A DNA stretch of 64,000 nt, taken from contig NZ_VTPX01000009.1 of the NCBI RefSeq assembly GCF_008298015.1, positions 1 to 64,000 of the forward strand. Direction: 5' to 3'. Shown in pieces: positions 1 through 64,000 of this stretch (its first letter is position 1; each line of letters begins with the position of its first letter). Made by a program: the position numbers and the translations under genes. The notes beneath the pieces are model-generated. The model was not told where the DNA came from. It did not search any database and saw nothing but the letters and a program-made list of their open reading frames with translations. The stretch comes from Salinicola corii. GTDB taxonomy: Bacteria; Pseudomonadota; Gammaproteobacteria; Pseudomonadales; Halomonadaceae.

Positions 1-112
1 ATGGAATGAGTTGCCTGCATCAACATGATGGCAGCTCTCTCTTCGGCGCAGAGATGGTGATAGCAATGAGTCATGACAACACCTTAGCTAACAGTTCGGG
101 TGTTGCACTTGG

Positions 113-250
113 TTATCGAGACCGCCCTTCCTTGCCGTCGGTCGGACCGTAATAGCCGGTCGCCATGGCCATGCAGCCGAGGCCCTGAAGGCCGACGGTC
201 GGCCCGTGTTGGCCCAGTCTCGTCGTGGGCAGCGTTGTCATCTCACTCAT
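113..250 (-). pseudogene. Truncated aldo/keto reductase paralogue (N-terminal 45 codons)
   Basis: Read on the minus strand, an ATG at 250 opens a 45-codon frame that ends in TAA at 113. It shows the start of an aldo/keto reductase: TTRLGQHGPTVGLQGLGCMAM, then YYGPTD at the place where the intact neighbour has SYGPADE. The frame stops just after that motif, so the rest of the barrel and the catalytic Asp/Tyr/Lys/His residues are missing. It lies directly downstream of the intact reductase on the same strand and looks like the remains of a tandem pair. The sequence from 1 to 112 holds no recognisable continuation. Confidence 0.7.
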
Positions 251-302
251 GTCTCATCACTTTTTGGAAAGGTGCGTGGCGGGTTTGTTGCCTTGAAAAC
301 GT

Positions 303-1298
303 TCAGCGATCGATCGTCGCCATGACGAAGTCGGGATAGCGATTGCCGGCAACCGTGCCCGCCACCAGCGCATCGTCGAGCGCGCGCATGTCATCGGCGG
401 TGAGGCGGATTGCATCGGCGGCGAGGTTGTCCTCGAGGTGCGTGCGCCGCTTGGTACCGGGAATGGGCACGATGTGATCGCCCTTGTGCAGCAGCCAGGC
501 GAGCGCGATCTGCCCCGGCTTCACGCTCTTGGCCTCGGCCATGTCGAACACGATGCGCGCCGCCTTCACATTGGCGTCGTAGTTTTCACCCTGGTAGCGC
601 GGATCGATACGGCGGGTGTCGCCCTCGGGATAGTCCTCTGCGCGCATGACGCTGCCGGCGAGGAAGCCGCGGCCGAGCGGACAGAATGGCACGAGGCCGA
701 TTCCCAATTCCTCGAGAACGGGCATGATGTCCGGCTCCAGATTGCGCTCCCATAGCGAATATTCGCTTTGCAGCGCGGAGACCGGGTGCACGGCATGCGC
801 GCGGCGCAGATTGGCGGCGCCGATCTCGGAGAAACCGAGGTAGCGCACCTTGCCTTCGCGCACGAGGTCGCCGACGACCCCGGCGAATTCCTCGATCGGC
901 ACCTTGCGGTCGAGCCGGTGCTGGTAGAGCAGATCGATATGGTCGGTCTGTAGCCGCTGGAGGCAGCCCTCCACCGCGGCGCGGACCGCTTCGGGGCGAC
1001 TGTCGGTCTCGGCGCCGACCTGACGGCCGTTCTCGAAGCGGAAGCCGACTTTGGTGGCGAGAATCACGCTGTCGCGTCGGTCCTTGAATGCCCGGCCGAG
1101 CAGTTCCTCATTAGTATAGGGACCATAGCCCTCGGCGGTGTCGAAGAAATTGCATCCCAGCTCCACGGCGCGGTGCAGGGTCGCGATCGACTCCGCCTCG
1201 TCCGCCGGGCCATAGGACTGGCTCATCCCCATGCAGCCGAGGGCGACCGCGCCGACTTCCAGTCCCTGATTGCCAAGGCGTCGTTTGCTCAATGTCAT
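303..1298 (-). CDS. Aldo/keto reductase (331 aa)
   Basis: A cytosolic NADPH-dependent (beta/alpha)8 oxidoreductase of the YajO/Tas-like AKR group, expected to reduce aldehydes or ketones. The family tetrad is visible as D53 and Y58 (FFDTAEGYGP), K83 (LATKVGF) and H127 (LLYQHRLD). The C-terminal part has the cofactor-phosphate signature IPGTKRRTHLEDN. The start at 1298 was chosen because AGGAGA lies just upstream and the protein then begins MTLSKRRLGN; an in-frame start at 1361 only adds a non-conserved tail. It is divergent from the AraC-type gene at 1476, which may regulate it. The physiological substrate cannot be read from sequence. Confidence 0.93.
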   Translation of the reverse strand: MTLSKRRLGNQGLEVGAVALGCMGMSQSYGPADEAESIATLHRAVELGCNFFDTAEGYGPYTNEELLGRAFKDRRDSVILATKVGFRFENGRQVGAETDSRPEAVRAAVEGCLQRLQTDHIDLLYQHRLDRKVPIEEFAGVVGDLVREGKVRYLGFSEIGAANLRRAHAVHPVSALQSEYSLWERNLEPDIMPVLEELGIGLVPFCPLGRGFLAGSVMRAEDYPEGDTRRIDPRYQGENYDANVKAARIVFDMAEAKSVKPGQIALAWLLHKGDHIVPIPGTKRRTHLEDNLAADAIRLTADDMRALDDALVAGTVAGNRYPDFVMATIDR

Positions 1299-1475
1299 GA
1301 AAATCGTCTCCTGATGATCTGGCTTTGGTAAATGCCTGCGATGCACGGCGAGGCTCGACAATGCTCTGCAGCCATGCGTTGCCGCCGGATTGCACGGTTT
1401 GTTGCACTAGCTTAAGGCGCGGGTTCCGGACTTTGAATGCTTGATAATCCGTATTAATTGCGCGATAGTTCAAAT

Positions 1476-2450
1476 ATGAGTACTGATCCCTTTTCCGAGA
1501 TCCTGAAGTTCACAAACGCCGAATCCCTGGTGACGGGCGGCTTCACGGCGGGCGGCCCCTGGGCGATCCGCTTCCCGGCGCCGGACAAGATCAAGTTCTT
1601 CGCGGTCGTGAAGGGACATTGCTGGGTCAGCATCGAGAGTGAGGCAGAACCGGTTCACTTTGAAACCGGAGACGTGGGGCTTCTGACGGCGCCGCGGTCT
1701 TTCGTTCTGTCCAGTGCTCCGGATGTCGAACCGCTCGATGCGATGGCGCTGTTCTCAGGGGCCGGACGATCGACCACACAACTTGGCGACGGCCAGGACT
1801 TTGCCCATATCGGCGGTCATGTGCTGCTCGATCCCGTCGGTGGGCGGCTTCTGAGGGATGTCCTTCCCGCGTGGATTCATGTGCCGGCCGCATCTGCGCA
1901 AGCGACAGCGTTTCGATGGCTTCTCGACCAGCTTGTCGAGGAGCGGGCTGGCGATCTGCCCGGAGCACAGCTCGCAACGGCGCAGCTCGCGCAACTGCTT
2001 TTCATCCAGATCCTGCGTGCCCACCTGCAAACGTCCGACCATATGCCTGCCGGGTGGTTGCGGGCCCTGGCGGACCCGCGAATTGCTCCGGCGCTGCGCC
2101 TGATGCATGGCGAGCCCGGTCGCTCCTGGCACCTGGAAGACCTGGCCAGGACGTGCGCCATGTCCCGAACGAGCTTTGCCTACCACTTCCGAGCAGTGGC
2201 GGGGGTCCCGCCGCTGACCTACCTTGCCGAGTGGCGCATGCGGCTTGCGGAACGCGCGTTGCGGGAGGAGGAAACCCCCGTGGCGGCGATCGCCAGGTCG
2301 CTTGGGTATACGTCCGAAAGCGCCTTCAGCAATGCCTTCAAACGCATGACGGGCAACTCGCCGCAAAAATTTCGAATTGCTGCTCAAAAAGGGTCTCGGG
2401 AAAACCCATCATCCAGGTCGCGAGACACCGACGCGATGCGGACAGCCTGA
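1476..2450 (+). CDS. AraC-family transcriptional regulator, cupin type (324 aa)
   Basis: The N-terminal ~200 residues look like the AraC cupin_6 sensor domain (VKGHCWVSIE, HFETGDVGLLTAPRSF). The last ~100 residues carry two helix-turn-helix motifs, the first around WHLEDLARTCAMSRTSFAYHFR and the second around PVAAIARSLGYTSESAFSNAFKR. This group usually activates a divergent or adjacent reductase or oxidoreductase gene. Here the aldo/keto reductase starts 177 bp away in the opposite direction, which supports that pairing. The ATG at 1476 is preferred to a TTG at 1458. The effector is unknown. Confidence 0.9.
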   Translation: MSTDPFSEILKFTNAESLVTGGFTAGGPWAIRFPAPDKIKFFAVVKGHCWVSIESEAEPVHFETGDVGLLTAPRSFVLSSAPDVEPLDAMALFSGAGRSTTQLGDGQDFAHIGGHVLLDPVGGRLLRDVLPAWIHVPAASAQATAFRWLLDQLVEERAGDLPGAQLATAQLAQLLFIQILRAHLQTSDHMPAGWLRALADPRIAPALRLMHGEPGRSWHLEDLARTCAMSRTSFAYHFRAVAGVPPLTYLAEWRMRLAERALREEETPVAAIARSLGYTSESAFSNAFKRMTGNSPQKFRIAAQKGSRENPSSRSRDTDAMRTA

Positions 2451-2897
2451 ATTCAAGCCGAGATTCCGTCGGTCGCCCGCGCTATCCAACTCCATTGCGT
2501 CCCGGACGGACAGCTCCGCGCAAAGGACGCGCGAAGACAAAGCTCTTGCTTGGCCAATGAAAAAATGGCCGCTTTCGTGACCGGTCTCTTCTCTGGCGAA
2601 CGACCGAATGGGGCGCGACGCGAACATCTCTTGGTTGTGTCAGCCATCTCTGCCGTGTCCTTATGCCTATTTCGAGGGGCACAGAGGGCTATGGAGTAGA
2701 CATGGTTCTCATCGCTATCACGCGTGGTCCGCCACGAATTCTGAATCAGCCGGCTCGAGTAGCCGGCTTTTTCATATCTAGAATAGGGCCCTGGGGGAAA
2801 GGAAAAGCCGAGCATTCCCCGGTGTCGTCGAGCCCCGTCACGATCCAAAGACGGTATGATTAAAGTCTCGAGGAGAGGCCACGCGGCGGGGACCGGG
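2451..2897. other. Intergenic gap without a convincing gene
   Basis: Short open frames here have no recognisable domain and overlap each other on both strands. The only clear structure is the hairpin at 2748-2772. Confidence 0.5.
2748..2772 (+). terminator. Rho-independent terminator-like hairpin
   Basis: AGCCGGCT, a 5-nt spacer and a second AGCCGGCT are followed by five T. Because AGCCGGCT is its own reverse complement, the two copies can pair as an 8-bp stem. It lies 300 bp beyond the AraC gene, so it ends either a long 3' UTR or an unannotated short transcript. Confidence 0.6.
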
Positions 2898-3593
2898 ATG
2901 AAAACCATTGGTGTACTGGGCGGCATGAGCTGGGAGTCCACCCAGAGTTACTACCGCATGCTCAACGAGGGCGTGCGCGAGCGTCTCGGCGGGTATCACT
3001 CGGCGAGGATAGCGATGGTGAGCGTCGACTTTGCCGAGATCGAGGCGCTGCAGCAAAGTGGCGATTGGGACAAGGCAGGGGACAAGCTGGCGTTGGCGGC
3101 CCGTCAGGTCGAAGCCGCAGGCGCCGAGTGCCTGTTGCTGGCGACCAACACCATGCACAAGGTGGCCGACGCGATCGAGTCGGCACTGAGCATCCCCTTT
3201 CTTCATATTGCCGATGGCACCGGTTCACGATTACGCGCCGCTGGCGTCGAGCAGGTCGGCTTGCTGGGGACGCGCTTCACGATGGAGCAGGAGTTCTATC
3301 GGGGCCGGCTGCTCGACGAGCATGGCATCTCCTGCCTGGTGCCGACCCGGGAAGACCGGGACCGCGTTCATCGGATCATCTTCGAGGAACTGGTTCATGG
3401 CGTCATCACCGAACCATCGCGGCACGTCTATCGGGAGATCGTCACCAGGCTCCAGGCCCAGGGCGCGCAGGGTGTGATTCTGGGGTGTACGGAAATCGCG
3501 TTGCTGCTCCGGCAGCAGGATTGCGACCTGCCGCTCTACGACACGACCACGCTGCATGTCGAAATGGGGCTCGAATTTGCCTTGGGCGAGTAG
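2898..3593 (+). CDS. Aspartate/glutamate racemase family protein, YgeA-like (231 aa)
   Basis: A cofactor-independent amino-acid racemase, cytosolic. The N-terminus MKTIGVLGGMSWEST is typical of the family. The first catalytic position lies in LLLATNTMHKVAD, where a Thr stands in place of the usual Cys. The second is the Cys of GVILGCTEIALLL. A Thr/Cys pair is the arrangement reported for E. coli YgeA, a broad-specificity Asp/Glu racemase, so the protein is probably of that subgroup. The start at 2898 puts the conserved N-terminus in register; the in-frame ATG at 2856 adds 14 unconserved residues. A terminator follows. Confidence 0.9.
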   Translation: MKTIGVLGGMSWESTQSYYRMLNEGVRERLGGYHSARIAMVSVDFAEIEALQQSGDWDKAGDKLALAARQVEAAGAECLLLATNTMHKVADAIESALSIPFLHIADGTGSRLRAAGVEQVGLLGTRFTMEQEFYRGRLLDEHGISCLVPTREDRDRVHRIIFEELVHGVITEPSRHVYREIVTRLQAQGAQGVILGCTEIALLLRQQDCDLPLYDTTTLHVEMGLEFALGE

Positions 3594-3695
3594 CCGGTCG
3601 CGGGCGCAATCTCTCTCGGATTGACGAGACAATTCAACCCGATGAGGGGCGCCCGTCGATCGATAATGGCGCTGGGGACTATCCCCTGCGTACTT

Positions 3696-3722
3696 GCCCG
3701 ACCCTCGGGCCGGGGCTTTTTC
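3696..3722 (+). terminator. Probable rho-independent terminator of the racemase gene
   Basis: A GC-rich imperfect hairpin (GCCCGACC paired with GGCCGGGGC, short loop) runs directly into a run of T, about 100 nt after the racemase stop codon. The stem has one mismatch and could also fold as GCCCGA/TCGGGC. Confidence 0.55.
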
Positions 3723-3734
3723 GATGCTTGTCCG

Positions 3735-3959
3735 CTAACGCCGTTTCTTTCCTGCTTTCCCAGTCCGTGATGTTCGTTTCCATAATGCTTGCCGGTGACA
3801 GACGCCGGATCCGGGGATGCCCGCATGGCTGTGAATGCCGCGCCGGCTGACATTCAGGTTGGCGCCGCGGGGGCCGATCAAGAGCGTCGGACCCTGGCCG
3901 TCGAGCCGAATCCGTAGCCCTGGGGCCAGCCGCAGCACGCGACGAAAGCGAAGTCCCAT
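3735..3959 (-). CDS. DUF4236-type small protein (74 aa)
   Basis: The first ~50 residues match the DUF4236 pattern: MGLRFRRVLRLAPGLRIRL, then GPRGANLNVSRRG and a Gly-rich AGIPGSGV. Function is unknown for the family. The start at 3959 gives the canonical MGxRFRR beginning and has AGGAGA immediately upstream, so the longer in-frame start at 4007 is rejected. The C-terminal ~20 residues are basic and unconserved. It follows a small membrane protein gene on the same strand (22 nt gap), and the two may be co-transcribed. Confidence 0.7.
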   Translation of the reverse strand: MGLRFRRVLRLAPGLRIRLDGQGPTLLIGPRGANLNVSRRGIHSHAGIPGSGVCHRQALWKRTSRTGKAGKKRR

Positions 3960-3981
3960 GGGATATCTCCTGGAGATCTGT

Positions 3982-4308
3982 TCACGGTTGACCGCGACTG
4001 ACGGCATTCGTTCGTCGGGCTTGCAGCGTTCGCCACAACGGGCTGCCGGGGACGATCAGCGCCAGAAGAAGACAGGCGACCGCCGGGGAGAGAACGTCGA
4101 AGATCGAGTCCAGCGACCAATGGTGAACGAGTCCGTAGAAATAACCGACCGCGTTGGGTCCTCCGCCGGCATACTCGTGCTGGGCGATCTCGCGCCCGAG
4201 AAACACCGCGACGATCAGCGAACCGCCTACCCAGCGACCAACGAGCGGCCATAGCAGACATTGAAAGGCGACAGCGATGATGGCGTGTTCGAGATGGCTG
4301 ATGTTCAT
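3982..4308 (-). CDS. Small membrane protein of unknown function (108 aa)
   Basis: Three or four hydrophobic segments can be seen (around IIAVAFQCLLWPLVG, GGSLIVAVFL and LSPAVACLLLALIVP). Between them lies a conserved-looking loop with GREIAQHEYAGGGPNAVGY. The pattern is that of a small inner-membrane protein rather than a shadow frame, and a GAGG-type ribosome site precedes the ATG at 4308. No function is recognised. Confidence 0.7.
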   Translation of the reverse strand: MNISHLEHAIIAVAFQCLLWPLVGRWVGGSLIVAVFLGREIAQHEYAGGGPNAVGYFYGLVHHWSLDSIFDVLSPAVACLLLALIVPGSPLWRTLQARRTNAVSRGQP

Positions 4309-4370
4309 GCAAACCTCGTGGGCAATCGGTTGGCGTCAGCATAGCTGCCCGCGAGGTGAGCGGCGGAGCA

Positions 4371-5348
4371 TCAGCCTCGGTGCGGCTGCCTGACCCGGCT
4401 GGCGTGCGGCGTGACGTGACGACAGGCGGGCAGGACCCGCTCGCGTAGATAGCGCTGGTTGGCGGCGCAGACGCTGAGGCCGTCACCACCATAGTGCTCC
4501 AGGCAGATCACGCCGCGAAAGCCCGCCTCGACGGCGAGTTTCATCGCCTGGCGATAATCGATCAGGCCGCTCTCCATCGGTGCGGGGAAAGCGACGTAAT
4601 GGTCTCGTTCGGCGTCCTCGTCGCGCATGTAGTTCTTGGCATGCCAGAAGTTCGACCACGGTAGCACCTTGCGCAAGGCATCGAGCCAAGGCTCCACCGG
4701 CCGGTGCAGCCGGATCAGGTTGCCGATGTCCGGATTCAATCCCACCGAGGCCAGGCCGATCTCCTCGACCATGGCCACCGCCGAATCGGCACTCCCGAGA
4801 TAGGTATCCTCGTACATCTCCAGCGACAGCACGATACCGAGCTCGGCGGCGTGCTGGCCGAGTTCACGGATTCGCGTCACCGCCTTCTGCCACTGCGCCC
4901 GATCGTCGGGATCGTCGCGGTGGCCTGCCACGGTCCAGAACCAGAGCTGCCGCTGCTGGGCCTCGGTCAGTGGCCGGTGCAGGCCGATCGAGACGGTGCC
5001 GATGCCGAGTCTGGTGGCGGCCTCCAGCGAGCGGTGGCTATAGGCCAGGTGATCGTCGCCATGGCGCTCGTCGATCACGCTCGAGCGCACCACCGAGATC
5101 GAACTGGGTTTCAGGCGCGCCAACTTGATCACGCTGGCGAGAGCGTCCAGTTGGTCGTCCGGCATGTCGCCGGGACGAAAGCAGTTGTCGGAGAGATCGA
5201 CGTGATCGAAACCGGCCTCGGCGATCTCCTGGAACAGCGGGTGCCACTGCTCGGCGCTGGCCGTCTGCAGCGGAGAGCCGTCCGGCAGACGGCTGGAGAA
5301 CGGCAGCATGGCAGCAGCGATGGGCCAGTCGGCAAGATCGGTGGTCAT
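4371..5348 (-). CDS. Sugar phosphate isomerase/epimerase-like TIM-barrel enzyme (325 aa)
   Basis: A xylose-isomerase-like TIM barrel (AP endonuclease 2 superfamily). Likely metal ligands are visible in order: Glu in VLSLEMYED, Asp in GLNPDIGN, His in NFWHAKNY and Glu in VICLEHYGGDGL. Members act as sugar isomerases or epimerases, and some as keto-acid-sugar decarboxylases. The start at 5348 forms ATGA with the stop of the upstream oxidoreductase, which implies translational coupling. It is the last gene of the pdxA2-tctCBA operon and so probably handles the product of the neighbouring dehydrogenases. The exact reaction is not inferable. Confidence 0.85.
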   Translation of the reverse strand: MTTDLADWPIAAAMLPFSSRLPDGSPLQTASAEQWHPLFQEIAEAGFDHVDLSDNCFRPGDMPDDQLDALASVIKLARLKPSSISVVRSSVIDERHGDDHLAYSHRSLEAATRLGIGTVSIGLHRPLTEAQQRQLWFWTVAGHRDDPDDRAQWQKAVTRIRELGQHAAELGIVLSLEMYEDTYLGSADSAVAMVEEIGLASVGLNPDIGNLIRLHRPVEPWLDALRKVLPWSNFWHAKNYMRDEDAERDHYVAFPAPMESGLIDYRQAMKLAVEAGFRGVICLEHYGGDGLSVCAANQRYLRERVLPACRHVTPHASRVRQPHRG

Positions 5349-6796
5349 CTGGGGGCCTCGATTCTGGGGGGCTCGATAGTGGCGTGGGTCGATGTCATGG
5401 CGTCGGCGAAGAACAGCGCGTCCTGATCCTGGCGTAGCTTCCACAGCGATGAGCTGTCGTCGATGGCGACATCGCGCAGGCGAATGGGCTCACCAGCGCG
5501 GACCGGGCGCATCAACACCCGGTTGGCGGCGAGATAGTAGGGCAGTGGCGCGTCGTCGCCGAGCGGACTGGCCGGCACCAGCGCCGACGATACGTGGTCG
5601 ATGCTGTGGTGGTGGCCGTGAGCGGTGAGCGTGGTGCCTTCGCTCAGGTTGGTTCCGGCCACGGCGATCAGGTCGACATGAGGTCTCGGCTGGCCGACGC
5701 TACTGGGAACGCCGCAGCGCACCATTTCCAGCAGGGTGGTGGCGGCTTCCAGTCCGAGCAGGTGGCGGGGCAGCGGCAGCATCGCGCTGTCGCCGCGCCG
5801 GCCGACCAGATGGCCTTTCTCGGCCAGCATCTGCCAACTGGCGCGATCATGGCCGCGCACGACCACGAATACGCCGCCGGCAAGACTGAACTCGTCCGGC
5901 CGCCGCAGGCAGTGGAAGACCTCCAGCGCCGGCGTTCGCGTCAACAGGCCCCCGTCGGCAGTCGGCACGAACAGATCGGCGATCTCGCCGAGACGGGCGA
6001 TGGGGTAGTGCAGTGATGGACGATCCGGCATCACGCCGGTCGCGTTGGCGACGATCGCCATCTCGCACAGGTCCGGCACCGCGTGCTGCGGCAGTGCGCC
6101 GGCCAGGCGGGCACGATCCGTCCCCCACTGGCGGTGACCCTCGCTGTCCAGCCCCGCGGGCAACTCCCAGCGCTCCCCGAAGCCACGGACGTCGATGCGC
6201 TTGCCATTGCTGGCCAGGGTTTCCGTCGATGGGTCGAAGACGAAGTCGTATTCGCTCGACTTGCCCGCGGCGAGGATCTCCAGGCCCACCGTTTCGGCCC
6301 AGCTGACCAGGCCGATCGCCAGCGCCGGCTGATCGCCATCCACCGGGCTGATCACGCAGCCGCGCTTGCGGGCCATGGCCGCCAGGCCGGGGCCGACCAC
6401 GCTGTCGACCTCCTTGGTGACCAGGGCCACATGGTGGCCGGCCTCCAGTACCAGCGCGGCGTGACGGGCGCCGGCCTCGGGGTGACCGGTGGCCTCGATG
6501 ACGACGTCCAGGGGGAGGTCGATCACGGCTTCCAGCCGGTCGCCGACGATCCAGTCGCCTCGGTCCCAGGCGCGGCTGGCTTCTGCCGGCGTACGGCAGT
6601 GGCGGATTCGGGCCGACTCGATACCGGCGTCGACCAGTGCCTTGGCCGCAAGCGCCGGATCCAGGTCGATCACTACGCGCGCCTCCACGGCTGCCAGATG
6701 TCGTGCGTGGAGGATGAAGCTGCGGCCGAAGCCACCCGAGCCGATCACGCAGCAGCGAATCGGTGCGTCACCATCGAGATAGTGGGAGAGATGCAT
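5345..6796 (-). CDS. NAD(P)-dependent oxidoreductase with C-terminal SAF domain (483 aa)
   Basis: The N-terminal Rossmann fold (CCVIGSGGFGRSFILHAR, residues ~15-32) resembles homoserine dehydrogenase and Gfo/Idh enzymes. A middle domain includes VTKEVDSVVGPGLAAMARKRG. A SAF module near residues 420-465 (YYLAANRVLMRPVRAGEPIR) explains why relatives are often mis-named FlgA-like. It starts 15 nt after tctA and overlaps the TIM-barrel gene by 4 nt. It probably oxidises or rearranges an acid-sugar intermediate brought in by the Tct transporter. The substrate is unknown. AAGGAA lies 8 nt before the ATG. Confidence 0.87.
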   Translation of the reverse strand: MHLSHYLDGDAPIRCCVIGSGGFGRSFILHARHLAAVEARVVIDLDPALAAKALVDAGIESARIRHCRTPAEASRAWDRGDWIVGDRLEAVIDLPLDVVIEATGHPEAGARHAALVLEAGHHVALVTKEVDSVVGPGLAAMARKRGCVISPVDGDQPALAIGLVSWAETVGLEILAAGKSSEYDFVFDPSTETLASNGKRIDVRGFGERWELPAGLDSEGHRQWGTDRARLAGALPQHAVPDLCEMAIVANATGVMPDRPSLHYPIARLGEIADLFVPTADGGLLTRTPALEVFHCLRRPDEFSLAGGVFVVVRGHDRASWQMLAEKGHLVGRRGDSAMLPLPRHLLGLEAATTLLEMVRCGVPSSVGQPRPHVDLIAVAGTNLSEGTTLTAHGHHHSIDHVSSALVPASPLGDDAPLPYYLAANRVLMRPVRAGEPIRLRDVAIDDSSSLWKLRQDQDALFFADAMTSTHATIEPPRIEAPR

Positions 6797-6811
6797 CGGT
6801 ATTTCCTTGTC

Positions 6812-8365
6812 TCAGGGACGCGAGTCGGGTGTTGCCGGCTTCGAGGCCTGTGGCTTCTGGCGATGCAGCCGCCGGCGCCAGCCTCTCAATCCCAGCATGC
6901 GGGAGAACAGCGGCCACACCAGCATCAACACCCCGAGCCCCATGATCGTGGTCACCAGCGAGTTGGACCAGAACACGGTCAGCGAGCCGTCGGACATCAC
7001 CATCGACTGACGGAAGGCTTCCTCGGCGCGATGGCCGAGCACCATAGTCAGCACCAGCGGGGCGACCGGGTAATCGAGCTTCTTGAACAGGTAACCCAGC
7101 AGGGCGAAGAACAGCAGCAGCCAGAAATCGAAGGTGGAGTTGGCGACCTGGTAGACGCCGGTGAAGATGACCGCCACGATCACCGGGCCGATGATGGCGA
7201 AGGGCACCCGCAGGATCGAGGCGTAGAGCGGTACCGTTGACAGGACCAGGATGACCGCGACCACGTTGCCCAGGTACATGCTGGCGACCAGTCCCCACAC
7301 GAAGTCGGGGCGGGTGATGAACAACATCGGCCCCGGCGTCAGTCCCCAGATCATCAACCCGCCCATCATCACCGCCGCCGTTGCCGAACCCGGCACGCCG
7401 AGTGCCAGCATCGGCAGCAGCGCGGAGGTCCCCGCGGAGTGGTCCGCCGCTTCCGGCGAGACGATGCCGTTGGGCTCGCCCTTGCCGAAGCGTTCGGGAT
7501 GCCGGGAGAAGCGCTTGGCGATGCCGTGACTCATGAACGAGGCGGCGGTCGGCCCGGCGGGTGTGATGCCCATCCAGATCCCGATCAGGATGCTGCGGAT
7601 CAGCGATGCCCAGTAACGCGGCAGCTCCGCCATGGTGCGCAGGATGTCCCGGACCCGGATGCGGCTCTTGATGCCGTTGAAGCTCAGGCCCTCTTCGGTG
7701 GTGACCATGAGTTCGGCGATCCCGAACAGACCCATGACCGCGACCAGGAAGCTGATGCCCTTGACCAGATCGGGAATGCCGAAGGTCAGGCGCAGCCCGC
7801 CGGAGACGCTATCCATTCCCACCGTGGCGAAGGCCAGTCCCAGCATCATCGAGACCAGCGTCTTCGACGGCGCGCTGGAGCTCATGCCGATGAAACTGCA
7901 GAACGCCAGGAAGTAGACCGCGAAGTACTCCGGCGAGGAGAACCTCAGGCCGAACTGGGCCACCGAACTGGCCAGCAGCGTGATCATGACCACGCCGGCG
8001 AGCGCACCGAGGCCGGCGGACATGAACGCCAGGGTCAGCGCGCGGGTCGCCTCGCCGTTGCGCGCCATCGGGTAGCCGTCGAAGGTCGTGGCGACCGATG
8101 AAGGCTCTCCCGGGATGTTGAACAGGATCGAGGTGGTGGAGCCGCCGAACAGCGCCCCCCAGTACATGCAGCTCAGCAGAATGATCGCCGAGACCGGGTC
8201 CATGGTAAAAGTCAGCGGCAGCAGCAACGACACGCCGTTGGGGGCGCCCAGCCCCGGCAGCACGCCGACCAGCATGCCCAGCATCACGCCAATCACCATG
8301 ATCAGCAGATGATTCCAGGTCAGGATGGTGGCAAAACCATCCATCAGCAGTGATAGGTTGTTCAT
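6812..8365 (-). CDS. tctA: Tripartite tricarboxylate transporter, large permease TctA (517 aa)
   Basis: The large polytopic membrane subunit of a TTT transporter, with the family's 12 or so hydrophobic segments. Signature stretches are GMLVGVLPGLGAPNGVSLLLP and WGALFGGSTTSILFNIPGEP near the N-terminus, and the repeated GxTPAGPTAA and GVPGSATAAVMMGGL loops. It uses an ion gradient to import a small carboxylate handed over by TctC. The gene sits 25 nt after tctB and 15 nt before the SAF oxidoreductase, so uptake and metabolism are co-transcribed. Length is normal (~500 aa). Confidence 0.95.
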   Translation of the reverse strand: MNNLSLLMDGFATILTWNHLLIMVIGVMLGMLVGVLPGLGAPNGVSLLLPLTFTMDPVSAIILLSCMYWGALFGGSTTSILFNIPGEPSSVATTFDGYPMARNGEATRALTLAFMSAGLGALAGVVMITLLASSVAQFGLRFSSPEYFAVYFLAFCSFIGMSSSAPSKTLVSMMLGLAFATVGMDSVSGGLRLTFGIPDLVKGISFLVAVMGLFGIAELMVTTEEGLSFNGIKSRIRVRDILRTMAELPRYWASLIRSILIGIWMGITPAGPTAASFMSHGIAKRFSRHPERFGKGEPNGIVSPEAADHSAGTSALLPMLALGVPGSATAAVMMGGLMIWGLTPGPMLFITRPDFVWGLVASMYLGNVVAVILVLSTVPLYASILRVPFAIIGPVIVAVIFTGVYQVANSTFDFWLLLFFALLGYLFKKLDYPVAPLVLTMVLGHRAEEAFRQSMVMSDGSLTVFWSNSLVTTIMGLGVLMLVWPLFSRMLGLRGWRRRLHRQKPQASKPATPDSRP

Positions 8366-8390
8366 GGTGCGATCCCCTGAAGACGGGCGC

Positions 8391-8882
8391 TTAGTAGACG
8401 CCGAACGCGTGCTCCAGGGGGCCTTTCAGCAACGGCACCTGGAATACGAGTTCGAACAGCAGGTAGAAGCAGACGCTGATCGCCACGCCGCTGGCCAGCG
8501 ATCTCCACCAGGTGTAATGACCCTGAAGTCGCATGGCGAACAGCACGTAGAGCGTGGTCCCGACATAGAGCCCCAGCAGTAGCGAGACCACCGCGAAGCC
8601 GAGGATCGGCAGGACGAATCGGGCGAGGGATTTGAGCCTGGCAGCGTCCAGAAATATCTCGTCCTTGTGGCGCTGTCCGACGATCGCGCGCAAGAGGTTG
8701 ACGACGCTACCGGCCACGACCAGTACGCCGATCCAGAACGGGAAGTAGCCGGAGTCCGGACCGCTCGGGGTCCACCCGGTACCGACCTGCCAGGCGCCGT
8801 AGCAGATCGCGAGACCGATTCCGCCGGTCAGCAACGCCGTGGCGATCTCCATGCTGTAACGGGAAATGCCGTTGTGGGTCAT
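8391..8882 (-). CDS. tctB: Tripartite tricarboxylate transporter, small permease TctB (163 aa)
   Basis: A small four-helix inner-membrane subunit (ALLTGGIGLAICYGAW, YFPFWIGVLVVAGSVVNLLRA, FVLPILGFAVVSLLLGLYVG, VAISVCFYLLFELVFQV). Size, hydrophobic pattern and position between tctC and tctA identify it, although sequence conservation in this family is low. It is preceded by GGAGGG and follows a hairpin downstream of tctC. Confidence 0.9.
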   Translation of the reverse strand: MTHNGISRYSMEIATALLTGGIGLAICYGAWQVGTGWTPSGPDSGYFPFWIGVLVVAGSVVNLLRAIVGQRHKDEIFLDAARLKSLARFVLPILGFAVVSLLLGLYVGTTLYVLFAMRLQGHYTWWRSLASGVAISVCFYLLFELVFQVPLLKGPLEHAFGVY

Positions 8883-8902
8883 GCTGATTCCCTCCGAGGC
8901 GT

Positions 8903-8926
8903 GGCGGGCGCCAGTGGCTGCCCGCC
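8903..8926 (-). other. Intercistronic hairpin between tctC and tctB
   Basis: GGCGGGC (8903-8909) pairs with GCCCGCC (8920-8926) around a 10-nt loop, with no U-run after it on the minus strand. It lies just 3' of tctC and may protect that part of the mRNA or reduce read-through to the permease genes. Confidence 0.5.
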
Positions 8927-8935
8927 GGCGTGGGC

Positions 8936-9949
8936 TCAGGACGCGTTCCAGCCTTCCTGTTCGAATACCTTCCTGACGGTCTCGGCGTTGTCATCGATGT
9001 ACTGCTCGAGCTCGTCACCGGTCAGGAACTGACTGGTCTGCACGGTCCGGGTGGTGTAATCCTTCCACTCGGGGGTCTCGCTGACCTTCCTGAGCAGCTC
9101 CTGGTAGTAGGTCACCGCCTCCTGGGGCGCGTCGGCCGGCAGCCAGACGGTCCGCGGCATGCGGTATTCGCTGATGTCGATACCCTGGGAGATGCAGGTG
9201 GGAATATCGCCCCAGCCCTTGTCTTCGTAGACAGGCTCGCCCTTGGGCAGCTGTTCCGGGCTGAACACGCACAGCGGCTTGACCATGCCGGCCTGCCACT
9301 GGCCGAGGTTCTCGTTGGGGTTGTTGACGTTGGCGTCGACGTGGCCGCCGGCCAGTTGCACCAGCGCCTGGCTACCGCCGTTGAAGGGCACGTAGCGGAA
9401 ATCGGCCCCGGTGGCCTCCTCGATCATGCTGACCAGCGTCTGGTCGGTGTCCTTGGACTGACTGCCGGCGAACTGCATCTTGCCGGGATTCTGCTTGGCG
9501 GCGTCGATGAAATCCTTGGCACTGGCATAGTCGGCATCGCCGTTCACCCAGATCAGGAATTCGTCCATGGCCATGGCCGCCACCGGTTGCAGATCCTCGG
9601 CGGCGTAGGGCATTTCGCCGACCTCGGGCAGCAGATACTCGTTGTTGGTGCCGAATGTCAGCTTGTAGGGGTCGTCCTTGGAAGAGGCCGAATAGACGTA
9701 GCCCTCGGCGCCGCTGCCACCGCCCTTGTTGGAGACGATGATCGACTCGTCCATCAGCTTGTGCTTGCCGATGATCGACTGCACGGTGCGTGCGAAGGTA
9801 TCGGTACCGCCACCGGCGCCCGAGGTCACCACGAATTCGACGGGGCGCTCCGGTTGCCAGGCCAGCGCGCTCCCGGAAACGGTGAGTGCGGCAAAGAACA
9901 GGGCCAGAGGCTTGAGCTGATGGGCGGAAAGGGGGTTGCGCTTGTACAT
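8936..9949 (-). CDS. tctC: Tripartite tricarboxylate transporter, periplasmic binding protein TctC (337 aa)
   Basis: A Bug/TctC-type solute-binding protein. It opens with a Sec signal peptide (basic MYKRN..., a hydrophobic core LALFFAALTVSGS, cleavage near ALA-W at ~30). The mature protein begins WQPERPVEFVVTSGAGGGTD, the usual start of the binding lobe. It captures an organic acid in the periplasm and delivers it to TctAB. The gene is flanked by hairpins on both sides, as expected if it is expressed more strongly than the permease subunits. The ligand is unknown; neighbours suggest a C4-type acid sugar or related hydroxy acid. Confidence 0.94.
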   Translation of the reverse strand: MYKRNPLSAHQLKPLALFFAALTVSGSALAWQPERPVEFVVTSGAGGGTDTFARTVQSIIGKHKLMDESIIVSNKGGGSGAEGYVYSASSKDDPYKLTFGTNNEYLLPEVGEMPYAAEDLQPVAAMAMDEFLIWVNGDADYASAKDFIDAAKQNPGKMQFAGSQSKDTDQTLVSMIEEATGADFRYVPFNGGSQALVQLAGGHVDANVNNPNENLGQWQAGMVKPLCVFSPEQLPKGEPVYEDKGWGDIPTCISQGIDISEYRMPRTVWLPADAPQEAVTYYQELLRKVSETPEWKDYTTRTVQTSQFLTGDELEQYIDDNAETVRKVFEQEGWNAS

Positions 9950-10033
9950 GGCGTTTCTCCTGTCGGTTCTCGCGTTGTTGCTCTTGTGGGTGTCGCTCGT
10001 GAACTGTCTCGTTGAATCGGACTTCCACTACCC

Positions 10034-10067
10034 TTCACCGCCACCGGCAACCGCCCGTGGCGGTGAA
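10034..10067 (-). other. Strong intercistronic hairpin between pdxA2 and tctC
   Basis: TTCACCGCCAC (10034-10044) is a perfect 11-bp inverted repeat of GTGGCGGTGAA (10057-10067) with a 12-nt loop. It starts 3 nt beyond the pdxA2 stop and has no U-tract on the minus strand. It therefore looks like a processing or stabilising element rather than a full terminator. Confidence 0.65.
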
Positions 10068-10070
10068 ACT

Positions 10071-11111
10071 TCAGACGCCCGCCCTGCGCGCCTGGCCCGC
10101 CATGCGTGAGGCAAGCAGCAGCGCCTGTCGGGAGGCACCGAGATCGGCGATGCCGCGGCCGACGATGTCGTAGGCCGTGCCGTGGGCCGGGGTGCAGACG
10201 GGAAACGGAAGGCCGCCGAGCATCGTCACGCCGCTATCGAACCCCATCATCTTCATCGCGATCTGACCCTGGTCGTGGTACATGGTCAGCACCGCGTGGA
10301 ACCCCTCCTTCACGGCGCGGAGGAAGACGGTGTCGGCGGGGAAGGGGCCTTCGACGTCCATCCCCTGCTCGCGCGCGCGCCGAATCGCCGGCTCGATGAT
10401 GTCGATCTCCTCCATGCCGAAGCTGCCGCCATCGCCGGCGTGGGGATTGAGACCGGCAACGGCGATACGCGGACGATCATGTCCGGCCTGCTGAAGGCAG
10501 CGGTGGGTCAGCGTCAGCTCGTCGACGATCGACTCCGGGCTCAGGGCCGCGGCGACGTCTTTCAGCGGGATGTGGGAAGTGACCCGTGCATTCCAGACCG
10601 ATTCGAGAATGTTGAACTCGCGGGCTTTGCCGTCGAAGCCGATGGCGTCCGCCACGAAGCGAATCTCGTCGTCGTAGCCGGGGTTGGCATAACGCATCGC
10701 CTTCTTGTTGAACGGGGTGAAACAGACCGCATCGACCTGACCCTCATTGGCCAGTGCGAGCGCGCGGCGGAAGTTGGCCGAGGCGAATTCACCGCCGGCC
10801 GGGGTGGCCTGGCCCTGATCGACCGCTTCCAGCGCCAGGTTGGCGAGATCGAGAAAGGCCGGTGCGGTCGCCAGACCCTCGAGCGGACTTCGTCCGTCGA
10901 CGACATGGAGTTGCGGCGAGAGGCCGGCGATGCGTGCGCCTTCGTCGAATATTCGACGATCGCCGATGATGACCAGGCGGACGGCCCGGTTGACGGTATC
11001 ATCCGCTGCCAGCTTGGCCGTCAACTCGGGGCTGATGCCGGCAGGATCGCCCATCGCCAGGGCGATGACCGGCAACTCGGAAGCGTCTTTGCGCGGGGGT
11101 GAAGGCGTCAT
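10071..11111 (-). CDS. pdxA2: PdxA2-like 4-phosphothreonate-type dehydrogenase (346 aa)
   Basis: PdxA-family metal- and NAD-dependent beta-decarboxylating dehydrogenase. The N-terminal LALAMGDPAGISPE-type motif (here IALAMGDPAGISPEL) and three metal-binding His contexts are present: VTSHIPLKDV, NPHAGDGGSFG and TMYHDQGQIAMK. GGLPFPVCTPAHGTAYDIVG lies near the C-terminus. Its operon position with a TTT transporter, an SAF oxidoreductase and a TIM-barrel enzyme points to the PdxA2 branch used in acid-sugar catabolism rather than pyridoxal synthesis. The start at 11111 has AGGAG 5 nt upstream; an earlier in-frame ATG at 11171 lies over the promoter and is rejected. Confidence 0.9.
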   Translation of the reverse strand: MTPSPPRKDASELPVIALAMGDPAGISPELTAKLAADDTVNRAVRLVIIGDRRIFDEGARIAGLSPQLHVVDGRSPLEGLATAPAFLDLANLALEAVDQGQATPAGGEFASANFRRALALANEGQVDAVCFTPFNKKAMRYANPGYDDEIRFVADAIGFDGKAREFNILESVWNARVTSHIPLKDVAAALSPESIVDELTLTHRCLQQAGHDRPRIAVAGLNPHAGDGGSFGMEEIDIIEPAIRRAREQGMDVEGPFPADTVFLRAVKEGFHAVLTMYHDQGQIAMKMMGFDSGVTMLGGLPFPVCTPAHGTAYDIVGRGIADLGASRQALLLASRMAGQARRAGV

Positions 11112-11171
11112 GATATCTCCTGGTCTCTGAGGCGGCGTGCTTGGTTGAGAGGAGATTGCGCTTAAAATCAA

Positions 11172-11186
11172 AATGTATACATTATA
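11172..11186 (-). promoter_or_regulatory. Operator palindrome overlapping the -10 box of the pdxA2-tct operon
   Basis: AATGTATACATT (11172-11183) is a perfect 12-bp palindrome of the TGTATACA type bound by FCD-class GntR regulators. On the minus strand TATAAT occupies 11186-11181, so the -10 box and the palindrome overlap by 3 bp. Transcription would start inside or next to the palindrome, about 65 nt before the pdxA2 ATG. No good -35 is seen at 17 bp. The arrangement fits repression by the divergently encoded GntR protein. Confidence 0.6.
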
Positions 11187-11337
11187 CGTTGGTATTGAGG
11201 CACAGCGGTCGGCAAGCGCAGTATGATGTCTTCACGCTGTTCGGGAGGGCCGTGTCTCATGGACGGCTCCCGGCTGAATCGAGACATTCCAGGCGCCTAT
11301 TTCGACGAACGAGTCCCCATACATGAAGAGATCAGCC

Positions 11338-12003
11338 ATGTCCGACACGACGTCGCCGCGATCCGCGATTGCCAGACACTCGCTGCACGATGCGATCACC
11401 AGCCATCTTCGTGACATGATCATCGAGGGCGAACTCGAACCTGGGAAGCGGATCTACGAGGGACCCCTTTGCGAACGGCTCGGTGTCTCGCGGACGCCGC
11501 TGCGAGAGGCGCTTCGCTATCTGGCCAGTGAAGGGCTGGTGGAGTTGACGCCGCAGCGCGGCGCCTCGGTTCGCCATTTTTCGGCAAAGGATATCCAGGA
11601 CATGCTGGTGCTGATTCGCACGCTCGAGGAGTTGGCGGGGCGCCTGGCTTGCAGCGAAGCGAGCGATGAGGAGGTCGCGGGGGTCCGGGAGCTTCATGAC
11701 GAAATGTTGGATTACTATCGCGATGGGAATCGGCTCGATTACTACAAGACGAATCAACGCATCCACTCTGCCATCGTTGCGCTGAGTCATAATGAATCGC
11801 TGATTCAGGTTCATGGTTCACTCCAGTCGAAACTCAAGCGGGTGCGATTCATCGGACACGAAGGCGAGGAGAAGTGGGCTGCGGCCGTTGCCGAACATGA
11901 ATCGATGATCGAATCCCTCGAGCGACGGGATGCGCCGGCCTTGGTGACGGCCTTGAGCGAACATCTCGAGCATGCCTGGGAACGGGTGCGTGACGTCGTT
12001 TAA
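11338..12003 (+). CDS. GntR-family regulator, FCD subfamily (221 aa)
   Basis: A winged HTH occupies residues ~10-75 (LHDAITSHLRDMIIEGELEPG, CERLGVSRTPLREALRYLASEGLVE, PQRGASVR). The FCD ligand-binding domain follows, with metal-type residues in NQRIHSAIVALSHN and AEHESMIESLERRD. It is divergent from pdxA2 with a TGTATACA palindrome between, so it is the likely substrate-responsive repressor of the acid-sugar operon. GAAGAG lies 7 nt before the ATG at 11338; an ATG at 11323 would add 5 residues and cannot be excluded. Confidence 0.92.
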   Translation: MSDTTSPRSAIARHSLHDAITSHLRDMIIEGELEPGKRIYEGPLCERLGVSRTPLREALRYLASEGLVELTPQRGASVRHFSAKDIQDMLVLIRTLEELAGRLACSEASDEEVAGVRELHDEMLDYYRDGNRLDYYKTNQRIHSAIVALSHNESLIQVHGSLQSKLKRVRFIGHEGEEKWAAAVAEHESMIESLERRDAPALVTALSEHLEHAWERVRDVV

Positions 12004-12159
12004 GGAAGCCTGCGCTGGCAGGATCGTCGCGGGAGAAAGGTGGAAGGTATATAGGATTGATTCTATTTTGTCGGCAATGTCTTACAAAAGATCGGATCAT
12101 CCGGTCTATTTTCTCCTCCTGGGAGAGGATAAGATAACGATTCGTTGTAGATCCTTGGT

Positions 12160-12186
12160 TCCCCGGCTCTGGCCGGGGATTTTTTT
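12160..12186 (+). terminator. Rho-independent terminator
   Basis: TCCCCGGC (12160-12167), the loop TCTG and GCCGGGGA (12172-12179) form an 8-bp perfect stem followed by seven T. It lies ~155 nt after gntR, so it ends either a long 3' UTR or a short independent transcript. Confidence 0.8.
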
Positions 12187-12500
12187 ATGGGTCTTATTTA
12201 TCTCTTCTCCGATCTTTTGCCTCTGCCGTCCTGCCACTTGTTTTTCCGATTGCCGCTCCGAGGCTTTGTTACAAATCGCTACCGAATACTTCCTTTTTAA
12301 TTAACTTGCATTGGTTCTAAAATTATCGCCGTGCGTGCAAGATCATGTGGCTGCTCAGTGGGATGCCATTCTATCGAATGGTGGCTGAACTTTGCAGTTG
12401 TTGGCCAGGGAAGACATCAGGGAGAGCCTCCAAGGAAGGCGGTGCCAGGGAAGCGGGATCAGGTATTCCCGACCGTCAGCTGGTTAGGCACAGGCTGATT
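12187..12500. other. Non-coding stretch upstream of tRNA-Gly
   Basis: No gene is convincing here. Its first half is AT-rich (for example around 12295-12330), as expected for a promoter region of the tRNA, but no confident -35/-10 pair can be assigned. Confidence 0.4.
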
Positions 12501-12535
12501 GAGAGCCCGGCCCTCCTAATGAGGGCCGGGCTCTC
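12501..12535. other. 15-bp perfect inverted repeat upstream of tRNA-Gly
   Basis: GAGAGCCCGGCCCTC (12501-12515) and its complement (12521-12535) flank the 5-nt loop CTAAT. The plus-strand continuation is TCTTGTC, so the U-tract is weak. It could be a terminator in either direction or a structure in the tRNA leader. It lies 80 nt before the tRNA. Confidence 0.6.
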
Positions 12536-12615
12536 TCTTGTCAGTGACAGAGATGGGTGGCAAGCAAATGCGGGCTTGCAAACGCCAAGTCTCCGGATTT
12601 ACGATCATGCCCGCG

Positions 12616-12689
12616 GCGGGTGTAGCTCAATGGTAGAGCAGAAGCTTCCCAAGCTTAAGACGAGGGTTCGATTCCCTTCACCCGCTCCA
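12616..12689 (+). tRNA. tRNA-Gly (anticodon CCC), 74 nt with encoded CCA
   Basis: The acceptor stem GCGGGTG pairs with CACCCGC. The D-arm is GCTC-AATGGTA-GAGC, the anticodon loop is TTCCCAA with anticodon CCC, and the T-arm is AGGGTTCGATTCCCT. Discriminator T and CCA follow. It closely resembles E. coli glyU. The anticodon stem has one G-A mismatch at its outer pair. The 3' 24 nt are repeated at 19897-19920, so the gene is an integration site whose function is kept after insertion. Confidence 0.96.
12666..12689 (+). repeat. attL: 3' end of tRNA-Gly, 24-bp direct repeat copy 1
   Basis: These 24 bases of the T-arm and acceptor end are repeated exactly at 19897-19920. Tyrosine integrases typically recombine in the 3' half of tRNA genes and leave such identical copies. 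Confidence 0.85.
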
Positions 12690-12802
12690 TTTTATTAATT
12701 AGACATGTCCAAAAATATCCTCGAATCGCCCTCCAGCCCGCACACCATCTAGCATCTCCAATTCAAATGCGTCCAGGCATTAACAGTGATAGCAATCACC
12801 CT

Positions 12803-12843
12803 CTTGTATGGCCTAATGTATGGCTAGGTTTCAGCCATACAAG
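12803..12843. repeat. Inverted repeat between attL and the integrase remnant
   Basis: CTTGTATGGC (12803-12812) is an exact inverted repeat of GCCATACAAG (12834-12843). A third TGTATGGC-like copy lies at 12817-12824. Iterated short sites between a tRNA attachment site and int are typical arm-type integrase or excisionase binding sites. Confidence 0.5.
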
Positions 12844-12852
12844 AAAGGTTAG

Positions 12853-13059
12853 ATGAAGCGCGATCAAATCAAGCGGCGCCCGCTGGCGGATACAGTACTC
12901 GTTAAACTTGAACCCGAGTCCCGAGAATATCGTGAAAGCTTCGGTCTCGACCAACTCTATTTCGTTGTCGCCCCCTCCGGCCGGAAGCGGTGGGAGCTCC
13001 GCTATTAAGAAGCCAGCTACCGGGCGCTGGGCCTGGATGGGTCTCGGCCGCTATCCCTA
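12853..13059 (+). pseudogene. Tyrosine integrase N-terminal remnant (Arm DNA-binding domain, frameshifted)
   Basis: From ATG 12853 the reading gives MKRDQIKRRPLADTVLVKLE, GLDQLYFVVAPSGRKRWELRY and then TAA at 13006. In the next frame the text continues KKPATGRWAWMGLGRYP. Together these form the N-terminal Arm DNA-binding (DUF4102) domain of island-type tyrosine integrases, broken by a frameshift at ~13004. The catalytic domain is absent: the sequence is cut at ~13060 by IS3 transposase sequence. It lies 164 bp from the tRNA, in the expected place and orientation. Confidence 0.8.
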
Positions 13060-13461
13060 CGGTCAGATAACGGGCTCGTTTTCAGCAGTCGCCACTACAC
13101 AGGCACGGTAAAGGCCTATGGCCTCACGCAGGAGTTCACGACGCCGTATACACCGGAACAGGACGGGCTCGTGGAGCGCTTCTTCCGTTCCTTGAAGGAG
13201 GAGTGCATTTGGCTCCATCGTTTCGAGTCGCTGGGCCAAGCCAGGATCGTGATCGATCGCTGGATTCGGTACTACAACGAAGAGCGGCCACATCAGTCTC
13301 TGGACTATGTGGCACCCCGAGCACATCTCAACATTAGCTGCGTAGGTTGTGCAGAAAACAGGGGGGCATTACACATCGACAGTACTGCTCGCGATGCGTT
13401 GATGCGCTACGCCCGCGCGAAGGTGGGCGTGCGGGGAAGTAACAGTGCCGTTCTGAAATAG
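13060..13461 (+). pseudogene. IS3-family transposase OrfB, C-terminal remnant
   Basis: The frame carries SDNGLVFSSRHY (with the second catalytic Asp of the DDE integrase core), YTPEQDGLVERFFRSLKEEC (with the final Glu) and WIRYYNEERPHQSLDY near the end. These are hallmarks of IS3 OrfB. Only the last ~100 codons survive, and the upstream two thirds and OrfA are missing. The final ~40 codons after RAHLNI are not transposase-like and probably read beyond the old IS end. An in-frame ATG at 13171 could open a shorter product, but it would be inactive. Confidence 0.82.
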
Positions 13462-13596
13462 AGAGGAGCGACCGGTGTGGGTGAGGCAACACCCGCGTCA
13501 GCCCCGACAAGCAGTCCATTTCTGCCAGCAGGGCAAGATTCTCCGCTCTACTCAGACTCAGTTAGAATTACGCGGTCCTTGTCCAGTAGGCCGCGA

Positions 13597-14493
13597 TCAA
13601 GCGACCTTGGCACTCGCTAGGCGCTGGAGGACACGCAATGGGACGTATCGGCTGGCGGAAATGCGAGACAAAGCCATCTCCGGAATTGTTATATCCATGC
13701 CGTAGAGGTTTAAATATTCATCATAATTATCAAAGCTGCTACGCGATACATAATCGATATAGGTTTCCGCAGGCACCCCTTCGGCTAAGATTAGTGAATG
13801 GTTTTCCGTCTCGATATGATAAACAGTATACCCTTTGCCGAGTTCTATCAGAGGGACCCATTCGATACTTGTGTCATTGACCAGTGCGGAAGCATTGAGC
13901 AGTAGGCCATCGACCATGAGCGCGTGGTTGGCGGTGACGAGTAGATCGCGGAGGGGAAGGCCATCACCTAGCGCGCCGGCACAGACCCTGATTGGCATCA
14001 GACGCTCCGGTGGATGGAATGCACAAACAACTTTTTGCCGGCCAACCCAGCGCACAGGAACGCTTTCTCCGTCTGCTGTCAAAATAGCATCACCTATACG
14101 CAGTTCTTCAACTCGTACGCTGCCCTGAGGTGTTGTGATTGCTGTGCCTTCCAAAAAGCATTCTGCTAGCGATGAATCCGTTGCACTGTCCAGATTTTCA
14201 GGTAGCGTTGACGAGTCAAAACCTGACGGGGTGACTACATACAGAGTGTAATCGTCAAGTGTGCCACCAGTATTCGCATCACTGAAAATAGGATAGTCCG
14301 TACCTTCAATATTGATCGTACCGACAAATGTTCCACTGCCATCAGCAAAGGAATCGCTTGTATCGCCTACAGTTTCCCCCGGAGAAAAAACCGTATCTCC
14401 TCCGTCATCAGTCACGATCTCGCCAGGTACGAAGTCAGAGAGCGCAAGATCTCCATCGAGATATAGGTGTGATGTGCCTTCGTAAGCAGCCAT
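13597..14493 (-). CDS. Hint-domain protein, probable secreted self-processing protein (298 aa)
   Basis: The N-terminal ~110 residues are acidic and Gly/Thr/Asp-rich (DLALSDFVPGEIVTDD, FADGSGTFVGTINIEG), like the beta-rich leaders of type I-secreted proteins. A Hint_2 (Hedgehog/intein) domain starts at Cys ~112 in AECFLEGTAITTPQG. It continues through VEELRIGDAILTADG, RWVGRQKV, LLVTANHALMVDG and VYHIETENHSLILAEGVPAETY. The Cys and the TxxH-type ANHALMV motif suggest autoprocessing, but the C-terminal partner Asn is not obvious. It is divergent from the DUF6916 gene. Base composition is more AT-rich than the flanks. Confidence 0.85.
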   Translation of the reverse strand: MAAYEGTSHLYLDGDLALSDFVPGEIVTDDGGDTVFSPGETVGDTSDSFADGSGTFVGTINIEGTDYPIFSDANTGGTLDDYTLYVVTPSGFDSSTLPENLDSATDSSLAECFLEGTAITTPQGSVRVEELRIGDAILTADGESVPVRWVGRQKVVCAFHPPERLMPIRVCAGALGDGLPLRDLLVTANHALMVDGLLLNASALVNDTSIEWVPLIELGKGYTVYHIETENHSLILAEGVPAETYIDYVSRSSFDNYDEYLNLYGMDITIPEMALSRISASRYVPLRVLQRLASAKVA

Positions 14494-14677
14494 TGCATTT
14501 AAGCCTCATTAGTTGTATTTAGGTATAGCTAGGTAAAATCTACATGCAGACGGTAACCTCGTCCATTCGACTTTTGCTCCTCGTAGGTAATCATGCTGCA
14601 AAGCAGCAGACTGTGAAGCCGAACATCCGTTACACCTTGAATTTATTGACGTTTTATTCAATCTGAAAGAGTCAATT

Positions 14678-15013
14678 ATGCCTCTCGATACTATCACAGC
14701 GACGTCAGATACCTTCTTACCCTATGTAGGCGACACGTTCATTACCGATAGCGCTCCGGAGAAGATCCTCTTAACGTTAGATAACGTCAAAATTTTCAAG
14801 AACTCAGATGTTCGTGATAGCAAGCTGGTCATTGATGGGATCAAGTACCTTCCACGGCAAGCCTTCGCCTTAACCTTTGTGGGACCGGTGAAACCAATCC
14901 TGGTCAGCGGGATGCTCAGCCTCTCGCATAAACAGATCGGCACCCTAGCACTTTTCATATCCCCATTTAGGAAGGACCAAGATTGCATTCTCTACGAGGT
15001 GGTCTTCAACTAA
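14678..15013 (+). CDS. DUF6916-like protein (111 aa)
   Basis: The C-terminal half follows the DUF6916 pattern: FALTFVGP, then a short strand ending in LSLSHKQIGTLALFISPF and the terminal YEVVFN, where relatives typically end YEAVFN. The N-terminal LDTITATSDTFLPYVGDTF matches the family's opening 'site of limits' strand. No function is known. The gene converges on the GNAT gene (8 bp apart) and is divergent from the Hint gene. I recall such proteins beside tail-collar (microcystin-dependent protein-like) genes, and the same company is kept here. Confidence 0.7.
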   Translation: MPLDTITATSDTFLPYVGDTFITDSAPEKILLTLDNVKIFKNSDVRDSKLVIDGIKYLPRQAFALTFVGPVKPILVSGMLSLSHKQIGTLALFISPFRKDQDCILYEVVFN

Positions 15014-15020
15014 GTACCAG

Positions 15021-15521
15021 TTAAATTTCGAGTGAGCATCTGTCGGGTTGCCACTCCAGTGACAGATGGTGCCCGTATAGACCGGTTGATACAAAATGGT
15101 GCCGTAAATAGAGATGGCGAGCAGGGCTATCCTTCTCGACTTTGAGGCGAACGGGAACTTTCCCTCCACTTGCTTCATTTAGAAGACTTCGGAGTATATC
15201 TGTTCCAATACCACGACGTTGATAGGTCGGCAATAGAGACATCTCGATGATTCTAAGGCACTCGTCTTCTTTATTCAAGTAAAGCCGCCCAATATCCACG
15301 TTATCGAGAACAATAATTCTACATACTGCGTTAGGAAAAAGTCGTTCATAATGTAGCTTTTGTGCCTCAAATTGCCTCTTCAAAAAATCTTTTTTTTCAT
15401 CCTCTGGCCAGACAGTGAGCGCAAACTCCCATTCTCTAGTGCTCGCATAGAGATTCATGAGAAATAGATTATCTGGCTGATGAATTATCCGAAAATATAT
15501 GCCTTTTCGACGAGCGAACAT
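15021..15521 (-). CDS. GNAT-family N-acetyltransferase (166 aa)
   Basis: The acetyl-CoA binding motif A is visible as LLPTYQRRGIGTDILRSLLNEA (Q/RxxGxG/A type), followed by the beta-5 region VPVRLKVEKDSPARHLYLRHHF. The first half includes VWPEDEKKDFLKRQFEAQKLHYE, a pattern I associate with GNATs placed next to tail-collar genes. It could acetylate an amine on a neighbouring product, but the substrate is unknown. It lies 136 nt downstream of the tail-collar gene on the same strand and is probably co-transcribed with it. It is AT-rich relative to the host. Confidence 0.85.
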   Translation of the reverse strand: MFARRKGIYFRIIHQPDNLFLMNLYASTREWEFALTVWPEDEKKDFLKRQFEAQKLHYERLFPNAVCRIIVLDNVDIGRLYLNKEDECLRIIEMSLLPTYQRRGIGTDILRSLLNEASGGKVPVRLKVEKDSPARHLYLRHHFVSTGLYGHHLSLEWQPDRCSLEI

Positions 15522-15657
15522 TAAGGGAACTCCGTTGTTTTTATAATGTAACAGATGCGATTAGAGTAGCCATTCCCTAAGTAGGCTTAGAGAGATGAGT
15601 GTTGCAGGTATCTTGCTGCTATAATACATGCCAATGTGTGGAAAGTGTCGTCTAAGA

Positions 15658-16185
15658 TCATTCTCGTGATGGGAATATCCCTTGTAACGCGATTTCATAA
15701 TTAAGGACAAGATAAGGCGGCATGGAATTGAATGCTTCTCCATCACCGGTCTCATTGATGGTAATTGCTTCAGAGGACATCTGTCTATTAGGGGAAACAC
15801 TCGGTTGTGTATAAATTTGGGCTAAACCTAATAGCATCCCGGAGGGGGTTTTTACGGTCGCGCTTCCTGTTTCGGCGTTGAGGGTGGCGGTGTGATTATG
15901 AGGCGGAAGGTTTGACGCACTCAGCGTAGTTGTCTCAGAGCCTCCGCTACTCCCAATTTCGCGGCGTGACCGGTTTCCCCCCTCTCCCTGTCCGATGGCC
16001 ATCCGCCCTGAAAGATCGGGAAGAGCAAAAGTGGTTCTCCCATCGCCCCCGTAGATCGTGCCAAGCAGAGAAAACAATGCAGAATTCTGCGCTATAGGCA
16101 TCAATTGACCTTGGCATAGAGCAAAACCGCGTTGCGCGAAGGGATATCCAACTAGGCATATTTGACCAAGGAACGGCTCCGACAT
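15658..16185 (-). CDS. Phage tail collar-domain protein, microcystin-dependent protein-like (175 aa)
   Basis: The N-terminus has the tail-collar signature: FLGQICLVGYPFAQRGFALC, then GQLMPIAQNSALFSLLGTIYGGDGRTTFALPDLSGRM. A second half holds NLPPHNHTATLN and the C-terminal NSMPPYLVLNYEIAL. Such proteins are related to short tail-fibre tips and occur widely outside prophages in small clusters. No other phage structural gene is present, so this is not a prophage remnant in the usual sense. AAGGGG precedes the ATG. Confidence 0.9.
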   Translation of the reverse strand: MSEPFLGQICLVGYPFAQRGFALCQGQLMPIAQNSALFSLLGTIYGGDGRTTFALPDLSGRMAIGQGEGGNRSRREIGSSGGSETTTLSASNLPPHNHTATLNAETGSATVKTPSGMLLGLAQIYTQPSVSPNRQMSSEAITINETGDGEAFNSMPPYLVLNYEIALQGIFPSRE

Positions 16186-17239
16186 TATGACTTACCCCTT
16201 GAGTTTATTGGGTTTTTAGTATGCTGCTAACATTATTTTATGCCTTGAAGGATATAAAAAAAATACGACAATAGCATTACTTTTTCATGATCATTTTATA
16301 GATCGAACGATGTGGAGTAAAAGCTGAATTATGAGGCCCGGATCCCGCTCACGACTGATTTTATGGGAAACAACCAATGTCATCAGTAAGCGCTTGCAGG
16401 TCTGCCTATAGGGTAGTTTCTACTCATGACATCGTCCCTGCGTCTTGGCTTCGACTTACCACCATCTCTGCGGCTTAAGACCCTCGAGGCCGGCGTCGAA
16501 TGTTGTGATGGATACCAGCAGGTGCCGTATGTACAGATTGTGCGGCCGCGCTGTCTGGTTGATATATCGATCTGGAGCAAGAGCCCTGCGTTTATCGACC
16601 GCGACTCGATTCGCGGCGTCACACAGCATATCGGCTCCAATCTCGTCGAGCACTGGCCAGTGAGCATGTCGGTCAAAGCATGGCAACGATGATAACGCTG
16701 AGTTGATCACTCCGCTGCAGGCAACTGCTGACACATCGCGTCGGTAAATTTACACGCAAGTTTCGCGGCGCGATGTCGATATCCTTTATGTTTTAGGCGA
16801 AGAGAAGCCATTTAAGACATCCCCGCGATGAAGAAGTTTTCCCGGCTCATGAGGTCGGGTTTTTTATAAATATCAAGTGGCCCTCATCGCTTCTATATTC
16901 ACACTGACTTCGTGTCAGCAACTACGCTGAGCCCGCCTTCTCGGGTATTGAGAGGCGAGGTGAGGATGCCTTGTATGCTCGCGCGCGCGGATGCCATCGG
17001 CTGATAGCAGTCGGTGCTATTTCATTGTCCAATCTGGGTCGAATCATCCGTGTCCTAGACCCTACCAGCGAGGTGTGGTGTCTAGGAATATCAAGGGATT
17101 CGGCTGCAGGAAGCGGCATCACAGGGATGTATGGCAGGACGCCGTGATGTTAAGGCAAAGATGGCAGCGGTTTGAGGCCACTCTAACGTGTTTCTTTTCC
17201 GCTGCGCTGTGTTTTGGGCTCTGCCACTTCAAGATTGTA
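16186..17239. other. 1-kb gap in the island without a convincing gene
   Basis: Short overlapping frames occur on both strands (for example 16426-16692 and 16456-16734), but none shows a domain I can defend. They may be decayed transposon sequence. A terminator is seen at 16841-16866. Confidence 0.45.
16841..16866 (+). terminator. Rho-independent terminator
   Basis: CCCGGCT and GGTCGGG pair (two G-U wobbles) around a 5-nt loop and are followed by six T. It reads on the plus strand, although no intact plus-strand gene lies upstream. This suggests that a gene was lost or that a short RNA is made. Confidence 0.6.
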
Positions 17240-18175
17240 TCAATCTTTATCGATGGCGTTCGGTACAGGGAACCCATTGGATTTAAGCAACGCGTATGTA
17301 GCCTTGGTTCGTGCTCTCATCGTATTGGGTAGTTCCAAGTCTAGATTTAAAGCGAAGTAAACAGGCCCTCCGGATTCCACCGGGCGTTCAATCCATCCAA
17401 CAAACCAGCCAGTTCGCTCCGTAGCGTTCGGTAGAAGACCAGGTGTATCGGAGCGTAGGAACCCTTCATCATCAATAGGGAGCATCGCGCCCGTCTTGCC
17501 GTAGATGATGCTTCCATCCTTTGCCTGACCGCTTTGGATCATGCGAATCGTTCGTGTCATGCTGGATGCATCAGCGTTCAACTGTCCATTATGTAACCGT
17601 TGAAGGAACGCGACCTGCTCTTCTGCACTTATTTTAAGAGGGCCCCGGAGCCAGAAATGTCGTAGGTCGTCGGCCGATCCGACATTGGCATTGCCGTACT
17701 CCAGCTTCTCGACCCATTCTTGCTCGCGTGGCTGGCCGATCTTGTCTGCGATTTCCTGGAAGACCCATACGGTTGATGCCGACACTGCGTCGGCCATGCT
17801 AGTATTCGTATTCCAGGCGTCCACACCACGGCCCCGGCCGTCCCATTGGAATTTCTGATTTTCGTCATCTACGGCTCCCACCTCCAAGGCGATAAGCGAG
17901 TGGGGGATTTTGTAAGTAGAGGCTGGGATAAAACGTTCTCTTGAGCGCGGCGCATTACACACCAGTTTCGTTTCACTCGAAGGCACGTAGATTACGATTG
18001 TGGATCGATCTCTATCTGGCATCAGCTCGCAACCGCTAGCTTCCTGTACCATTTCTTTTGCGACGGGGTTTGCGTCGCGCGGCTGCTCGATAGCACAGGC
18101 CGATACTATCGGCATGCAGATTGCGAGTAGCCCGATCCACTTTTTAAAGCTGAAGGAGATGACTTCAGGTTTCAT
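17240..18175 (-). CDS. Class D (OXA-type) beta-lactamase, predicted lipoprotein (311 aa)
   Basis: The serine beta-lactamase motifs are in order: S-x-x-K in PASTYKIPHSLIAL, S-x-V as STV in SASTVWVFQEIADKIG, Y-G-N in LEYGNANVGS, and K-T-G in IIYGKTGAM. Class D landmarks FQWDG, FWLRGPLKISAEEQVAFL and GWFVGWIE also match. The enzyme would acylate and hydrolyse beta-lactams in the periplasm. The N-terminus (KKWIGLLAICMPIVSAC) has a lipobox VSAC, implying an outer- or inner-membrane lipoprotein. Several in-frame ATGs (18175, 18187, 18193, 18202) precede it with no clear ribosome site; 18175 is the shortest that keeps the signal. It lies inside the island. Confidence 0.9.
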   Translation of the reverse strand: MKPEVISFSFKKWIGLLAICMPIVSACAIEQPRDANPVAKEMVQEASGCELMPDRDRSTIVIYVPSSETKLVCNAPRSRERFIPASTYKIPHSLIALEVGAVDDENQKFQWDGRGRGVDAWNTNTSMADAVSASTVWVFQEIADKIGQPREQEWVEKLEYGNANVGSADDLRHFWLRGPLKISAEEQVAFLQRLHNGQLNADASSMTRTIRMIQSGQAKDGSIIYGKTGAMLPIDDEGFLRSDTPGLLPNATERTGWFVGWIERPVESGGPVYFALNLDLELPNTMRARTKATYALLKSNGFPVPNAIDKD

Positions 18176-18317
18176 ATCGAGTTCCATTTTCATTAGGATC
18201 ATCGAGCGCTTGGTGCTGGTGCTAATCGTGCCATAGGGTGGACTCCATAACATTTTTTCTGATTACGAGTCTCCGGAGTATACCGCTCCATCCCAGTGCC
18301 TTCTTCTGAGAAACTTT

Positions 18318-18533
18318 TCAGACTCTCACCGTCGGCAGCTCATCCCACCTGGTGGTGTAGCGCTGCGTTAGTAAGTCCGCCTTGAGCTTCCACGCCGCTT
18401 TTCCTCTCGTCCCGCCCAATCTCACTGTGCCCCGTCCCATCCTGCGGTTCAGCTCATCCATGGCGGCACTGGCTTTCTCCAATCGCTCTACGTCACTCTC
18501 CGGTGAATCAAAAAAGAGCCACGGAGAGGCAAA
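18318..18533 (-). pseudogene. umuC: umuC 3' remnant (DNA polymerase V subunit C-terminus)
   Basis: A 71-codon frame bounded upstream by an in-frame TGA reads LFFDSPESDVERLEKASAAM, then DELNRRMGRGTVRLGG and finally QRYTTRWDELPTVRV. This is the conserved C-terminal tail of UmuC-type Y-family polymerases (GRGTVRLG and YTTRWDELP are characteristic). The polymerase core and any umuD partner are missing. It indicates that the island, or a plasmid ancestor, once carried a mutagenic repair operon. Confidence 0.85.
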
Positions 18534-18627
18534 TCAACTCTTGCCACTTTCGTCTAGCGCATGACGATAGCCAGTCGCGCCGTCAGAAATTTATGATGTA
18601 TGACAAATTCCCGAGGTCGAGTCGACG

Positions 18628-19638
18628 ATGACCCATGATGTTTCTCTCTGCCTTAAAGAGGCAGAGGCGCTGAGTCTACGCATTCTGGATAAAGCGGGAT
18701 TCAGCCCAGCCCATGCGAATGCCATCACGCGCAGCGTCGTTGCAGCCCAGCGCGATGAGTGCCATTCCCACGGGCTCTATCGTCTGATCAATTGTGTGGA
18801 TGCCGCGAGAAAGGGCGGCCTGGATCCCCAGGCCGAACCGGTGGTTCATGACCAAGCGCCGGGCGTCGTCAAGATCGACGCTCGTGGCGGATGCTCGCTA
18901 CTATCGTTCGAGACCGGCAAGGCGCACCTGAAAGAGAAAGCGGAGCGCAACGGTGTAGCGGTGCTAGGCATCAATCATTGCTTTCACTTCTCCGCCCTTT
19001 GGTCCGAGGTGGAAGCGCTTGCTGAACTGGGGCTAGCCGCGCTGGCAATGAACCCAACCCACGCCTTTGTCGCGCCGACCGGCGGTACAAAGCCTCTGCT
19101 CGGCACTAACCCCTTTGCCTTTGCCTGGCCACGGCCGGGCCGGTTGCCCTACGTTTTCGACTTTGCCACGAGTGTCGTCGCACGCGGGGAGATAGAGCTG
19201 CATCGACGCGCCGGCAACTCGATCCCGGAAGGGTGGGCGCTGAACACAGAGGGTGACCCGACCACCGATCCGGCCGCGGCCCTTGAGGGAGCCATGCTCC
19301 CTTTCGGCGGCCACAAGGGGGCAGCGCTTTCCACGATGATTGAGCTACTTGCCGGACCGCTGATCGGTGACGCACTGAGCCATGAGACTTCACCTGCCAA
19401 TGATGCCGGCACCGGCAGACCACAGCATGGTGAGATCGTCATCGCGTTCTCGCCAGAGACGTTCCTCGGTGCACAGAGCGAGTCTCAACTCACCCATGCT
19501 GAAGCGCTGTTCGATCGGATTCTGGAGCAGGGCGCACGGTTACCCTCCCAGCGTCGTTTCGAAGCGCGTGAGCGGAGTCTCGAGCACGGCGTGTCGATTC
19601 CGACGCCACTATACGAGGAGTTGGAAAGGCTGGCTTGA
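18628..19638 (+). CDS. Ldh/malate dehydrogenase-family oxidoreductase, DpkA-like (336 aa)
   Basis: NAD(P)H-dependent oxidoreductase of the Ldh_2 (YbiC/DpkA) fold, unrelated to classical lactate dehydrogenases. Family motifs include RDECHSHGLYRL near residue 45, NHCFHFSALWSEVEALAELG, and PLLGTNPFAFAWPR followed by FDFATSVVARGEIEL. FGGHKGAALSTMIELLAG lies toward the C-terminus. Close families reduce delta1-piperideine/pyrroline-2-carboxylate or 2-oxo acids; the FHFSALW variant resembles the imine reductases. It is the last gene before attR. Its GC content is like the host's, so it may have joined the island separately. Confidence 0.88.
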   Translation: MTHDVSLCLKEAEALSLRILDKAGFSPAHANAITRSVVAAQRDECHSHGLYRLINCVDAARKGGLDPQAEPVVHDQAPGVVKIDARGGCSLLSFETGKAHLKEKAERNGVAVLGINHCFHFSALWSEVEALAELGLAALAMNPTHAFVAPTGGTKPLLGTNPFAFAWPRPGRLPYVFDFATSVVARGEIELHRRAGNSIPEGWALNTEGDPTTDPAAALEGAMLPFGGHKGAALSTMIELLAGPLIGDALSHETSPANDAGTGRPQHGEIVIAFSPETFLGAQSESQLTHAEALFDRILEQGARLPSQRRFEARERSLEHGVSIPTPLYEELERLA

Positions 19639-19896
19639 GTGCATGGGGCAAAAATGGGGCAAACCGAGCGCCAAACTATGCCGTTTTGGCGCTGTCAGAG
19701 CTTATAGACTGTATGGGCCGAGGCCAGGTATGGTGCGGCTTCGGTAGTTTTGATTTTGGAAAGATATACAGCGCCCAGCATCATCGGCGTATGCGGGCGA
19801 AGCAACGCAGGGGAGGAGGCTAGCGCGTGATATCGTGTATGGGGAGATGTATGTACCGGTGAGAAAATAGATAGGATGCAAGTAATAGCAGGGCTT
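19639..19896. other. Right end of the island, no gene seen
   Basis: About 260 bp between the Ldh-family stop and attR. Short frames are present but none is recognisable. Confidence 0.4.
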
Positions 19897-19920
19897 GTTC
19901 GATTCCCTTCACCCGCTCCA
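19897..19920 (+). repeat. attR: 24-bp direct repeat of the tRNA-Gly 3' end, copy 2
   Basis: Identical over 24 bases to 12666-12689, ending in CCCGCTCCA. The sequence immediately 5' (GGGCTT) does not continue the tRNA, so this is an attachment-site copy and not a second tRNA gene. Confidence 0.88.
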
Positions 19921-19982
19921 GACAGTCCTGGCTGTCACGGGTCTCTTTCCTCCAACCCGGGCGGGTTCGTCCACTCCCTACG

Positions 19983-20137
19983 CTTTGTCTGAAAAATGCC
20001 TGCGCTCACTCATACGGCGTTAAAAATCGACTGGAGCGCCAGCCCCATTTACCCCGCGTAAACTGGTACGCCAGCCCGGTCCGTTTTCGGCGATTTTTGC
20101 CTTGTCTGGCTATCGCTCGTCGATTTTTTAGACAGAG
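19983..20137. repeat. ~155-bp imperfect inverted-repeat element downstream of the island
   Basis: The outer arms CTTTGTCTGAAAAAT (19983-19997) and ATTTTTTAGACAGAG (20123-20137) are inverted repeats with 13 of 15 matching bases. Inner arms AAAAATCG (20022-20029) and CGATTTTT (20091-20098) also pair. The whole can fold into a long hairpin. It ends 2 bp before the stop codon of the minus-strand gene at 20139 and may serve as its terminator. It may also be a dispersed non-autonomous element. Confidence 0.5.
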
Positions 20138-20138
20138 C

Positions 20139-20543
20139 TTAATTGACCAATCGCCGCTTCATCAGGCTCTTCATCACCTGCTCTGCCGTTTTTCGGGGTT
20201 GTGAGCCGCGTCGAGAGAGACTGTCCTCTGGCTTGCCGGCCTGGGTCGTTGCTTTTGAGGACCTTGAGGGGCAATCACTTTCCCTTTCCTCGAAGCTTCC
20301 CTCTGTTGGCTCGATCTGGGGGTGAAGTTCCCTGGGTGAGTGAAAGTCGTGCTGCCATTCGAAACGCGCGTCTTTGAGTCGCTGGCGGTGATGGTAGCGA
20401 TTCAGCCATCTTGCTTCTTCAATCGCAGCAGGGCGGTTAAAATAGACGTTCATGCATGCCCCCTCCCGATGAAAGTCGGCGACCACGAAGTGTTCCATTG
20501 GGGTTTTGGGGTTGACCGTTCGAACGAAATAGCGGTTTGACAT
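20139..20543 (-). CDS. Hypothetical protein (134 aa)
   Basis: The first ~75 residues look folded and conserved in style (MSNRYFVRTVNPKTPMEHFV, PAAIEEARWLNRYHHRQRLK). The tail is rich in Ser, Arg, Glu and Lys and probably disordered. GGGAGC lies upstream of the ATG at 20543. No domain is recognised. It is the first native gene outside the island. Confidence 0.6.
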   Translation of the reverse strand: MSNRYFVRTVNPKTPMEHFVVADFHREGACMNVYFNRPAAIEEARWLNRYHHRQRLKDARFEWQHDFHSPRELHPQIEPTEGSFEERESDCPSRSSKATTQAGKPEDSLSRRGSQPRKTAEQVMKSLMKRRLVN

Positions 20544-20920
20544 GCGTTTGCTCCCATCATCGCCAGTGTTTGATCTCGTTTTGTATCAAGGAGTGCGCAC
20601 TGAGCTTTCTCTTAGATGCACGTCGAATATTATCTTTCCTGTCGTCGTGATGTGAAGAAAGAGTGATACAGCTAGATGCTTGGTTAATTTTATAACCTTA
20701 TTTAAAGTATGTTGTCTTCCGAACACACTGTGGGACGTCAAGATACTGGAGGATAAGCGCTTTATCGGCACGCGTTACCGTGGTTGGGCGAAGAGAGTAA
20801 AACACTCAGAGCCTTGGCGAGGAATCATTGGTGCCAACGATGTCAAAGGGCGGCGGGGCTTCCGGGAAACGATCCACCGCTTCAGTAATGTAGCAGCCAG
20901 TTCTCAGGCGGGCCACACAC
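20544..20920. other. Intergenic gap, no gene seen
   Basis: About 380 bp, AT-rich in its first part (20580-20720). Overlapping short frames on both strands have no recognisable domain. Confidence 0.4.
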
Positions 20921-21070
20921 CTAGCGAGACTTGGGGCCCGCTTCAGGAGTCGAATTCCCCTTGCGACGCTGGTATTTGGCGTATGCCTGCTTGGCCGTGT
21001 GCTTGGCTTTTTCACGGTTCTCCGGCTTTCTCAGCCAGTTGGCGATGGCGGCGCCGATCATCTTTTTCAT
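20921..21070 (-). CDS. Small basic hypothetical protein (49 aa)
   Basis: From the ATG at 21070 the product is a short basic, helix-prone protein (KKMIGAAIANWLRKPENREK, then AKQAYAKYQRRKG). The upstream part of the same open frame has low-complexity Ser/Arg-rich sequence typical of an untranslated shadow, so the short form is preferred. It could be longer by ~20 residues (LEHHTISDDELNTTTDWDD also looks protein-like). Function is unknown. Confidence 0.4.
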   Translation of the reverse strand: MKKMIGAAIANWLRKPENREKAKHTAKQAYAKYQRRKGNSTPEAGPKSR

Positions 21071-21152
21071 GGCATCATCCCAATCGGTGGTGGTGTTGAG
21101 TTCGTCATCAGAGATCGTGTGGTGTTCAAGATCGTTATTCGTGCCGGCCACA

Positions 21153-21341
21153 CTAGTCGACGCTACCGATAGGGGCCGTATCGTTGCCGTTGAGGCGCTC
21201 GGCTTCCATCTCGGCTTCCTCCGAGAAGGCGTGCCGAGAGATGACCCAGCACGGCTCGGCACCATCGTCGTAGCGTTGATCGACGACGAGCCATTCTGGC
21301 GCCCGCCGTGTTGCATTGGTCGAAGGAGTGGCGAACGACAA
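21153..21341 (-). CDS. Small hypothetical protein (62 aa)
   Basis: The stretch RRAPEWLVVDQRYDDGAEPC, then WVISRHAFSEEAEMEAERLN has the look of a compact alpha/beta protein and uses host-like codons. The only upstream start in frame is a TTG at 21341 without a clear ribosome site, so the exact N-terminus is uncertain. It may be co-transcribed with the 49-aa gene downstream. Confidence 0.45.
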   Translation of the reverse strand: MSFATPSTNATRRAPEWLVVDQRYDDGAEPCWVISRHAFSEEAEMEAERLNGNDTAPIGSVD

Positions 21342-21489
21342 ATGAGTTCAAGACGAGGTGCTCCTTTTTGGGTTGGCGCCGTCACTGTTTCTCAGGGCAC
21401 CGGGCCGGTCACACGACTTGGCTCTACGTCATTCCGTTCTCGTCGCGTGAAAAAGGGGCCGAAGCCCCTCGGCTATCGCCAATAGTCCA

Positions 21490-21810
21490 TCACTGACTTT
21501 CGATGGCATCGCCAGCCGCGTCGCTGTGACCCTCGGCGTCGATGTCGTCCAGATCTTCAGACTCCTGAATATCCGTCTTTTCGTTCGTTTCGGCCTCGAC
21601 CGCATCCATGGACTGATTGGCAGCATCGCTGTGGCCGCTGGCTTTGTCCGAGGCCTGGCTGCCATTCGTCGTGACGCCGCTGCCCGTGTTCATCGGTTCG
21701 TTGTTCGCCTGCTCGGCTTCTTCCATCGCATCGCTTTGCGCGAAGGCGCCACCGGCGATACCCATCAGCAGCATGGCGGCCATAGTGGAAACGATCAGAT
21801 TCTTTCTCAT
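21490..21810 (-). CDS. Small exported acidic protein (106 aa)
   Basis: A Sec signal peptide is clear (MRKNLIVSTMAAMLLMGIAG, cleavage after AFA at ~24). The mature ~82 residues are strongly acidic (Asp/Glu/Asn/Ser-rich), lack aromatic residues and look disordered. The motif GHSDAA occurs twice (~residues 59-64 and 94-99). AAGGAA lies upstream of the ATG at 21810. A larger frame extends upstream to 22947 but is low-complexity. Strong acidity suits a periplasmic protein in a halophile. Function is unknown. Confidence 0.75.
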   Translation of the reverse strand: MRKNLIVSTMAAMLLMGIAGGAFAQSDAMEEAEQANNEPMNTGSGVTTNGSQASDKASGHSDAANQSMDAVEAETNEKTDIQESEDLDDIDAEGHSDAAGDAIESQ

Positions 21811-22026
21811 GACAAATTCCTTTTGCATAGAGGATGATGATGGCTGCGATAGGCAACCGGATGCACTCCTACTGTAGTTCATAAATTTCATTCGGTTGAA
21901 AATTCGACGGCGTCGGCTCTTCCAGAGACCTTGAAGTCGCGATCGCCAGGTGCCATCTAAGAGGATATCGCACGGAGCCATATCTACGGGTTGGGGGCCC
22001 CGATGCGCGGCACTGGAGGACAACGG

Positions 22027-22278
22027 ATGAATGCTCGAGATTATCTCGCCAAGCAGGGTATAGCGCTCGACAAGGAGCAGGACAAGCCCCAGTCGCTCGA
22101 GGAAAAAGCGTGGGCGCGGGCCCGCGAGGCTGCCGAACATGGCCCGAGGAGCGGCACGCCGCATGACTGGGAGGATTGGGAGCGGCATCACGAGGAACTC
22201 GCCTCGGATTCGCGCTCCATCCATGCCAAGGTGAGCAAGACGCGCTCCACCGACGAGGATACCAAGGACCGCCATTGA
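22027..22278 (+). CDS. Small hydrophilic hypothetical protein (83 aa)
   Basis: From the ATG at 22027, preceded by GGAGGA, the product is a charged helical protein (MNARDYLAKQGIALDKEQDK, HDWEDWERHHEELASDSRSI). It resembles small Halomonas proteins of unknown role. An in-frame start at 21991 lacks this ribosome site. Confidence 0.65.
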   Translation: MNARDYLAKQGIALDKEQDKPQSLEEKAWARAREAAEHGPRSGTPHDWEDWERHHEELASDSRSIHAKVSKTRSTDEDTKDRH

Positions 22279-22452
22279 TGAACGGCAGCGTTCACCCCCA
22301 AAGAACGCTATGCTGTGGCGGGGTGAATCACGATAAGTCATCGGGATATTGCCATCCCGTTGCCCAAGGTGGCAGGTTCGCCGGTCGCCTCGGGGCACCA
22401 CAATGGATTGTTGGATACCAACAACGATGTCGTTCTGAGCAAAGGAGGCTAC

Positions 22453-22611
22453 ATGGACATCATTCGCATCATCTTCGCCATTCTCTTGCCGCCGGTAGGG
22501 GTGTTCCTGCAGGTTGGCCTGGGACTGCAGTTCTGGATCAATATCGTGTTGACGCTGCTGGGTTACATCCCGGGCATCATTCACGCCATCTGGATCATTG
22601 CGACGCGCTGA
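22453..22611 (+). CDS. YqaE/Pmp3-family membrane protein (52 aa)
   Basis: A two-helix proteolipid of the Pmp3/UPF0057 family. MDIIRIIFAILLPPVGVFLQ is the family signature of the first helix, and FWINIVLTLLGYIPGIIHAI is the second. Relatives are small inner-membrane proteins linked to salt and membrane stress. AAAGGAGG precedes the ATG. It follows the 83-aa gene by ~170 nt and may have its own promoter. Confidence 0.93.
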   Translation: MDIIRIIFAILLPPVGVFLQVGLGLQFWINIVLTLLGYIPGIIHAIWIIATR

Positions 22612-22663
22612 TACGGTTTCGGCGATTCCCTTCTTCGGCTTCCTTCGGGAAGCCGTCGTCGTT

Positions 22664-23137
22664 TCAGCAGGCTCGATAACGGTAAAGTATACGTTCGTCC
22701 TTGCGGGGACCGACGATCCGCCACTCCAGATCGATACCGTCCGATACCAGTGTGAGTGTGGCGCTATAGGCATCGGCGGCGCATTGATGTACCTCGGCGC
22801 TGACCAGGGTGTCCCCGTCGCTGGCGACGAGATCGAAAAGCCAGACGGCAGCGGCGGCGCCACGGCGTTCGTGGGACAGCGAGACCCGCTCGGCATGAAG
22901 ATCCCAGCGATAGACGTTGCGCATCGGTATGCTGCGATCCTGGCCATCGGGGGTGAAGGTCCCCGACTCGAAAAAGCGCACGTTGTCCTGTTGTCGAACC
23001 ACGTCGACCGAGCCGGTACCCCAGCCGTTCCAACCCACTTCCGAGGCCGCCCCCGATTGCGCCACGAATTCGAAGCGCGACAGACTGGGCAAAACCGCGC
23101 TTAGCCGTATAATGGCTGTCAACTTATCGTTTATCAC
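22664..23137 (-). CDS. DUF6314-family protein (157 aa or slightly shorter)
   Basis: Conserved-looking landmarks are FEFVAQSGAASEVGWNGWGT, SIPMRNVYRWDLHAERVSLS and HLFDLV-like VWLFDLVASDG. The C-terminal DLEWRIVGPRKDERILYRYR is typical of DUF6314. These are small beta-barrel proteins of unknown role. The start used is GTG at 23137; later in-frame starts are possible because the first ~20 residues look unconserved. It is divergent from yigM, with a plus-strand TATAAT at 23108-23113 inside its 5' end. Confidence 0.75.
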   Translation of the reverse strand: MINDKLTAIIRLSAVLPSLSRFEFVAQSGAASEVGWNGWGTGSVDVVRQQDNVRFFESGTFTPDGQDRSIPMRNVYRWDLHAERVSLSHERRGAAAAVWLFDLVASDGDTLVSAEVHQCAADAYSATLTLVSDGIDLEWRIVGPRKDERILYRYRAC

Positions 23138-23149
23138 AGGTTGACCTGC

Positions 23150-24040
23150 ATGTCTTACCTCGTTGGCGTCACGGCGCTCTGGGCCTTCTCCTTCAGTCTG
23201 ATCGGTGTCTACCTGTCAGGGCAAGTGGATAGCTACTTTGCGGTCATGGTGCGTATCCTGTTGGCGACGCTGATTTTTCTGCCGTTCCTGCGTCCCACCG
23301 CGCTGCGTTGGTCCTCGCGTCTGGGCCTCATGGTCATCGGCAGTCTCCAACTCGGGGTGATGTATCTCTTCTTCTACCACTCGTTTCTGTTGCTGACCGT
23401 GCCGGAAGTGCTGCTGTTCACCATCTTCACGCCGCTCTATATCACCCTGATCGATGACCTGCTGGCGCAGCGCTTCTCGCCGCGCTATCTCGCGGTGGCC
23501 GTGCTGGCGGTGATAGGCGCGGCGGTCATTCGATACGATGGGGTCACTGCCAACTACTGGCTCGGCTTTCTGGTCGTGCAGGGTGCGAACCTCTGCTTTG
23601 CGCTGGGCCAGGTCGGGTATCGGCACCTGGCGCAGCGCCTGCCGACCGACCTGGCGCATCGCCATCTGTTTGGCTGGTTCTATCTGGGGGCGCTGTGCAT
23701 CGCGCTGCCGGCTTTCTGGGTGCTGGGAGACGCTGCCAAGCTACCCACCACATCGCTCCAGTGGGGCGTACTGGGCTGGCTGGGAATCGTCGCCTCAGGG
23801 CTGGGCTACTTCCTCTGGAACAAGGGAGCCTGCCGTGTCGATGCCGGTACCCTGGCCATCATGAACAATGCGTTGATCCCGGCTGGGCTGATCGTCAACC
23901 TGCTGATCTGGAACCGGGACGCCGATCTCGTGCGGCTGGGAGTCGGCGCGCTGATCCTGGCCGGTTCACTATGGCTCAACGCGCGCTGGGCAAGAGGGCC
24001 GGCGGGGGCAGCGGCAGCGCCGGTGGCCACTCGTTCCTGA
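23150..24040 (+). CDS. yigM: YigM/BioP-like EamA transporter, probable biotin uptake protein (296 aa)
   Basis: A ten-helix EamA-family transporter that matches E. coli YigM along its length: LWAFSFSLIGVYLSGQVDSY, LPFLRP, LQLGVMYLFFYHSFLLLTVP and LLFTIFTPLYITLIDDLL all align in order. So do AAVIRYDGVTANYW, GYFLWNKGACRVDAGTLAIM and NNALIPAGLIVNLLIW. E. coli YigM is the biotin importer BioP. The ATG at 23150 is preferred to a TTG at 23141. The 3' end overlaps the convergent DUF1853 gene by 65 bp. Confidence 0.9.
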   Translation: MSYLVGVTALWAFSFSLIGVYLSGQVDSYFAVMVRILLATLIFLPFLRPTALRWSSRLGLMVIGSLQLGVMYLFFYHSFLLLTVPEVLLFTIFTPLYITLIDDLLAQRFSPRYLAVAVLAVIGAAVIRYDGVTANYWLGFLVVQGANLCFALGQVGYRHLAQRLPTDLAHRHLFGWFYLGALCIALPAFWVLGDAAKLPTTSLQWGVLGWLGIVASGLGYFLWNKGACRVDAGTLAIMNNALIPAGLIVNLLIWNRDADLVRLGVGALILAGSLWLNARWARGPAGAAAAPVATRS

Positions 24041-25013
24041 CCACGAAAACCCGGCACTGCCCACCATCCGGCAGGATCAGCAGCAGGTGCGCCGACTTGC
24101 CGAGGTCGCTGAAATGCCGTGCCAGTGCGTCTTCCAGCGCAGCCAGCGGCGACGGCTCGGTGGTTGGCGGCGCGAGCCAGTGAGGCTTGATCAGCAGGTG
24201 GCCACCCGTGCCTTCGGGTAATTGCCGCGCCAACGCCGGCCAGGCACCCTGGTGACACCACAGGCCTTGCGCCGTGCTGTCGTTGGCAAGTCGGGGCAGC
24301 GGCAAGCGTCGATGCCAGGGGTGGTAGAGGCACCCCGGCATGATGATCCGCTGTCGTAGTGATCCGGTGGCGCCCAGTGCCTGGCGCTGTCGCCGGGCGG
24401 CCGGGGATCGGCCTCCGGGTAGCTGATGGGACTGGAGGCGATGACATTTGATGGCCAGCGAGTCGAAGCTCCCCACCCCGATCCAGCGTGCGGCATCGTA
24501 GCGGTCTCCCGGTCCCTCCGGCAGGCCGAGGAAAAACTTGATCGCCAGTTCGACGTGGAAGACATCGGTTGCGCGGTCGTCGCACGGCGAGCCGATGGTC
24601 GGCGCAGACGTGTACATGAGATCGAGCTCGCCCAGGGTTTGCCTGTCCTTGCGTAGCGCGATGTTGTGCGCCAGTAGTCGAGTGCGGGGGGCCCGCGCCA
24701 AGATCCACTGCCATAGCGTCTCGTGATAGATGCCTAGGCGGTGCGAGTGCCGCTTCAGCCGCTGTCGCTGAAAGTCGGCATCCAGGGTTTCCTGCTGGGC
24801 CAGCCAGGCCCGCCTGCGGTCGTGCCGATCGAGCCCGAGTTCCGCCAGCGTGGGGCGCCCGGGACAGTCGAGGGTTGCCATGTCCGGAGCATGCAGCAAC
24901 CAAGCGATGTCGCGCACCCAGGGCCGGCTAAGCCGCGCCAGATCGTTCGTCAGTGGGGCTTCCGGCGGCTGGAAGATGTCGAATCTGACTCGTGGTTCCG
25001 AGGGGGCGAGCAT
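23976..25013 (-). CDS. DUF1853-family protein (345 aa)
   Basis: The N-terminal DLARLSRPWVRDIAWLLHAP and the central LAHNIALRKDRQTLGELDLM and FHVELAIKFFLGL segments are hallmarks of DUF1853. The DxxE-like GELDLM and ELAIKF pattern hints at a nuclease-type fold, but no activity has been assigned to the family as far as I know. The C-terminus is Pro/Leu-rich. It overlaps the end of yigM and lies 10 nt after the 75-aa gene on the same strand. Confidence 0.88.
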   Translation of the reverse strand: MLAPSEPRVRFDIFQPPEAPLTNDLARLSRPWVRDIAWLLHAPDMATLDCPGRPTLAELGLDRHDRRRAWLAQQETLDADFQRQRLKRHSHRLGIYHETLWQWILARAPRTRLLAHNIALRKDRQTLGELDLMYTSAPTIGSPCDDRATDVFHVELAIKFFLGLPEGPGDRYDAARWIGVGSFDSLAIKCHRLQSHQLPGGRSPAARRQRQALGATGSLRQRIIMPGCLYHPWHRRLPLPRLANDSTAQGLWCHQGAWPALARQLPEGTGGHLLIKPHWLAPPTTEPSPLAALEDALARHFSDLGKSAHLLLILPDGGQCRVFVVRNEWPPALPLPPPALLPSAR

Positions 25014-25023
25014 CGTGAATTGC

Positions 25024-25251
25024 TTAGCGCGGTCTGGTCGCGGGGCCGGTCACGGTGGCGCCGATCCGGGCATCCTCGCGAAGCAGCGCGACCAGGTACC
25101 GCTCGGTAGCCCTCGCGATCACGGGATGTCGGCCGAGAAGCACCTCGACGCGTTCCCGCGCCGCTTTCCCTGGCAGTGGTGGCGTCGTCAGGGTGTTGGC
25201 ATCGAGCGGACCCAATAATGCGCTCGATCGATATCCGGCGTCGGCTGGCAT
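25024..25251 (-). CDS. Small hypothetical protein (75 aa)
   Basis: From ATG 25251, with AGAGGAA 5 nt upstream, the product includes ARERVEVLLGRHPVIARATE and RYLVALLREDARIG, a helical pattern. It is placed tightly between the cell-wall hydrolase gene and DUF1853. An ATG at 25281 would add 10 residues but lacks a ribosome site. Function is unknown. Confidence 0.55.
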   Translation of the reverse strand: MPADAGYRSSALLGPLDANTLTTPPLPGKAARERVEVLLGRHPVIARATERYLVALLREDARIGATVTGPATRPR

Positions 25252-25321
25252 GGTTTCCTCTTCGTCGAATCCTGGTTTCATCGTCGTTGATCCGGCCTGC
25301 GTCGGGAAGGTGTGACCCGAT

Positions 25322-25954
25322 TCATCCGGGCTGGCGATAGAAGTTGAACTCTCGGGTTCGAGCCGTTCTGACCAGTGTCGACATCCAGCCGGGCGAGATG
25401 CTGCGATGGTGGAAGAACAGGGCGCCATGGGTGATGTCGGGGAGCGTTCCGTTGAGCGCACGGCGCGCCATTTCCCTGGCCGCCGCGTACTGATCGGGCT
25501 CGTTGGCTTCGTCGGGACGGCCGTCGCACCACCAGGAGAACTGGCAGTGTCCGCTCTCCGACCCTTGTTGAACGATGTCGCACAGGCTCGAGGGAAACTC
25601 GGGATTGCCCAGCCGATTCATGATCACGTTGGCGACCGCCTGCATCTCGCGCTGATCGGTACCCTTGGCCTCCCAGTAGATCGATCGCGCCAGGCAGGTG
25701 ATCGCATCGTCGAGCGGCGCCAAACCTCGCGGATCGACGGCCTCGGTTCCTTCCGAGGTCAGTCGCACCGCCTCGGGGGCCGGTTCGATCTCGTCCGTCT
25801 CGACCACACGCCGCTCGAGTTGCACGGCTTTCTGCTTCGCGATTTCGGCTTTGGTCGGCGGTGGCGATGCCGATGATGGGCCGCCCGACAGCAGGCCGGC
25901 CAGGACGAGGCCGATCGCCAGTCGCCGATAGCCCCGCTCAGCCGGCGCTTTCAT
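25322..25954 (-). CDS. SleB/CwlJ-family cell wall hydrolase (210 aa)
   Basis: A Hydrolase_2 domain fills the C-terminal half: ARSIYWEAKGTDQREMQAVA with the putative catalytic Glu, VIMNRLGNPEFPSSLCDIVQ, GHCQFSWWCDGRPDE and GALFFHHRSI. The family acts as N-acetylmuramidase-type peptidoglycan lytic enzymes. The N-terminus is a Sec signal (YRRLAIGLVLAGLLSGG, cleavage near SSA), so it works in the periplasm. The start at 25954 overlaps the end of the monooxygenase gene by 17 bp and gives a proper signal peptide; the longer frame to 26128 does not. Confidence 0.88.
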   Translation of the reverse strand: MKAPAERGYRRLAIGLVLAGLLSGGPSSASPPPTKAEIAKQKAVQLERRVVETDEIEPAPEAVRLTSEGTEAVDPRGLAPLDDAITCLARSIYWEAKGTDQREMQAVANVIMNRLGNPEFPSSLCDIVQQGSESGHCQFSWWCDGRPDEANEPDQYAAAREMARRALNGTLPDITHGALFFHHRSISPGWMSTLVRTARTREFNFYRQPG

Positions 25955-26273
25955 CGCTACCGATCGTCTGAATGACGTCGAAGCCCTCGAACTTGGGCGG
26001 GCCGAGATAAAGGCCTTCGCGCCGGCTCTGACCAGCGTTGGCATGGGCCGCACGAAACGCCTCCGAGTGTGTCCAGGCTTCGAAATCATCGCGAGAGCGC
26101 CAGACGGTGTGGGAGGCGTAGAGCACATGGTCCTCCTCCTCTGGGCCGCGCAGCATCTGGAATTCGACGAATCCGGGCAGGCCCTGGAGGTGCGTTTCGC
26201 GCTCCAGCCATATTGTCTCGAATTCCTGAGTGCGCGCCGGATTGACGCGAAAGCGGTTCATGGCGATGAACAT
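25938..26273 (-). CDS. ABM-domain monooxygenase, HmoA-like (111 aa)
   Basis: An antibiotic-biosynthesis-monooxygenase (ABM) fold: MFIAMNRFRVNPARTQEFET, FVEFQMLRGPEEEDHVLYAS and WRSRDDFEAWTHSEAFRAAH. The closest groups are heme-degrading HmoA-like enzymes, which use heme as both substrate and cofactor, but a generic dimeric alpha/beta monooxygenase cannot be excluded. AGGAGT precedes the ATG. It is upstream of, and overlaps, the cell-wall hydrolase gene. Confidence 0.85.
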   Translation of the reverse strand: MFIAMNRFRVNPARTQEFETIWLERETHLQGLPGFVEFQMLRGPEEEDHVLYASHTVWRSRDDFEAWTHSEAFRAAHANAGQSRREGLYLGPPKFEGFDVIQTIGSDESAG

Positions 26274-26480
26274 GGAGTGACTCCTGCTGGGAAGAGCGGC
26301 GTCCGGTAAGAAAATCGATGGAGGCGGTCACCGCGAGTTTTCAGGCATGACTGGGCAACATTGCCAGCATCCGATACCGAAAGTCGAGTCGAAAGCGCCG
26401 CTGTCCCAGCGATGGCGTTGACGCCGCCGCGAGTTGGTGGGCTAATCGTAGCAACGGTTCCTGTTCTCCGGTCGACACTC

Positions 26481-27404
26481 ATGGATATTCCCCATCAGCG
26501 CCTGGTCTACTTTCGCGTCGCGGTCGAGTCCGGGTCGCTGCGCAAGGCGGCGGCGCGGCTGGATATCGCACCCTCGGCGGTCAGCCGCCAGATTTCGCTG
26601 CTGGAGGCGGCTTTCGAGGCGCCGTTGCTCGAACGCACGCCGAGAGGGATCCGCCCCACGCCGGTGGGGGAGATGGCGCTCGATTACTGTCGTCGACGCG
26701 GAGACCTGGACGACGACTTCATCACCCGCCTGGAGGCCTACCAGCGCCTGGAGACCGGAACCATCTCCCTGGTGGTGGGCGAGGGCTTCATCAACGATCT
26801 GATCGATGCGCCGCTCAGGGCCTTCGCCGAGCGCTACCGGGGCGTACGCCTGGAGATCGAGCAGGCGGGCACGGACGAAATCATCGAGTCGGTGGTCGAG
26901 GATCGGGCGCATATCGGGCTGATGTTCCACGAACGGGTGCATCCCCAGATTCGCTTCTGGGCCTCCAGCGGTCAGCCGCTGTTGGCGATCTGTCCCGCCG
27001 ATCATCCGCTTGCCGGGGACCCCGACCCGATCTCGCTGCAGCGGCTCAGCGGGATTCCGATGGCGCTCTGGAAGCCCGGTCACGGTGTGCGCCGGCTGGT
27101 GGATCAGGCTTTCGCTCAGGCGGGCCTGCGTCCGCAAGTCGCGGTGGAGACCAATTCGATGGCGGTACTGCGTCGCTCGGTGGTCGCGGGCATGGGGATC
27201 ACGCTGCTGCCGCGTTTCGCCGTGGCTCACGAGGTGGCCGAAGGAAGCGTGGTGGCGTTACCGGTGGCGTCGGCGCTTTTCCAGAACTCCCAGGCGCATA
27301 TGATCAGCCGGATCGGTCGGCGCCAGCCGCAGGCCAGTCTCACGCTGCTGCGCCACCTGGGGGCCTGGATGCAGGCCTTTCGCGCCCCGGCAGGGCATTC
27401 GTGA
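26481..27404 (+). CDS. LysR-family transcriptional regulator (307 aa)
   Basis: The N-terminal HTH is plain: RLVYFRVAVESGSLRKAAAR, LDIAPSAVSRQISLLEAAFE, LLERTPRGIRPTPVGE. The periplasmic-binding-like effector domain follows (GTISLVVGEGFINDLIDAPL, VVAGMGITLLPRFAV). The start at 26481 is the one that aligns with the LysR N-terminus; the frame is open for 40 codons upstream without conservation. It converges on the VOC gene and is the nearest regulator to the DUF3100 catabolic operon, so it may control it, but it is not divergent from that operon's first gene. Confidence 0.92.
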   Translation: MDIPHQRLVYFRVAVESGSLRKAAARLDIAPSAVSRQISLLEAAFEAPLLERTPRGIRPTPVGEMALDYCRRRGDLDDDFITRLEAYQRLETGTISLVVGEGFINDLIDAPLRAFAERYRGVRLEIEQAGTDEIIESVVEDRAHIGLMFHERVHPQIRFWASSGQPLLAICPADHPLAGDPDPISLQRLSGIPMALWKPGHGVRRLVDQAFAQAGLRPQVAVETNSMAVLRRSVVAGMGITLLPRFAVAHEVAEGSVVALPVASALFQNSQAHMISRIGRRQPQASLTLLRHLGAWMQAFRAPAGHS

Positions 27405-27455
27405 GCGGCTGAATCCGCGGCACCGACGTCGGGCCTGTGTCGTCGGGTCGTCTTG

Positions 27456-28328
27456 CTAACGCTGCTCGAATCGAAGCAGGGTGCCTAGTACGCCCGGTGC
27501 GATGTCGGCCTGGGTCTCACTGTGACGGTGATAGTCGATTCCGTGATCATTCCAGCAGGCGATCGCCGCTTCCAGATCCCGACAGGTGAGAGTCAGGGCC
27601 ACGGCGCGCGGGGGCTCCGCCTCGACCTCACCGAGAATGGGGAAGGTCGCTGCCAGCGTCCGGGCATCGAGCAGGTGGCAATCCCCTTTATGAGTGTGAA
27701 TCGTCCACACCGCGTCGCTGCCACGGACCGAGGCGGCACCGTGAATGCGGCGGAAGTGCTCGATGTCGAAATCCGGCTCATCGCTGATGTACCAGACATC
27801 GGCGATCGATGTCGCGGTGTTGGCATGTGCCTCCTGCGTCGGGTCGACGCGAAATAGCTCCGGGCGTAGCTGCTGGCAGAGGAACTGAGTCAGGAAGGGG
27901 CGTTCGGGGTCGTGCAGGATATCCAGCGCCACGCTCACATCCTCGTCGCGATCGCCGGGCAGGTGGGCCATGCGGCGGAAGATAACCGGGCAAGCTTCGG
28001 TAAAGCCGCGTGCCGCGATCAGGGCGTGATCGCGCTGGATGCTGTCGCTGTCCAGCGCCACCATGGCGATGCCGTCGCCAACGGTGGTCAGTCGCGCCTC
28101 GACGAGGCGGCCGAACTGGAAGCCATTGTCATCCTGATAGTCCAAGCACTCCGGACGACCGATACCGATCAGTTCGATGAAGTTGTTGCTGAAGAACAGT
28201 AGGTGATTATCCGTGCCCCATGGATGCTGGTGACGCGGGTTGACGGTGAAGCCGAGATCCCTGGCTGCCTGGGCGGCATGATCGAGATTACTGACCGCCA
28301 GTAAAGGGTGATCGATGCCGAAGCTCAT
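27456..28328 (-). CDS. VOC-superfamily (glyoxalase-like) protein (290 aa)
   Basis: A Glyoxalase_3-type fold begins FGIDHPLLAVSNLDHAAQAA with NFIELIGIG soon after, and a second vicinal-oxygen-chelate half is likely toward the C-terminus (AVALTLTCRDLEAAIACWND). Metal ligands may include the His of GIDHPL and the Glu of FIELIG. It is the last gene of the DUF3100 operon. Relatives include metalloenzymes of unknown substrate, and a role in clearing or rearranging a reactive carbonyl is only a guess. Confidence 0.82.
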   Translation of the reverse strand: MSFGIDHPLLAVSNLDHAAQAARDLGFTVNPRHQHPWGTDNHLLFFSNNFIELIGIGRPECLDYQDDNGFQFGRLVEARLTTVGDGIAMVALDSDSIQRDHALIAARGFTEACPVIFRRMAHLPGDRDEDVSVALDILHDPERPFLTQFLCQQLRPELFRVDPTQEAHANTATSIADVWYISDEPDFDIEHFRRIHGAASVRGSDAVWTIHTHKGDCHLLDARTLAATFPILGEVEAEPPRAVALTLTCRDLEAAIACWNDHGIDYHRHSETQADIAPGVLGTLLRFEQR

Positions 28329-28418
28329 GAGCCTTCCATCCCGTAGCGTCGTTGTCTGCAGTATCGCCCAATATTGCGAGGCGAGGGAGACAGGGTACGC
28401 GATCGGACTCGCGTTTTC

Positions 28419-29585
28419 TCATCTCAACGCCGCCATGGCGCGGTCGATATCCGCCGACGTGTTATGCCAGTGAGGCGAGATTCGCAATAGCGTGCCGGTC
28501 GTCGGCAGCCGAACGTTCAGCGGCTCGGCCGAGGTGCTGCAGGTCTTGGCGACGATCCCGGCAGCATCGAGCCGCTGACGCACCTGGAGAGGCTCGATAT
28601 CCGGCAGGTGGATCGTGGCGATGCCCGTCTCGGGATGGGGCAACAGGGGCCGAACCCCCTGTTCCCGGGCGATGTCGTAGACCCGTCCGGCGAGCACCGC
28701 CAGATGGTCGCGCATCGGCTCCAGCGCGATCTGCTGCAACTCGTTCAGGGCAGCCGTCAGCGCCACCTGGCTCATGACCGAAAGGTCGGAGGCATCGAAA
28801 CGTCGAGCCCGGGGTAGATCGACGAACCGCTGGGTTTCCGTCTCCAGTCTCAGCCCCGCCAGCTCTGGCGTCGGATTGAGGTGCATCATGGCCATTGCCG
28901 GCTGGCTGACATAGAGCAGCGCCATGCCGCGAGGTCCGCGCAGCCACTTGCGTGTGGTGGCGACCAGCACGTCGCAGCCGAGACGGCGCACGTCGATCTC
29001 CGTCTGCCCCAGGCCCTGCGCCGCATCGACGATCAACGGACAGTGCGACGGGCGGGGCAGGTCGCCCAGCGCTTCCACCTCGTAGCGTCGGCCTTCGATA
29101 CTGGTCACCAGCGGCGTCAGTATTGCCGCGACATCGTCGTCGATCTGCCTGGCGATGGCGGCCATGTCCAATCGTCCGGTCGCGTCCGTCGCCAGCAGTT
29201 CGATGGCGCGCGGCGGTTCCCTGCCGAGCCGTCTGAGCATGACGATGTTGGAAGCCCACTCGCCAGGTGCGACCAGCAGCCGTCTTCCGCTGAGATTGAG
29301 GCTTCCGATGACCTGGGCCATGAGCTGGGAGGTGCTGGCGCCGAACGCGACCTGGGCCTCCGGCGCGCCGATCCAGTGGCCCAGCCGGGTTCTGGTCGCC
29401 TGGCCATCCCAGAATGCGCTTTCGAGGCGCTGGCGCGGATAGGCCGCCATCTCCGCCTCCAGCCAATCCCGCAGGCGGGCCGAAACCGCCGGGCTCTGCA
29501 GACCGACGGAGGCGTTGTTGAGATAACAGAGGTCGGCTGGCTGCACGGGGTGACTCCTCGTCGGTTCCAGGCTCATGCCCGCCAT
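28419..29585 (-). CDS. Class V aminotransferase-like PLP enzyme (388 aa)
   Basis: Fold type I PLP enzyme related to cysteine desulfurases, isopenicillin N epimerase and EgtE-type C-S lyases. LCYLNNASVGLQSPAVSARL begins the domain. PLP-binding contexts are AFGASTSQLMAQVI and PLIVDAAQGLGQTEID, and the Schiff-base Lys lies in VATTRKWLRGPRGMALLYVS. A C-terminal LRISPHWHNTSADIDRAM completes it. Starts at 29585 and 29576 are both possible. It follows the aldehyde dehydrogenase by 55 nt in the same operon. Whether it transaminates, desulfurates or cleaves is not decidable from sequence. Confidence 0.87.
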   Translation of the reverse strand: MAGMSLEPTRSHPVQPADLCYLNNASVGLQSPAVSARLRDWLEAEMAAYPRQRLESAFWDGQATRTRLGHWIGAPEAQVAFGASTSQLMAQVIGSLNLSGRRLLVAPGEWASNIVMLRRLGREPPRAIELLATDATGRLDMAAIARQIDDDVAAILTPLVTSIEGRRYEVEALGDLPRPSHCPLIVDAAQGLGQTEIDVRRLGCDVLVATTRKWLRGPRGMALLYVSQPAMAMMHLNPTPELAGLRLETETQRFVDLPRARRFDASDLSVMSQVALTAALNELQQIALEPMRDHLAVLAGRVYDIAREQGVRPLLPHPETGIATIHLPDIEPLQVRQRLDAAGIVAKTCSTSAEPLNVRLPTTGTLLRISPHWHNTSADIDRAMAALR

Positions 29586-29640
29586 GATAACCAAACTCGG
29601 GCCCGGGCGAGCGAAGTCGCCTCCCGCCGTCGTCGGTGCC

Positions 29641-31200
29641 TCATGCCTCCCCGCTGGCGTAGCCCATGGCGACGCTGGCTTCGACACCGGTCTCGACCCA
29701 GACGCTCTGCGGGACGGTATATTCACGCAGCCCGTCGAGGCCGCTGGAACGGCCGAAGCCGCTATCGCGGAAGCCGCCGAAGGGCGACATCACGTTGATC
29801 GCCTTGTAACTGTTGATCCACACCGTGCCGGCGCGCAACTGGCCAGCGACACGATGCGCCCGGGCCGGGTCCTGCGTCCAGACGGCGCCGGCCAGGCCGA
29901 AGCGGGTCCCATTGGCGAGCCGAACGGCGTCGGCTTCGTCGTCGAACGGCATGGCGACGAGCACCGGGCCGAACACCTCCTCGCAGGCGATCTCCATCGA
30001 GGCGTCGACGTCGGCGATCACCGTCGGCGCGAGGTAGTAGCCATCGGCGCCTTGCGGCAAGCCCTCGGGACGCTGACCGCCGGTGACGATGCGCGCGCCG
30101 GCGGCCCTGGCACGCTCGATCATGGCGGTGACGCGTTCGTACTGGCGGGCGTTCTGCAACGGCCCCATGCGGGTCGCTTCGTCGGCGGGGAGGCCCACGG
30201 CGATCCGGCTGGCGGCGCGGCCGACGCGTTCGACCACGGCATCGAAGATGTCGCGCTGGACCAGCAGCCGCGAGCCGGCCACGCAGCTCTGCCCGGCCGC
30301 GGCGAAAATCGCGGCCTGGGCCCCGGCCACGGCATCGTCCAGCCTGGCATCGTCGAACACGATGTTGGCGGATTTGCCGCCGAGTTCGAGCACGCTGGGT
30401 ACCAGGCGGCGGGCGCCGGCCTCGGCGATCAGGCGGCCGCTGTCGGGGGAGCCGACGAACACCAGCTTGCTGATGCCGTCGTGGCCGGTCAGGGCCGCGC
30501 CGGTGGTCGGGCCGAGGCCGTTGACGATATTGATCAACCCCTTGGGCAGGCCACCGCATTCGAGCAGGCGGGCGATCGCCACCGACGAGAATGGCGTCAG
30601 CTCCGAGGGCTTGAGGACGACGCCGTTGCCCGCGGCGATGGCCGGCGCCAACTGCCAGGCGCAGGTGAACATCGGTGCGTTCCAGGGTGTGATCTGGCCG
30701 ACCACGCCGAAGGGGACGTAGCGAACGTAGTTGAGGTGCGAGGTGGGCACCGGAATCACCTCGCCGTGCTGCTTGTCGCACCAGCCAGCGTAGTACTCGA
30801 ACATCTCCCGGACCTTGCCGACCTCGCCTCGGCAGTCCCGAATCGGCTTGCCGGCGATCACGCTCTCGAGCTGGGCGAGATCCTCCTCGTGGCCCTCCAG
30901 CCGACGGACGGCGTCATTCATGCGCCGGCCGCGCTCGCTGGCGGTCAGCGCCATCCATTCGACCTGGGCACGGGACGCGGCCTCGACGGCCCGATCGAGC
31001 AGGTCGGCACCCGCGTCGCGGTAGCTGACCAGGTCGCCCCCGGTCGCCGGGTTCGTCAGCGCGATGGCGTCGCCCCGGCCCGCGACCAGATCGCCGTCGA
31101 TCCAGTTGGAGCAGGGCGTGTCTCCGGGTTCCAGCGACAAGCCGAACTGGGCGAGAAGACGATGCAAGGCTTGCTGTGCCTGGGTATCGAGAGCGTTCAT
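29641..31200 (-). CDS. NAD(P)-dependent aldehyde dehydrogenase (519 aa)
   Basis: A complete ALDH-superfamily enzyme. The cofactor-site segment is GVVGQITPWNAPMFTCAWQL, the catalytic Glu lies in VLELGGKSANIV, and the nucleophile Cys lies in AAAGQSCVAGSRLLVQ. The C-terminal NSYKAINVMSPFGGFRDSGF is typical. The start overlaps the stop of the 3-hydroxyacid dehydrogenase gene by 4 nt (ATGA), so the two are translationally coupled. They probably act in sequence on one substrate. An aminoaldehyde or semialdehyde substrate is possible given the adjoining PLP enzyme, but this is inference. Confidence 0.93.
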   Translation of the reverse strand: MNALDTQAQQALHRLLAQFGLSLEPGDTPCSNWIDGDLVAGRGDAIALTNPATGGDLVSYRDAGADLLDRAVEAASRAQVEWMALTASERGRRMNDAVRRLEGHEEDLAQLESVIAGKPIRDCRGEVGKVREMFEYYAGWCDKQHGEVIPVPTSHLNYVRYVPFGVVGQITPWNAPMFTCAWQLAPAIAAGNGVVLKPSELTPFSSVAIARLLECGGLPKGLINIVNGLGPTTGAALTGHDGISKLVFVGSPDSGRLIAEAGARRLVPSVLELGGKSANIVFDDARLDDAVAGAQAAIFAAAGQSCVAGSRLLVQRDIFDAVVERVGRAASRIAVGLPADEATRMGPLQNARQYERVTAMIERARAAGARIVTGGQRPEGLPQGADGYYLAPTVIADVDASMEIACEEVFGPVLVAMPFDDEADAVRLANGTRFGLAGAVWTQDPARAHRVAGQLRAGTVWINSYKAINVMSPFGGFRDSGFGRSSGLDGLREYTVPQSVWVETGVEASVAMGYASGEA

Positions 31201-32108
31201 GCGGAGGTCTCCTCGTCATTGGCAGAGGGTTGGGTGAAATCGACCCCGGCCTGGGCCAGGATCGGCGAGACGATGTGATTGAAATCGTCGCCGTCCGCCG
31301 GGCGATCGGCGTTGGCATGCCAGCCGGCGACGACCTGGTGGAGCAGTGTCAGGTCGAGCCCGAGATCGTCGGCGGCGTCCCGCGCCAGACGCAGATCCTT
31401 GCGCATCAGGCCGCTGGTGAAGCCGGAATCGAAGCGGCCGGAGAGGATCCACTCGGGAAAATTGACTTCGCTGATGGCGCTGCGGCCGGAGCCGCTGTTG
31501 AGTCCGGAGAGACAAGCCGCCGGGTCGACGCCGGCCCTGGCGGCGAGGGCCACGGCCTCGGCGGTGGCGATCAGGTTGGTGGCGCAGAGATAGTTGTTGG
31601 CCAGCTTGACCACGTGGCCGCTGCCCGGGCCGCCCACGTGGGTACGCTTGGCGGACATCGCTTCCAGCATCGGCATGACACGCTCCAGCGTCGCCATGTC
31701 GCCACCGAGCAGCATGCCGAGTTTGCCGCTTGCCGCGCCTCTGGGCCCGCCGCTGACCGGTGCGTCAAGCCACTCGAGGCCGGCCGCGACGACCTGGGCG
31801 GCGAGTTCGCGGCTCACCACCGGGTCGCTGGTGGAGGTGTCGACGATTACGCTGCCCTTGGGGGCGCGCGCGAGCAGTCCGGGTGAGGTCTCGATGACTT
31901 CTCTGACGTGATCGGAAGTGGGCAGTGACAGCAGATAGACGTCGCTGGCGGCAATCGCCTCCGGGCTGACGGTCGCGAGGCCCTGCGCCGCCAGCCGCTC
32001 GCGGGCGGTCTCGAAGAGATCGCTGCCGGTGACGTCGAAGCCGGCGCGCTTGAGCGTCAGCGCCATGTTGCCGCCCATCTGGCCAAGGCCGATGACAGTG
32101 ATTTTCAT
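31197..32108 (-). CDS. 3-hydroxyisobutyrate dehydrogenase-family oxidoreductase (303 aa)
   Basis: A beta-hydroxyacid dehydrogenase. The N-terminal Rossmann motif is VIGLGQMGGNMALTLKRAGF. The substrate-binding motif is DAPVSGGPRGAASGKLGMLL, and the catalytic Lys lies in GGPGSGHVVKLANNYLCATN. Members oxidise 3-hydroxyisobutyrate, tartronate semialdehyde, threonate and related hydroxy acids. It is translationally coupled to the aldehyde dehydrogenase. It lies 49 nt downstream of the M20 hydrolase, so a hydroxy acid released by that hydrolase is a plausible substrate. Confidence 0.92.
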   Translation of the reverse strand: MKITVIGLGQMGGNMALTLKRAGFDVTGSDLFETARERLAAQGLATVSPEAIAASDVYLLSLPTSDHVREVIETSPGLLARAPKGSVIVDTSTSDPVVSRELAAQVVAAGLEWLDAPVSGGPRGAASGKLGMLLGGDMATLERVMPMLEAMSAKRTHVGGPGSGHVVKLANNYLCATNLIATAEAVALAARAGVDPAACLSGLNSGSGRSAISEVNFPEWILSGRFDSGFTSGLMRKDLRLARDAADDLGLDLTLLHQVVAGWHANADRPADGDDFNHIVSPILAQAGVDFTQPSANDEETSA

Positions 32109-32157
32109 CAGGTTCTCCAGGCTTGCTCTCGGATGAAGCGTTTCGGCAGGGGCGTCG

Positions 32158-33318
32158 TCAGTCGTTCAGCAGCTTTTTCACCAACGCCTGCCAGTAGGCG
32201 ACGCCAAGCGGGGAAATGGCGTCGTTGAAGTCGTAGGCCGGGTTGTGCAACGCCGCGCTGTCGCCATTGCCCAGCCAGATATAGGCGCCTGGGCACCGGT
32301 TCAGCATGAAGGCGAAATCCTCCGATCCCATGCTCGGCGCCAGGTCGCGGTGGACCTTGTCGATACCGGGCAGCCCATCGAGCACCTCGGCACATCGGGT
32401 GGCGTGCCCAGGCGCGTTGATCGTGGCCGGGTAGCGCGCCTGGTAGTCGAAATCGGCCTTGAGGCCGTGAAACTGGGCGGTGGCCGCGACGGCGTCGCGG
32501 AACCGCTGTTCCAGTCTCGCCTTCAGCGCCGCGTCGAAGCAGCGCACGGTGCCGCGCAGCTCGACCGTTTCGGGAATGACGTTGTAGGCGTCGCCAGCGT
32601 GGAACTGGGTAATGCTGAGCACGGCGGACTGATGCGGTGGGGTCTCGCGGCTGATCAGCCCCTGTAACTGGTTCGCCAGTTGGCAGGCGGCGAGCACCAC
32701 GTCCGTGCCCAGATGCGGCATGGCCGCGTGACAGCCGCGCCCGGTCAGCTTGAGCGTGAAGACATCGAACGCCGCCATCACCGGGCCATCGTGGACGGCG
32801 GCTTCGCCGACGGCGAGTCCCGGCCAGTTGTGCAGTCCGTAGACCGCCTCCATCGGGAAGCGCTCGAACAACCCCTTTTCGACCATCACGCGGCCGCCGC
32901 CCTCGCTCTCCTCGGCTGGCTGGAAGATGCAGTGAACCTGGCCGGCGAAGTCGGGATCTTTCGCCAGCGCGCAGGCCGCGCCCAGCAGCATGGTGGTGTG
33001 GCCATCGTGACCGCAGGCGTGCATGCGCCCCGGTGTCGTCGAGCGGTAATCGACGTCGTTGAGTTCCTCGATCGGCAGGGCATCGATATCGGCACGTAGC
33101 CCGATGCGGCGTCCGGCGCCGTGGCGGCCGTCGATGGTGACGACGACGCCGGTTCCCCCACCCAGCCCGGTGACCGGTTCGAGGCCGTTTTCGCGCAGAA
33201 TGGCGACGATGCGCTCGCTAGTGCGGGTCTCCTCGAAGGCGATCTCCGGATGGCGATGGAAGTCGTGGCGCCATGCGGTCAGCGTCTTCGGGTCGGGATA
33301 GGATGCGATCTGGTTCAT
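32158..33318 (-). CDS. M20-family amidohydrolase (386 aa)
   Basis: A metal-dependent amidohydrolase of the M20D group (hippurate hydrolase, N-acyl amino acid hydrolase, IAA-conjugate hydrolase). Metal and catalytic motifs are MHACGHDGHTTMLLGAA, FQPAEESEGGGRVMVEKGLF and AVYGLHNWPGL, with MGSEDFAFML near the C-terminus. It should release an amino acid or amine from an N-acyl conjugate. The start at 33318 has GGAG 7 nt upstream and gives MNQIASYPDPKTLT; the ATG at 33333 is less likely. The DUF3100 permease gene upstream suggests that the conjugate is imported. Confidence 0.92.
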   Translation of the reverse strand: MNQIASYPDPKTLTAWRHDFHRHPEIAFEETRTSERIVAILRENGLEPVTGLGGGTGVVVTIDGRHGAGRRIGLRADIDALPIEELNDVDYRSTTPGRMHACGHDGHTTMLLGAACALAKDPDFAGQVHCIFQPAEESEGGGRVMVEKGLFERFPMEAVYGLHNWPGLAVGEAAVHDGPVMAAFDVFTLKLTGRGCHAAMPHLGTDVVLAACQLANQLQGLISRETPPHQSAVLSITQFHAGDAYNVIPETVELRGTVRCFDAALKARLEQRFRDAVAATAQFHGLKADFDYQARYPATINAPGHATRCAEVLDGLPGIDKVHRDLAPSMGSEDFAFMLNRCPGAYIWLGNGDSAALHNPAYDFNDAISPLGVAYWQALVKKLLND

Positions 33319-33425
33319 GGTCTGCTCCGGCAATGGCTCATGATCTGATCGAGTGACCGGGAGGCGTGCCCGCCACGGGGCGGAGCGGGCCGGGCGCGTC
33401 GCCGATCATCGATGAAGGACGGCGT

Positions 33426-34718
33426 CTACAGCAGTACCTGGGCCACCATGGCCGAGCCGACATAGGTACCGGTGAACACCAGCAGCGAGATGATGATCAG
33501 TTTCCAGCCGGTCCGGCGGAACATGCCGAACTCGCGCCGGCTGAGCGCCAGGCCGGCGTAGGCGAGTACCGGGGTGACGATGGCGAGGAAGTTGACCGCG
33601 GCGAGCTGATCGACGATCCAGCTGCTGCCTGGGAAAAACGGCAGCGTCATGACGATGCTGACCAGCGACACCCAGGCCACGCCGGGGAGATAGAACGGTG
33701 CCGCCCGGGTGATGGCCAGGCCGATCAGGGTCATGACGTAGAGAATGACCATGCCCGGCAGGGCAGCGATCAGCGAGGCGCCGTTGATGGTATTGGCGAT
33801 CCAGCCGACGACGCAGGCCATGGCCAGCACGGCGGCGGTCTTGCCCAGGTTCGCCTCCGGGCGCTCTTCCTGGGGCAGACCGGCCGCGTCGTTCTCGGTC
33901 GTGGCGCCGACCGTGCTGGCAGCGCGGCGATGGCCGCCCAGGCGGCGATAGAGCCATTCGGCGACGGGCAGGGCAATGAACAGCGAGACATAGAGCCCGG
34001 TCGCGTAGGTCAACAGGTTGCTGGCACCTGCAAAGGCGAGCAGATCGTCGGCGAGATCGGGCATGGCGCCGGCCAGCGCGCCGGAGCACGCCGCGACCAT
34101 GCTGCCGCTGCCGACCCCGCAGGCCATCGCCAGCGCCCGCGGATCGAACCAGCCCAGGGATGCCAGGTAGCCGGCCATCAGCGCGAACCACAGCGTACCG
34201 AACATGGTGCCGACGACGTAGACGCCCATCACGCCGACGCCCTCCGGTCCCTTGAGGCCGTACTTGTCGGAGATGATCGCGATGTTGGGTTCGCGCGCGA
34301 TCGAGTAGGTCGCGCCGATCGCTTCCCGTCCCATCTTGAGAACCAGCACCGCCACCGGCAGTGCCACCAGCATGGTGCCGAGGTTGCCCAGCTCCTGCAG
34401 GATCAGGGCGGGTCCGGCGCTGACGAGCTGGTCGATGGCGGGGCCGATGGTCGAACCGAAGCGCGCGATGAACGGCATGATCGAGATCAGGATCAGCGGG
34501 GTGGCCGCCTGACTGACGCTTTCGGGCAGGAAGCGCCGGGTCCCGGAGAACAGGTGCGGGTTGAGCAGAACGCCGAGCACGAAGGCGTAGAACAGCGGCA
34601 GTAGCAGAAGCGTTCCCGGGCCGAGCGGGATCTTGAGAATGCCGATCCATTCGCTGAGCAGGGAGACCACGACGACCAGCAGGTGAAGACGCCAGTCGAG
34701 CAGTTTGGAGAGGGGCAT
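33426..34718 (-). CDS. DUF3100-family membrane transporter (430 aa)
   Basis: About ten hydrophobic helices, with the DUF3100 opening LLVVVVSLLSEWIGILKIPL and GPGTLLLLPLFYAFVLGVLL. MACGVGSGSMVAACSGALAG is a conserved-looking small-residue motif. The family is predicted to be a permease but has no well-established substrate that I know of. AGAGGT precedes the ATG. It is the first gene of an operon containing an M20 hydrolase and two dehydrogenases, which supports uptake of their substrate. Confidence 0.9.
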   Translation of the reverse strand: MPLSKLLDWRLHLLVVVVSLLSEWIGILKIPLGPGTLLLLPLFYAFVLGVLLNPHLFSGTRRFLPESVSQAATPLILISIMPFIARFGSTIGPAIDQLVSAGPALILQELGNLGTMLVALPVAVLVLKMGREAIGATYSIAREPNIAIISDKYGLKGPEGVGVMGVYVVGTMFGTLWFALMAGYLASLGWFDPRALAMACGVGSGSMVAACSGALAGAMPDLADDLLAFAGASNLLTYATGLYVSLFIALPVAEWLYRRLGGHRRAASTVGATTENDAAGLPQEERPEANLGKTAAVLAMACVVGWIANTINGASLIAALPGMVILYVMTLIGLAITRAAPFYLPGVAWVSLVSIVMTLPFFPGSSWIVDQLAAVNFLAIVTPVLAYAGLALSRREFGMFRRTGWKLIIISLLVFTGTYVGSAMVAQVLL

Positions 34719-34843
34719 CGATCGTTACCTCTTTGTTGTTGGTGGAGAGGTCGTCCACCGAGTATCCAGAGAGAGCGTGATCGAATGAAAGACGCGAGGT
34801 GTTCTGTTTTTTGGATGGCTGTCGCGTAATGGGCGTCAGCAAC

Positions 34844-34873
34844 GAAAACGGGGCGGGCCAAGGCCCACCCCGT
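34844..34873 (-). terminator. Rho-independent terminator of the PQQ dehydrogenase gene
   Basis: ACGGGGCGGGC (34848-34858) pairs with GCCCACCCCGT (34863-34873) with one mismatch and a 4-nt loop. On the minus strand the stem runs into TTTT (34847-34844). It lies ~50 nt beyond the stop at 34921. Confidence 0.75.
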
Positions 34874-34920
34874 CAATGCGATCATGATCGCCACTGCCCG
34901 TCGATTGTCGGACTAGGTGA

Positions 34921-37056
34921 TCAATCCTCTGGCAGGGCGTAGACCACGACCTGGTCGCCAACCTGATCCTTGAGGATGGTGTTGCCACCGGCAACGAAGG
35001 CGACGTACTGCCGGCCCTTGTACTCGTAGATCGAAGGGTTGGCCACGGCCGGGGCCTCGGCCTGATCCGACCAGAGCTCTTCACCCGTCTCCAGCGAGAA
35101 GGCGCGCAGCTTGGCATCCATGGATGCACCGATGAAGACGACGCCACCCGCGGTCACCGCAGGACCACCGATGGTGGGCGAGCCCCATTTCTCGGGCATG
35201 AAGAAGCCGTACTGCTGTGACGCGCCGACCGGCCGACGCCACTTGACGTCACCGGTATGCATGTCCAGCGCTACCAGCTCGCCGAAGGGCGGCTCCCAGC
35301 ACGGCATGCCAAGCCAGTTCGTCGCCACCTGCAGGCGCAGACCGTAAGGCGCGCCTTTCTGCGGGGCGAAGCCACTCTCGTTGCCGGAGCCGCTGTCCGC
35401 TTCCTCGTAGTCCTCGCGGTTGTACAGCTTGATGGTCTGCACGATATGCGAAGTGTTGACGATTGCGGTCTGACTCTCGGGGTCGAACGCCACGCCGCCC
35501 CACTGCACGCCACCGGCGCTGTCAGGATAGGCCAGCACGCCTTCGCCCTTGGTGGTCGGTGGCGTGTACATGCCTTCGTAGGTCAGGTCATCCCACAGGC
35601 GCGAACACTGGCCGCCGCCCACGGCATCGGCGAGGCTCCAGATCTTGGGTTTCTCGGATTGATCCAGCAGCGGCGCCGGCTTGGTCGGGAAAGGCTGGGT
35701 CGGGGCATAGACCTCACCTTCGACGCTACCGTCGCCCTGCGGTACCGGACGCTCCTCGATGGGCCAGACGTCTTCGCCGGTGAGGCGGTTGACCACGAAC
35801 AGGAAGCCCTGCTTGGTCGCCTGGACCAACGCCGGGATCTCCTCGCCGTCGACGGTGATATCCATCAGCGTCGGGGCGGAGTTGATGTCGTAGTCCCAGA
35901 TATCGTGGTGGACCCACTGGCGGGACCACACCACCTTGCCGGTCTCGATGTCGAGCGCGGTGGTCGACGTCGCCAGCGGCGCTTCCTCGGTGCGGTTGCC
36001 GCCCCAGTAGTTGGGCGACGGCGAGGAGACCGGCAGATAGAGCAGGCCGTTCTCGCGATCGGCGGACATGTGGGTCCAGACGTTGGCGGTACCGCTCTTC
36101 TCGCGCATCTCGTCGGAGAGCGCCTGGAATGTCCACTCGAGCTCGCCGGTCTGGGCGTCGAGCGAGAAGATCGTTCCCGGCGGTGCCTGTTCGTAGGCCC
36201 AGTCCATGCCGGCCCAGCCCAGCATCAGGTGATCGCCGACCACCGTTGGCGGCTGCAGCACGGAGAGCGGCCACTCGGCGTGGGTGTCGTTCCACTGGTT
36301 GACGTTGAGCACGCCGTTGTCGGCGAAGCCCTTGCAGAGTTCGCCGGTATCGGCGTCCAGTGCGAACAGCTGCGCGTCCATGGTGCCCATGTAGACGATC
36401 TTCTGGCACGGCTCACCGGCGACCGGGTTCTCTGCCTCCCAGTAGGAGACACCGCGGTTCTTCAGCACCGGCTGGGTCAGCGCCTCACGCGAAGACTTGG
36501 TGTCGAAGCTCCATTTTTCCTTGCCGGTACCCGGATCGAGTGCGATCAGACGATAGAAGGGGGTGCCGATGTAGATGGTGTCGTTGGCGAAGACCGGGGT
36601 CGCCGACCACACGGTCGCCGGCGTATCGCCGGACCCATCGGCGACATCGCCGGTATGGAATTCCCAGACCTTCTCGAGATCACCGACGTTATCCGCCGTG
36701 ATCTGGTCGAGCGGGCTGTACTTCTGGGCGTTGAGCTGACCGTGGAAGCTGTCCCAGGTCGGGTTTTCGGGCACCAGCGGTATCGGTGCCCGGTCGGCAT
36801 TCCGGCGATCGCTGGCGTCCGCCGTGTCGAGGTCCCTGGAACCCTCATCGTCGGCCTGCACCGTCTCGGACGAGGTGGCGGCTTCGGATGATGCCGGGGT
36901 TTCGCTTCGCGTCGAGGTCCGGTCGGATTCGGTCGGCTGATCCTGGGCCAACAGCGGCAGCGGGGCGAGCAGCAGCGCCAGTGCCGTTGCCGAACCCAGG
37001 CGGGCGGCGGCGAGTTTTAGGGTCGGTGTGGACGGCTGTGACAGGGATATGGGCAT
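34921..37056 (-). CDS. PQQ-dependent dehydrogenase, glucose/quinate/shikimate family (711 aa)
   Basis: An eight-bladed quinoprotein that would oxidise a sugar or cyclic polyol in the periplasm and pass electrons to ubiquinone. Family landmarks are WDSFHGQLNAQKYSPLDQIT, YIGTPFYRLIALDPGTGKE, VVWSRQWVHHDIWDYDINSA, VQWGGVAFDPESQTAIVNTS and YVAFVAGGNT near the end. Unlike membrane glucose dehydrogenases it has no five-helix N-terminus. Instead it has a Sec signal (ATALALLLAPLPLLA) followed by ~70 residues rich in Ser, Thr, Asp and Glu. The start at 37056 has GAGGAG upstream. A small membrane protein gene lies just upstream in the same operon. Confidence 0.93.
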   Translation of the reverse strand: MPISLSQPSTPTLKLAAARLGSATALALLLAPLPLLAQDQPTESDRTSTRSETPASSEAATSSETVQADDEGSRDLDTADASDRRNADRAPIPLVPENPTWDSFHGQLNAQKYSPLDQITADNVGDLEKVWEFHTGDVADGSGDTPATVWSATPVFANDTIYIGTPFYRLIALDPGTGKEKWSFDTKSSREALTQPVLKNRGVSYWEAENPVAGEPCQKIVYMGTMDAQLFALDADTGELCKGFADNGVLNVNQWNDTHAEWPLSVLQPPTVVGDHLMLGWAGMDWAYEQAPPGTIFSLDAQTGELEWTFQALSDEMREKSGTANVWTHMSADRENGLLYLPVSSPSPNYWGGNRTEEAPLATSTTALDIETGKVVWSRQWVHHDIWDYDINSAPTLMDITVDGEEIPALVQATKQGFLFVVNRLTGEDVWPIEERPVPQGDGSVEGEVYAPTQPFPTKPAPLLDQSEKPKIWSLADAVGGGQCSRLWDDLTYEGMYTPPTTKGEGVLAYPDSAGGVQWGGVAFDPESQTAIVNTSHIVQTIKLYNREDYEEADSGSGNESGFAPQKGAPYGLRLQVATNWLGMPCWEPPFGELVALDMHTGDVKWRRPVGASQQYGFFMPEKWGSPTIGGPAVTAGGVVFIGASMDAKLRAFSLETGEELWSDQAEAPAVANPSIYEYKGRQYVAFVAGGNTILKDQVGDQVVVYALPED

Positions 37057-37067
37057 GACTCGGCTCC

Positions 37068-37433
37068 TCAGGAATGGGCTGGCGTGGTGGAGGAGGCGCG
37101 ACCGGCCATCTCCAGCAGCAGGCCGATCAGGCCCACCACCATGGCGGCCGTCAGCCACCACTGGTGCAGCAGCAGCCCGGCGAAGCCGGTGCCGACGAGA
37201 TCCAGCAGGATCAGCACGCGCAGTGCCACCCGGCCGCTGCGGCACGACAGTGGCGCCAGGACCAGCGTCAGGATGGCCAATGCGATCGTCGACAGAATGA
37301 CGACGAGGGCGCCAAGCGACCCGTTGACCCCGGTGAGCGGCGTGAAATAGGCATAGAGTGCCACGGCGAGCCCGGCGAGCGAGCCCAGGAGCATGACGAT
37401 GATGCCCGGCCTGAATGATCCAGATTGCGACAT
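37068..37433 (-). CDS. Small membrane protein, probable anchor of the PQQ dehydrogenase (121 aa)
   Basis: Four hydrophobic segments (IIVMLLGSLAGLAVALYAYF, LGALVVILSTIALAILTLVL, VALRVLILLDLVGTGFAGLL, WWLTAAMVVGLIGLLLE) fit the membrane part that is fused to the N-terminus of typical membrane glucose/quinate dehydrogenases. The gene precedes the dehydrogenase by 11 nt on the same strand. The start at 37433 has AGGAG ~10 nt upstream. The role as anchor or quinone site is an inference from context and topology. Confidence 0.8.
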   Translation of the reverse strand: MSQSGSFRPGIIVMLLGSLAGLAVALYAYFTPLTGVNGSLGALVVILSTIALAILTLVLAPLSCRSGRVALRVLILLDLVGTGFAGLLLHQWWLTAAMVVGLIGLLLEMAGRASSTTPAHS

Positions 37434-37801
37434 GAAGTTTTTTTCTCCTGATGAGAGCGGTTTTGCGCGCCTGGCGGTCGTCTTCCCGATCCGATATGGG
37501 GTCGGGCCGGAAAGACCACATCGAGAGCGCTTGGTGACGGGCCGTGCGTGCATGCACTCCCTGCGCCGGGCCGGCCAAAGTATAGAATATTTTAGGTCGT
37601 TAACCCCAGGCCGATTGGCTTGGCTCCAGGTCCCGAGAGACATTCGGGGGGCTCTCGACGGCCGTGGCGCGCAGGGGTGGCGGGGACACCTGGCGTGTGG
37701 GACCGGTCACGCCGCCCGCCGGGAGCGGAGCGTCGGGTTTGCCGGGGAGCGAGGCCAGCCAGCATAATGGCGGGCCGTCACGCCGCGCAGAGACACGCTG
37801 T

Positions 37802-38683
37802 ATGGAATCGTTCAACACCATCGGCCTGATCGGCCGCCTGGGTAGCGACAAGGTGGTCGAGACGCTCAAGCGTCTGGTGATCTTCCTCGAACGTCGTGGT
37901 CTCGACATCGTGATCGAGGATCGTACTGCCGCGCTGCTGCAGGGACACGGCCATGACGAGGCCCGCCGCCGCGAGCTGGGCACGCTCTGCGACCTGGTGA
38001 TCGTGGTGGGGGGCGACGGCAGCCTGCTGGGCGCTGCGCGGGCGCTGTGCCACAGCGGGACGCCGGTGCTCGGCATCAACCGCGGCCGGCTGGGGTTTCT
38101 GACCGACATCTCGCCGGACGAGGTGGAGCAGAAGGTCGCCGAGGTTCTGGAAGGGCAGTACGACAGCGAGCGACGCTTCCTGCTCGAGGCGGAACTCTAT
38201 CGCGGCGAGCGGCTGATCGGCTCCGGCTCCAGTCTCAACGATGTCGTCGTGCATCCCGGCAAGGCGGCCCGGATGATCGAGTTCGAGCTGTTCGTCGACG
38301 ACCGCTTCGTCTACTCCCAGCGCTCCGATGGCTTGATCATGGCGACGCCGACCGGCTCCACCGCCTATGCGCTGTCGGGAGGCGGGCCCATCGTGCATCC
38401 GGGGCTCGAGGCCATCACGCTGGTGCCGATGTTCCCGCACACGCTCTCCAGCCGGCCGATCGTGATCGACGCCGCCAGCGAGATTCGCGTCCATATCGGC
38501 GATATCAACCAGGCCTATCCCCACGTCAGTTGCGACGGTCAGACCCGGGTCGTCTGCAAGCCCGACGATGTGCTCTATGTGCGCCGTCAGGCCGAGCGGC
38601 TGACGTTGATCCACCCGCGTGGACACAGTTTCTTCGAGGCCTGCCGCTCCAAGCTGGGCTGGAGCAGCAGGCTGGGAGACTGA
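37802..38683 (+). CDS. nadK: NAD kinase (293 aa)
   Basis: Phosphorylates NAD+ to NADP+ in the cytosol. The GGDGS motif is in VIVVGGDGSLLGAAR, followed by GINRGRLGFLTDI, SSLNDVVVHPGKAARMIEFE and SDGLIMATPTGSTAYALSGG with GPIVHPG. All are diagnostic and the length is normal. The start at 37802 gives MESFNTIGLIGR, the usual N-terminus. The next gene begins 2 nt after the stop. Confidence 0.97.
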   Translation: MESFNTIGLIGRLGSDKVVETLKRLVIFLERRGLDIVIEDRTAALLQGHGHDEARRRELGTLCDLVIVVGGDGSLLGAARALCHSGTPVLGINRGRLGFLTDISPDEVEQKVAEVLEGQYDSERRFLLEAELYRGERLIGSGSSLNDVVVHPGKAARMIEFELFVDDRFVYSQRSDGLIMATPTGSTAYALSGGGPIVHPGLEAITLVPMFPHTLSSRPIVIDAASEIRVHIGDINQAYPHVSCDGQTRVVCKPDDVLYVRRQAERLTLIHPRGHSFFEACRSKLGWSSRLGD

Positions 38684-38684
38684 C

Positions 38685-39662
38685 ATGGCCCAGGACGACG
38701 GCGTCGACGGCTACGATCTGATCGGGGACGTGCACGGTTGCGGTCACACCTTGATACGCCTGCTCGAGGCGCTGGGCTATCGGGCAGAGGATGGGGTCTT
38801 TCGTCACCCGTGCCGCCGCGTGATCTTTCTGGGCGATCTGATCGATCGCGGTCCCAGCATCCGGCTGGCGGTCTCGGTGGCCAAGCGCATGGTCGACGCC
38901 GGCGAAGCCCATATCGTGATGGGCAATCACGAGGTCAACGCCCTGGCCTACTGTCACCAGGCACCGAGCGACAGCGAGCGCGAGTGGCTACGGGATCATA
39001 CCCCGCGCAACAATCGGATCATCGGTCGCACCCTGGAGCAGTTTCACGCCTTTCCGCTGGAGTGGGAGGCCTGCCTCTCCTGGTTCATGACACTGCCACT
39101 CTGCCTCGACCTGGGGGGATTGCGGGTGGTCCACGCATGCTGGGACGAGCCGCTGATCGCCGCCTTCCTGGCGCGCCGCCCCGATGCCCGTATCGATCGC
39201 GACTTTCTGGTCGAGTCGGTCCAGTACGGCAGCCTGGCGCAGCGTATCCTGGACCGTCTGACACGCGGCACCCAACTGCCGTTGCCGCCGGGGGTGGAGA
39301 TCCGCTCCGGAGATGGCTTCACGCGACGCTCGTTCCGCACCCATTTCTGGTGCCGGAACCCGCGCACCTACGGCGACGTGGTGTTCCAGCCCGACAATCT
39401 GCCGCTGGGGCTCGAGGATCGCCCCTTGAGCGCCGGCGAGCGGGAGCGCTTGAGCTACTACCCGGAATCGGCGCCGCCGCTGTTCGTGGGCCACTACTGG
39501 TGCAAGGGGGTACCGGCGCTGCCGCGGGCGAACATCGCCTGTCTCGACTACAGCGCGGTGAAGTACGGTCGGCTGGTGGCCTACCGCTGGGAGGGAGAGG
39601 AGCGGCTCGATGCCAACCGTTTCGTCTGGGTCGACGTCGAGAGGGAGGGTGCGCGCGGTTGA
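38685..39662 (+). CDS. Calcineurin-like metallophosphoesterase, PPP/PrpE-like (325 aa)
   Basis: The PPP-family motifs are in order: GDxH in DLIGDVHGCGHTL, GDxxDRG in VIFLGDLIDRGPS, GNHE in IVMGNHEVNALAY, and later VVHACWD and FVGHYWCKG. These bind two metals and hydrolyse phosphoesters. Relatives include diadenosine tetraphosphatases and protein phosphatases. The start at 38685 is 2 nt after the nadK stop, so the pair is an operon and a nucleotide substrate is plausible. Confidence 0.92.
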   Translation: MAQDDGVDGYDLIGDVHGCGHTLIRLLEALGYRAEDGVFRHPCRRVIFLGDLIDRGPSIRLAVSVAKRMVDAGEAHIVMGNHEVNALAYCHQAPSDSEREWLRDHTPRNNRIIGRTLEQFHAFPLEWEACLSWFMTLPLCLDLGGLRVVHACWDEPLIAAFLARRPDARIDRDFLVESVQYGSLAQRILDRLTRGTQLPLPPGVEIRSGDGFTRRSFRTHFWCRNPRTYGDVVFQPDNLPLGLEDRPLSAGERERLSYYPESAPPLFVGHYWCKGVPALPRANIACLDYSAVKYGRLVAYRWEGEERLDANRFVWVDVEREGARG

Positions 39663-39755
39663 GGGCGCGAGCTTGTTCCCCGCGATCTTTGCATTTTTTT
39701 ACAATGATTTTAGCGATTGATTTGCGGGAGTTTTATGACGGCGTCGGCGCCAATC

Positions 39756-39779
39756 GGGAAAAAATTGGGATTTTTTCCC
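39756..39779. other. 9-bp A/T-rich perfect hairpin in the 3' region
   Basis: GGGAAAAAA (39756-39764) and TTTTTTCCC (39771-39779) form a perfect stem with the loop TTGGGA. It lies between the phosphoesterase stop and the terminator at 39848 and may belong to a small RNA or to a structured 3' UTR. Confidence 0.5.
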
Positions 39780-39847
39780 TTCGCCGAGGAACTCCGCCCG
39801 GCGGATACCCTCAAAGTCAGTGTTCCCTTGAATGATCCCTTGCTCTT

Positions 39848-39873
39848 ATCCGGCGGCCTTCCGCCGGATTTTT
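39848..39873 (+). terminator. Strong rho-independent terminator
   Basis: ATCCGGCGG (39848-39856), the loop CCTT and CCGCCGGAT (39861-39869) are followed by TTTTCTTTTT. It lies 186 nt after the phosphoesterase stop. This is far for a simple gene end and leaves room for a small RNA. Confidence 0.85.
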
Positions 39874-40004
39874 CTTTTTCTGGTCTGTAGAATGGCGGCG
39901 TCGAACGACCATCGACATCGTCGAGCCCCGGGCCGTCTGCCCGGCGGCCTCGGTGTCGTCGATTCGCTTCGACGCTTTCTCGATAATCGGGTCGGACCTT
40001 CCCC

Positions 40005-40886
40005 ATGTACAAGTTAATCGAACTGCCCGGCGATCTGGATACGCGTCCGCTCCGACAGGCGATGTGGGCCCATCACATCGGCCACCGCTTCACGCAGCAG
40101 GCCGATCTGCAGGTGCTGTGGCTGGCGGACCCCGAGCAGCGGAACGAGGCGGCGCGGCTGATCGAGCTGTGGCATCGCGGCGAGCTGGAGACGTCGGCTG
40201 CCCCGTCGGCACCTCGTCGGCGGCCCAGCATCACCGGCCAGGCTTTTGGTCAGGCCCCGCTCGCGGCAGGGCTGATCGCCGCCTGCGTGGCGGTCTTTCT
40301 CTGCATGACGTTTGCCGGCGACGCCATCGTCCGCGCTTTCACCATCGTGCCTCTCGAGGTGATGGGGCGCCGGCTGGTGCCAGGCGACCTCGTCTCCGAC
40401 ACCCTGGCCGGCGGCCAGGTATGGCGGCTGTTCACGCCGGCGTTGTTGCACTTCGGCTGGATGCACCTGATCTTCAACATGCTGTGGGTGTGGTATTTCG
40501 GCCGGCAGGTGGAGTCGATCCAGGGCTGGCGCCGGCTGGGCCTCATCGTCGTCGTGGCGGCGCTGTTCTCGAATCTGGCCCAATACTTCACCGGCACCGT
40601 GCTGTTCGGGGGAATGTCCGGCGTCGACTATGCGCTGCTCGGCTACGTCTGGCTGATGTCCCGTCGCCGGCCCGAGAGCGGCCTCTTCGTGCCCCAGATG
40701 CTGATGGTCTTCATGCTGGGCTGGATGGTCTTTACCATGACCGGCCTGGGCGATGCCTTCGGCTTCGGCAACGTCGCCAACGAGGCGCATCTGGGGGGAC
40801 TGCTGATCGGGTTGATCATGGGCTGGTTCGCCAGCCGCAACGCATCGGGAGGCGCCGGCCACGACGCCTCGGGAGACAGGAAATGA
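40005..40886 (+). CDS. glpG: Rhomboid-family intramembrane serine protease (293 aa)
   Basis: A cytosolic N-terminal domain of ~75 residues (LIELPGDLDTRPLRQAMWAH, HRFTQQADLQVLWLAD) resembles that of E. coli GlpG. Six or so membrane helices follow. The catalytic Ser is in FGGMSGVDYALLGY and the catalytic His in NEAHLGGLLIGLIMGW; the HxxxxHxxFNMLW motif appears as HFGWMHLIFNMLW. It cleaves membrane proteins within the bilayer. The stop overlaps the ATG of the DUF1315 gene (ATGA). Confidence 0.95.
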   Translation: MYKLIELPGDLDTRPLRQAMWAHHIGHRFTQQADLQVLWLADPEQRNEAARLIELWHRGELETSAAPSAPRRRPSITGQAFGQAPLAAGLIAACVAVFLCMTFAGDAIVRAFTIVPLEVMGRRLVPGDLVSDTLAGGQVWRLFTPALLHFGWMHLIFNMLWVWYFGRQVESIQGWRRLGLIVVVAALFSNLAQYFTGTVLFGGMSGVDYALLGYVWLMSRRRPESGLFVPQMLMVFMLGWMVFTMTGLGDAFGFGNVANEAHLGGLLIGLIMGWFASRNASGGAGHDASGDRK

Positions 40887-41149
40887 GCGAGATGAATTTC
40901 GACCGCATGGTCGCGCAGATGACGCCGGAGATGTACCAGAACTTCAAGCAGGCCATCGAGCGTCGCAAATGGCCGGACGGCCGCCGGCTCAGCGCCGAGC
41001 AGACCGAACTGTGCATGGAGGCCGTGATCAAGTACGAGATGATCCACGACGTTCCCGCGGCGCAGCGCGTCGGTTATCTGGAACGCAACGAGTGCGCTTC
41101 CGGCGGCCACTCTTCCGCCGAGGAAGCCGCGGTCAAATGGATCAACTGA
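40883..41149 (+). CDS. DUF1315 (YeaC-like) protein (88 aa)
   Basis: The body of the protein is FDRMVAQMTPEMYQNFKQAI, RKWPDGRRLSAEQTELCMEA and VIKYEMIHDVPAAQRVGYLE, a clear DUF1315/YeaC pattern. Function is unknown. It overlaps glpG by 4 nt and the DUF2797 gene by 13 nt, so the three genes form one coupled operon. The start at 40883 has AGGA upstream. Confidence 0.9.
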   Translation: MSEMNFDRMVAQMTPEMYQNFKQAIERRKWPDGRRLSAEQTELCMEAVIKYEMIHDVPAAQRVGYLERNECASGGHSSAEEAAVKWIN

Positions 41150-42039
41150 TCCCGCTTGCGCGTTCCGGTGGCGGGTACCTCCCGGGAGAGGGCCGGCATG
41201 ACCGGGCCCAGGGCCCGTTGCGCAAGCTCGATATCCGCCTGCCGGCGGCGGGGCACCCGGCGGAGTACACGCTGCGGGCCGGCGACCAGCGCGTGGGTCT
41301 CAATGCCTGGCTGGGCCGGCGTATCGTGCTGCGCCACACCGGCGAGATCCACTGTATCGAATGCGGTCGGGCCACGCGCAAGAGCTTCGGTCAGGGGCAC
41401 TGCTATCCCTGCTTCTCGTCGCTGGCGCACTGCGATCTCTGCATGATGCGCCCGGAGACCTGCCACTACTTCCAGGGCTCCTGCCGCGATCCCGCCTGGG
41501 GGGAACGTCACTGCTTTCGTCCGCACACCGTGTATCTGGCCAACGCCTCCGGACTCAAGGTCGGTATCACGCGTGGCACCAACATGCCGACACGCTGGCT
41601 CGACCAGGGGGCGATCCAGGCGCTGCCGATTCTTGACGTGGAGACCCGTCAGCAGTCGGGTTTCGTCGAGACGCTGTTCAAGGCGCAGGTTTCCGATCGC
41701 ACCAACTGGCGGGCGATGCTCAAGGGCGAGGTCGAACCGCTCGACCTGGTTGCCGAGCGCGATCGGCTGCTGGCATCGCTCGAGCCCGGTCTCGGAGAGC
41801 TGCGTCGACGGTTCGGTCACGACGCCATCCAGGCGGTCGATGCTGCCGCGCCACTATCGATCGACTACCCGGTGCTCGAGTGGCCGCGCAAGATCGTCTC
41901 GTTCAATTTCGACAAGACGCCCCGCATCGAGGGCACCCTGATGGGGCTCAAGGGGCAGTACCTGATCCTCGATACCGGCGTCGTCAACCTGCGCAAATTC
42001 GCCGGCTATCAGGTCGCGGTGAGCGCCGAAGCGGCCTGA
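41137..42039 (+). CDS. DUF2797 protein with zinc-finger-like Cys clusters (300 aa)
   Basis: Residues ~65-125 contain a Cys-rich region: IHCIECGRATRKSFGQGHCY, PCFSSLAHCDLC, and CHYFQGSCRDPAWGERHC. The following HTVYLANASGLKVGITRGTN, then MPTRWLDQGAIQALPILDVE has the GIY-YIG-like arrangement (VYLAN...KVGITR) noted for DUF2797. That suggests a nuclease-related fold with zinc sites, but activity is unproven. The start at 41137 lies inside the DUF1315 gene; the frame is open further upstream but reads through glpG and DUF1315. Confidence 0.88.
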   Translation: MDQLIPLARSGGGYLPGEGRHDRAQGPLRKLDIRLPAAGHPAEYTLRAGDQRVGLNAWLGRRIVLRHTGEIHCIECGRATRKSFGQGHCYPCFSSLAHCDLCMMRPETCHYFQGSCRDPAWGERHCFRPHTVYLANASGLKVGITRGTNMPTRWLDQGAIQALPILDVETRQQSGFVETLFKAQVSDRTNWRAMLKGEVEPLDLVAERDRLLASLEPGLGELRRRFGHDAIQAVDAAAPLSIDYPVLEWPRKIVSFNFDKTPRIEGTLMGLKGQYLILDTGVVNLRKFAGYQVAVSAEAA

Positions 42040-42049
42040 ACCGGGAGCG

Positions 42050-43537
42050 TCAGCGCGGCTTGTGCTCGAGCTGGCGCTCCATGCGTTTCAGGAACACCGC
42101 CATCACCCGGTCGTAGAGCGTATCCTTCAGCACCGCGTCCTCCACCCCCGCGTCCAGATTGGGATTGTCGTTGACCTCGATGACCACGACGCGGTCGCCG
42201 ATCTGCTTGAGATCGACCCCGTAGAGGCCGTTGCCGATCAGCCTGGTCGCCCGCAGCGCTGCCTTGACCACCGGTGGCGGCACTTCGGACAGATCGTGGG
42301 TGGTGAACCCTCCGCTACGCGTCTTGCCGCTGGAGTGGTCGTAGATCTGCCAGTGGCCGCGAGCCATGTAGTAGCGGCTGGCGAACAGCATCTGGCCGTC
42401 GAGCACGCCGATGCGCCAGTCGAAGTCGGTGGGCAGCCACTCCTGGAGCAGCAGCAGGGCGGAGGATTCGAACAGCTTGGGGGCCTCCGCGACCAGCTCC
42501 TCCCGCGATCGAATCTTGACCACGCCCTTGGAAAAGGCGCCGTCCGGCACCTTCAGCACCAGCGGATACTCCAGGTGGGCCAGCTTCTCGTCGAGCCGGT
42601 CCATGTCGCCGCGATACAGCAGCTGGCCACGGGGCGCGGGAATCTTGTGGGTGCCCAGCAGCTCGTGGAGAAAAATCTTGTTGGTGCAGCGCAGGATCGA
42701 TTGCGGGTCGTCGATCACCACCAGCCCCTCGTGTTCGGCCTTCTTGGCCATGCGGTAGGTGTGGTGGTCCAGCCGGGTCGTCTCGCGGATGAACAGGGCG
42801 TCGAATTCGGCCAGCCGACCGGCGTCGCGATGCGTGATCAGATTGACATCGATGCCCAGCCGCCGGCCGGCGCGGATGAAACGCTTGATGGCTCCCCGGT
42901 TGCTGGGCGGCAACGCCTCTTGCGGATCGACCAGGATCGCCAGATCGAAACGGTAGCGACGGCGGGCGCGCGGTGTGCGCCAGACCCGGGTCGAATGACG
43001 GTTCAGCGCCGTCGCGAACAGATCCTCCTCGCCGGACTGCAGCGCGGTCAGTGCCAGCGGCTTGAGCCGCGCCAGCCGCCAGACGCTCTGGCGTCTCTCG
43101 AAGCGGGCTTCCAGCAATGGATGGGGCAGGCGCTCGAACAGCCTTCTAGCCAGACGCTGCAGCTCCGGCTCCCGGCACTCACCGAAGAACACGCGCAGGG
43201 TGAAGGCGTCGCCCGCCAGCACGCCGCGTTTGTTCAGTTCCATCAACAACGGATCGATGGCCGCCAGTTGCATGTCGATCAGGGCCTTGCGCGACAGCTG
43301 GTTGAGCGTCTCCACGCTGGGCAGGACGCGCTGGTCACGGGCCTGGGCCAGCAACGAGACGTAGTAGCCGGTCTCCAGGTAGTCGAGGTTGGCACACAGG
43401 TTGATGACGTGGGTGGCGTCATCCGCCGCCGCTGCGCCGTCCAGCGCCAGGAACGCGTCGGCGCTGATCAGATCCTCGGAAGGGTAGTAGGGTTGCCAGT
43501 CGGCAAGGCGGTCGACGACGATACGCAGGCGTGACAT
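42050..43537 (-). CDS. RimK-family ATP-grasp amidoligase with RLAN domain (495 aa)
   Basis: The N-terminal ~200 residues (LRIVVDRLADWQPYYPSEDL, VINLCANLDYLETGYYVSLL) form the RimK-like ATPgrasp N-terminal domain. A short linker leads to the ATP-grasp core: LFIRETTRLDHHTYRMAKKA, GLVVIDDPQSILRCTNKIFL, YPLVLKVPDGAFSKGVVKIR, LLLQEWLPTDFDWRIGVLDG and VVVIEVNDNPNLDAGVEDAV. Such enzymes ligate an amino acid or peptide through an acyl-phosphate. The start at 43537 has AAGGAG upstream. It is divergent from a GNAT gene 247 bp away, a recurring partnership for this group. Confidence 0.92.
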   Translation of the reverse strand: MSRLRIVVDRLADWQPYYPSEDLISADAFLALDGAAAADDATHVINLCANLDYLETGYYVSLLAQARDQRVLPSVETLNQLSRKALIDMQLAAIDPLLMELNKRGVLAGDAFTLRVFFGECREPELQRLARRLFERLPHPLLEARFERRQSVWRLARLKPLALTALQSGEEDLFATALNRHSTRVWRTPRARRRYRFDLAILVDPQEALPPSNRGAIKRFIRAGRRLGIDVNLITHRDAGRLAEFDALFIRETTRLDHHTYRMAKKAEHEGLVVIDDPQSILRCTNKIFLHELLGTHKIPAPRGQLLYRGDMDRLDEKLAHLEYPLVLKVPDGAFSKGVVKIRSREELVAEAPKLFESSALLLLQEWLPTDFDWRIGVLDGQMLFASRYYMARGHWQIYDHSSGKTRSGGFTTHDLSEVPPPVVKAALRATRLIGNGLYGVDLKQIGDRVVVIEVNDNPNLDAGVEDAVLKDTLYDRVMAVFLKRMERQLEHKPR

Positions 43538-43784
43538 GAAATCGGTGGCTCCTTGTCCCGCGGTCTTCCGATGGGAAGCGGCGGTGATCGATACGGCAGG
43601 CGTCGGGGTTGCGGGGGAGACAGCATGCGACGACGGGAAGGCGGCGACAAGTCGTTGCCGGCGTGAAATAATTTCAGCATCGTCGGCGCTTGAAAGGCCC
43701 CTCTCGAGGCCCGCCGGCGCGGTTTCAGGGCGATGAAGGCCTGAAGACACTGAAATTCTAGATGAATCTGATGAGAGCGCACGC

Positions 43785-44270
43785 ATGCTCCGCACGCTTC
43801 GTCGCGGCTTACCCGCCGACTGCGACGCCTTGTACCAACTGGAAGAGCGCTGCTTCGACAGTGATCGCTTCAGCCGCCGCCAACTGGCGCACCTGCTGAC
43901 CCGCGCCAATGCCGTCAACCTGCTGGCCGTTGCCGAGGATCAGCGCGTCGTCGGCTACGGCACGCTGCTGTTTCGGCGCAACAGCGTCACGGCGCGGCTC
44001 TACTCCTTCTGTGTCGATCCGGCCGCTCGCGGCACCGGGCTGGGGCGGGAGTTGCTCCAGGCGCTGGAAGAGGCCGCACGGGAGCGCGGCAGCCAGCGCC
44101 TGCTGCTCGAGGTGCGTGCCGACAACCGTGTCGCGATGGGGCTCTATCGCCGGATGGGATTCATCGCCCATCGCTGGTTGGACGACTATTATGCCGATGG
44201 CTGCGCCGCCTGGCAGATGGACAAGCGACTCGACGCTCCCGGGACGCCCGATACGGCGTCAGCCGACTGA
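43785..44270 (+). CDS. RimI-like GNAT N-acetyltransferase (161 aa)
   Basis: LRRGLPADCDALYQLEERCF with DRFSRRQLAHLLTRA is the usual opening of RimI-like GNATs. Motif A is SFCVDPAARGTGLGRELLQA, followed by LLLEVRADNRVAMGLYRRMG and a YYADG-containing end (LDDYYADGCAAWQMDK). In related gammaproteobacteria this GNAT can be fused to a C39-type peptidase domain; that domain is missing here. With the divergent RimK-like ligase it may modify a peptide or small amide product. Confidence 0.9.
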   Translation: MLRTLRRGLPADCDALYQLEERCFDSDRFSRRQLAHLLTRANAVNLLAVAEDQRVVGYGTLLFRRNSVTARLYSFCVDPAARGTGLGRELLQALEEAARERGSQRLLLEVRADNRVAMGLYRRMGFIAHRWLDDYYADGCAAWQMDKRLDAPGTPDTASAD

Positions 44271-44314
44271 CCCTCGCCGCATCTGCGGTGGATTTTTTAC
44301 TGAGGACTATCCCC

Positions 44315-44800
44315 ATGCCGTCTTTCGATATCGTCTCCGAATTCGATCGCCATGAAGCGACCAACGCCGTCGACCAGGCGAACCGCGAGATACAGACCCG
44401 CTTCGATTTTCGCGGCGTCGATGCCAGCTTCTCGCTGGAGGGCGAGACCGTGTCGATCGAGGCGGACGCCGAGTTCCAACTTCAGCAGATGATCGATGTG
44501 CTGCGCAACAAGCTGATCGCCCGCGGGATCGACCCGCGCTGCATGGAGATCGAGGACGCCCAGACCTCCGGGGTCAAGGCGCGCCAGCAGGTCAAGCTCA
44601 AGCAGGGCCTGGAACAGCCCGACGCCAAGGCGATCGTCAAGCTGCTGAAAGACTCGAAGCTCAAGGTGCAGCCGGCGATCCAGGGCGACAAGGTCCGCGT
44701 CAGCGGCAAGAAGCGCGACGACCTGCAGCAGGCGATCGCGTTGCTCAAGGGAGAGCAGGGTCCCGACTTGCCGCTGCAGTACGACAACTTTCGGGAGTGA
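44315..44800 (+). CDS. yajQ: YajQ-family nucleotide-binding protein (161 aa)
   Basis: The whole protein matches YajQ: MPSFDIVSEFDRHEATNAVD, QANREIQTRFDFRGVDASFS, LKQGLEQPDAKAIVKLLKDS, KLKVQPAIQGDKVRVSGKKR and DLPLQYDNFRE at the end. Two ferredoxin-like domains bind nucleotides, and some homologues bind c-di-GMP and act as effectors. Length and ends are normal. A terminator follows at 44882. Confidence 0.97.
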   Translation: MPSFDIVSEFDRHEATNAVDQANREIQTRFDFRGVDASFSLEGETVSIEADAEFQLQQMIDVLRNKLIARGIDPRCMEIEDAQTSGVKARQQVKLKQGLEQPDAKAIVKLLKDSKLKVQPAIQGDKVRVSGKKRDDLQQAIALLKGEQGPDLPLQYDNFRE

Positions 44801-44881
44801 GTTCTTTCTCGCCTTCGCCTGTATCCGCAGAGATCATCGCTTCTCGCTGATTGGGCTCGGCGGAGCCGATCACTACCCTCC

Positions 44882-44910
44882 CGGGCCTGCTCCCCCACGC
44901 AGGCCCGTTT
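44882..44910 (+). terminator. Rho-independent terminator of yajQ
   Basis: CGGGCCTGC (44882-44890) and GCAGGCCCG (44899-44907) form a perfect 9-bp stem with an 8-nt loop, then TTTCTCTC. It lies ~80 nt after the yajQ stop. Confidence 0.8.
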
Positions 44911-45139
44911 CTCTCATCGCCTATCTCCCAGGCTCCATTCCTTTACGCGACTTCAGATTCAAGATCGAAGCGCTCGCCGGTTTCGAGTGGTAGCCATCTT
45001 TAGACCTTGGTCTTGAAATCAGACTCAGCGGTAAACCGCCCGACTCTGCGGCTAAATTCCGTATCGACCGGCAATGCATCGAAATCCCCCTCGATCATAG
45101 ACTCCTCGGCACAGGTTCACGCCCACCGAGGGGGCTTCG

Positions 45140-48100
45140 ATGAATTCAGCAGCACCGCTTCATCATCAGCAGTCGCGCTCCTACGTCGGCAAGCGTCAAC
45201 CGCGTGTCGAAGACGAGGCGTTATTACGAGGCCTAGGGCGCTACGCTGACGATCTCGCCGTCCCGCCGGGAACACTGCATGCGGCGGTCGTTCGGTCGCC
45301 CCATGCGCACGCCAGAATCCAGCGGGTCGCGATAGAGGCTGCCTTGCAGATACCGGGCGTGCGAGGTGTGCTGACGGGAGAAGACGTCAAACGCTGGGCA
45401 GCGCCATTTCCCGTGGGAGTCCGTCAGCCCATGGAGCACTGGTGTCTGGCGGTCGACAAGGTTCGCTACGTCGGTGAACCGGTGGCGGTGATCATCGCCG
45501 AGGATCGTTATCTGGCCGAGGATGTGCTGGATGCCGTCGAGGTCGAATACGACGTTCTTGGCGTCTCCATCGATCCCGAAATGGCCACTAACGATGACGC
45601 CAGCGTACTGCACGAGGCCGTCGGCAGTAACGTCGTCAATGATCGTTATTTCAATTATGGCGATGCGGATACCGCTTTCGAGCAGGCAGCGCACAGACTT
45701 TCCCTCAAGGTGCGCTACCCCCGTAGTGCCTGCACGCCGATCGAGTGCTACGTCGTTCTGGGCCAGTACGATCCCGCTGAGGGTGGCTACGACGTCATGG
45801 CCAACTTCCAGGGGCCCTACGCGATTCATTCGGTGATGGCGCGCGCCCTGCAAGTGCCCGCCAATCGTCTGCGACTGCGTACGCCGCCGGATTCCGGCGG
45901 CAGTTTCGGGATCAAGCAGGGCGTCTTTCCTTATGTCGTGATGATGGGGCTGGCGGCACGCAAGGTCGGGGCGCCAGTGAAGTGGGTCGAGGATCGGCTC
46001 GAGCATTTGCAGGGCGCATCGTCGGCCACCAACCGAGTCACCACGATTGAAGCGGCCTTTGCGAGCGACGGGCGGGTCTCGGCCTTGCGTTTCGATCAGC
46101 TCGATGATTGCGGCGCCTATCTAAGGGCCCCGGAGCCTGCCACCACCTATCGAATGCACGGCAATCTCACTGGCGCTTACGACATTCATCACCTCCAGGT
46201 TCGCAATCGTATCGTCATGACCAACAAGATGCCGACCGGCCTCAATCGTGGGTTCGGCGGGCCTCAGGTCTACTTTGCACTGGAGCGACTGATGCAGCGT
46301 ATTGCCGTGACGCTGGATCTTGACCCGCTCGATGTGATTCGTCGCAACTTGGTGCCCACCGAGGCTTTTCCCTATCGCTGCGCCGCCGGGGCGCTGCTGG
46401 ATTCCGGTGATTATCGACGCGGCATCGAACTTGGTGTCGAGCAGGGCGGCCTCGAAGAGTTGCGCCAGCGTCGGGAGTCTGCCCGTCGCGAAGGTCGCCA
46501 TTACGGAATCGGCTATACGGTGGCCGTGGAGCCGTCGATCTCCAACATGGGTTACATCACCATGGCGCAGACGCCGGAGGAGCGGCGCCGTGCCGGGCCC
46601 AAGAACGGCGCGGTGAGTACCGCCACCATCAGTGTCGACCCGCTGGGTAGCGTCAGCGTCCACGTCTCTTCCACGCCCCAAGGTCAGGGGCATCGAACCG
46701 TCGCGGCCCAGGTGGTCGCCGACGTGTTGGGAATTTCCCTCGAGAGCATCCGCGTCGATGTAGAGCTCGATACCGGCAAGGATGCCTGGTCGATCGCCTC
46801 GGGCAACTATTCCAGTCGTTTTGCCGGTGCGGTGGCTGGCGCCGTCCATAACGCGGCGCTCAAGATTCGTGCGCGTCTGGACGCCATCGCCGCGCAACAG
46901 TGGCAGGTGTCGGTCGAGGACATCCGCTTCGGTGAAGGGCGAATCTATACCGCCGACGGTGTCCACGCCACGTCATTTCAGCGTCTCGCCGGCGCGACTC
47001 ACTGGGCGCCGGGAACGCTGCCTGAAGGTGAAACGGGCGGATTGCGCGAAACCGCCTTCTGGACGCCGGCCGAACTGACGGCGCCCGATGACGACGAGCG
47101 TATCAACAGCTCGCTCTGCTACGGCTTCATTTTCGATTATTGCGGCGTGGAGCTCGATTCGCTTACCGGTCGCGTGACGATCGACCGCTACGTCACGCTG
47201 CATGACGCCGGACGCATGCTCAATCCGCAGCTGGTGGACGGGCAGGTGCGCGGCGCTTTCGCTCAGGCGGTGGGTGCCGCGCTCTACGAGGTCTTCCATT
47301 ACAACGAGGATGGCAGCTTTGCCTCGGGCACGCTGGCCGATTACCTGATCCCCACCACCGTTGAAGTGCCGGATCCGACCATTCTGCACATGGAAACGCC
47401 CTCCCCATTCACGCCGCTGGGGGCGAAAGGCGTCGGTGAAGGCAACAACATGAGTACGCCGGTGTGCATTGCCAACGCGGTAGCAGATGCGCTGGGTGAC
47501 GCGGTCGAACCGGGGGCCATCGAGCTGCCGTTGACGCCATCGAAAGTCCGCATGCTGATGGGGATCGAGGAACCGCCAAGGCCGGAAGGTGTGGCTGAAG
47601 AGAGCCCGCAGGCGTCGGCGGGTGGAGGTTCCAAGCTGAGCGCTAGTGACAGTGTCGAAATTCCCGCGTCGCCGCAGCAGGTTTTCGACAGCATTCTCGA
47701 TCCCGACACGCTGAAAGCCATGATACCGGGCTGCCATTCTCTGGAGCTGACCGGCGACAACGCTTATCGCGCCGACGTCACCGTCGGTGTCGGCATGATC
47801 CGGGCCCGCTTCGATGCCCGCGTCGAATTGGCCGAACTCGAGCCACCGCACTCGCTGCGTCTCTCCGGTGCTGGCAAGAGCGGGATGGGCGATGCCGCTG
47901 GGGCGGCAAAAATTCGATTCAGCGAAATCGAAGGCGGCAAGACCCGCCTGGATTACGACTACGAGGTGACGGTGGGCGGCAAGATCGCTTCGGTGGGCGG
48001 ACGCATGCTCTCCAGCGCCTCGAAGATGCTCATCGGTCAGATCTTCTCGCGGCTCTCGCAACGGTTGAGTGGCAGCACGAGCAAAAGATCGCTATGGCAA

Positions 48101-48142
48101 CGATTGCGCGCTCTGACCGGCAAGCGCGGAGGTGACCAATGA
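45140..48142 (+). CDS. Molybdenum hydroxylase large subunit (CoxL-type) fused to a C-terminal CoxG/SRPBCC domain (1000 aa)
   Basis: Residues ~15-800 form a xanthine dehydrogenase-family molybdopterin subunit: KRQPRVEDEALLRGLGRYAD, VVRSPHAHARIQ, KVRYVGEPVAVIIAEDRYLA, PTGLNRGFGGPQVYFALERL and GAKGVGEGNNMSTPV with the expected catalytic Glu. The selenosulfur-Cys loop of true CO dehydrogenase (AYRCSFR) is absent, so CO is not the substrate. After ~40 linker residues, positions ~840-990 are a CoxG-like SRPBCC domain (VEIPASPQQVFDSILDPDTL, IPGCHSLE). CoxG is normally a separate protein, so the fusion is unusual. Its stop overlaps the coxM start (ATGA). Neighbours suggest an aromatic acid or acyl-CoA substrate. 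Confidence 0.93.
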   Translation: MNSAAPLHHQQSRSYVGKRQPRVEDEALLRGLGRYADDLAVPPGTLHAAVVRSPHAHARIQRVAIEAALQIPGVRGVLTGEDVKRWAAPFPVGVRQPMEHWCLAVDKVRYVGEPVAVIIAEDRYLAEDVLDAVEVEYDVLGVSIDPEMATNDDASVLHEAVGSNVVNDRYFNYGDADTAFEQAAHRLSLKVRYPRSACTPIECYVVLGQYDPAEGGYDVMANFQGPYAIHSVMARALQVPANRLRLRTPPDSGGSFGIKQGVFPYVVMMGLAARKVGAPVKWVEDRLEHLQGASSATNRVTTIEAAFASDGRVSALRFDQLDDCGAYLRAPEPATTYRMHGNLTGAYDIHHLQVRNRIVMTNKMPTGLNRGFGGPQVYFALERLMQRIAVTLDLDPLDVIRRNLVPTEAFPYRCAAGALLDSGDYRRGIELGVEQGGLEELRQRRESARREGRHYGIGYTVAVEPSISNMGYITMAQTPEERRRAGPKNGAVSTATISVDPLGSVSVHVSSTPQGQGHRTVAAQVVADVLGISLESIRVDVELDTGKDAWSIASGNYSSRFAGAVAGAVHNAALKIRARLDAIAAQQWQVSVEDIRFGEGRIYTADGVHATSFQRLAGATHWAPGTLPEGETGGLRETAFWTPAELTAPDDDERINSSLCYGFIFDYCGVELDSLTGRVTIDRYVTLHDAGRMLNPQLVDGQVRGAFAQAVGAALYEVFHYNEDGSFASGTLADYLIPTTVEVPDPTILHMETPSPFTPLGAKGVGEGNNMSTPVCIANAVADALGDAVEPGAIELPLTPSKVRMLMGIEEPPRPEGVAEESPQASAGGGSKLSASDSVEIPASPQQVFDSILDPDTLKAMIPGCHSLELTGDNAYRADVTVGVGMIRARFDARVELAELEPPHSLRLSGAGKSGMGDAAGAAKIRFSEIEGGKTRLDYDYEVTVGGKIASVGGRMLSSASKMLIGQIFSRLSQRLSGSTSKRSLWQRLRALTGKRGGDQ

Positions 48143-48987
48143 AACCCGCTGCCTTCGATTACTACCGACCCACGACCCGTCGCGAGGCCATCGAGCAACT
48201 GGTCGAACGCGGGGAAGATGCTCGAATCATCGCCGGCGGCCAATCGCTGATGGCCGTACTCAACATGCGCCTGAGTCAGCCCCGGGTGCTGATCGACATC
48301 AGCGGCGTCGACGAGCTGCGTTATATCGAGCGACGCGACGGTTATCTTGCGGTAGGCGCCGCCACCACCCAGGCCGAACTGGCGGAGTACGCCGCACTCG
48401 CTGACGAAGTGCCGCTGCTGGCACAGATGCTGCCCTGGATCGGCCATTTCCAGACCCGCAATCGCGGCACCGTCTGCGGGTCCATCGCTCACGCCGACCC
48501 CAGTGCCGAGCTGCCGCTATGCCTCGCCACGCTGGGCGGTGAAGTGGTGCTGGAGACGAAGCGTGGTAAACCGCGTCGCGTGACCGGGGATGACTTCTTT
48601 CAGGGGATCTTGACCACCGCTCGACGTCCCCACGAGTTGATCACCGAAGTGCGCTTTCCGCTCAGCAAGGCAGGGCATCGCTATCGCTTCCAGGAGGTCG
48701 CCATGCGCCATGGTGATTTCGCCATCGTCGCCTTGGCCGTCGACATCGGCGAAACCGAATACCACCTCGGCGTGGGCGGTGTCGCCGACCGGCCCGTGGT
48801 GCGACGCATTCCCCGCGACGTCGATCTCGACGACGCCCTCAACACGTTGGCCTGGTCTCTCGAGGCGCAGGACGACATTCACGCCTCTGCCACTTACCGC
48901 CGTCACCTGGTACGAGAAATGGGACGGCGACTGATGACCGAAGAGATCGTCCAGGAGGAGACCGCCGATGTACGTCCGGCTCGATGA
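48139..48987 (+). CDS. Molybdenum hydroxylase FAD-binding subunit (CoxM-type, 282 aa)
   Basis: FAD-binding PCMH fold. The motifs are AFDYYRPTTRREAIEQL, ARIIAGGQSLMAVLNMRLSQ for the first FAD loop and NRGTVCGSIAHADPSAELPL for the second. DFFQGILTTARRPHELITEV leads into the CO dehydrogenase flavoprotein C-terminal domain. It transfers electrons from the 2Fe-2S subunit to an acceptor. Overlaps on both sides (4 nt with coxL, 20 nt with coxS) show a tightly coupled operon. Confidence 0.95.
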   Translation: MKPAAFDYYRPTTRREAIEQLVERGEDARIIAGGQSLMAVLNMRLSQPRVLIDISGVDELRYIERRDGYLAVGAATTQAELAEYAALADEVPLLAQMLPWIGHFQTRNRGTVCGSIAHADPSAELPLCLATLGGEVVLETKRGKPRRVTGDDFFQGILTTARRPHELITEVRFPLSKAGHRYRFQEVAMRHGDFAIVALAVDIGETEYHLGVGGVADRPVVRRIPRDVDLDDALNTLAWSLEAQDDIHASATYRRHLVREMGRRLMTEEIVQEETADVRPAR

Positions 48988-49474
48988 ACGCTATCGCGTC
49001 ACGCTAACGCTCAATGGTCGCGAGCGCAGTGCCTATGCCGAACCGCGCACGCAGCTGTGCGACTTCCTGCGGCACTCGCTCGGCGCTACCGGGACACACG
49101 TCGGATGTGAGCATGGCGTATGTGGCGCCTGCACCGTGATGGTCGACGGACGCGCCACACGATCGTGCCTGATGCTCGCCGTACAAGTCGAAGGCCGTCG
49201 TGTGGAAACGATCGAGTCGTTGGCAAAAGAGGGCGAGCTCAACGATCTGCAGCGCGCGTTTCGGGAACATCACGCGCTGCAATGCGGATTCTGCACGGCG
49301 GGGATACTAATGTCCTGCCACGAATTTCTGGGCCGCGTGACGGACCCGAGCGAAGCCGAGGTGCGCGACATGCTGTCGGGTCATCTCTGCCGCTGTACCG
49401 GTTACACCGGCATCGTCCAGGCCGTGCTGGCAGTGGCCCGGGCCAGACAGAACAACCGACAGGAGACACCCTAA
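48968..49474 (+). CDS. Molybdenum hydroxylase 2Fe-2S subunit (CoxS-type, 168 aa)
   Basis: The plant-type cluster ligands are in GCEHGVCGACTVMVDGRATR with the fourth Cys in SCLML. The second, all-helical cluster domain has LQCGFCTAGILMSCHEFLG and HLCRCTGYTGIVQAVLAV. Size and order are standard. It passes electrons from the molybdenum centre to CoxM. Its stop and the next gene's start share one base (TAATG). Confidence 0.96.
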   Translation: MYVRLDERYRVTLTLNGRERSAYAEPRTQLCDFLRHSLGATGTHVGCEHGVCGACTVMVDGRATRSCLMLAVQVEGRRVETIESLAKEGELNDLQRAFREHHALQCGFCTAGILMSCHEFLGRVTDPSEAEVRDMLSGHLCRCTGYTGIVQAVLAVARARQNNRQETP

Positions 49475-51003
49475 TGTTCGACCTTGGCCGCAGTTTTCTC
49501 GCAACGGTAGAACGACGTCCGCGGTCGATAGCGATCACGGATGGTGAGTTCCGGCGCAGCTACGCCGAATGGCTCGAGGATATCCAGAGCGTGGCACGCG
49601 GGCTGGAAGCATTGGGGCTGGGCCGTGGAGACCATCTGATCGTGGTAATGCAAAACCGTTGGCAGATGGCAACGCTGCACTGGGCCTGTCAGTTTGCCGG
49701 CATTATCGTCACCCCGATCAACTGGCGCTCGACGGACCGGGACGTGCGCTACTGTCTGGAAGACGCCGAGGCCCGTGGTGTCGCATTCGATGCCGCAGGC
49801 GCCGAGGCAGTTCTGGCCTGCGAGGAAGCCTACGCCATTTCTCGTATCGCGGTGGGCGGCTGCGGCGACGACGCGGCCGTGGCATTCGAGTCGCTGCTCG
49901 GCGGGCAGGGCGAGACGCTGTGTCGCGCTCGACCCCAAGATATCTCGCTGATGCTCTATACCTCGGGCACGAGCGGAAGGCCCAAGGGAGTACCGCGAAC
50001 GCACCAAGCGGAGCGCGCTGCGGCGATGGCGCACGTGGCCCAGAATCTTTATCGCCACGACGAACGCACGCTAGGCGTCATGCCGCTCTATCACACCATG
50101 GGGGTACGTTCGCTGCTGTCGATGGCGCTGATCGATGGCGCCTTCGTCTGCGTGCCGCGCTTCGACCCGGAAGCCACATTGGAAGCGATCGAGCGCGATC
50201 GGGTGACCAACCTCTATCTCGTTCCCACGCTCTATCACATGCTGATCGAGCATCCGACCTTCCGAGCCGAGCGTGTGGCCAGCGTCGACAAGATCGGTTT
50301 CGCCGGGGCGGCGATGAGCGCCGGTCTGATGGCCCGCGTCGAAGCTGCGTTTGAGCCGAGTCTGTTCGTCAATCACTACGGCTGCTCCGAGATATACACG
50401 TTCACCATCGATCAACGAGCCAACCGCAAGCCGGGCTCCTCCGGTCGCGCCTCGCTCAATCAGCGCATCCGGGTGGTACCAGTCGATGCGGCATCCCCGG
50501 ACGAAGTCCTGCCGGCGGGACAAGAGGGTGAAATCATCGCCGACCTGGCCGGAGACGAGGCTTTTTCGGGATATTGGCGGCGCCCCGAAGCCGACCAGAA
50601 GTCGCTCCGCGATGGGTGGTACTTCACCAGCGACATGGGCTACCTGGACGAGGACGGCGATCTGTTCGTCACCGGCCGTGTCGACGACCTGATCATCACC
50701 GGCGGCGAGAACGTCAGCCCCGCCGAGATCGAGAACGTGCTCTCGCTGCATCCGCAGGTCGAGGAAGTGGTGGTCGCCGGGCTGCCCGATGAGCAGTGGG
50801 GCCAAATCGTCACGGCGTTCGTCAAGGTGCGTGGCGCGGTGGACGAAAACGCTCTGAGCGAGCACTGCAACGAAGCTGGCCTCACACGCTTCAAACGCCC
50901 GCGCCGCTACATCTTCGTCGAAGACATTCCCAAATCCGCCGTTGGCAAGGTCCTGCGTCGCGTGCTCCTCGATGACCGCGCCGACTCCCTGGCCACCGAC
51001 TAA
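49474..51003 (+). CDS. AMP-forming acyl-CoA ligase, aromatic acid type (509 aa)
   Basis: ANL-superfamily adenylating enzyme. The phosphate-binding loop is LMLYTSGTSGRPKGVPRTH, with motif GYCSEIYT-like (NHYGCSEIYTFTID) in the middle. The hinge region is GWYFTSDMGYLDEDGDLFVT, then GRVDDLIITGGENVSPAEIE, and the catalytic Lys is in KSAVGKVLRRVLL. All catalytic parts are intact. It would activate a carboxylic acid to its CoA thioester. Position between the Mo-hydroxylase and an enoyl-CoA hydratase, with BenE nearby, points to an aromatic acid. The ATG at 49474 overlaps the coxS stop. Confidence 0.93.
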   Translation: MFDLGRSFLATVERRPRSIAITDGEFRRSYAEWLEDIQSVARGLEALGLGRGDHLIVVMQNRWQMATLHWACQFAGIIVTPINWRSTDRDVRYCLEDAEARGVAFDAAGAEAVLACEEAYAISRIAVGGCGDDAAVAFESLLGGQGETLCRARPQDISLMLYTSGTSGRPKGVPRTHQAERAAAMAHVAQNLYRHDERTLGVMPLYHTMGVRSLLSMALIDGAFVCVPRFDPEATLEAIERDRVTNLYLVPTLYHMLIEHPTFRAERVASVDKIGFAGAAMSAGLMARVEAAFEPSLFVNHYGCSEIYTFTIDQRANRKPGSSGRASLNQRIRVVPVDAASPDEVLPAGQEGEIIADLAGDEAFSGYWRRPEADQKSLRDGWYFTSDMGYLDEDGDLFVTGRVDDLIITGGENVSPAEIENVLSLHPQVEEVVVAGLPDEQWGQIVTAFVKVRGAVDENALSEHCNEAGLTRFKRPRRYIFVEDIPKSAVGKVLRRVLLDDRADSLATD

Positions 51004-51071
51004 CTGTCGGTTCGCGTCCGATTCACGTTCGATCCGATCCACGACCGATTCAACCCAATCAAGGAACTGTC

Positions 51072-51875
51072 ATGACTCAACCCGCGATCAAGGATTTTCT
51101 GGCTTCCGAGTTCGACGGCTTCGAGGTGCAAATCGATGCCGATCACGAGCGGGCCGATATTGTTCTCAATCGTCCGCCGCTCAACGTGATCGCCATGTCG
51201 CAGCGGGAGGTGCTGCGGCAGGTATTCGAGGCGCTCGACGCCCACGACGATGTGCGAGTCATCGTGTTGCGTGCCGAAGGAGAGCATTTCTCCAGCGGCG
51301 GTGACATCAAGGGGTTTCTGGAGGCTTCGCCAGAACATGTCTCCAAGCTGGCGTGGAACGTGGCGGCACCGGCACGGTGTGAGAAGCCGGTCATCGTCGC
51401 CAATCGCGGTTATACCTTCGGCGTCGGCTTCGAACTCTCGCTGGCGTGTGATTTCCGCCTCGCCTCCGAAACCACACGCTACGCCCTGCCCGAGCAGAAC
51501 TTGGGCCAGATTCCGGGATCCGGCGGCTCCGCTCGACTGCAGAAGATCATCGGCATTACCCGCACCAAACACATGGTCATGCGCGCCAAGCGCATTACCG
51601 GGGCGCAGGCTCTGGAATGGGGTATCGCTACCGAATGCGTACCGGATGATCAGCTGGAAGCCGCCACCCGCTCGCTGGTCGAGGAGTTGCGTCGCTTTTC
51701 GCCGCTGGCACAGCGCACCGCCAAGAAGCTGATCAACGACAACGAAGATTCGCCGCTGTCGGTTGCCATCGAGATGGAAGGCCACTGCTACAGCCGTCTG
51801 CGCAGCTCGAACGACTTCCGCGAAGGGGTCGAAGCCTTTCATGCCAAACGCAAGGCGGTGTTCCGCGGGGAGTAA
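51072..51875 (+). CDS. Enoyl-CoA hydratase/isomerase-family protein (267 aa)
   Basis: Crotonase fold. The oxyanion-hole segment is VIVLRAEGEHFSSGGDIKGF, and the second is GYTFGVGFELSLACDFRLAS. ALPEQNLGQIPGSGGSARLQ places a Glu at the usual acid/base site. The C-terminal SPLAQRTAKKLINDNEDSPL is standard. It may hydrate or open a ring CoA thioester produced by the enzymes upstream. It lies 68 nt after the ligase and is probably in the same operon. Confidence 0.92.
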   Translation: MTQPAIKDFLASEFDGFEVQIDADHERADIVLNRPPLNVIAMSQREVLRQVFEALDAHDDVRVIVLRAEGEHFSSGGDIKGFLEASPEHVSKLAWNVAAPARCEKPVIVANRGYTFGVGFELSLACDFRLASETTRYALPEQNLGQIPGSGGSARLQKIIGITRTKHMVMRAKRITGAQALEWGIATECVPDDQLEAATRSLVEELRRFSPLAQRTAKKLINDNEDSPLSVAIEMEGHCYSRLRSSNDFREGVEAFHAKRKAVFRGE

Positions 51876-51944
51876 ATTCGGCGACCGCTGAACGCTCACC
51901 AGCAACGACACGATAACTAGAAAACGATAACGAGGAGTCACGCC

Positions 51945-53228
51945 ATGTCTCAAAAAGATACCCGGGCTGCGTTGCCGGGAGGAGACCGTATCCATTGGGG
52001 GAAAGACCTGCGTTCGGCTCTTTCCTTCAAGTCCATCAGTACCGGAATCGTTGCAGCGCTGTTCGGTTGCTCGGGACCCGCGCTGATCGTGATCAGTGCG
52101 GCGAACGCGGGACATTTGACCAATGGGCAGACGGTGGCGTGGCTATTTGCGGTCTATTTTCTCGGCGGTCTGATCAGCTTGATCATGGCGCTTAGATATC
52201 GCCAACCCATTACGGGAGCCTATTCCATCCCGGGGGCGGCGATCATGAGCGTCGCGCTGGTAACGATACCGTTCGCCGAGGCGGTCGGAGCGTTCATCTT
52301 GAGTGGCCTCATCGTGCTTCTGCTGGGCCTCAGCGGCTGGGTAGGGCGCATCATGCGCTGGCTGCCCATGCCGATCGTCATGGCGATGATCGCCGGGGCG
52401 TTGATTCGCTTCGGCGTCGGGGCCGTCGACTCGGTGGGCGCCGCGCCGCTGATTGCCGGAATGGCGCTCGTTGCCTTCTTTCTGACATCACGCTTTTTGA
52501 AGTCCGTTCCCCCGGTACTGGTCGCTGCGGTAGTGGGCTTTCTGATGGCCTATTTCACGGGTGCCATCCAGACCGGCGGCGTAGATATCGCGATGGTGGC
52601 CCCACAGTTCACCTGGCCGAATTTCTCGTTCGATGCCTTCGTGGCGATATCGATCCCGCTGGCAGCGCTGGTGCTTGGGGCGGAAAACGCCCAGGCGACG
52701 GGGGTCTTGCTAGCCGAGGGATATCGGCCGCCGGTCAACGCGATGACGATCATCAGCGGCATCGGCGGCATTGTGGCCGGGCTGCTCGGCGGGCACAACG
52801 CCAACATTGCCGGACCGATGACGGCGATCTGCGCCTCCGATCAAGCCGGCGCCGACCGTGAAAAGCGTTATGGCGCGACGCTGGTCAATGGCGTGCTGTT
52901 TTGCGCCTTCGGGTTGTTCGCGGGCGGTGCGGTGCCGCTGATCATGGCGCTGCCCAAGGCGTTGATTGCCAGTGTTGCCGGTGTGGCGATGATCGGTGTG
53001 CTGCTGGCGGCTTTCCAGCAAGCCTTCAACAAACAGGCCGGTTATCAGATCGGGGCCTTCGTGGCGCTGGTGGTGGCGATGAGCAAATTGAGTTTATTGG
53101 GGATCAGTTCGCCATTCTGGGCACTGGTCGCTGGCATCGTGGTATCGGCAATATTGCGCGAGGCCCCCGTCGATGGCGTATCGGCAACGCCGGGCGAGAA
53201 GGCTCCTGTCGACGGCAGCCGGGTCTAG
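51945..53228 (+). CDS. benE: BenE-type benzoate/H+ symporter-like transporter (427 aa)
   Basis: Twelve hydrophobic segments of the BenE family, with FKSISTGIVAALFGCSGPAL, RQPITGAYSIPGAAIMSVAL, WLPMPIVMAMIAGALIRFGV, LVLGAENAQATGVLLAEGYR and GLLGGHNANIAGPMTAICAS. These are the recognised BenE motifs. It imports benzoate or a related aromatic acid with protons. GAGGAG lies before the ATG. Its place after the ligase and hydratase genes supplies the uptake step of the cluster. Confidence 0.92.
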   Translation: MSQKDTRAALPGGDRIHWGKDLRSALSFKSISTGIVAALFGCSGPALIVISAANAGHLTNGQTVAWLFAVYFLGGLISLIMALRYRQPITGAYSIPGAAIMSVALVTIPFAEAVGAFILSGLIVLLLGLSGWVGRIMRWLPMPIVMAMIAGALIRFGVGAVDSVGAAPLIAGMALVAFFLTSRFLKSVPPVLVAAVVGFLMAYFTGAIQTGGVDIAMVAPQFTWPNFSFDAFVAISIPLAALVLGAENAQATGVLLAEGYRPPVNAMTIISGIGGIVAGLLGGHNANIAGPMTAICASDQAGADREKRYGATLVNGVLFCAFGLFAGGAVPLIMALPKALIASVAGVAMIGVLLAAFQQAFNKQAGYQIGAFVALVVAMSKLSLLGISSPFWALVAGIVVSAILREAPVDGVSATPGEKAPVDGSRV

Positions 53229-53407
53229 GCGGTGCATCGGTGACAGGCAGGCGCGGTGGTACCTGGCGAGATCGGGATGGCGTGACGTCAGGTAATCATC
53301 GCTTCGTGAGCGGTTTCATCTTTGGTCCAATGCCACCGTTGGATCGGCTTCGGAATGATATTGTGGGCTGTTGGCCATCAACATAATCGGGATGACCGAG
53401 AGGCACT

Positions 53408-54259
53408 ATGTCGAATGCTTATCGAATCTTTCATGGGGGGTTCGGACGAATCGCCTTGTTGGATATGGACGAGCCGCTGGTGCCTCATGCCCATTCCGAG
53501 TGTCACGTCCTCATCAAGGCCACCGGGCAGAACACCTATTTCTCGGTGCGCGGGCGTCGACTACCGCTCACCGATGACACCGCCGTGCTCGTCAACGCCT
53601 GGGAACCTCACTATTACGACCACCAAGCCGGCGTATCCGAGAGCGTGATCCTGGCACTGTATATCGAACCACGCTGGCTCGCGGCGCTTCAAACGGATCT
53701 CTCGACCAGCGCTCGCCCCGATTTTTTCGCGCAGCCGTGTATCGAACTGACCCCCCACATGCGTCGTCAGGCGGATATCCTGATCGGCGAGATGCTCGGG
53801 TTTGGGCCGATGCCCCGGGAAAAAATGGAGAGCCTGCTGTTTGATCTCTTGATATCGATCGTCGAAAAGCACTCCGATTGGCATCATCTGGCCAGATTGA
53901 AGGCGGGTACTGCGGGCGATTTCTACGACGTCCGTATACGACGAGGCATCGGGCTCATTCTCGAATCCGCGCCGGGCGAGCTGGATCTCGATGTGATTGC
54001 TCGACAGTGTGGACTATCACGCGCGCATTTCTTCTCGCTGTTCAAGAAAACCACGGGGATGACCCCCCAAATGCTGGCCAACATGGGGCGCATGAGTTCG
54101 GCGTTTCAGTGGCTGGCCGATAACCGCCAAGGCTCTCTGGGCAATCTGGCTCAGGAGCTGGGCTTCTCCGAGCAGGGGCATTTCACACGCTTCTTTCGTC
54201 GTCACATCGGTGCGGCGCCGAGTCAGTATCAGCGCGTCATGGATAATTACTCACCCTGA
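53408..54259 (+). CDS. AraC-family transcriptional regulator (283 aa)
   Basis: An N-terminal cupin sensor (PLVPHAHSECHVLIKATGQN, PLTDDTAVLVNAWEPHYYDH) precedes two HTH motifs. The first is LDLDVIARQCGLSRAHFFSL, then FKKTTGMTPQMLANM; the second is GSLGNLAQELGFSEQGHFTR, then FFRRHIGAAPSQY. It ends the molybdenum-hydroxylase cluster on the same strand and is the probable activator in response to the aromatic substrate. Confidence 0.92.
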   Translation: MSNAYRIFHGGFGRIALLDMDEPLVPHAHSECHVLIKATGQNTYFSVRGRRLPLTDDTAVLVNAWEPHYYDHQAGVSESVILALYIEPRWLAALQTDLSTSARPDFFAQPCIELTPHMRRQADILIGEMLGFGPMPREKMESLLFDLLISIVEKHSDWHHLARLKAGTAGDFYDVRIRRGIGLILESAPGELDLDVIARQCGLSRAHFFSLFKKTTGMTPQMLANMGRMSSAFQWLADNRQGSLGNLAQELGFSEQGHFTRFFRRHIGAAPSQYQRVMDNYSP

Positions 54260-54294
54260 AACGGGTCTTGAAGCATGGAAACACGAGATGGAGT

Positions 54295-55080
54295 TCAGGC
54301 AGCGACAGCCTCGCTACCCAGCGCCAGCATGCTCAGATTGCCGAACATGAAGCTCTCGTGAAGAGGCCGAAGCGGTCGGCCCTCCATGGCACCCACGCAC
54401 ATCAGCAACGGCAGGAAGTGCTCGGGCGTCGGGTGCGCGTAGCGGGCGTTCGGCGCATCCCGCCACGCTTTCATCGCGTCGAGATCGCCGCGTGCGGCGA
54501 CGTCGATGACCCAGTCGTGAAACTGCCTGGCCCAGGTATCCGGCGCATCGTGGATGAAGTGCCGGGCGCCGAGGTTGTGGGTGGCGGCACCGGAGCCGAT
54601 CAGCATCAGGTCGTTCGCTTCCGCCCAGCGGCCCAGCGAGGCGGCGATCTCGAGCTGCATGGCGGCGCCGGCCCCCATTGGCACGCTGACCGGGATCAGC
54701 GGGACCTCGGCCTGCGGCCACAGCAGCGAAAGTGGTGACCAGATGCCGTGGTCCAGCGCCCGCTTGGGATCCAGGAGCGTATCGATCCCGTTGTCATTGA
54801 GCTCGGCTGCCAACGATCCGGCCATCTCGGGCAAGCCGCGAGCCGGGTAATGCATCTGATAGAGGGCATCGGCAAAGCCGTGGAAGTCGTGCCAGGTAGC
54901 GGGCGTCGCTGCACTGCCCAGCACCAGCCCCGGCGCTTCGAAATGCGCCGAGATCACCAGCGCTGCCGAGGGCTTGGGCAACCGCTCGCCGAGGTCGGCC
55001 AGGAAGGCGCGGGCCGGGTGGTCGGTCAGGCTGAGGTCCGGGGAGCCGTGGGAGAGATAGAGCACCTGGCGCGTCGTCAT
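54295..55080 (-). CDS. DODA-type extradiol dioxygenase (LigB/YgiD-like, 261 aa)
   Basis: Metal-binding and catalytic His positions are visible in VLYLSHGSPDLSL, LVISAHFEAPG, WHDFHGFADALYQMHYPARG, ALDHGIWSPLSLL and GSGAATHNLGA. This matches the 4,5-DOPA dioxygenase/YgiD branch, where the metal is usually Zn or Fe. The start at 55080 gives MTTRQVLYLSHG; a longer frame to 55140 adds an unconserved tail. It converges on the AraC gene, so any link with the aromatic cluster is only by proximity. Confidence 0.9.
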   Translation of the reverse strand: MTTRQVLYLSHGSPDLSLTDHPARAFLADLGERLPKPSAALVISAHFEAPGLVLGSAATPATWHDFHGFADALYQMHYPARGLPEMAGSLAAELNDNGIDTLLDPKRALDHGIWSPLSLLWPQAEVPLIPVSVPMGAGAAMQLEIAASLGRWAEANDLMLIGSGAATHNLGARHFIHDAPDTWARQFHDWVIDVAARGDLDAMKAWRDAPNARYAHPTPEHFLPLLMCVGAMEGRPLRPLHESFMFGNLSMLALGSEAVAA

Positions 55081-55286
55081 GGCAGTCGCTTCCGTGAAAA
55101 TGGGCATTACCGACAGCCTACGCCGAAGACCGGGCCACACTAGCCGTCTCCAGGCGAACGGACGGTTTCGCTATCGTCAACATTGGCGTTTTCCATCGAC
55201 GGAGATTGGAGGGCAGGGAGGAGGCTGGTTTACACTACCGGAACCAGCGTCCTCTTCGGGCGGCGCCTCGATCCATCGCAGTGGGG

Positions 55287-55706
55287 ATGTCCGGCATGCG
55301 TAATGCCATCTATGTCACCTTGGCCGCCATCAGCTTTGCGCTGGGCGTGATCGGTCTGTTCCTGCCGGTAATGCCGACCACCTGTTTCATGCTCGCAGCG
55401 GTGTGGCTGGCGTCGCGAGGTTCTCCGCGCTTTGCCAACTGGATTCGCAACCATCCGCGCTTCGGCCCGCCGATCCAGTCGTGGGAACGCGAGCGTGCCA
55501 TCCCCAGGCACGCCAAGATCATGGCCGTGATCATGCTCGGTGTCTCGTGTGCGATCATCGCCTTCACCGTCTCCCTCTGGCCGCTCAAGGTCGGCCTGAT
55601 CGTGGGTCTGGCGGGGCTGGCGCTCTGGATTGTGACGCGGCCCTTGCCGAGCCTGCAGTGTCCGGTGCGTGGGGTGTGGTCGGAAGAGGCCTCCGAGCGC
55701 CGCTGA
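55287..55706 (+). CDS. DUF454 (YbaN-like) membrane protein (139 aa)
   Basis: YFTLAAISFALG-type opening (here YVTLAAISFALGVIGLFLPV), then MPTTCFMLAAVWLASRGSPR, FANWIRNHPRFGPPIQSWER and AIPRHAKIMAVIMLGVSCAI: the DUF454/YbaN pattern. Three or four membrane helices are expected in the inner membrane. The start at 55287 (MSGMRNAIYV) or 55296 are both plausible. Function is unknown. Confidence 0.92.
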   Translation: MSGMRNAIYVTLAAISFALGVIGLFLPVMPTTCFMLAAVWLASRGSPRFANWIRNHPRFGPPIQSWERERAIPRHAKIMAVIMLGVSCAIIAFTVSLWPLKVGLIVGLAGLALWIVTRPLPSLQCPVRGVWSEEASERR

Positions 55707-55901
55707 GCCCCGGGGCCGGTATCCGCGTCTCTCTTCTCCTCCCTTCTTTGCTTTACATCCCGCCCGTCTTCTCCGGGCGCGATCCTGATTCGATATCGTT
55801 CCGGTCACGCGGGTAGAATGGTGCTCGATCGTCGGGCGGCGGGCCCGTTTTCGGATTCGACCCGCCGTCGCGACCTGCCCACTTCCACAAGGAGCGTTGT
55901 C

Positions 55902-58553
55902 ATGTCTGGGATGCAAGCGACCTATCTCAAGGACTATCTGCCGCCGGCGTACCGCGTCACGCACACCGAGCTCACCTTCGATCTCGCGCCGTCCGCTACC
56001 CGGGTCAAGGCGCGCTTGCATATGGAACGCCATCCCGATCGCGAGCCCGATGACAAGGAGACCGGCCTGCCGTTGGAACTGGCCGGTGGCGAGCTCGAGC
56101 TGATCCGTATCGCCATCGACGGCCAGACGCTGGAGCCGGGGGAGTTCGAGGTCGGCGACGGCAAGCTGACCGTCGCCACCGTACCGGAGCGCTTCCTGCT
56201 CGATACCGAGGTCGAGATCGATCCCGACGCCAATACCGCACTGGAGGGGCTGTATCGCTCCAATGGCATGTTCTGCACCCAGTGCGAGCCGGAAGGGTTT
56301 CGCCGTATCACCTATTACCCCGATCGTCCGGACGTGATGGCGACGTTCTCGACCACGGTGATCGGCGACCGCGATTCGCTGCCGGTGCTGCTCTCCAACG
56401 GCAATCCGGTGGAGAAGGGCGAGCTGCCCAACAATCGCCACTTCGTGACCTGGGAAGACCCGCACCCCAAGCCCAGCTACCTGTTCGCGCTGGTCGCCGG
56501 CAGCCTGGAGAAGGTCGAGGACCACTACACCACCATGAGCGGCCGCGATGTGCTGCTGCAGATCTGGGTCGAGCCGGAGAACCTCGACAAGACCGAGCAC
56601 GCCATGGCCTCGCTCAAGCGCTCCATGCAGTGGGACGAAGAGACCTACGGTCGCGAGTACGATCTCGACCGCTTCATGATCGTCGCCGTCAACGACTTCA
56701 ACATGGGGGCGATGGAGAACAAGGGGCTCAACATCTTCAACTCGGCGGCGGTGCTGACCCATCCGCAGACCGCCAACGACGCGACCTTCCAGCGGGTGGA
56801 GGGGATCGTCGCCCATGAATACTTCCATAACTGGTCGGGCAACCGGGTCACCTGCCGCGACTGGTTCCAGCTCTCGCTGAAGGAAGGCTTCACCGTCTTC
56901 CGCGACCAGACCTTCTCCGCCGATGTCAATTCGGCCGCGGTCAAGCGGATCGAGGACGTCTCGTTCTTCCGTACCGCCCAGTTCGCCGAGGACGCCGGAC
57001 CCACCGCCCATCCCGTCCGTCCCGATCACTACATCGAGATATCCAACTTCTACACCCTGACGATCTACGAGAAGGGCGCGGAACTGGTGCGCATGCTGCG
57101 CCACCTGCTGGGATGGGAGGATTTCCGCCGCGGCAGCGATCTCTACTTCGAGCGCTTCGACGGCCAGGCGGTGACGATCGAGGACTTCGTCGCCTGCATG
57201 GCGGAAGTGTCCGGCCTCGACCTCGAGCAGTTCCTGCGCTGGTACTCGCAGGCAGGAACGCCGGAGGTGGACGCCCATGGCGAGTACGATTACGCCAACT
57301 GCGAATATCGTCTGCGCCTGTCGCAGCGCACTCCGGCGACGCCGGGACAGACCGGCAAGCTGCCGCTCCACATTCCGGTTCGCATGGGCCTGGTGGGGAC
57401 CAAGTCCGGCCACGACCTGACCCTGACGCTGGACGGTGAAAAACGGGGCAAGGATGCCGTCATTCATCTGCGCGAAGCCGAGCAGACGTTCGTCTTCACC
57501 GACGTCGAGGAGGCGCCGGTGCCGTCGTTGCTGCGCGGGTTCTCGGCACCGGTGAAGCTGCGCTATCCCTACTCCCGCGAGGAGCTGGCGTTCCTGCTGA
57601 CCCACGACTCCGACGGTTTCAATCGCTGGGATGCCGGTCAGCGTCTGACCATGCTGGCGCTGGACGACCTGATCGCCGCGCATCGGAACGGCGTCGAGAA
57701 GGTGATGGACGTGCGCCTGGTCGAGGCGTATCGCAGCTTGCTCAACGAGCCCGGTGACGACAAGGCCGTGCTGGCGGAAATGCTGACGCTGCCGTCGGAG
57801 GCGTACATCGCCGAACAGCAGCCGATGGTCGATGTCGACGCCATCCATGCCGCCCGCGAGTTCGTGCGCCAGTCGCTGGCCTGGCAACTGCGCGACGACT
57901 TTCTCGCCATCTACCGTGACAACCTGAGTGACGAGCCCTACGCGCCGACGCCGGAGCAGATCGCGAGCCGTCGCCTCAAGAACGTCGCCCTGGCCTACCT
58001 GATGAGTATCGAGGACGACGAAGCCATCGGCCTCACGCAGCAGCAACTGGAGCGGGGCGCCAACATGACCGACGTCCGCGCCGCGTTGACGCTGCTGGCA
58101 CACAGCGACCGCACCGATCTGGCCGAGCCGGCACTCAAGGCATTCGGTGAGAAATGGGCTCACGATCCGCTGGTGATGGATCAATGGTTCACGATCCAGG
58201 TCACCCGTCCCCAGGCCGACGTGCTCGATCGCGTGCGCTTCTTGATGGGGCATCCGCTGTTCTCGATGAAGAACCCCAACAAGGTGCGCGCGTTGATCGG
58301 CGCCTTCGCCCAGAACCGGGTCAATTTCCACCGACTCGATGGCGAGGGTTACAAGTTGCTGGCGGACGTCGTGATCGAACTCAATCGACTCAACCCGGAG
58401 ATCGCCGCGCGCATCATCACCCCATTGACCCGCTGGCAGCGCTTCGACGAGCAGCGTCAGGCGTTGATGAAGGCCGAGCTCGAGCGCATTCGTGCCGAGA
58501 AACTCTCGCCCAACGTCTATGAGATGGTGGAACGCGCGCTGGCGGATGCCTGA
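55902..58553 (+). CDS. pepN: Aminopeptidase N (M1 family, 883 aa)
   Basis: A zinc aminopeptidase that removes N-terminal residues from peptides in the cytosol. The substrate-amine motif is FNMGAMENKGLNIFNSAAVL, and the zinc site is VAHEYFHNWSGNRVTC with the distal Glu in SLKEGFTVFRDQTF. The N-terminus (YLKDYLPPAYRVTHTELTFD) and full length match gammaproteobacterial PepN. AAGGAG precedes the ATG at 55902; the frame is open to 55818, but the conserved N-terminus starts at the chosen ATG. Confidence 0.97.
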   Translation: MSGMQATYLKDYLPPAYRVTHTELTFDLAPSATRVKARLHMERHPDREPDDKETGLPLELAGGELELIRIAIDGQTLEPGEFEVGDGKLTVATVPERFLLDTEVEIDPDANTALEGLYRSNGMFCTQCEPEGFRRITYYPDRPDVMATFSTTVIGDRDSLPVLLSNGNPVEKGELPNNRHFVTWEDPHPKPSYLFALVAGSLEKVEDHYTTMSGRDVLLQIWVEPENLDKTEHAMASLKRSMQWDEETYGREYDLDRFMIVAVNDFNMGAMENKGLNIFNSAAVLTHPQTANDATFQRVEGIVAHEYFHNWSGNRVTCRDWFQLSLKEGFTVFRDQTFSADVNSAAVKRIEDVSFFRTAQFAEDAGPTAHPVRPDHYIEISNFYTLTIYEKGAELVRMLRHLLGWEDFRRGSDLYFERFDGQAVTIEDFVACMAEVSGLDLEQFLRWYSQAGTPEVDAHGEYDYANCEYRLRLSQRTPATPGQTGKLPLHIPVRMGLVGTKSGHDLTLTLDGEKRGKDAVIHLREAEQTFVFTDVEEAPVPSLLRGFSAPVKLRYPYSREELAFLLTHDSDGFNRWDAGQRLTMLALDDLIAAHRNGVEKVMDVRLVEAYRSLLNEPGDDKAVLAEMLTLPSEAYIAEQQPMVDVDAIHAAREFVRQSLAWQLRDDFLAIYRDNLSDEPYAPTPEQIASRRLKNVALAYLMSIEDDEAIGLTQQQLERGANMTDVRAALTLLAHSDRTDLAEPALKAFGEKWAHDPLVMDQWFTIQVTRPQADVLDRVRFLMGHPLFSMKNPNKVRALIGAFAQNRVNFHRLDGEGYKLLADVVIELNRLNPEIAARIITPLTRWQRFDEQRQALMKAELERIRAEKLSPNVYEMVERALADA

Positions 58554-58653
58554 TGACGGCTCTCGCCTGGTCGATTCCGGTCGCGCCCGGCGAGCGGCGC
58601 CGCGGCTTGGCGGTTGCCGCCGGTAATAGGAACCTGGGGGGAGCGTCCGGCGC

Positions 58654-59853
58654 ATGACATCGTCCAACCGACATTTCTTCGTTTCGCTGCTGCTGTCGCG
58701 ACTGGCGGACCAGATGCTGCTGTTTCTGGTACCGCTGGTGATCTATCGGTTGACCGGCAGTGTCGCCTGGTCGGGGCTGGCGTTCTTCTTCGAGACCCTG
58801 CCACGGTTTCTGGCTTTTCCGCTGTGCGGTCAGCTCTGCGACCGTCATCGCAACGATCGGTTGCTGCGGTCGAGCCAGCGCTGGCGCATGGCGACATGCA
58901 TCGCGGCGATCCTGGGCTATCTGGCGGTACCCCATGTGGCATGGTTGATCGGCCTGTCGGCGCTGGTCGGCGTATTGTCGACCCAGGGCGTCATGGCGCG
59001 AGAGATGCTGTTGGTGCAGGCCTTCGGCGCAACCCGCTACGAGCGACTCGTCTCCCACGCTCAACTGTTCGATCAGGTGGGGACGGTACTTGGCCCGCTG
59101 GTGGCGGCGGCGCTATTGGCGCGGCTCGAGTGGGAGACGGTGGTGGTGGTGATCGCGCTCGGGTTCGCGCTGAGCGATTTCGCGGTGTGGCGCTGGCAGC
59201 GTGGGGCTCGGCCCGAGCTTCCGGTGCCGCGATCGGATTCGCCCAACGGGTATCGGGCGCTGCTGATCGCCGGCCGTCATCTACGCACCAGTCCCGCCTT
59301 GCCGGCCTCGATTGGACTGGCGATGGCCGTCAACCTGCTGCTGGGAACGCTATTGGCAACGGCGCCCGCCGTTGTCACCGGCGTTCAGAGCCACGGCGAA
59401 ATATACTATGGCGTGCTGCAGGCCGGCGGCGCGCTGGCCACGGTGTTGGTGTTGCTGTTCACGGCAAGGTCGCTGATACCGGCGGACCGGCTGGGGCTGT
59501 TGGCCTATGCGGCGATGGCGCTGGGCGGGCTGATGGCGAGCGTGACCGCGATCTCGTCGCTCTACGCCCTCGGATTCCTGCTGGTGATCGGCTTCGACAA
59601 GATGTTCAGCGTCTCGATTCGCAGCCTGCGCCGTCGGGTCATCCCATCGGAAGACTTCGGCAAGACGACGGGGCTGGTGGTGATGCTCAACAACCTCACC
59701 CAGCCGCTGGGCGGGCTGCTCGTCAGCGCGACGGCCGGTTTTCTGGCGACGGGTTCGATCCTGCTGGGCGTGGCGCTCGTCATGATCGCCACCGGGGTGT
59801 TCATTCTGTGGTGCTATCGCGACCACGTGCTGCCGTCGCTTGGGCAGTGCTAG
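58654..59853 (+). CDS. MFS transporter (399 aa)
   Basis: About twelve membrane helices. Helix 1-3 carry FFVSLLLSRLADQMLLFLVP, GLAFFFETLPRFLAFPLCGQ and LCDRHRNDRLLRSSQRWRMA, the last being the MFS loop 2-3 signature. A central DQVGTVLGPLVAAALLARL is typical of exporters of the EntS/MFS_3 type. No substrate can be assigned. GGGGAG lies before the ATG. Confidence 0.88.
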   Translation: MTSSNRHFFVSLLLSRLADQMLLFLVPLVIYRLTGSVAWSGLAFFFETLPRFLAFPLCGQLCDRHRNDRLLRSSQRWRMATCIAAILGYLAVPHVAWLIGLSALVGVLSTQGVMAREMLLVQAFGATRYERLVSHAQLFDQVGTVLGPLVAAALLARLEWETVVVVIALGFALSDFAVWRWQRGARPELPVPRSDSPNGYRALLIAGRHLRTSPALPASIGLAMAVNLLLGTLLATAPAVVTGVQSHGEIYYGVLQAGGALATVLVLLFTARSLIPADRLGLLAYAAMALGGLMASVTAISSLYALGFLLVIGFDKMFSVSIRSLRRRVIPSEDFGKTTGLVVMLNNLTQPLGGLLVSATAGFLATGSILLGVALVMIATGVFILWCYRDHVLPSLGQC

Positions 59854-59877
59854 CAGAGCGATAGGCCGGTAACGACA

Positions 59878-59900
59878 ACGGACCGCCACTGGCGGCCCGT
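59878..59900. terminator. Possible bidirectional terminator between the MFS and aldA genes
   Basis: ACGG-A-CCGCC, the loop ACT and GGCGG-C-CCGT form a 9-bp stem with one mismatch between two converging genes. There is no clear T-run on either strand, so the call rests on the stem and its position. Confidence 0.4.
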
Positions 59901-59952
59901 CATGGGGAAGGTCGGAAAACGGCGACGATTCACTCAAAGGGCGGCATGGGCG

Positions 59953-61428
59953 TCAGGAATAGTGTACGTACATCGTCTTGCTCTTGACGTAGGCTTCCAG
60001 CCCGTACTTGCCGTCTTCGCCGCCAAGGCCGCTGTTGCGATACCCCTTGTGAAAGCCCTGGACTGATTCGCCGCCGCCGCGGTTGACGTAGATCTCGCCG
60101 AAATCGAGCTCCCGGGTCAGCGCCATCAGGTGCTTCACGTTCTGGGTGAACACATAGGCGGATAGGCCGTACTCCGAGGCGTTGGCGTACGCCATCGCCT
60201 GCTCGAAGCCGTCGACCTTCATGATCGGCGCCACCGGCCCGAAGATCTCCTCCTTCATGATGTCCATGTCGTTGTCGACATCGGTCAGGATCGTCGGCGC
60301 GTAGTAGTTGCCCTTGTCGTAATCACCGCCGGTCAGTCGTTTGCCGCCCGTCAGCAAGCGCGCGCCCTGGCTCTGGGCGTGTTCGACCATGTCATGGATC
60401 TTGTCGAGCTCTTTCGCGTTGATCTTCGGCCCCATGTCGACGTCCTTGTCGGTCAGCGGATTGCCGACCTTGAGCGCCTCGACGCGCTGCTTGAAGCGCT
60501 CCAGAAAGCGATCGTAGATGCCGGACTGCACGTACATCCGCTCGTTGCAGGTGCACACCTGGCCGCAGTTGTTGTAGCGCGAGGCGATGGCAGCGTCGAC
60601 CGCCGGGTCGAGATCGGCGTCGTCGAGCACGATGAACGGCGCCTTGCCGCCCAGCTCGAGACGCACGATCTTGAGATGTTCGGCGGCGGCCTTGTTGATC
60701 TCGCGGCCGCCGCGCACGCTGCCGGTCATGCTGACCAGCTGGGTGATCGGGCTCTGGATCAGGTGATTGCCGATGTCTCGACCGCGACCGTTGACCAGGT
60801 TGACCACCCCGTCGGGAATACCGGCCTGACGCGCCAGTTCGACCAGCTCGAGCGCGGTCAGCGGGGTCTCTTCCGAAGGTTTGAGCACGATGGTGTTGCC
60901 CGCCGCCAGGGCCGGGCCGAGCTTGCGGCCGATCAGCGCCGCGGGGAAGTTCCAGGCGGTGATGCCGACCACCACGCCGTGCGGAACCTTCTGGATCCAG
61001 ATCTGCTCGTCGGGGTCGTCCGCCGGGATGATGTCGCCCTCCAGCCGGCGCGTATTCTCGGCCGCGAAGCGGATCAGGTCGCAGCACATGCCCACGTCTG
61101 CATCGGATTCGGAGAGCGGTTTGCCTTGTTCGGTGGTGATCAGCCGGGCCAGGCGGTCCCGGTTCTCCTGGATCAGCTCCACCAGCCTGTAGAGGTGATC
61201 GGCGCGCTCGACGGCGGTCTTGCGTGACCAGGCGGGGAACGCATCCTGGGCTGCCTGGAGTGCTTGGTCGGCCAGCTTTTCATCGGCCAGTCGGGCCCGC
61301 GCAATGACCTCGCCGGTGGCGGGATTGAGCACGTCCAGCAGTTCGCCGTCACCGGTGAGCCATTGGCCGCCAATGAACTGGTTGTAGACGTCGACGCCGT
61401 CTTGCTGCGATTTGAGTGACTGACTCAT
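59953..61428 (-). CDS. aldA: AldA-type aldehyde dehydrogenase (491 aa)
   Basis: NAD-dependent aldehyde dehydrogenase close to E. coli AldA (lactaldehyde/glycolaldehyde dehydrogenase): YNQFIGGQWLTG, GVVVGITAWNFPAALIGRKL, VRLELGGKAPFIVLDDADLD with the general-base Glu, and NNCGQVCTCNERMYVQSGIY with the nucleophile Cys. The C-terminal NRGGGESVQGFHKGYRNSGL is specific to this branch. Length is normal. It appears to be a single-gene transcript. Confidence 0.94.
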   Translation of the reverse strand: MSQSLKSQQDGVDVYNQFIGGQWLTGDGELLDVLNPATGEVIARARLADEKLADQALQAAQDAFPAWSRKTAVERADHLYRLVELIQENRDRLARLITTEQGKPLSESDADVGMCCDLIRFAAENTRRLEGDIIPADDPDEQIWIQKVPHGVVVGITAWNFPAALIGRKLGPALAAGNTIVLKPSEETPLTALELVELARQAGIPDGVVNLVNGRGRDIGNHLIQSPITQLVSMTGSVRGGREINKAAAEHLKIVRLELGGKAPFIVLDDADLDPAVDAAIASRYNNCGQVCTCNERMYVQSGIYDRFLERFKQRVEALKVGNPLTDKDVDMGPKINAKELDKIHDMVEHAQSQGARLLTGGKRLTGGDYDKGNYYAPTILTDVDNDMDIMKEEIFGPVAPIMKVDGFEQAMAYANASEYGLSAYVFTQNVKHLMALTRELDFGEIYVNRGGGESVQGFHKGYRNSGLGGEDGKYGLEAYVKSKTMYVHYS

Positions 61429-61564
61429 CCTGATGTCTCCTTGTCTGACGCGACGACAGAACCTGTCGTCAATCGGTCACCGATCATTGTGACCTTGCGA
61501 CCTCAAGGTGGTAGACGAAAGGGGGAATGACAAGGAGATCATGGGGGCCCAGGAGGAATAGGCA

Positions 61565-61598
61565 TGTCTTCCCGACGATTGTTGCCATCGGGAAGACA
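61565..61598 (-). other. Hairpin downstream of the small membrane protein gene
   Basis: TGTCTTCCCGA (61565-61575) and TCGGGAAGACA (61588-61598) form an 11-bp perfect stem with a 12-nt loop. It begins 6 nt past the stop of the minus-strand gene at 61605. There is no U-run, so it is a weak terminator or an RNA-stabilising structure. Confidence 0.5.
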
Positions 61599-61604
61599 CC
61601 CGAC

Positions 61605-61892
61605 TCAACGAATCAGCCAGCTCAGTATCAGCAGGCCCAGCAGCAGCCAGACGATGCCGCCGACGATGCCGCCGCGAACCAGTGAGCGGATGCCACTGAC
61701 AAGCAGCAGCACGCCAATCACCAGCACGGCGATGCTGAAGACCGAATCGCTGATGCCCAGTGAGCCGGTCAATCCCTCGACGAAGCCGTCGAGTGCCTGC
61801 CACAGGCCGCCGAAAACGCCGTGCAGCCCATTGATCACGGCACGAATCACGTTGCCGATCGCTTCGCCGAGCCAGTTGAAGAATCCATCCAT
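61605..61892 (-). CDS. Small membrane protein of unknown function (95 aa)
   Basis: The N-terminal half is amphipathic (FFNWLGEAIGNVIRAVINGL, GVFGGLWQALDGFVEGL). The C-terminal half has two strong membrane helices (VFSIAVLVIGVLLLVSGIRS and GGIVWLLLGLLILSWLI). It lies 22 nt after nfo on the same strand and may be co-transcribed. No domain is recognised. Confidence 0.75.
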   Translation of the reverse strand: MDGFFNWLGEAIGNVIRAVINGLHGVFGGLWQALDGFVEGLTGSLGISDSVFSIAVLVIGVLLLVSGIRSLVRGGIVGGIVWLLLGLLILSWLIR

Positions 61893-61914
61893 GGTGAGGT
61901 CTTGTCCTGAAAAG

Positions 61915-62763
61915 TTAATCGGCGTGCTGCTGATCGCGCAGCCACTGGATTTCGTCCGGCCAGATCGCCGGTTCGACGGTTTCCAGTATCAGCGGTATGT
62001 CATCGGTGCGGGGATCGCGCATTAATGCGGTGAACCCCGGCAGGCCGATATTGCCCTTGCCGAGGCTGTGGTGGCGGTCGACCCGACTGGCGAACTCGCT
62101 CTTGGCATCGTTGAGGTGCATGCCGCGCAGGTATTGAATGCCGACCACGCGCTCGAACTCGTCGAGCATTGCAGTGGCGTCCGCCTCGGTGCGCAGGTCA
62201 TAGCCGGCGGCGAAGGCGTGACAGGTATCGATGCAGGCGCCCACGCGGGTCTTGTCGTCGACCTGTTCGATGATCTCGGCCAGTTGTTCGAACCTGAAGC
62301 CGAGATTCGAGCCCTGGCCGGCAGTGTTCTCGATCACCGCGACCACCGAGCGGGTCGCCGCATGGGTCTCGTTGATCGACTCCGCGATCCGGGCCAGACA
62401 GTCGCGCTCGCTGATCCGGTTGAGATGACTGCCGGGGTGGAAGTTGAGCAGTGTCAGCCCCAGCTGCTCGCAGCGCTGGCACTCGTCGATAAACGCCGCG
62501 CGGGACTTGGCCAGCCCCTCCGGGTCGGGATGGCCCAGGTTGATCAGGTAGCTGTCGTGGGGAAGTATCTGGGCCGGGCCGAAACCCTGCTCGCGACAGG
62601 CGCGCTTGAATGCCTCGATCGTACTCTCTTCCAGGGGCTTGGCCTTCCACTGGCGCTGATTCTTGGTGAACAGCGCAAAAGCGTTGGCGCCGATCTCGGT
62701 GGCGCGACTCACGGCCTGGTCGACACCGCCCGCGGCGCTGACGTGGGCTCCGATGGTTTTCAT
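61915..62763 (-). CDS. nfo: Endonuclease IV (282 aa)
   Basis: AP endonuclease of the Nfo family that cuts 5' of abasic sites during base-excision repair, using three zinc ions. The motifs are [78 protein letters not shown] and [13 protein letters not shown]. Metal-binding His, Glu and Asp residues are all in place and the length is normal. The start at 62763 gives [13 protein letters not shown]; the longer frame to 62901 is unconserved. Confidence 0.96.
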
Positions 62764-62952
62764 GAGGTCATCCAATCCTTGGGGCTCGCGCTCGCAGTGT
62801 AGCAGCCGCGCCAAGGCGGTGTCCCGCGGCGGGAAGGGGCCGACGAAAAGGGAGTGAAGTGTCGCTTCGGGATGCCGATAACTGTTCTGATCGGCATGCA
62901 CGCTGACACCCGGTAATGGACCGGATCCGACAACAAGACCGTGAGAGACGCC

Positions 62953-63587
62953 ATGGATTCATCTTCTTCGCCCAGGGACCTGCTGACCGGTGTCTATGTT
63001 CGTGCCAATCGTCTGATGGAGCTGCTGCTGATCGTCCTCTGCTTCGCGACACTGGGAATGGCCGCCGTTCACGACCTGTGGTGGCCTGCCCTGGTCGTGG
63101 GGTTGCCGGCCAGTATCCTACCCATCGTGATGATCCGGTGCTGGCCGACCGCAGCGCCGGGGCGTCCCGCGATATCAGGGCGCTGATCGGCGACTCCCGG
63201 CAGCAAGTCGTGAACGGTACCGCCAGGGCGGAAGACGTCGCGCATACCATGGCCGACATGCTTGCCCGGACGAACGATGTCGCTCGGCTGATCGACGGGA
63301 TCAGCCGGGCCTGTTGCCGCCAGAGCGACGACATTGGCGAGGTCAACGCCGACCTGCGCGGGATCGGCCAGGATACCGAGGAGAACGGATCGCTGGTCGA
63401 GAGCGTCTCGCGTGCCTCGGAGCGACTGCGTCAGCAATCCTGCCTGCTGGATGAGGCGATCTCATCCTTCGACCTGGGGAAGACGATCGACGCGGCGGCA
63501 TCGAGCCGGTCTTCGGCTGGAGCGGCCCCATCGGGGGGACGCGCGCTCCCTCGGGTGGCCGGCCGAGCGCCGGCGGCAGTGGGGTAG
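62953..63587 (+). pseudogene. Methyl-accepting chemotaxis protein pseudogene with large internal deletion
   Basis: From ATG 62953 the product begins with a cytoplasmic tip and two membrane segments (YVRANRLMELLLIVLCFATL, LWWPALVVGLPASILPIVMI), as in short-loop chemoreceptors. At ~63140 the sense moves to another frame, which reads LADRSAGASRDIRALIGDSR, then DDIGEVNADLRGIGQDTEEN and LVESVSRASERLRQQSCLLD. That is the C-terminal arm of an MCP signalling domain. The HAMP region, the first arm and the hairpin tip, some 300 or more codons, are missing. The fused frames cannot give a working receptor. Confidence 0.8.
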
Positions 63588-63592
63588 CCTGG

Positions 63593-64000
63593 CTATTTGC
63601 CGGTGAATGACAGCCCGTCGCTGATCGAGCGCAACCGTTTCATGGCCTCGTCGCTGGAGAACGGCGGCTGGCGTGGGGGATCGTAGACCTCGCCACGGGT
63701 GCCCTGCACGATCAGGTCGATGGCGTAGCATGTATCGTCCACCACGGCGCGATAACCTTCGGCATTCTGGAAGTGGCTCATGCCGGCGTCGCCAAGGGTG
63801 AAGCCGGTAAACGCCTCTCCCGCCATGGTGGTCTTCGAGGGCATGGCCTGGGCATTGGTGGGCAGGGTCAGGCAGTGGTCCACGGCCTCGGCATCATGGC
63901 TTGCGCCCAAGCGCCACAGGGCGGTCGCCACGTCGTCGGATTCGGGGAGTTCCAGCAGGATCAGGCGATCGCCGGGCGCGTCGTCCGACAGTTGCCAGCC
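63593..64000 (-). CDS. Hypothetical protein, 5' end beyond the window (at least 135 aa)
   Basis: The frame is open to the window edge and ends at 63593. Visible stretches include DRLILLELPESDDVATALWR, NAEGYRAVVDDTCYAIDLIV and a C-terminal SSDEAMKRLRSISDGLSFTG. The pattern is that of a folded alpha/beta protein with host-like codon use. I do not recognise the family. It converges on the chemoreceptor pseudogene. The GTG at 63931 is an internal codon of this longer frame. Confidence 0.6.
   Translation of the reverse strand, partial: GWQLSDDAPGDRLILLELPESDDVATALWRLGASHDAEAVDHCLTLPTNAQAMPSKTTMAGEAFTGFTLGDAGMSHFQNAEGYRAVVDDTCYAIDLIVQGTRGEVYDPPRQPPFSSDEAMKRLRSISDGLSFTGK

Follow-up and report, generated by a model that had tools for sequence, protein, structure and literature searches.

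A tail-collar, acetyltransferase and DUF6916 cassette on a tRNA-Gly island of Salinicola corii that probably makes a surface receptor-binding tip

Four genes on a small island

The locus described here lies in a 64,000-nucleotide stretch of Salinicola corii DNA (the window) and raises the question of what a phage-type tail-collar gene does beside genes for a Hint-domain protein, a DUF6916 protein and a GNAT acetyltransferase. A first-pass annotation had proposed that these four genes stand together without other phage genes. All four were confirmed, each with a strong Pfam match (Hint_2, DUF6916, GNAT and tail-collar), and a Pfam scan of nine proteins encoded at 11323-20543 bears the proposal out, as the collar is the sole phage structural family among them. 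Our best reading from comparison with related loci is that the cassette, in which genes for an acetyltransferase and a small helper protein accompany those for tail-tip-like proteins, probably makes a surface receptor-binding tip. The features of the locus are as follows:

12616..12689, + strand: tRNA-Gly (ccc) gene, the island insertion site (ARAGORN)
12666..12689, + strand: left att-like repeat, the 24-nt 3' end of the tRNA-Gly gene (exact match; chance expectation 0.00, 100 shuffles)
12853..13008, + strand: 51-codon frame like a tyrosine integrase N-terminus, adjoining the tRNA gene (Arm-DNA-bind_3, E 0.02, under the Pfam cut-off)
13171..13461, + strand: C-terminal fragment of an IS transposase (rve_3, 2.4e-17; rve_2, 1.9e-10), with similar stretches elsewhere in the genome
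13597..14493, - strand: Hint_2 autoprocessing protein (Pfam Hint_2, 1.5e-35), with a passenger at residues 1-111, the Hint domain from Cys112 and a conserved C-terminal tail
14678..15013, + strand: DUF6916 protein, core cassette member (Pfam, 1.9e-17; AlphaFold2 mean pLDDT 89.3, pTM 0.80)
15021..15521, - strand: GNAT acetyltransferase of a cassette-associated subfamily, core member (Pfam Acetyltransf_1, 7e-8)
15658..16185, - strand: tail-collar protein, single copy, core member (Pfam Collar, 1.4e-23; Gp10_C, 1.4e-6)
19897..19920, + strand: right att-like repeat, an exact copy of the tRNA-Gly 3' end at the right island border (chance expectation 0.00, 100 shuffles)

The cassette sits on a 7.2-kb low-GC island with the exact 24-nt tRNA-Gly 3'-end repeat at both borders. 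The GC content of the island (12690-19920) is 0.519 and that of the cassette 0.474, compared with 0.632 and 0.641 for the flanks; no second tRNA gene was found by ARAGORN at the right repeat. The 51-codon frame is likely to be a remnant of the island integrase, to judge from its weak domain match. Because the DUF6916 gene is on the strand opposite to its partners, the four genes do not form one operon; the same layout recurs in relatives.

Recurrence of the cassette

The first-pass annotation had also suggested that such genes recur together in bacteria. Using profiles of collar, GNAT and DUF6916 derived from the very loci counted, we examined 39 DUF6916-anchored loci: 35 have both a collar and a GNAT gene less than or equal to 5 kb from DUF6916, one has a collar only and three have neither partner. 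A collar or DUF6916 was found in 0/40 random control stretches of the same genomes; the GNAT profile is less specific, with a match in 8/40 of these stretches at E <= 1e-3. Besides the window genome, 48 genomes had a DUF6916 match, and the 39 loci come from 39 of these (G120, G124, G142, G149, G191, G219, G233, G257 and G261 were excluded). Gene calls took the longest frame, a simple rule that places some starts wrongly. For these three genes, recurrence across phyla and outside prophages is supported. The four genes as one unit do not: Hint was present in only one of the 39 DUF6916-anchored loci (L065) and one of 80 collar-anchored named loci (L162), and a fixed four-gene unit was rejected. 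Hint is not a core member and instead marks a subtype of five loci, namely the window and four Rhodobacteraceae-type loci.

When the 80 collar-anchored named loci were classified by profile, 25 had both partners, 11 had GNAT only, three had DUF6916 only and 41 had neither. Collars thus often act without GNAT or DUF6916, which counts against the explanation that we prefer below. The search of plasmids gave no match to DUF6916. In the parts of the literature available to us no description of the cassette as such was found, nor was DUF6916 mentioned by name in the literature searched; the cassette provides the first context found for this family.

A prophage tail module was rejected on the Pfam scan of the window proteins and on three further results. 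First, a PHROGs and Pfam neighbour scan that covered 117 of 127 eligible frames gave no structural families among the 25 of 44 PHROGs families listed for these 117 flanking proteins of relatives. Second, a tblastn search with the window DUF6916 protein gave no match in 50,697 phage records. Third, none of 79 collar-bearing viral contigs has the full set: DUF6916 was found in none and GNAT in two (L087 and L091).

Collar proteins

In the commonest form of the cassette there are three collar genes, which belong to three old lineages and are normally present once each. Exactly three collars are found in 18/39 DUF6916-anchored loci and, among the 25 collar-anchored named loci that have both partners, in 20, and the three lineages span six named phyla (44 loci). 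On a tree of the 132 collars from these 44 loci, the gene-order label changes 13 times, compared with 53-73 times (mean 63.3) in 200 within-locus shuffles; this clustering is inflated by some loci being near relatives, and few parts of the tree have good local support (8 starred branches among 129 inner ones). Collars beginning with MSEP occur in all three lineages (15/44, 14/44 and 14/44). In locus L081, a single 559-aa frame contains two collars (residues 1-186 and 188-371) followed by a GNAT (396-555). The window carries a reduced form with a single collar, and one-collar cassettes occur in some other loci too; the window collar scores best with lineage C3 (207 bits, with the next lineage 9 bits behind).

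Both the Collar domain and the tip domain Gp10_C score above their cut-offs in the window protein, as in a phage short-tail-fibre tip, and profile matches include a phage long tail fibre (8kec, 1.4e-10) and the T4 short tail fibre (1ocy, 1.2e-5). An HxH pair binds metal in phage fibres. This motif is kept in the window collar, is invariant in 26 aligned C3-type collars and is present in 42/44 C1, 42/44 C2 and 40/44 C3 proteins. The two domains and the HxH pair are thus shared with phage collar and short-tail-fibre tips (T4 gp12 and the gp10 C-terminal domain), but the cassette proteins are only ~175 aa long, have no shaft, are encoded with GNAT and DUF6916 rather than with tail genes and, in the common form, comprise three lineages side by side. 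The collar monomer model is poor (pLDDT 51.6, pTM 0.24) compared with that of DUF6916 at an equal sequence number (89.3), which might hint at an intertwined trimer. No signal peptide was seen on the collars.

Bacterial collar proteins with comparable settings have been described. RhiB of the Rhizobium leguminosarum rhiABC genes is a bacterial tail-collar protein in the cell's own small gene set, possibly involved in plant interaction (PMC13133039); the part of that account available mentions no GNAT or DUF6916 partner. A collar-domain protein of Ruegeria pomeroyi is listed in an exoproteome in the available part of another report (PMC4949626). A likeness to the common form is seen in Acaryochloris marina AM1_3684-3690, where a putative acetyltransferase gene and conserved hypotheticals respond to light together with three neighbouring genes annotated as phage tail collar; in the portion of the source available they are tabulated without comment as a unit (PMC11633204).

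GNAT and DUF6916 proteins

The window GNAT scores above the cut-offs of Acetyltransf_1 and Acetyltransf_7 and has profile matches to solved GNATs, as expected of an acetyl-CoA-binding GNAT fold. It is 59% identical to the GNAT of L065, and some of its PDB relatives are N-terminal acetyltransferases of proteins. No signal peptide was seen on it, nor on the window DUF6916 protein (14678..15013), for which a fold search gave no significant match. Elsewhere in the family a simple rule identified Tat-like leaders on 17 of 82 DUF6916 frames, two of them on probably wrong starts, and in 11 loci one DUF6916 with such a leader is accompanied by one without. The window genome has one DUF6916 gene, compared with two each in its nearest relatives (L065 and L162).

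Hint_2 protein

The window Hint domain keeps Cys112, Thr187 and His190, which are conserved in 45/45, 43/45 and 45/45 aligned relatives, respectively (6 of the 51 collected rows were dropped because the motif was not matched). The first Cys and the TxxH of the Hint active site, common to Hint_2, intein-like and Hedgehog-type Hint domains, are therefore present, as expected of a Hint_2 autoprocessing protein. The intein signature is a C-terminal Asn followed by a nucleophile. In contrast to inteins, an alignment of four relatives showed neither such a pair at the intein-type position nor an extein. A weak profile match to the bacterial intein-like domain 2lwy was obtained (E 0.0031). Across the relatives a variable passenger is combined with a conserved Hint domain; the genes are free-standing, encode ~300 aa and are arrayed in some genomes.

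Surface neighbours

A giant surface-like frame is located within 7 kb of 20/39 cassettes compared with 3/40 controls (p 1.7e-5; the rule was fixed once the frames had been inspected). The Pfam types of these giants are DUF4347 with Big_12, He_PIG with Autotransporter, RTX with FG-GAP, IPTL-CTERM, and Cadherin with Calx-beta. HlyD-like genes were found in 10/39 loci, which are partly close relatives, compared with 2/40 controls. Many cassettes lie next to giant type I-secreted adhesins and autotransporters, in some cases accompanied by HlyD and TolC-type genes, but the domains of these giants are absent from the cassette proteins. Nineteen of the 39 cassettes have no giant neighbour by the same rule, and none was found beside the window cassette, where the largest frame overlapping 9000-21000 is 366 aa. 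The surface role suggested in the first-pass annotation receives indirect support from the excess of giant neighbours, though the window copy has none beside it.

Proposed function

In the explanation that we prefer, to which we give about an even chance, a widespread cassette encodes a receptor-binding tip of the phage tail-tip type that serves the bacterium itself, and the locus is a reduced copy of this cassette acquired by horizontal transfer. Collars would form trimers, composed in the commonest form of three different subunits, one per lineage, and in window-like forms of one repeated subunit. Before export the cassette GNAT would modify the collars, with the N-terminus as the likeliest site, and DUF6916 would escort the folded collar complex. 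Many loci have a second DUF6916 with a Tat-type signal, which could carry the complex out of the cytoplasm in folded form. The tip would then act on the cell surface or in the medium, in many cases next to, or attached to, the giant surface protein of a neighbouring gene. In the window subtype, Hint_2 would take the place of the giant and release or attach its small passenger via a thioester.

A bolder version of this proposal is a conjecture that we consider rather unlikely when taken whole. It predicts a hitherto undescribed kind of bacterial surface machine with a heterotrimeric tip of one subunit of each kind, with lineages kept apart across at least six named phyla, that is capped by the GNAT, exported in folded form by a pair of DUF6916 proteins, one cytosolic and one Tat-signalled, and docked on changing giant adhesins. 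In the window subtype a Hint protein would replace the giant and form a covalent link to a variable passenger; Rhodobacteraceae would have a large repertoire of such Hint genes with swapped passengers to draw on.

Four other readings were weighed against the receptor-binding tip. One, that the window holds only a functionless relic on a decaying island, without the second DUF6916 and the two further collars of fuller cassettes, is unlikely: the integrase is down to 51 codons beside an IS fragment and the genome has a single DUF6916 against two in L065 and L162, but all four frames are open, the Hint residues and the collar HxH are intact, and one-collar cassettes exist in other loci. Similarly improbable is an intracellular role of the products, such as in a binding or enzyme complex of the cytoplasm, with the giant surface neighbours only a mark of variable genome regions. 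The lack of a signal peptide on collar or GNAT agrees with this, as does the cytoplasmic location described for RhiA (PMC2275737), which is encoded with RhiB; the exoproteome collar protein, the Tat-like leader on a second DUF6916 in 11 loci and the excess of giant surface-like neighbours argue against it.

We also regard as improbable that the cassette supplies and modifies the receptor-binding part of a contractile injection system or tailocin whose genes lie elsewhere in the genome, with the collars as its fibre tips. The collar folds do match phage tips, and the condition that induces the three collars of A. marina also induces sheath and baseplate-like genes of phage type (PMC11633204, in the portion available), which favours this reading. 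Sheath matches (PF04984) were found in 18/49 cassette genomes compared with 7/49 other genomes of the same sample (a comparison set unmatched in size and lineage), and the window genome has one, on another contig. However, 31 of the 49 cassette genomes have no sheath match, and the PHROGs families listed for the flanking proteins include no tail families. Finally, an anti-phage role, with collars as secreted decoys or part of a defence system, is very improbable: collar tips bind bacterial surfaces in phages and a small tRNA-adjacent island carries the cassette, but a known defence system was rejected, with no PADLOC-DB family matched by the four proteins at E <= 0.01, and the recurring neighbours (partly from 25 of 94 families listed) are surface and secretion genes rather than defence genes.

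Implications

If the receptor-binding tip proposal is true, several phyla have turned a phage tail tip into a modified multi-subunit tip of their own, encoded by a compact cassette that is mobile between genomes. The conserved collar trio would replace the vague label of "phage tail protein" with a precise heterotrimer prediction. The conserved Hint domain behind highly divergent passengers in tandem arrays would, in addition, be of interest to the protein-splicing field.

Cassette locus and island in the window

The first-pass annotation placed a Hint-domain, a DUF6916, a GNAT and a tail-collar gene together in the window, and this was borne out, as all four gave Pfam matches above the cut-offs. 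The features of the locus are as follows.

12666-12689: 3' end of tRNA-Gly, forming one copy of a 24-nt exact att-like repeat
12690-19920: island, GC 0.519 (flanks 0.632 and 0.641)
13597-16185: Hint_2, GNAT and tail-collar genes (minus strand) and DUF6916 gene (plus strand); GC of the cassette part 0.474
17240-18253: gene resembling a class D beta-lactamase; top-scoring curated model bla_class_D_main (2.5e-61; 207 bits, below the model's cut-off of 250)
18628-19638: Ldh_2 malate/lactate dehydrogenase gene
19897-19920: second copy of the repeat

The repeat pair at the island borders fits att sites. A 51-codon frame adjoining the tRNA resembles an integrase N-terminus (Arm-DNA-bind_3, E 0.02, below the cut-off) and is followed by an IS transposase fragment. 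As the Ldh_2 gene sits on the inner side of the right att-like repeat, it is apparently island cargo.

Recurrence of the cassette

DUF6916 matches were found in 8/97 relatives, 43/398 genomes of the phylum and 7/248 genomes from the family of G405, a Rhodobacteraceae-type genome. Besides the window's own genome, 48 matched in the first two of these searches, and 39 of them supplied loci of up to 20 kb. Within 5 kb of DUF6916, 35 of these 39 loci carried both a collar and a GNAT, one a collar only and three neither. Among 40 random control stretches from the same genomes, the collar and DUF6916 profiles matched none, Hint one and GNAT eight, the last being the less specific profile. Recurrence had been set as a test of the gene set, and it holds for the collar, GNAT and DUF6916 genes; Hint, present in five loci, falls outside it. 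When collars were used as the anchor (80 named loci, the best 80 among the matches listed), 25 had both partners within 5 kb; the collar was joined by a GNAT alone in 11 and by a DUF6916 alone in 3, and 41 had neither. DUF6916 is thus nearly always accompanied, whereas collars often stand alone. Collars unaccompanied by these partners were seen in many Bacteroidota loci, and a Hymenobacter locus (L188) has three, scoring as C2, C1 and C3 of the lineages described below, with no GNAT or DUF6916 by the profiles used.

Asparagine-synthase-like genes adjoin the cassette in 7/68 loci (L053, L055, L057, L066, L081, L217 and L235), and a sulfotransferase-like family lies nearby, likewise in 7 of 68. 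Such neighbours recall peptide-modifying gene clusters.

Three collar lineages

Of the 39 loci anchored on DUF6916, 18 had exactly three collars, as did 20 of the 25 collar-anchored named loci with both partners (from the best 80 among the matches listed). A tree was built from the 132 collars of 44 loci with three adjacent collars plus GNAT or DUF6916, labelled C1, C2 and C3 by gene order. These loci came from Pseudomonadota (13), Acidobacteriota (5), Actinomycetota (3), Chloroflexota (2), Planctomycetota (1) and Bacillota (1), the remainder being a further 18 from the window's phylum and 1 unplaced. The labels required 13 changes on the tree, against 53-73 (mean 63.3) in 200 within-locus shuffles; part of the 13 is explained by reversal of C1 and C2, seen by eye in six loci (L059, L063, L174, L214, L232 and L234). 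In the Planctomycetota locus the collars fail to sort into three lineages. Because inner branches are mostly weak (8/129 starred) and some loci are closely related to one another, the tree is read as strong sorting and not as an exact history. The window's single collar scored best with C3, by a margin of 9 bits. Most other single collars also had C3 as their best match, which may mean no more than that its profile is the most general of the three. A 559-aa frame of L081 comprises two collars (1-186 and 188-371) and a GNAT (396-555), with a third collar directly upstream; this single instance is the usual gene order with the last three genes joined.

Hint genes and the origin of the window copy

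Hint genes no more than ~2.5 kb from DUF6916 were seen in five loci: the window, L065 (where they flank it), L162 from a Roseicyclus MAG, L321 and L322. None was found in L190 or L323-L326. In L065, L162 and L321 the genes follow one another as collar, DUF6916, GNAT, opposed DUF6916, Hint. The window lacks the DUF6916 that stands between collar and GNAT; in L065 and L162 this protein bears a twin-arginine leader. By sequence identity, the window's cassette parts are closest to this subtype: its GNAT and DUF6916 are 59% and 55% identical to those of L065, its collar 61% to that of L162 (among the matches listed) and its Hint 42-44% to those of the subtype relatives. A Hint of this type was absent from all 17 congeners examined. 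We read the window copy as having probably arisen by transfer between classes, a reading that assigns no direct donor given its low GC (0.474 versus 0.577-0.673 in L065, L162 and L321). The window's genome has one more copy of this Hint_2 gene, which lies on another contig (L337:9425-10663), some kb from an epimerase-like gene and other frames that by eye look like sugar metabolism.

In G405's family, between 21 and 41 Hint_2 domains were counted in each of six genomes, some of them in tandem arrays of up to 13 full-size genes in ~15 kb (L327:2626-17864); arrays of free-standing Hint_2 genes also occur in L328, L329, L330, L331 and L333. In an alignment of 45 Hint proteins (six of 51 were left out), mean identity was 62% in the Hint part and 19% in the passengers, which form 15 BLAST clusters and include Lamin Tail Domains.

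Surface-like neighbours and possible export signals

By a rule of length and composition fixed after an initial look at the frames, 20/39 loci have a giant surface-like frame no further than 7 kb from DUF6916, versus 3/40 controls (Fisher p 1.7e-5). Neighbour clustering of 68 DUF6916 loci gave three separate giant groups, in 14, 9 and 8 loci. Example giants matched DUF4347 with Big_12, He_PIG with Autotransporter, and RTX with FG-GAP in Pfam; others matched IPTL-CTERM, Cadherin with Calx-beta, and MBG with Big_3_5, and the L061 giant had no Pfam match. The window has no giant near its cassette, the largest frame overlapping 9000-21000 being 366 aa. Among 117 flanking proteins (25/94 Pfam families listed), HlyD_3 was commonest (12), with Peptidase_M50 at 7 and OEP at 4. 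HlyD-like genes occurred in 10/39 loci versus 2/40 controls, several of these loci being related to the window at the level of genus or order. Proteins of ~700 aa also adjoin the cassette (L069:7087-9183, with relatives in L043, L045, L046 and L047); the one scanned combines Peptidase_M50 and HlyD, an unusual pair, close to DUF4347 giants.

No signal peptide was visible by eye on collars or GNATs. A simple rule flagged a twin-arginine leader on 17/82 DUF6916 frames, two of which resemble wrong starts, and flagged and unflagged copies stand side by side in 11 loci. From these leaders and pairs we propose that DUF6916 might escort a folded collar complex via Tat. DUF6916 is confidently predicted (pLDDT 89.3, pTM 0.80) to be small and beta-barrel-like, with a helix at its N-terminus; fold comparison gave no significant match. 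The collar failed when modelled singly (pLDDT 51.6); its profile matches include phage fibre 8kec and T4 gp12, and an HxH pair is kept in collars.

A possible phage or injection-system role

The collars could instead serve a contractile injection system encoded elsewhere in the genome. A contractile sheath matched in 18/49 cassette genomes versus 7/49 other genomes of the sample, unmatched for size or lineage, and in a study of Acaryochloris marina the collar set is reported to respond to light jointly with genes of sheath and baseplate-like type (PMC11633204); these two observations keep the alternative alive. However, 31/49 cassette genomes had no sheath match, DUF6916 had no match in the phage records searched, and none of the 25 of 44 PHROGs families listed for the 117 flanking proteins was structural. 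Among 79 viral contigs with a collar, none carried DUF6916 and two had a GNAT beside three collars. In these two (L087 and L091), the GNAT adjoins C1, C2 and C3 in that order; this may reflect bacterial DNA filed in error among the viruses, or else the cassette on a mobile element.

Every part of the cassette is individually a known fold, and we call the cassette new because no described system found or tested, in open-licence papers, contains it. We consider it an evenly balanced question whether the cassette makes a phage-tail-tip-like receptor-binding protein for the bacterium's own surface or for secretion; collars would then assemble, be modified and exported, and bind, with the Hint domain, where present, performing its reaction.
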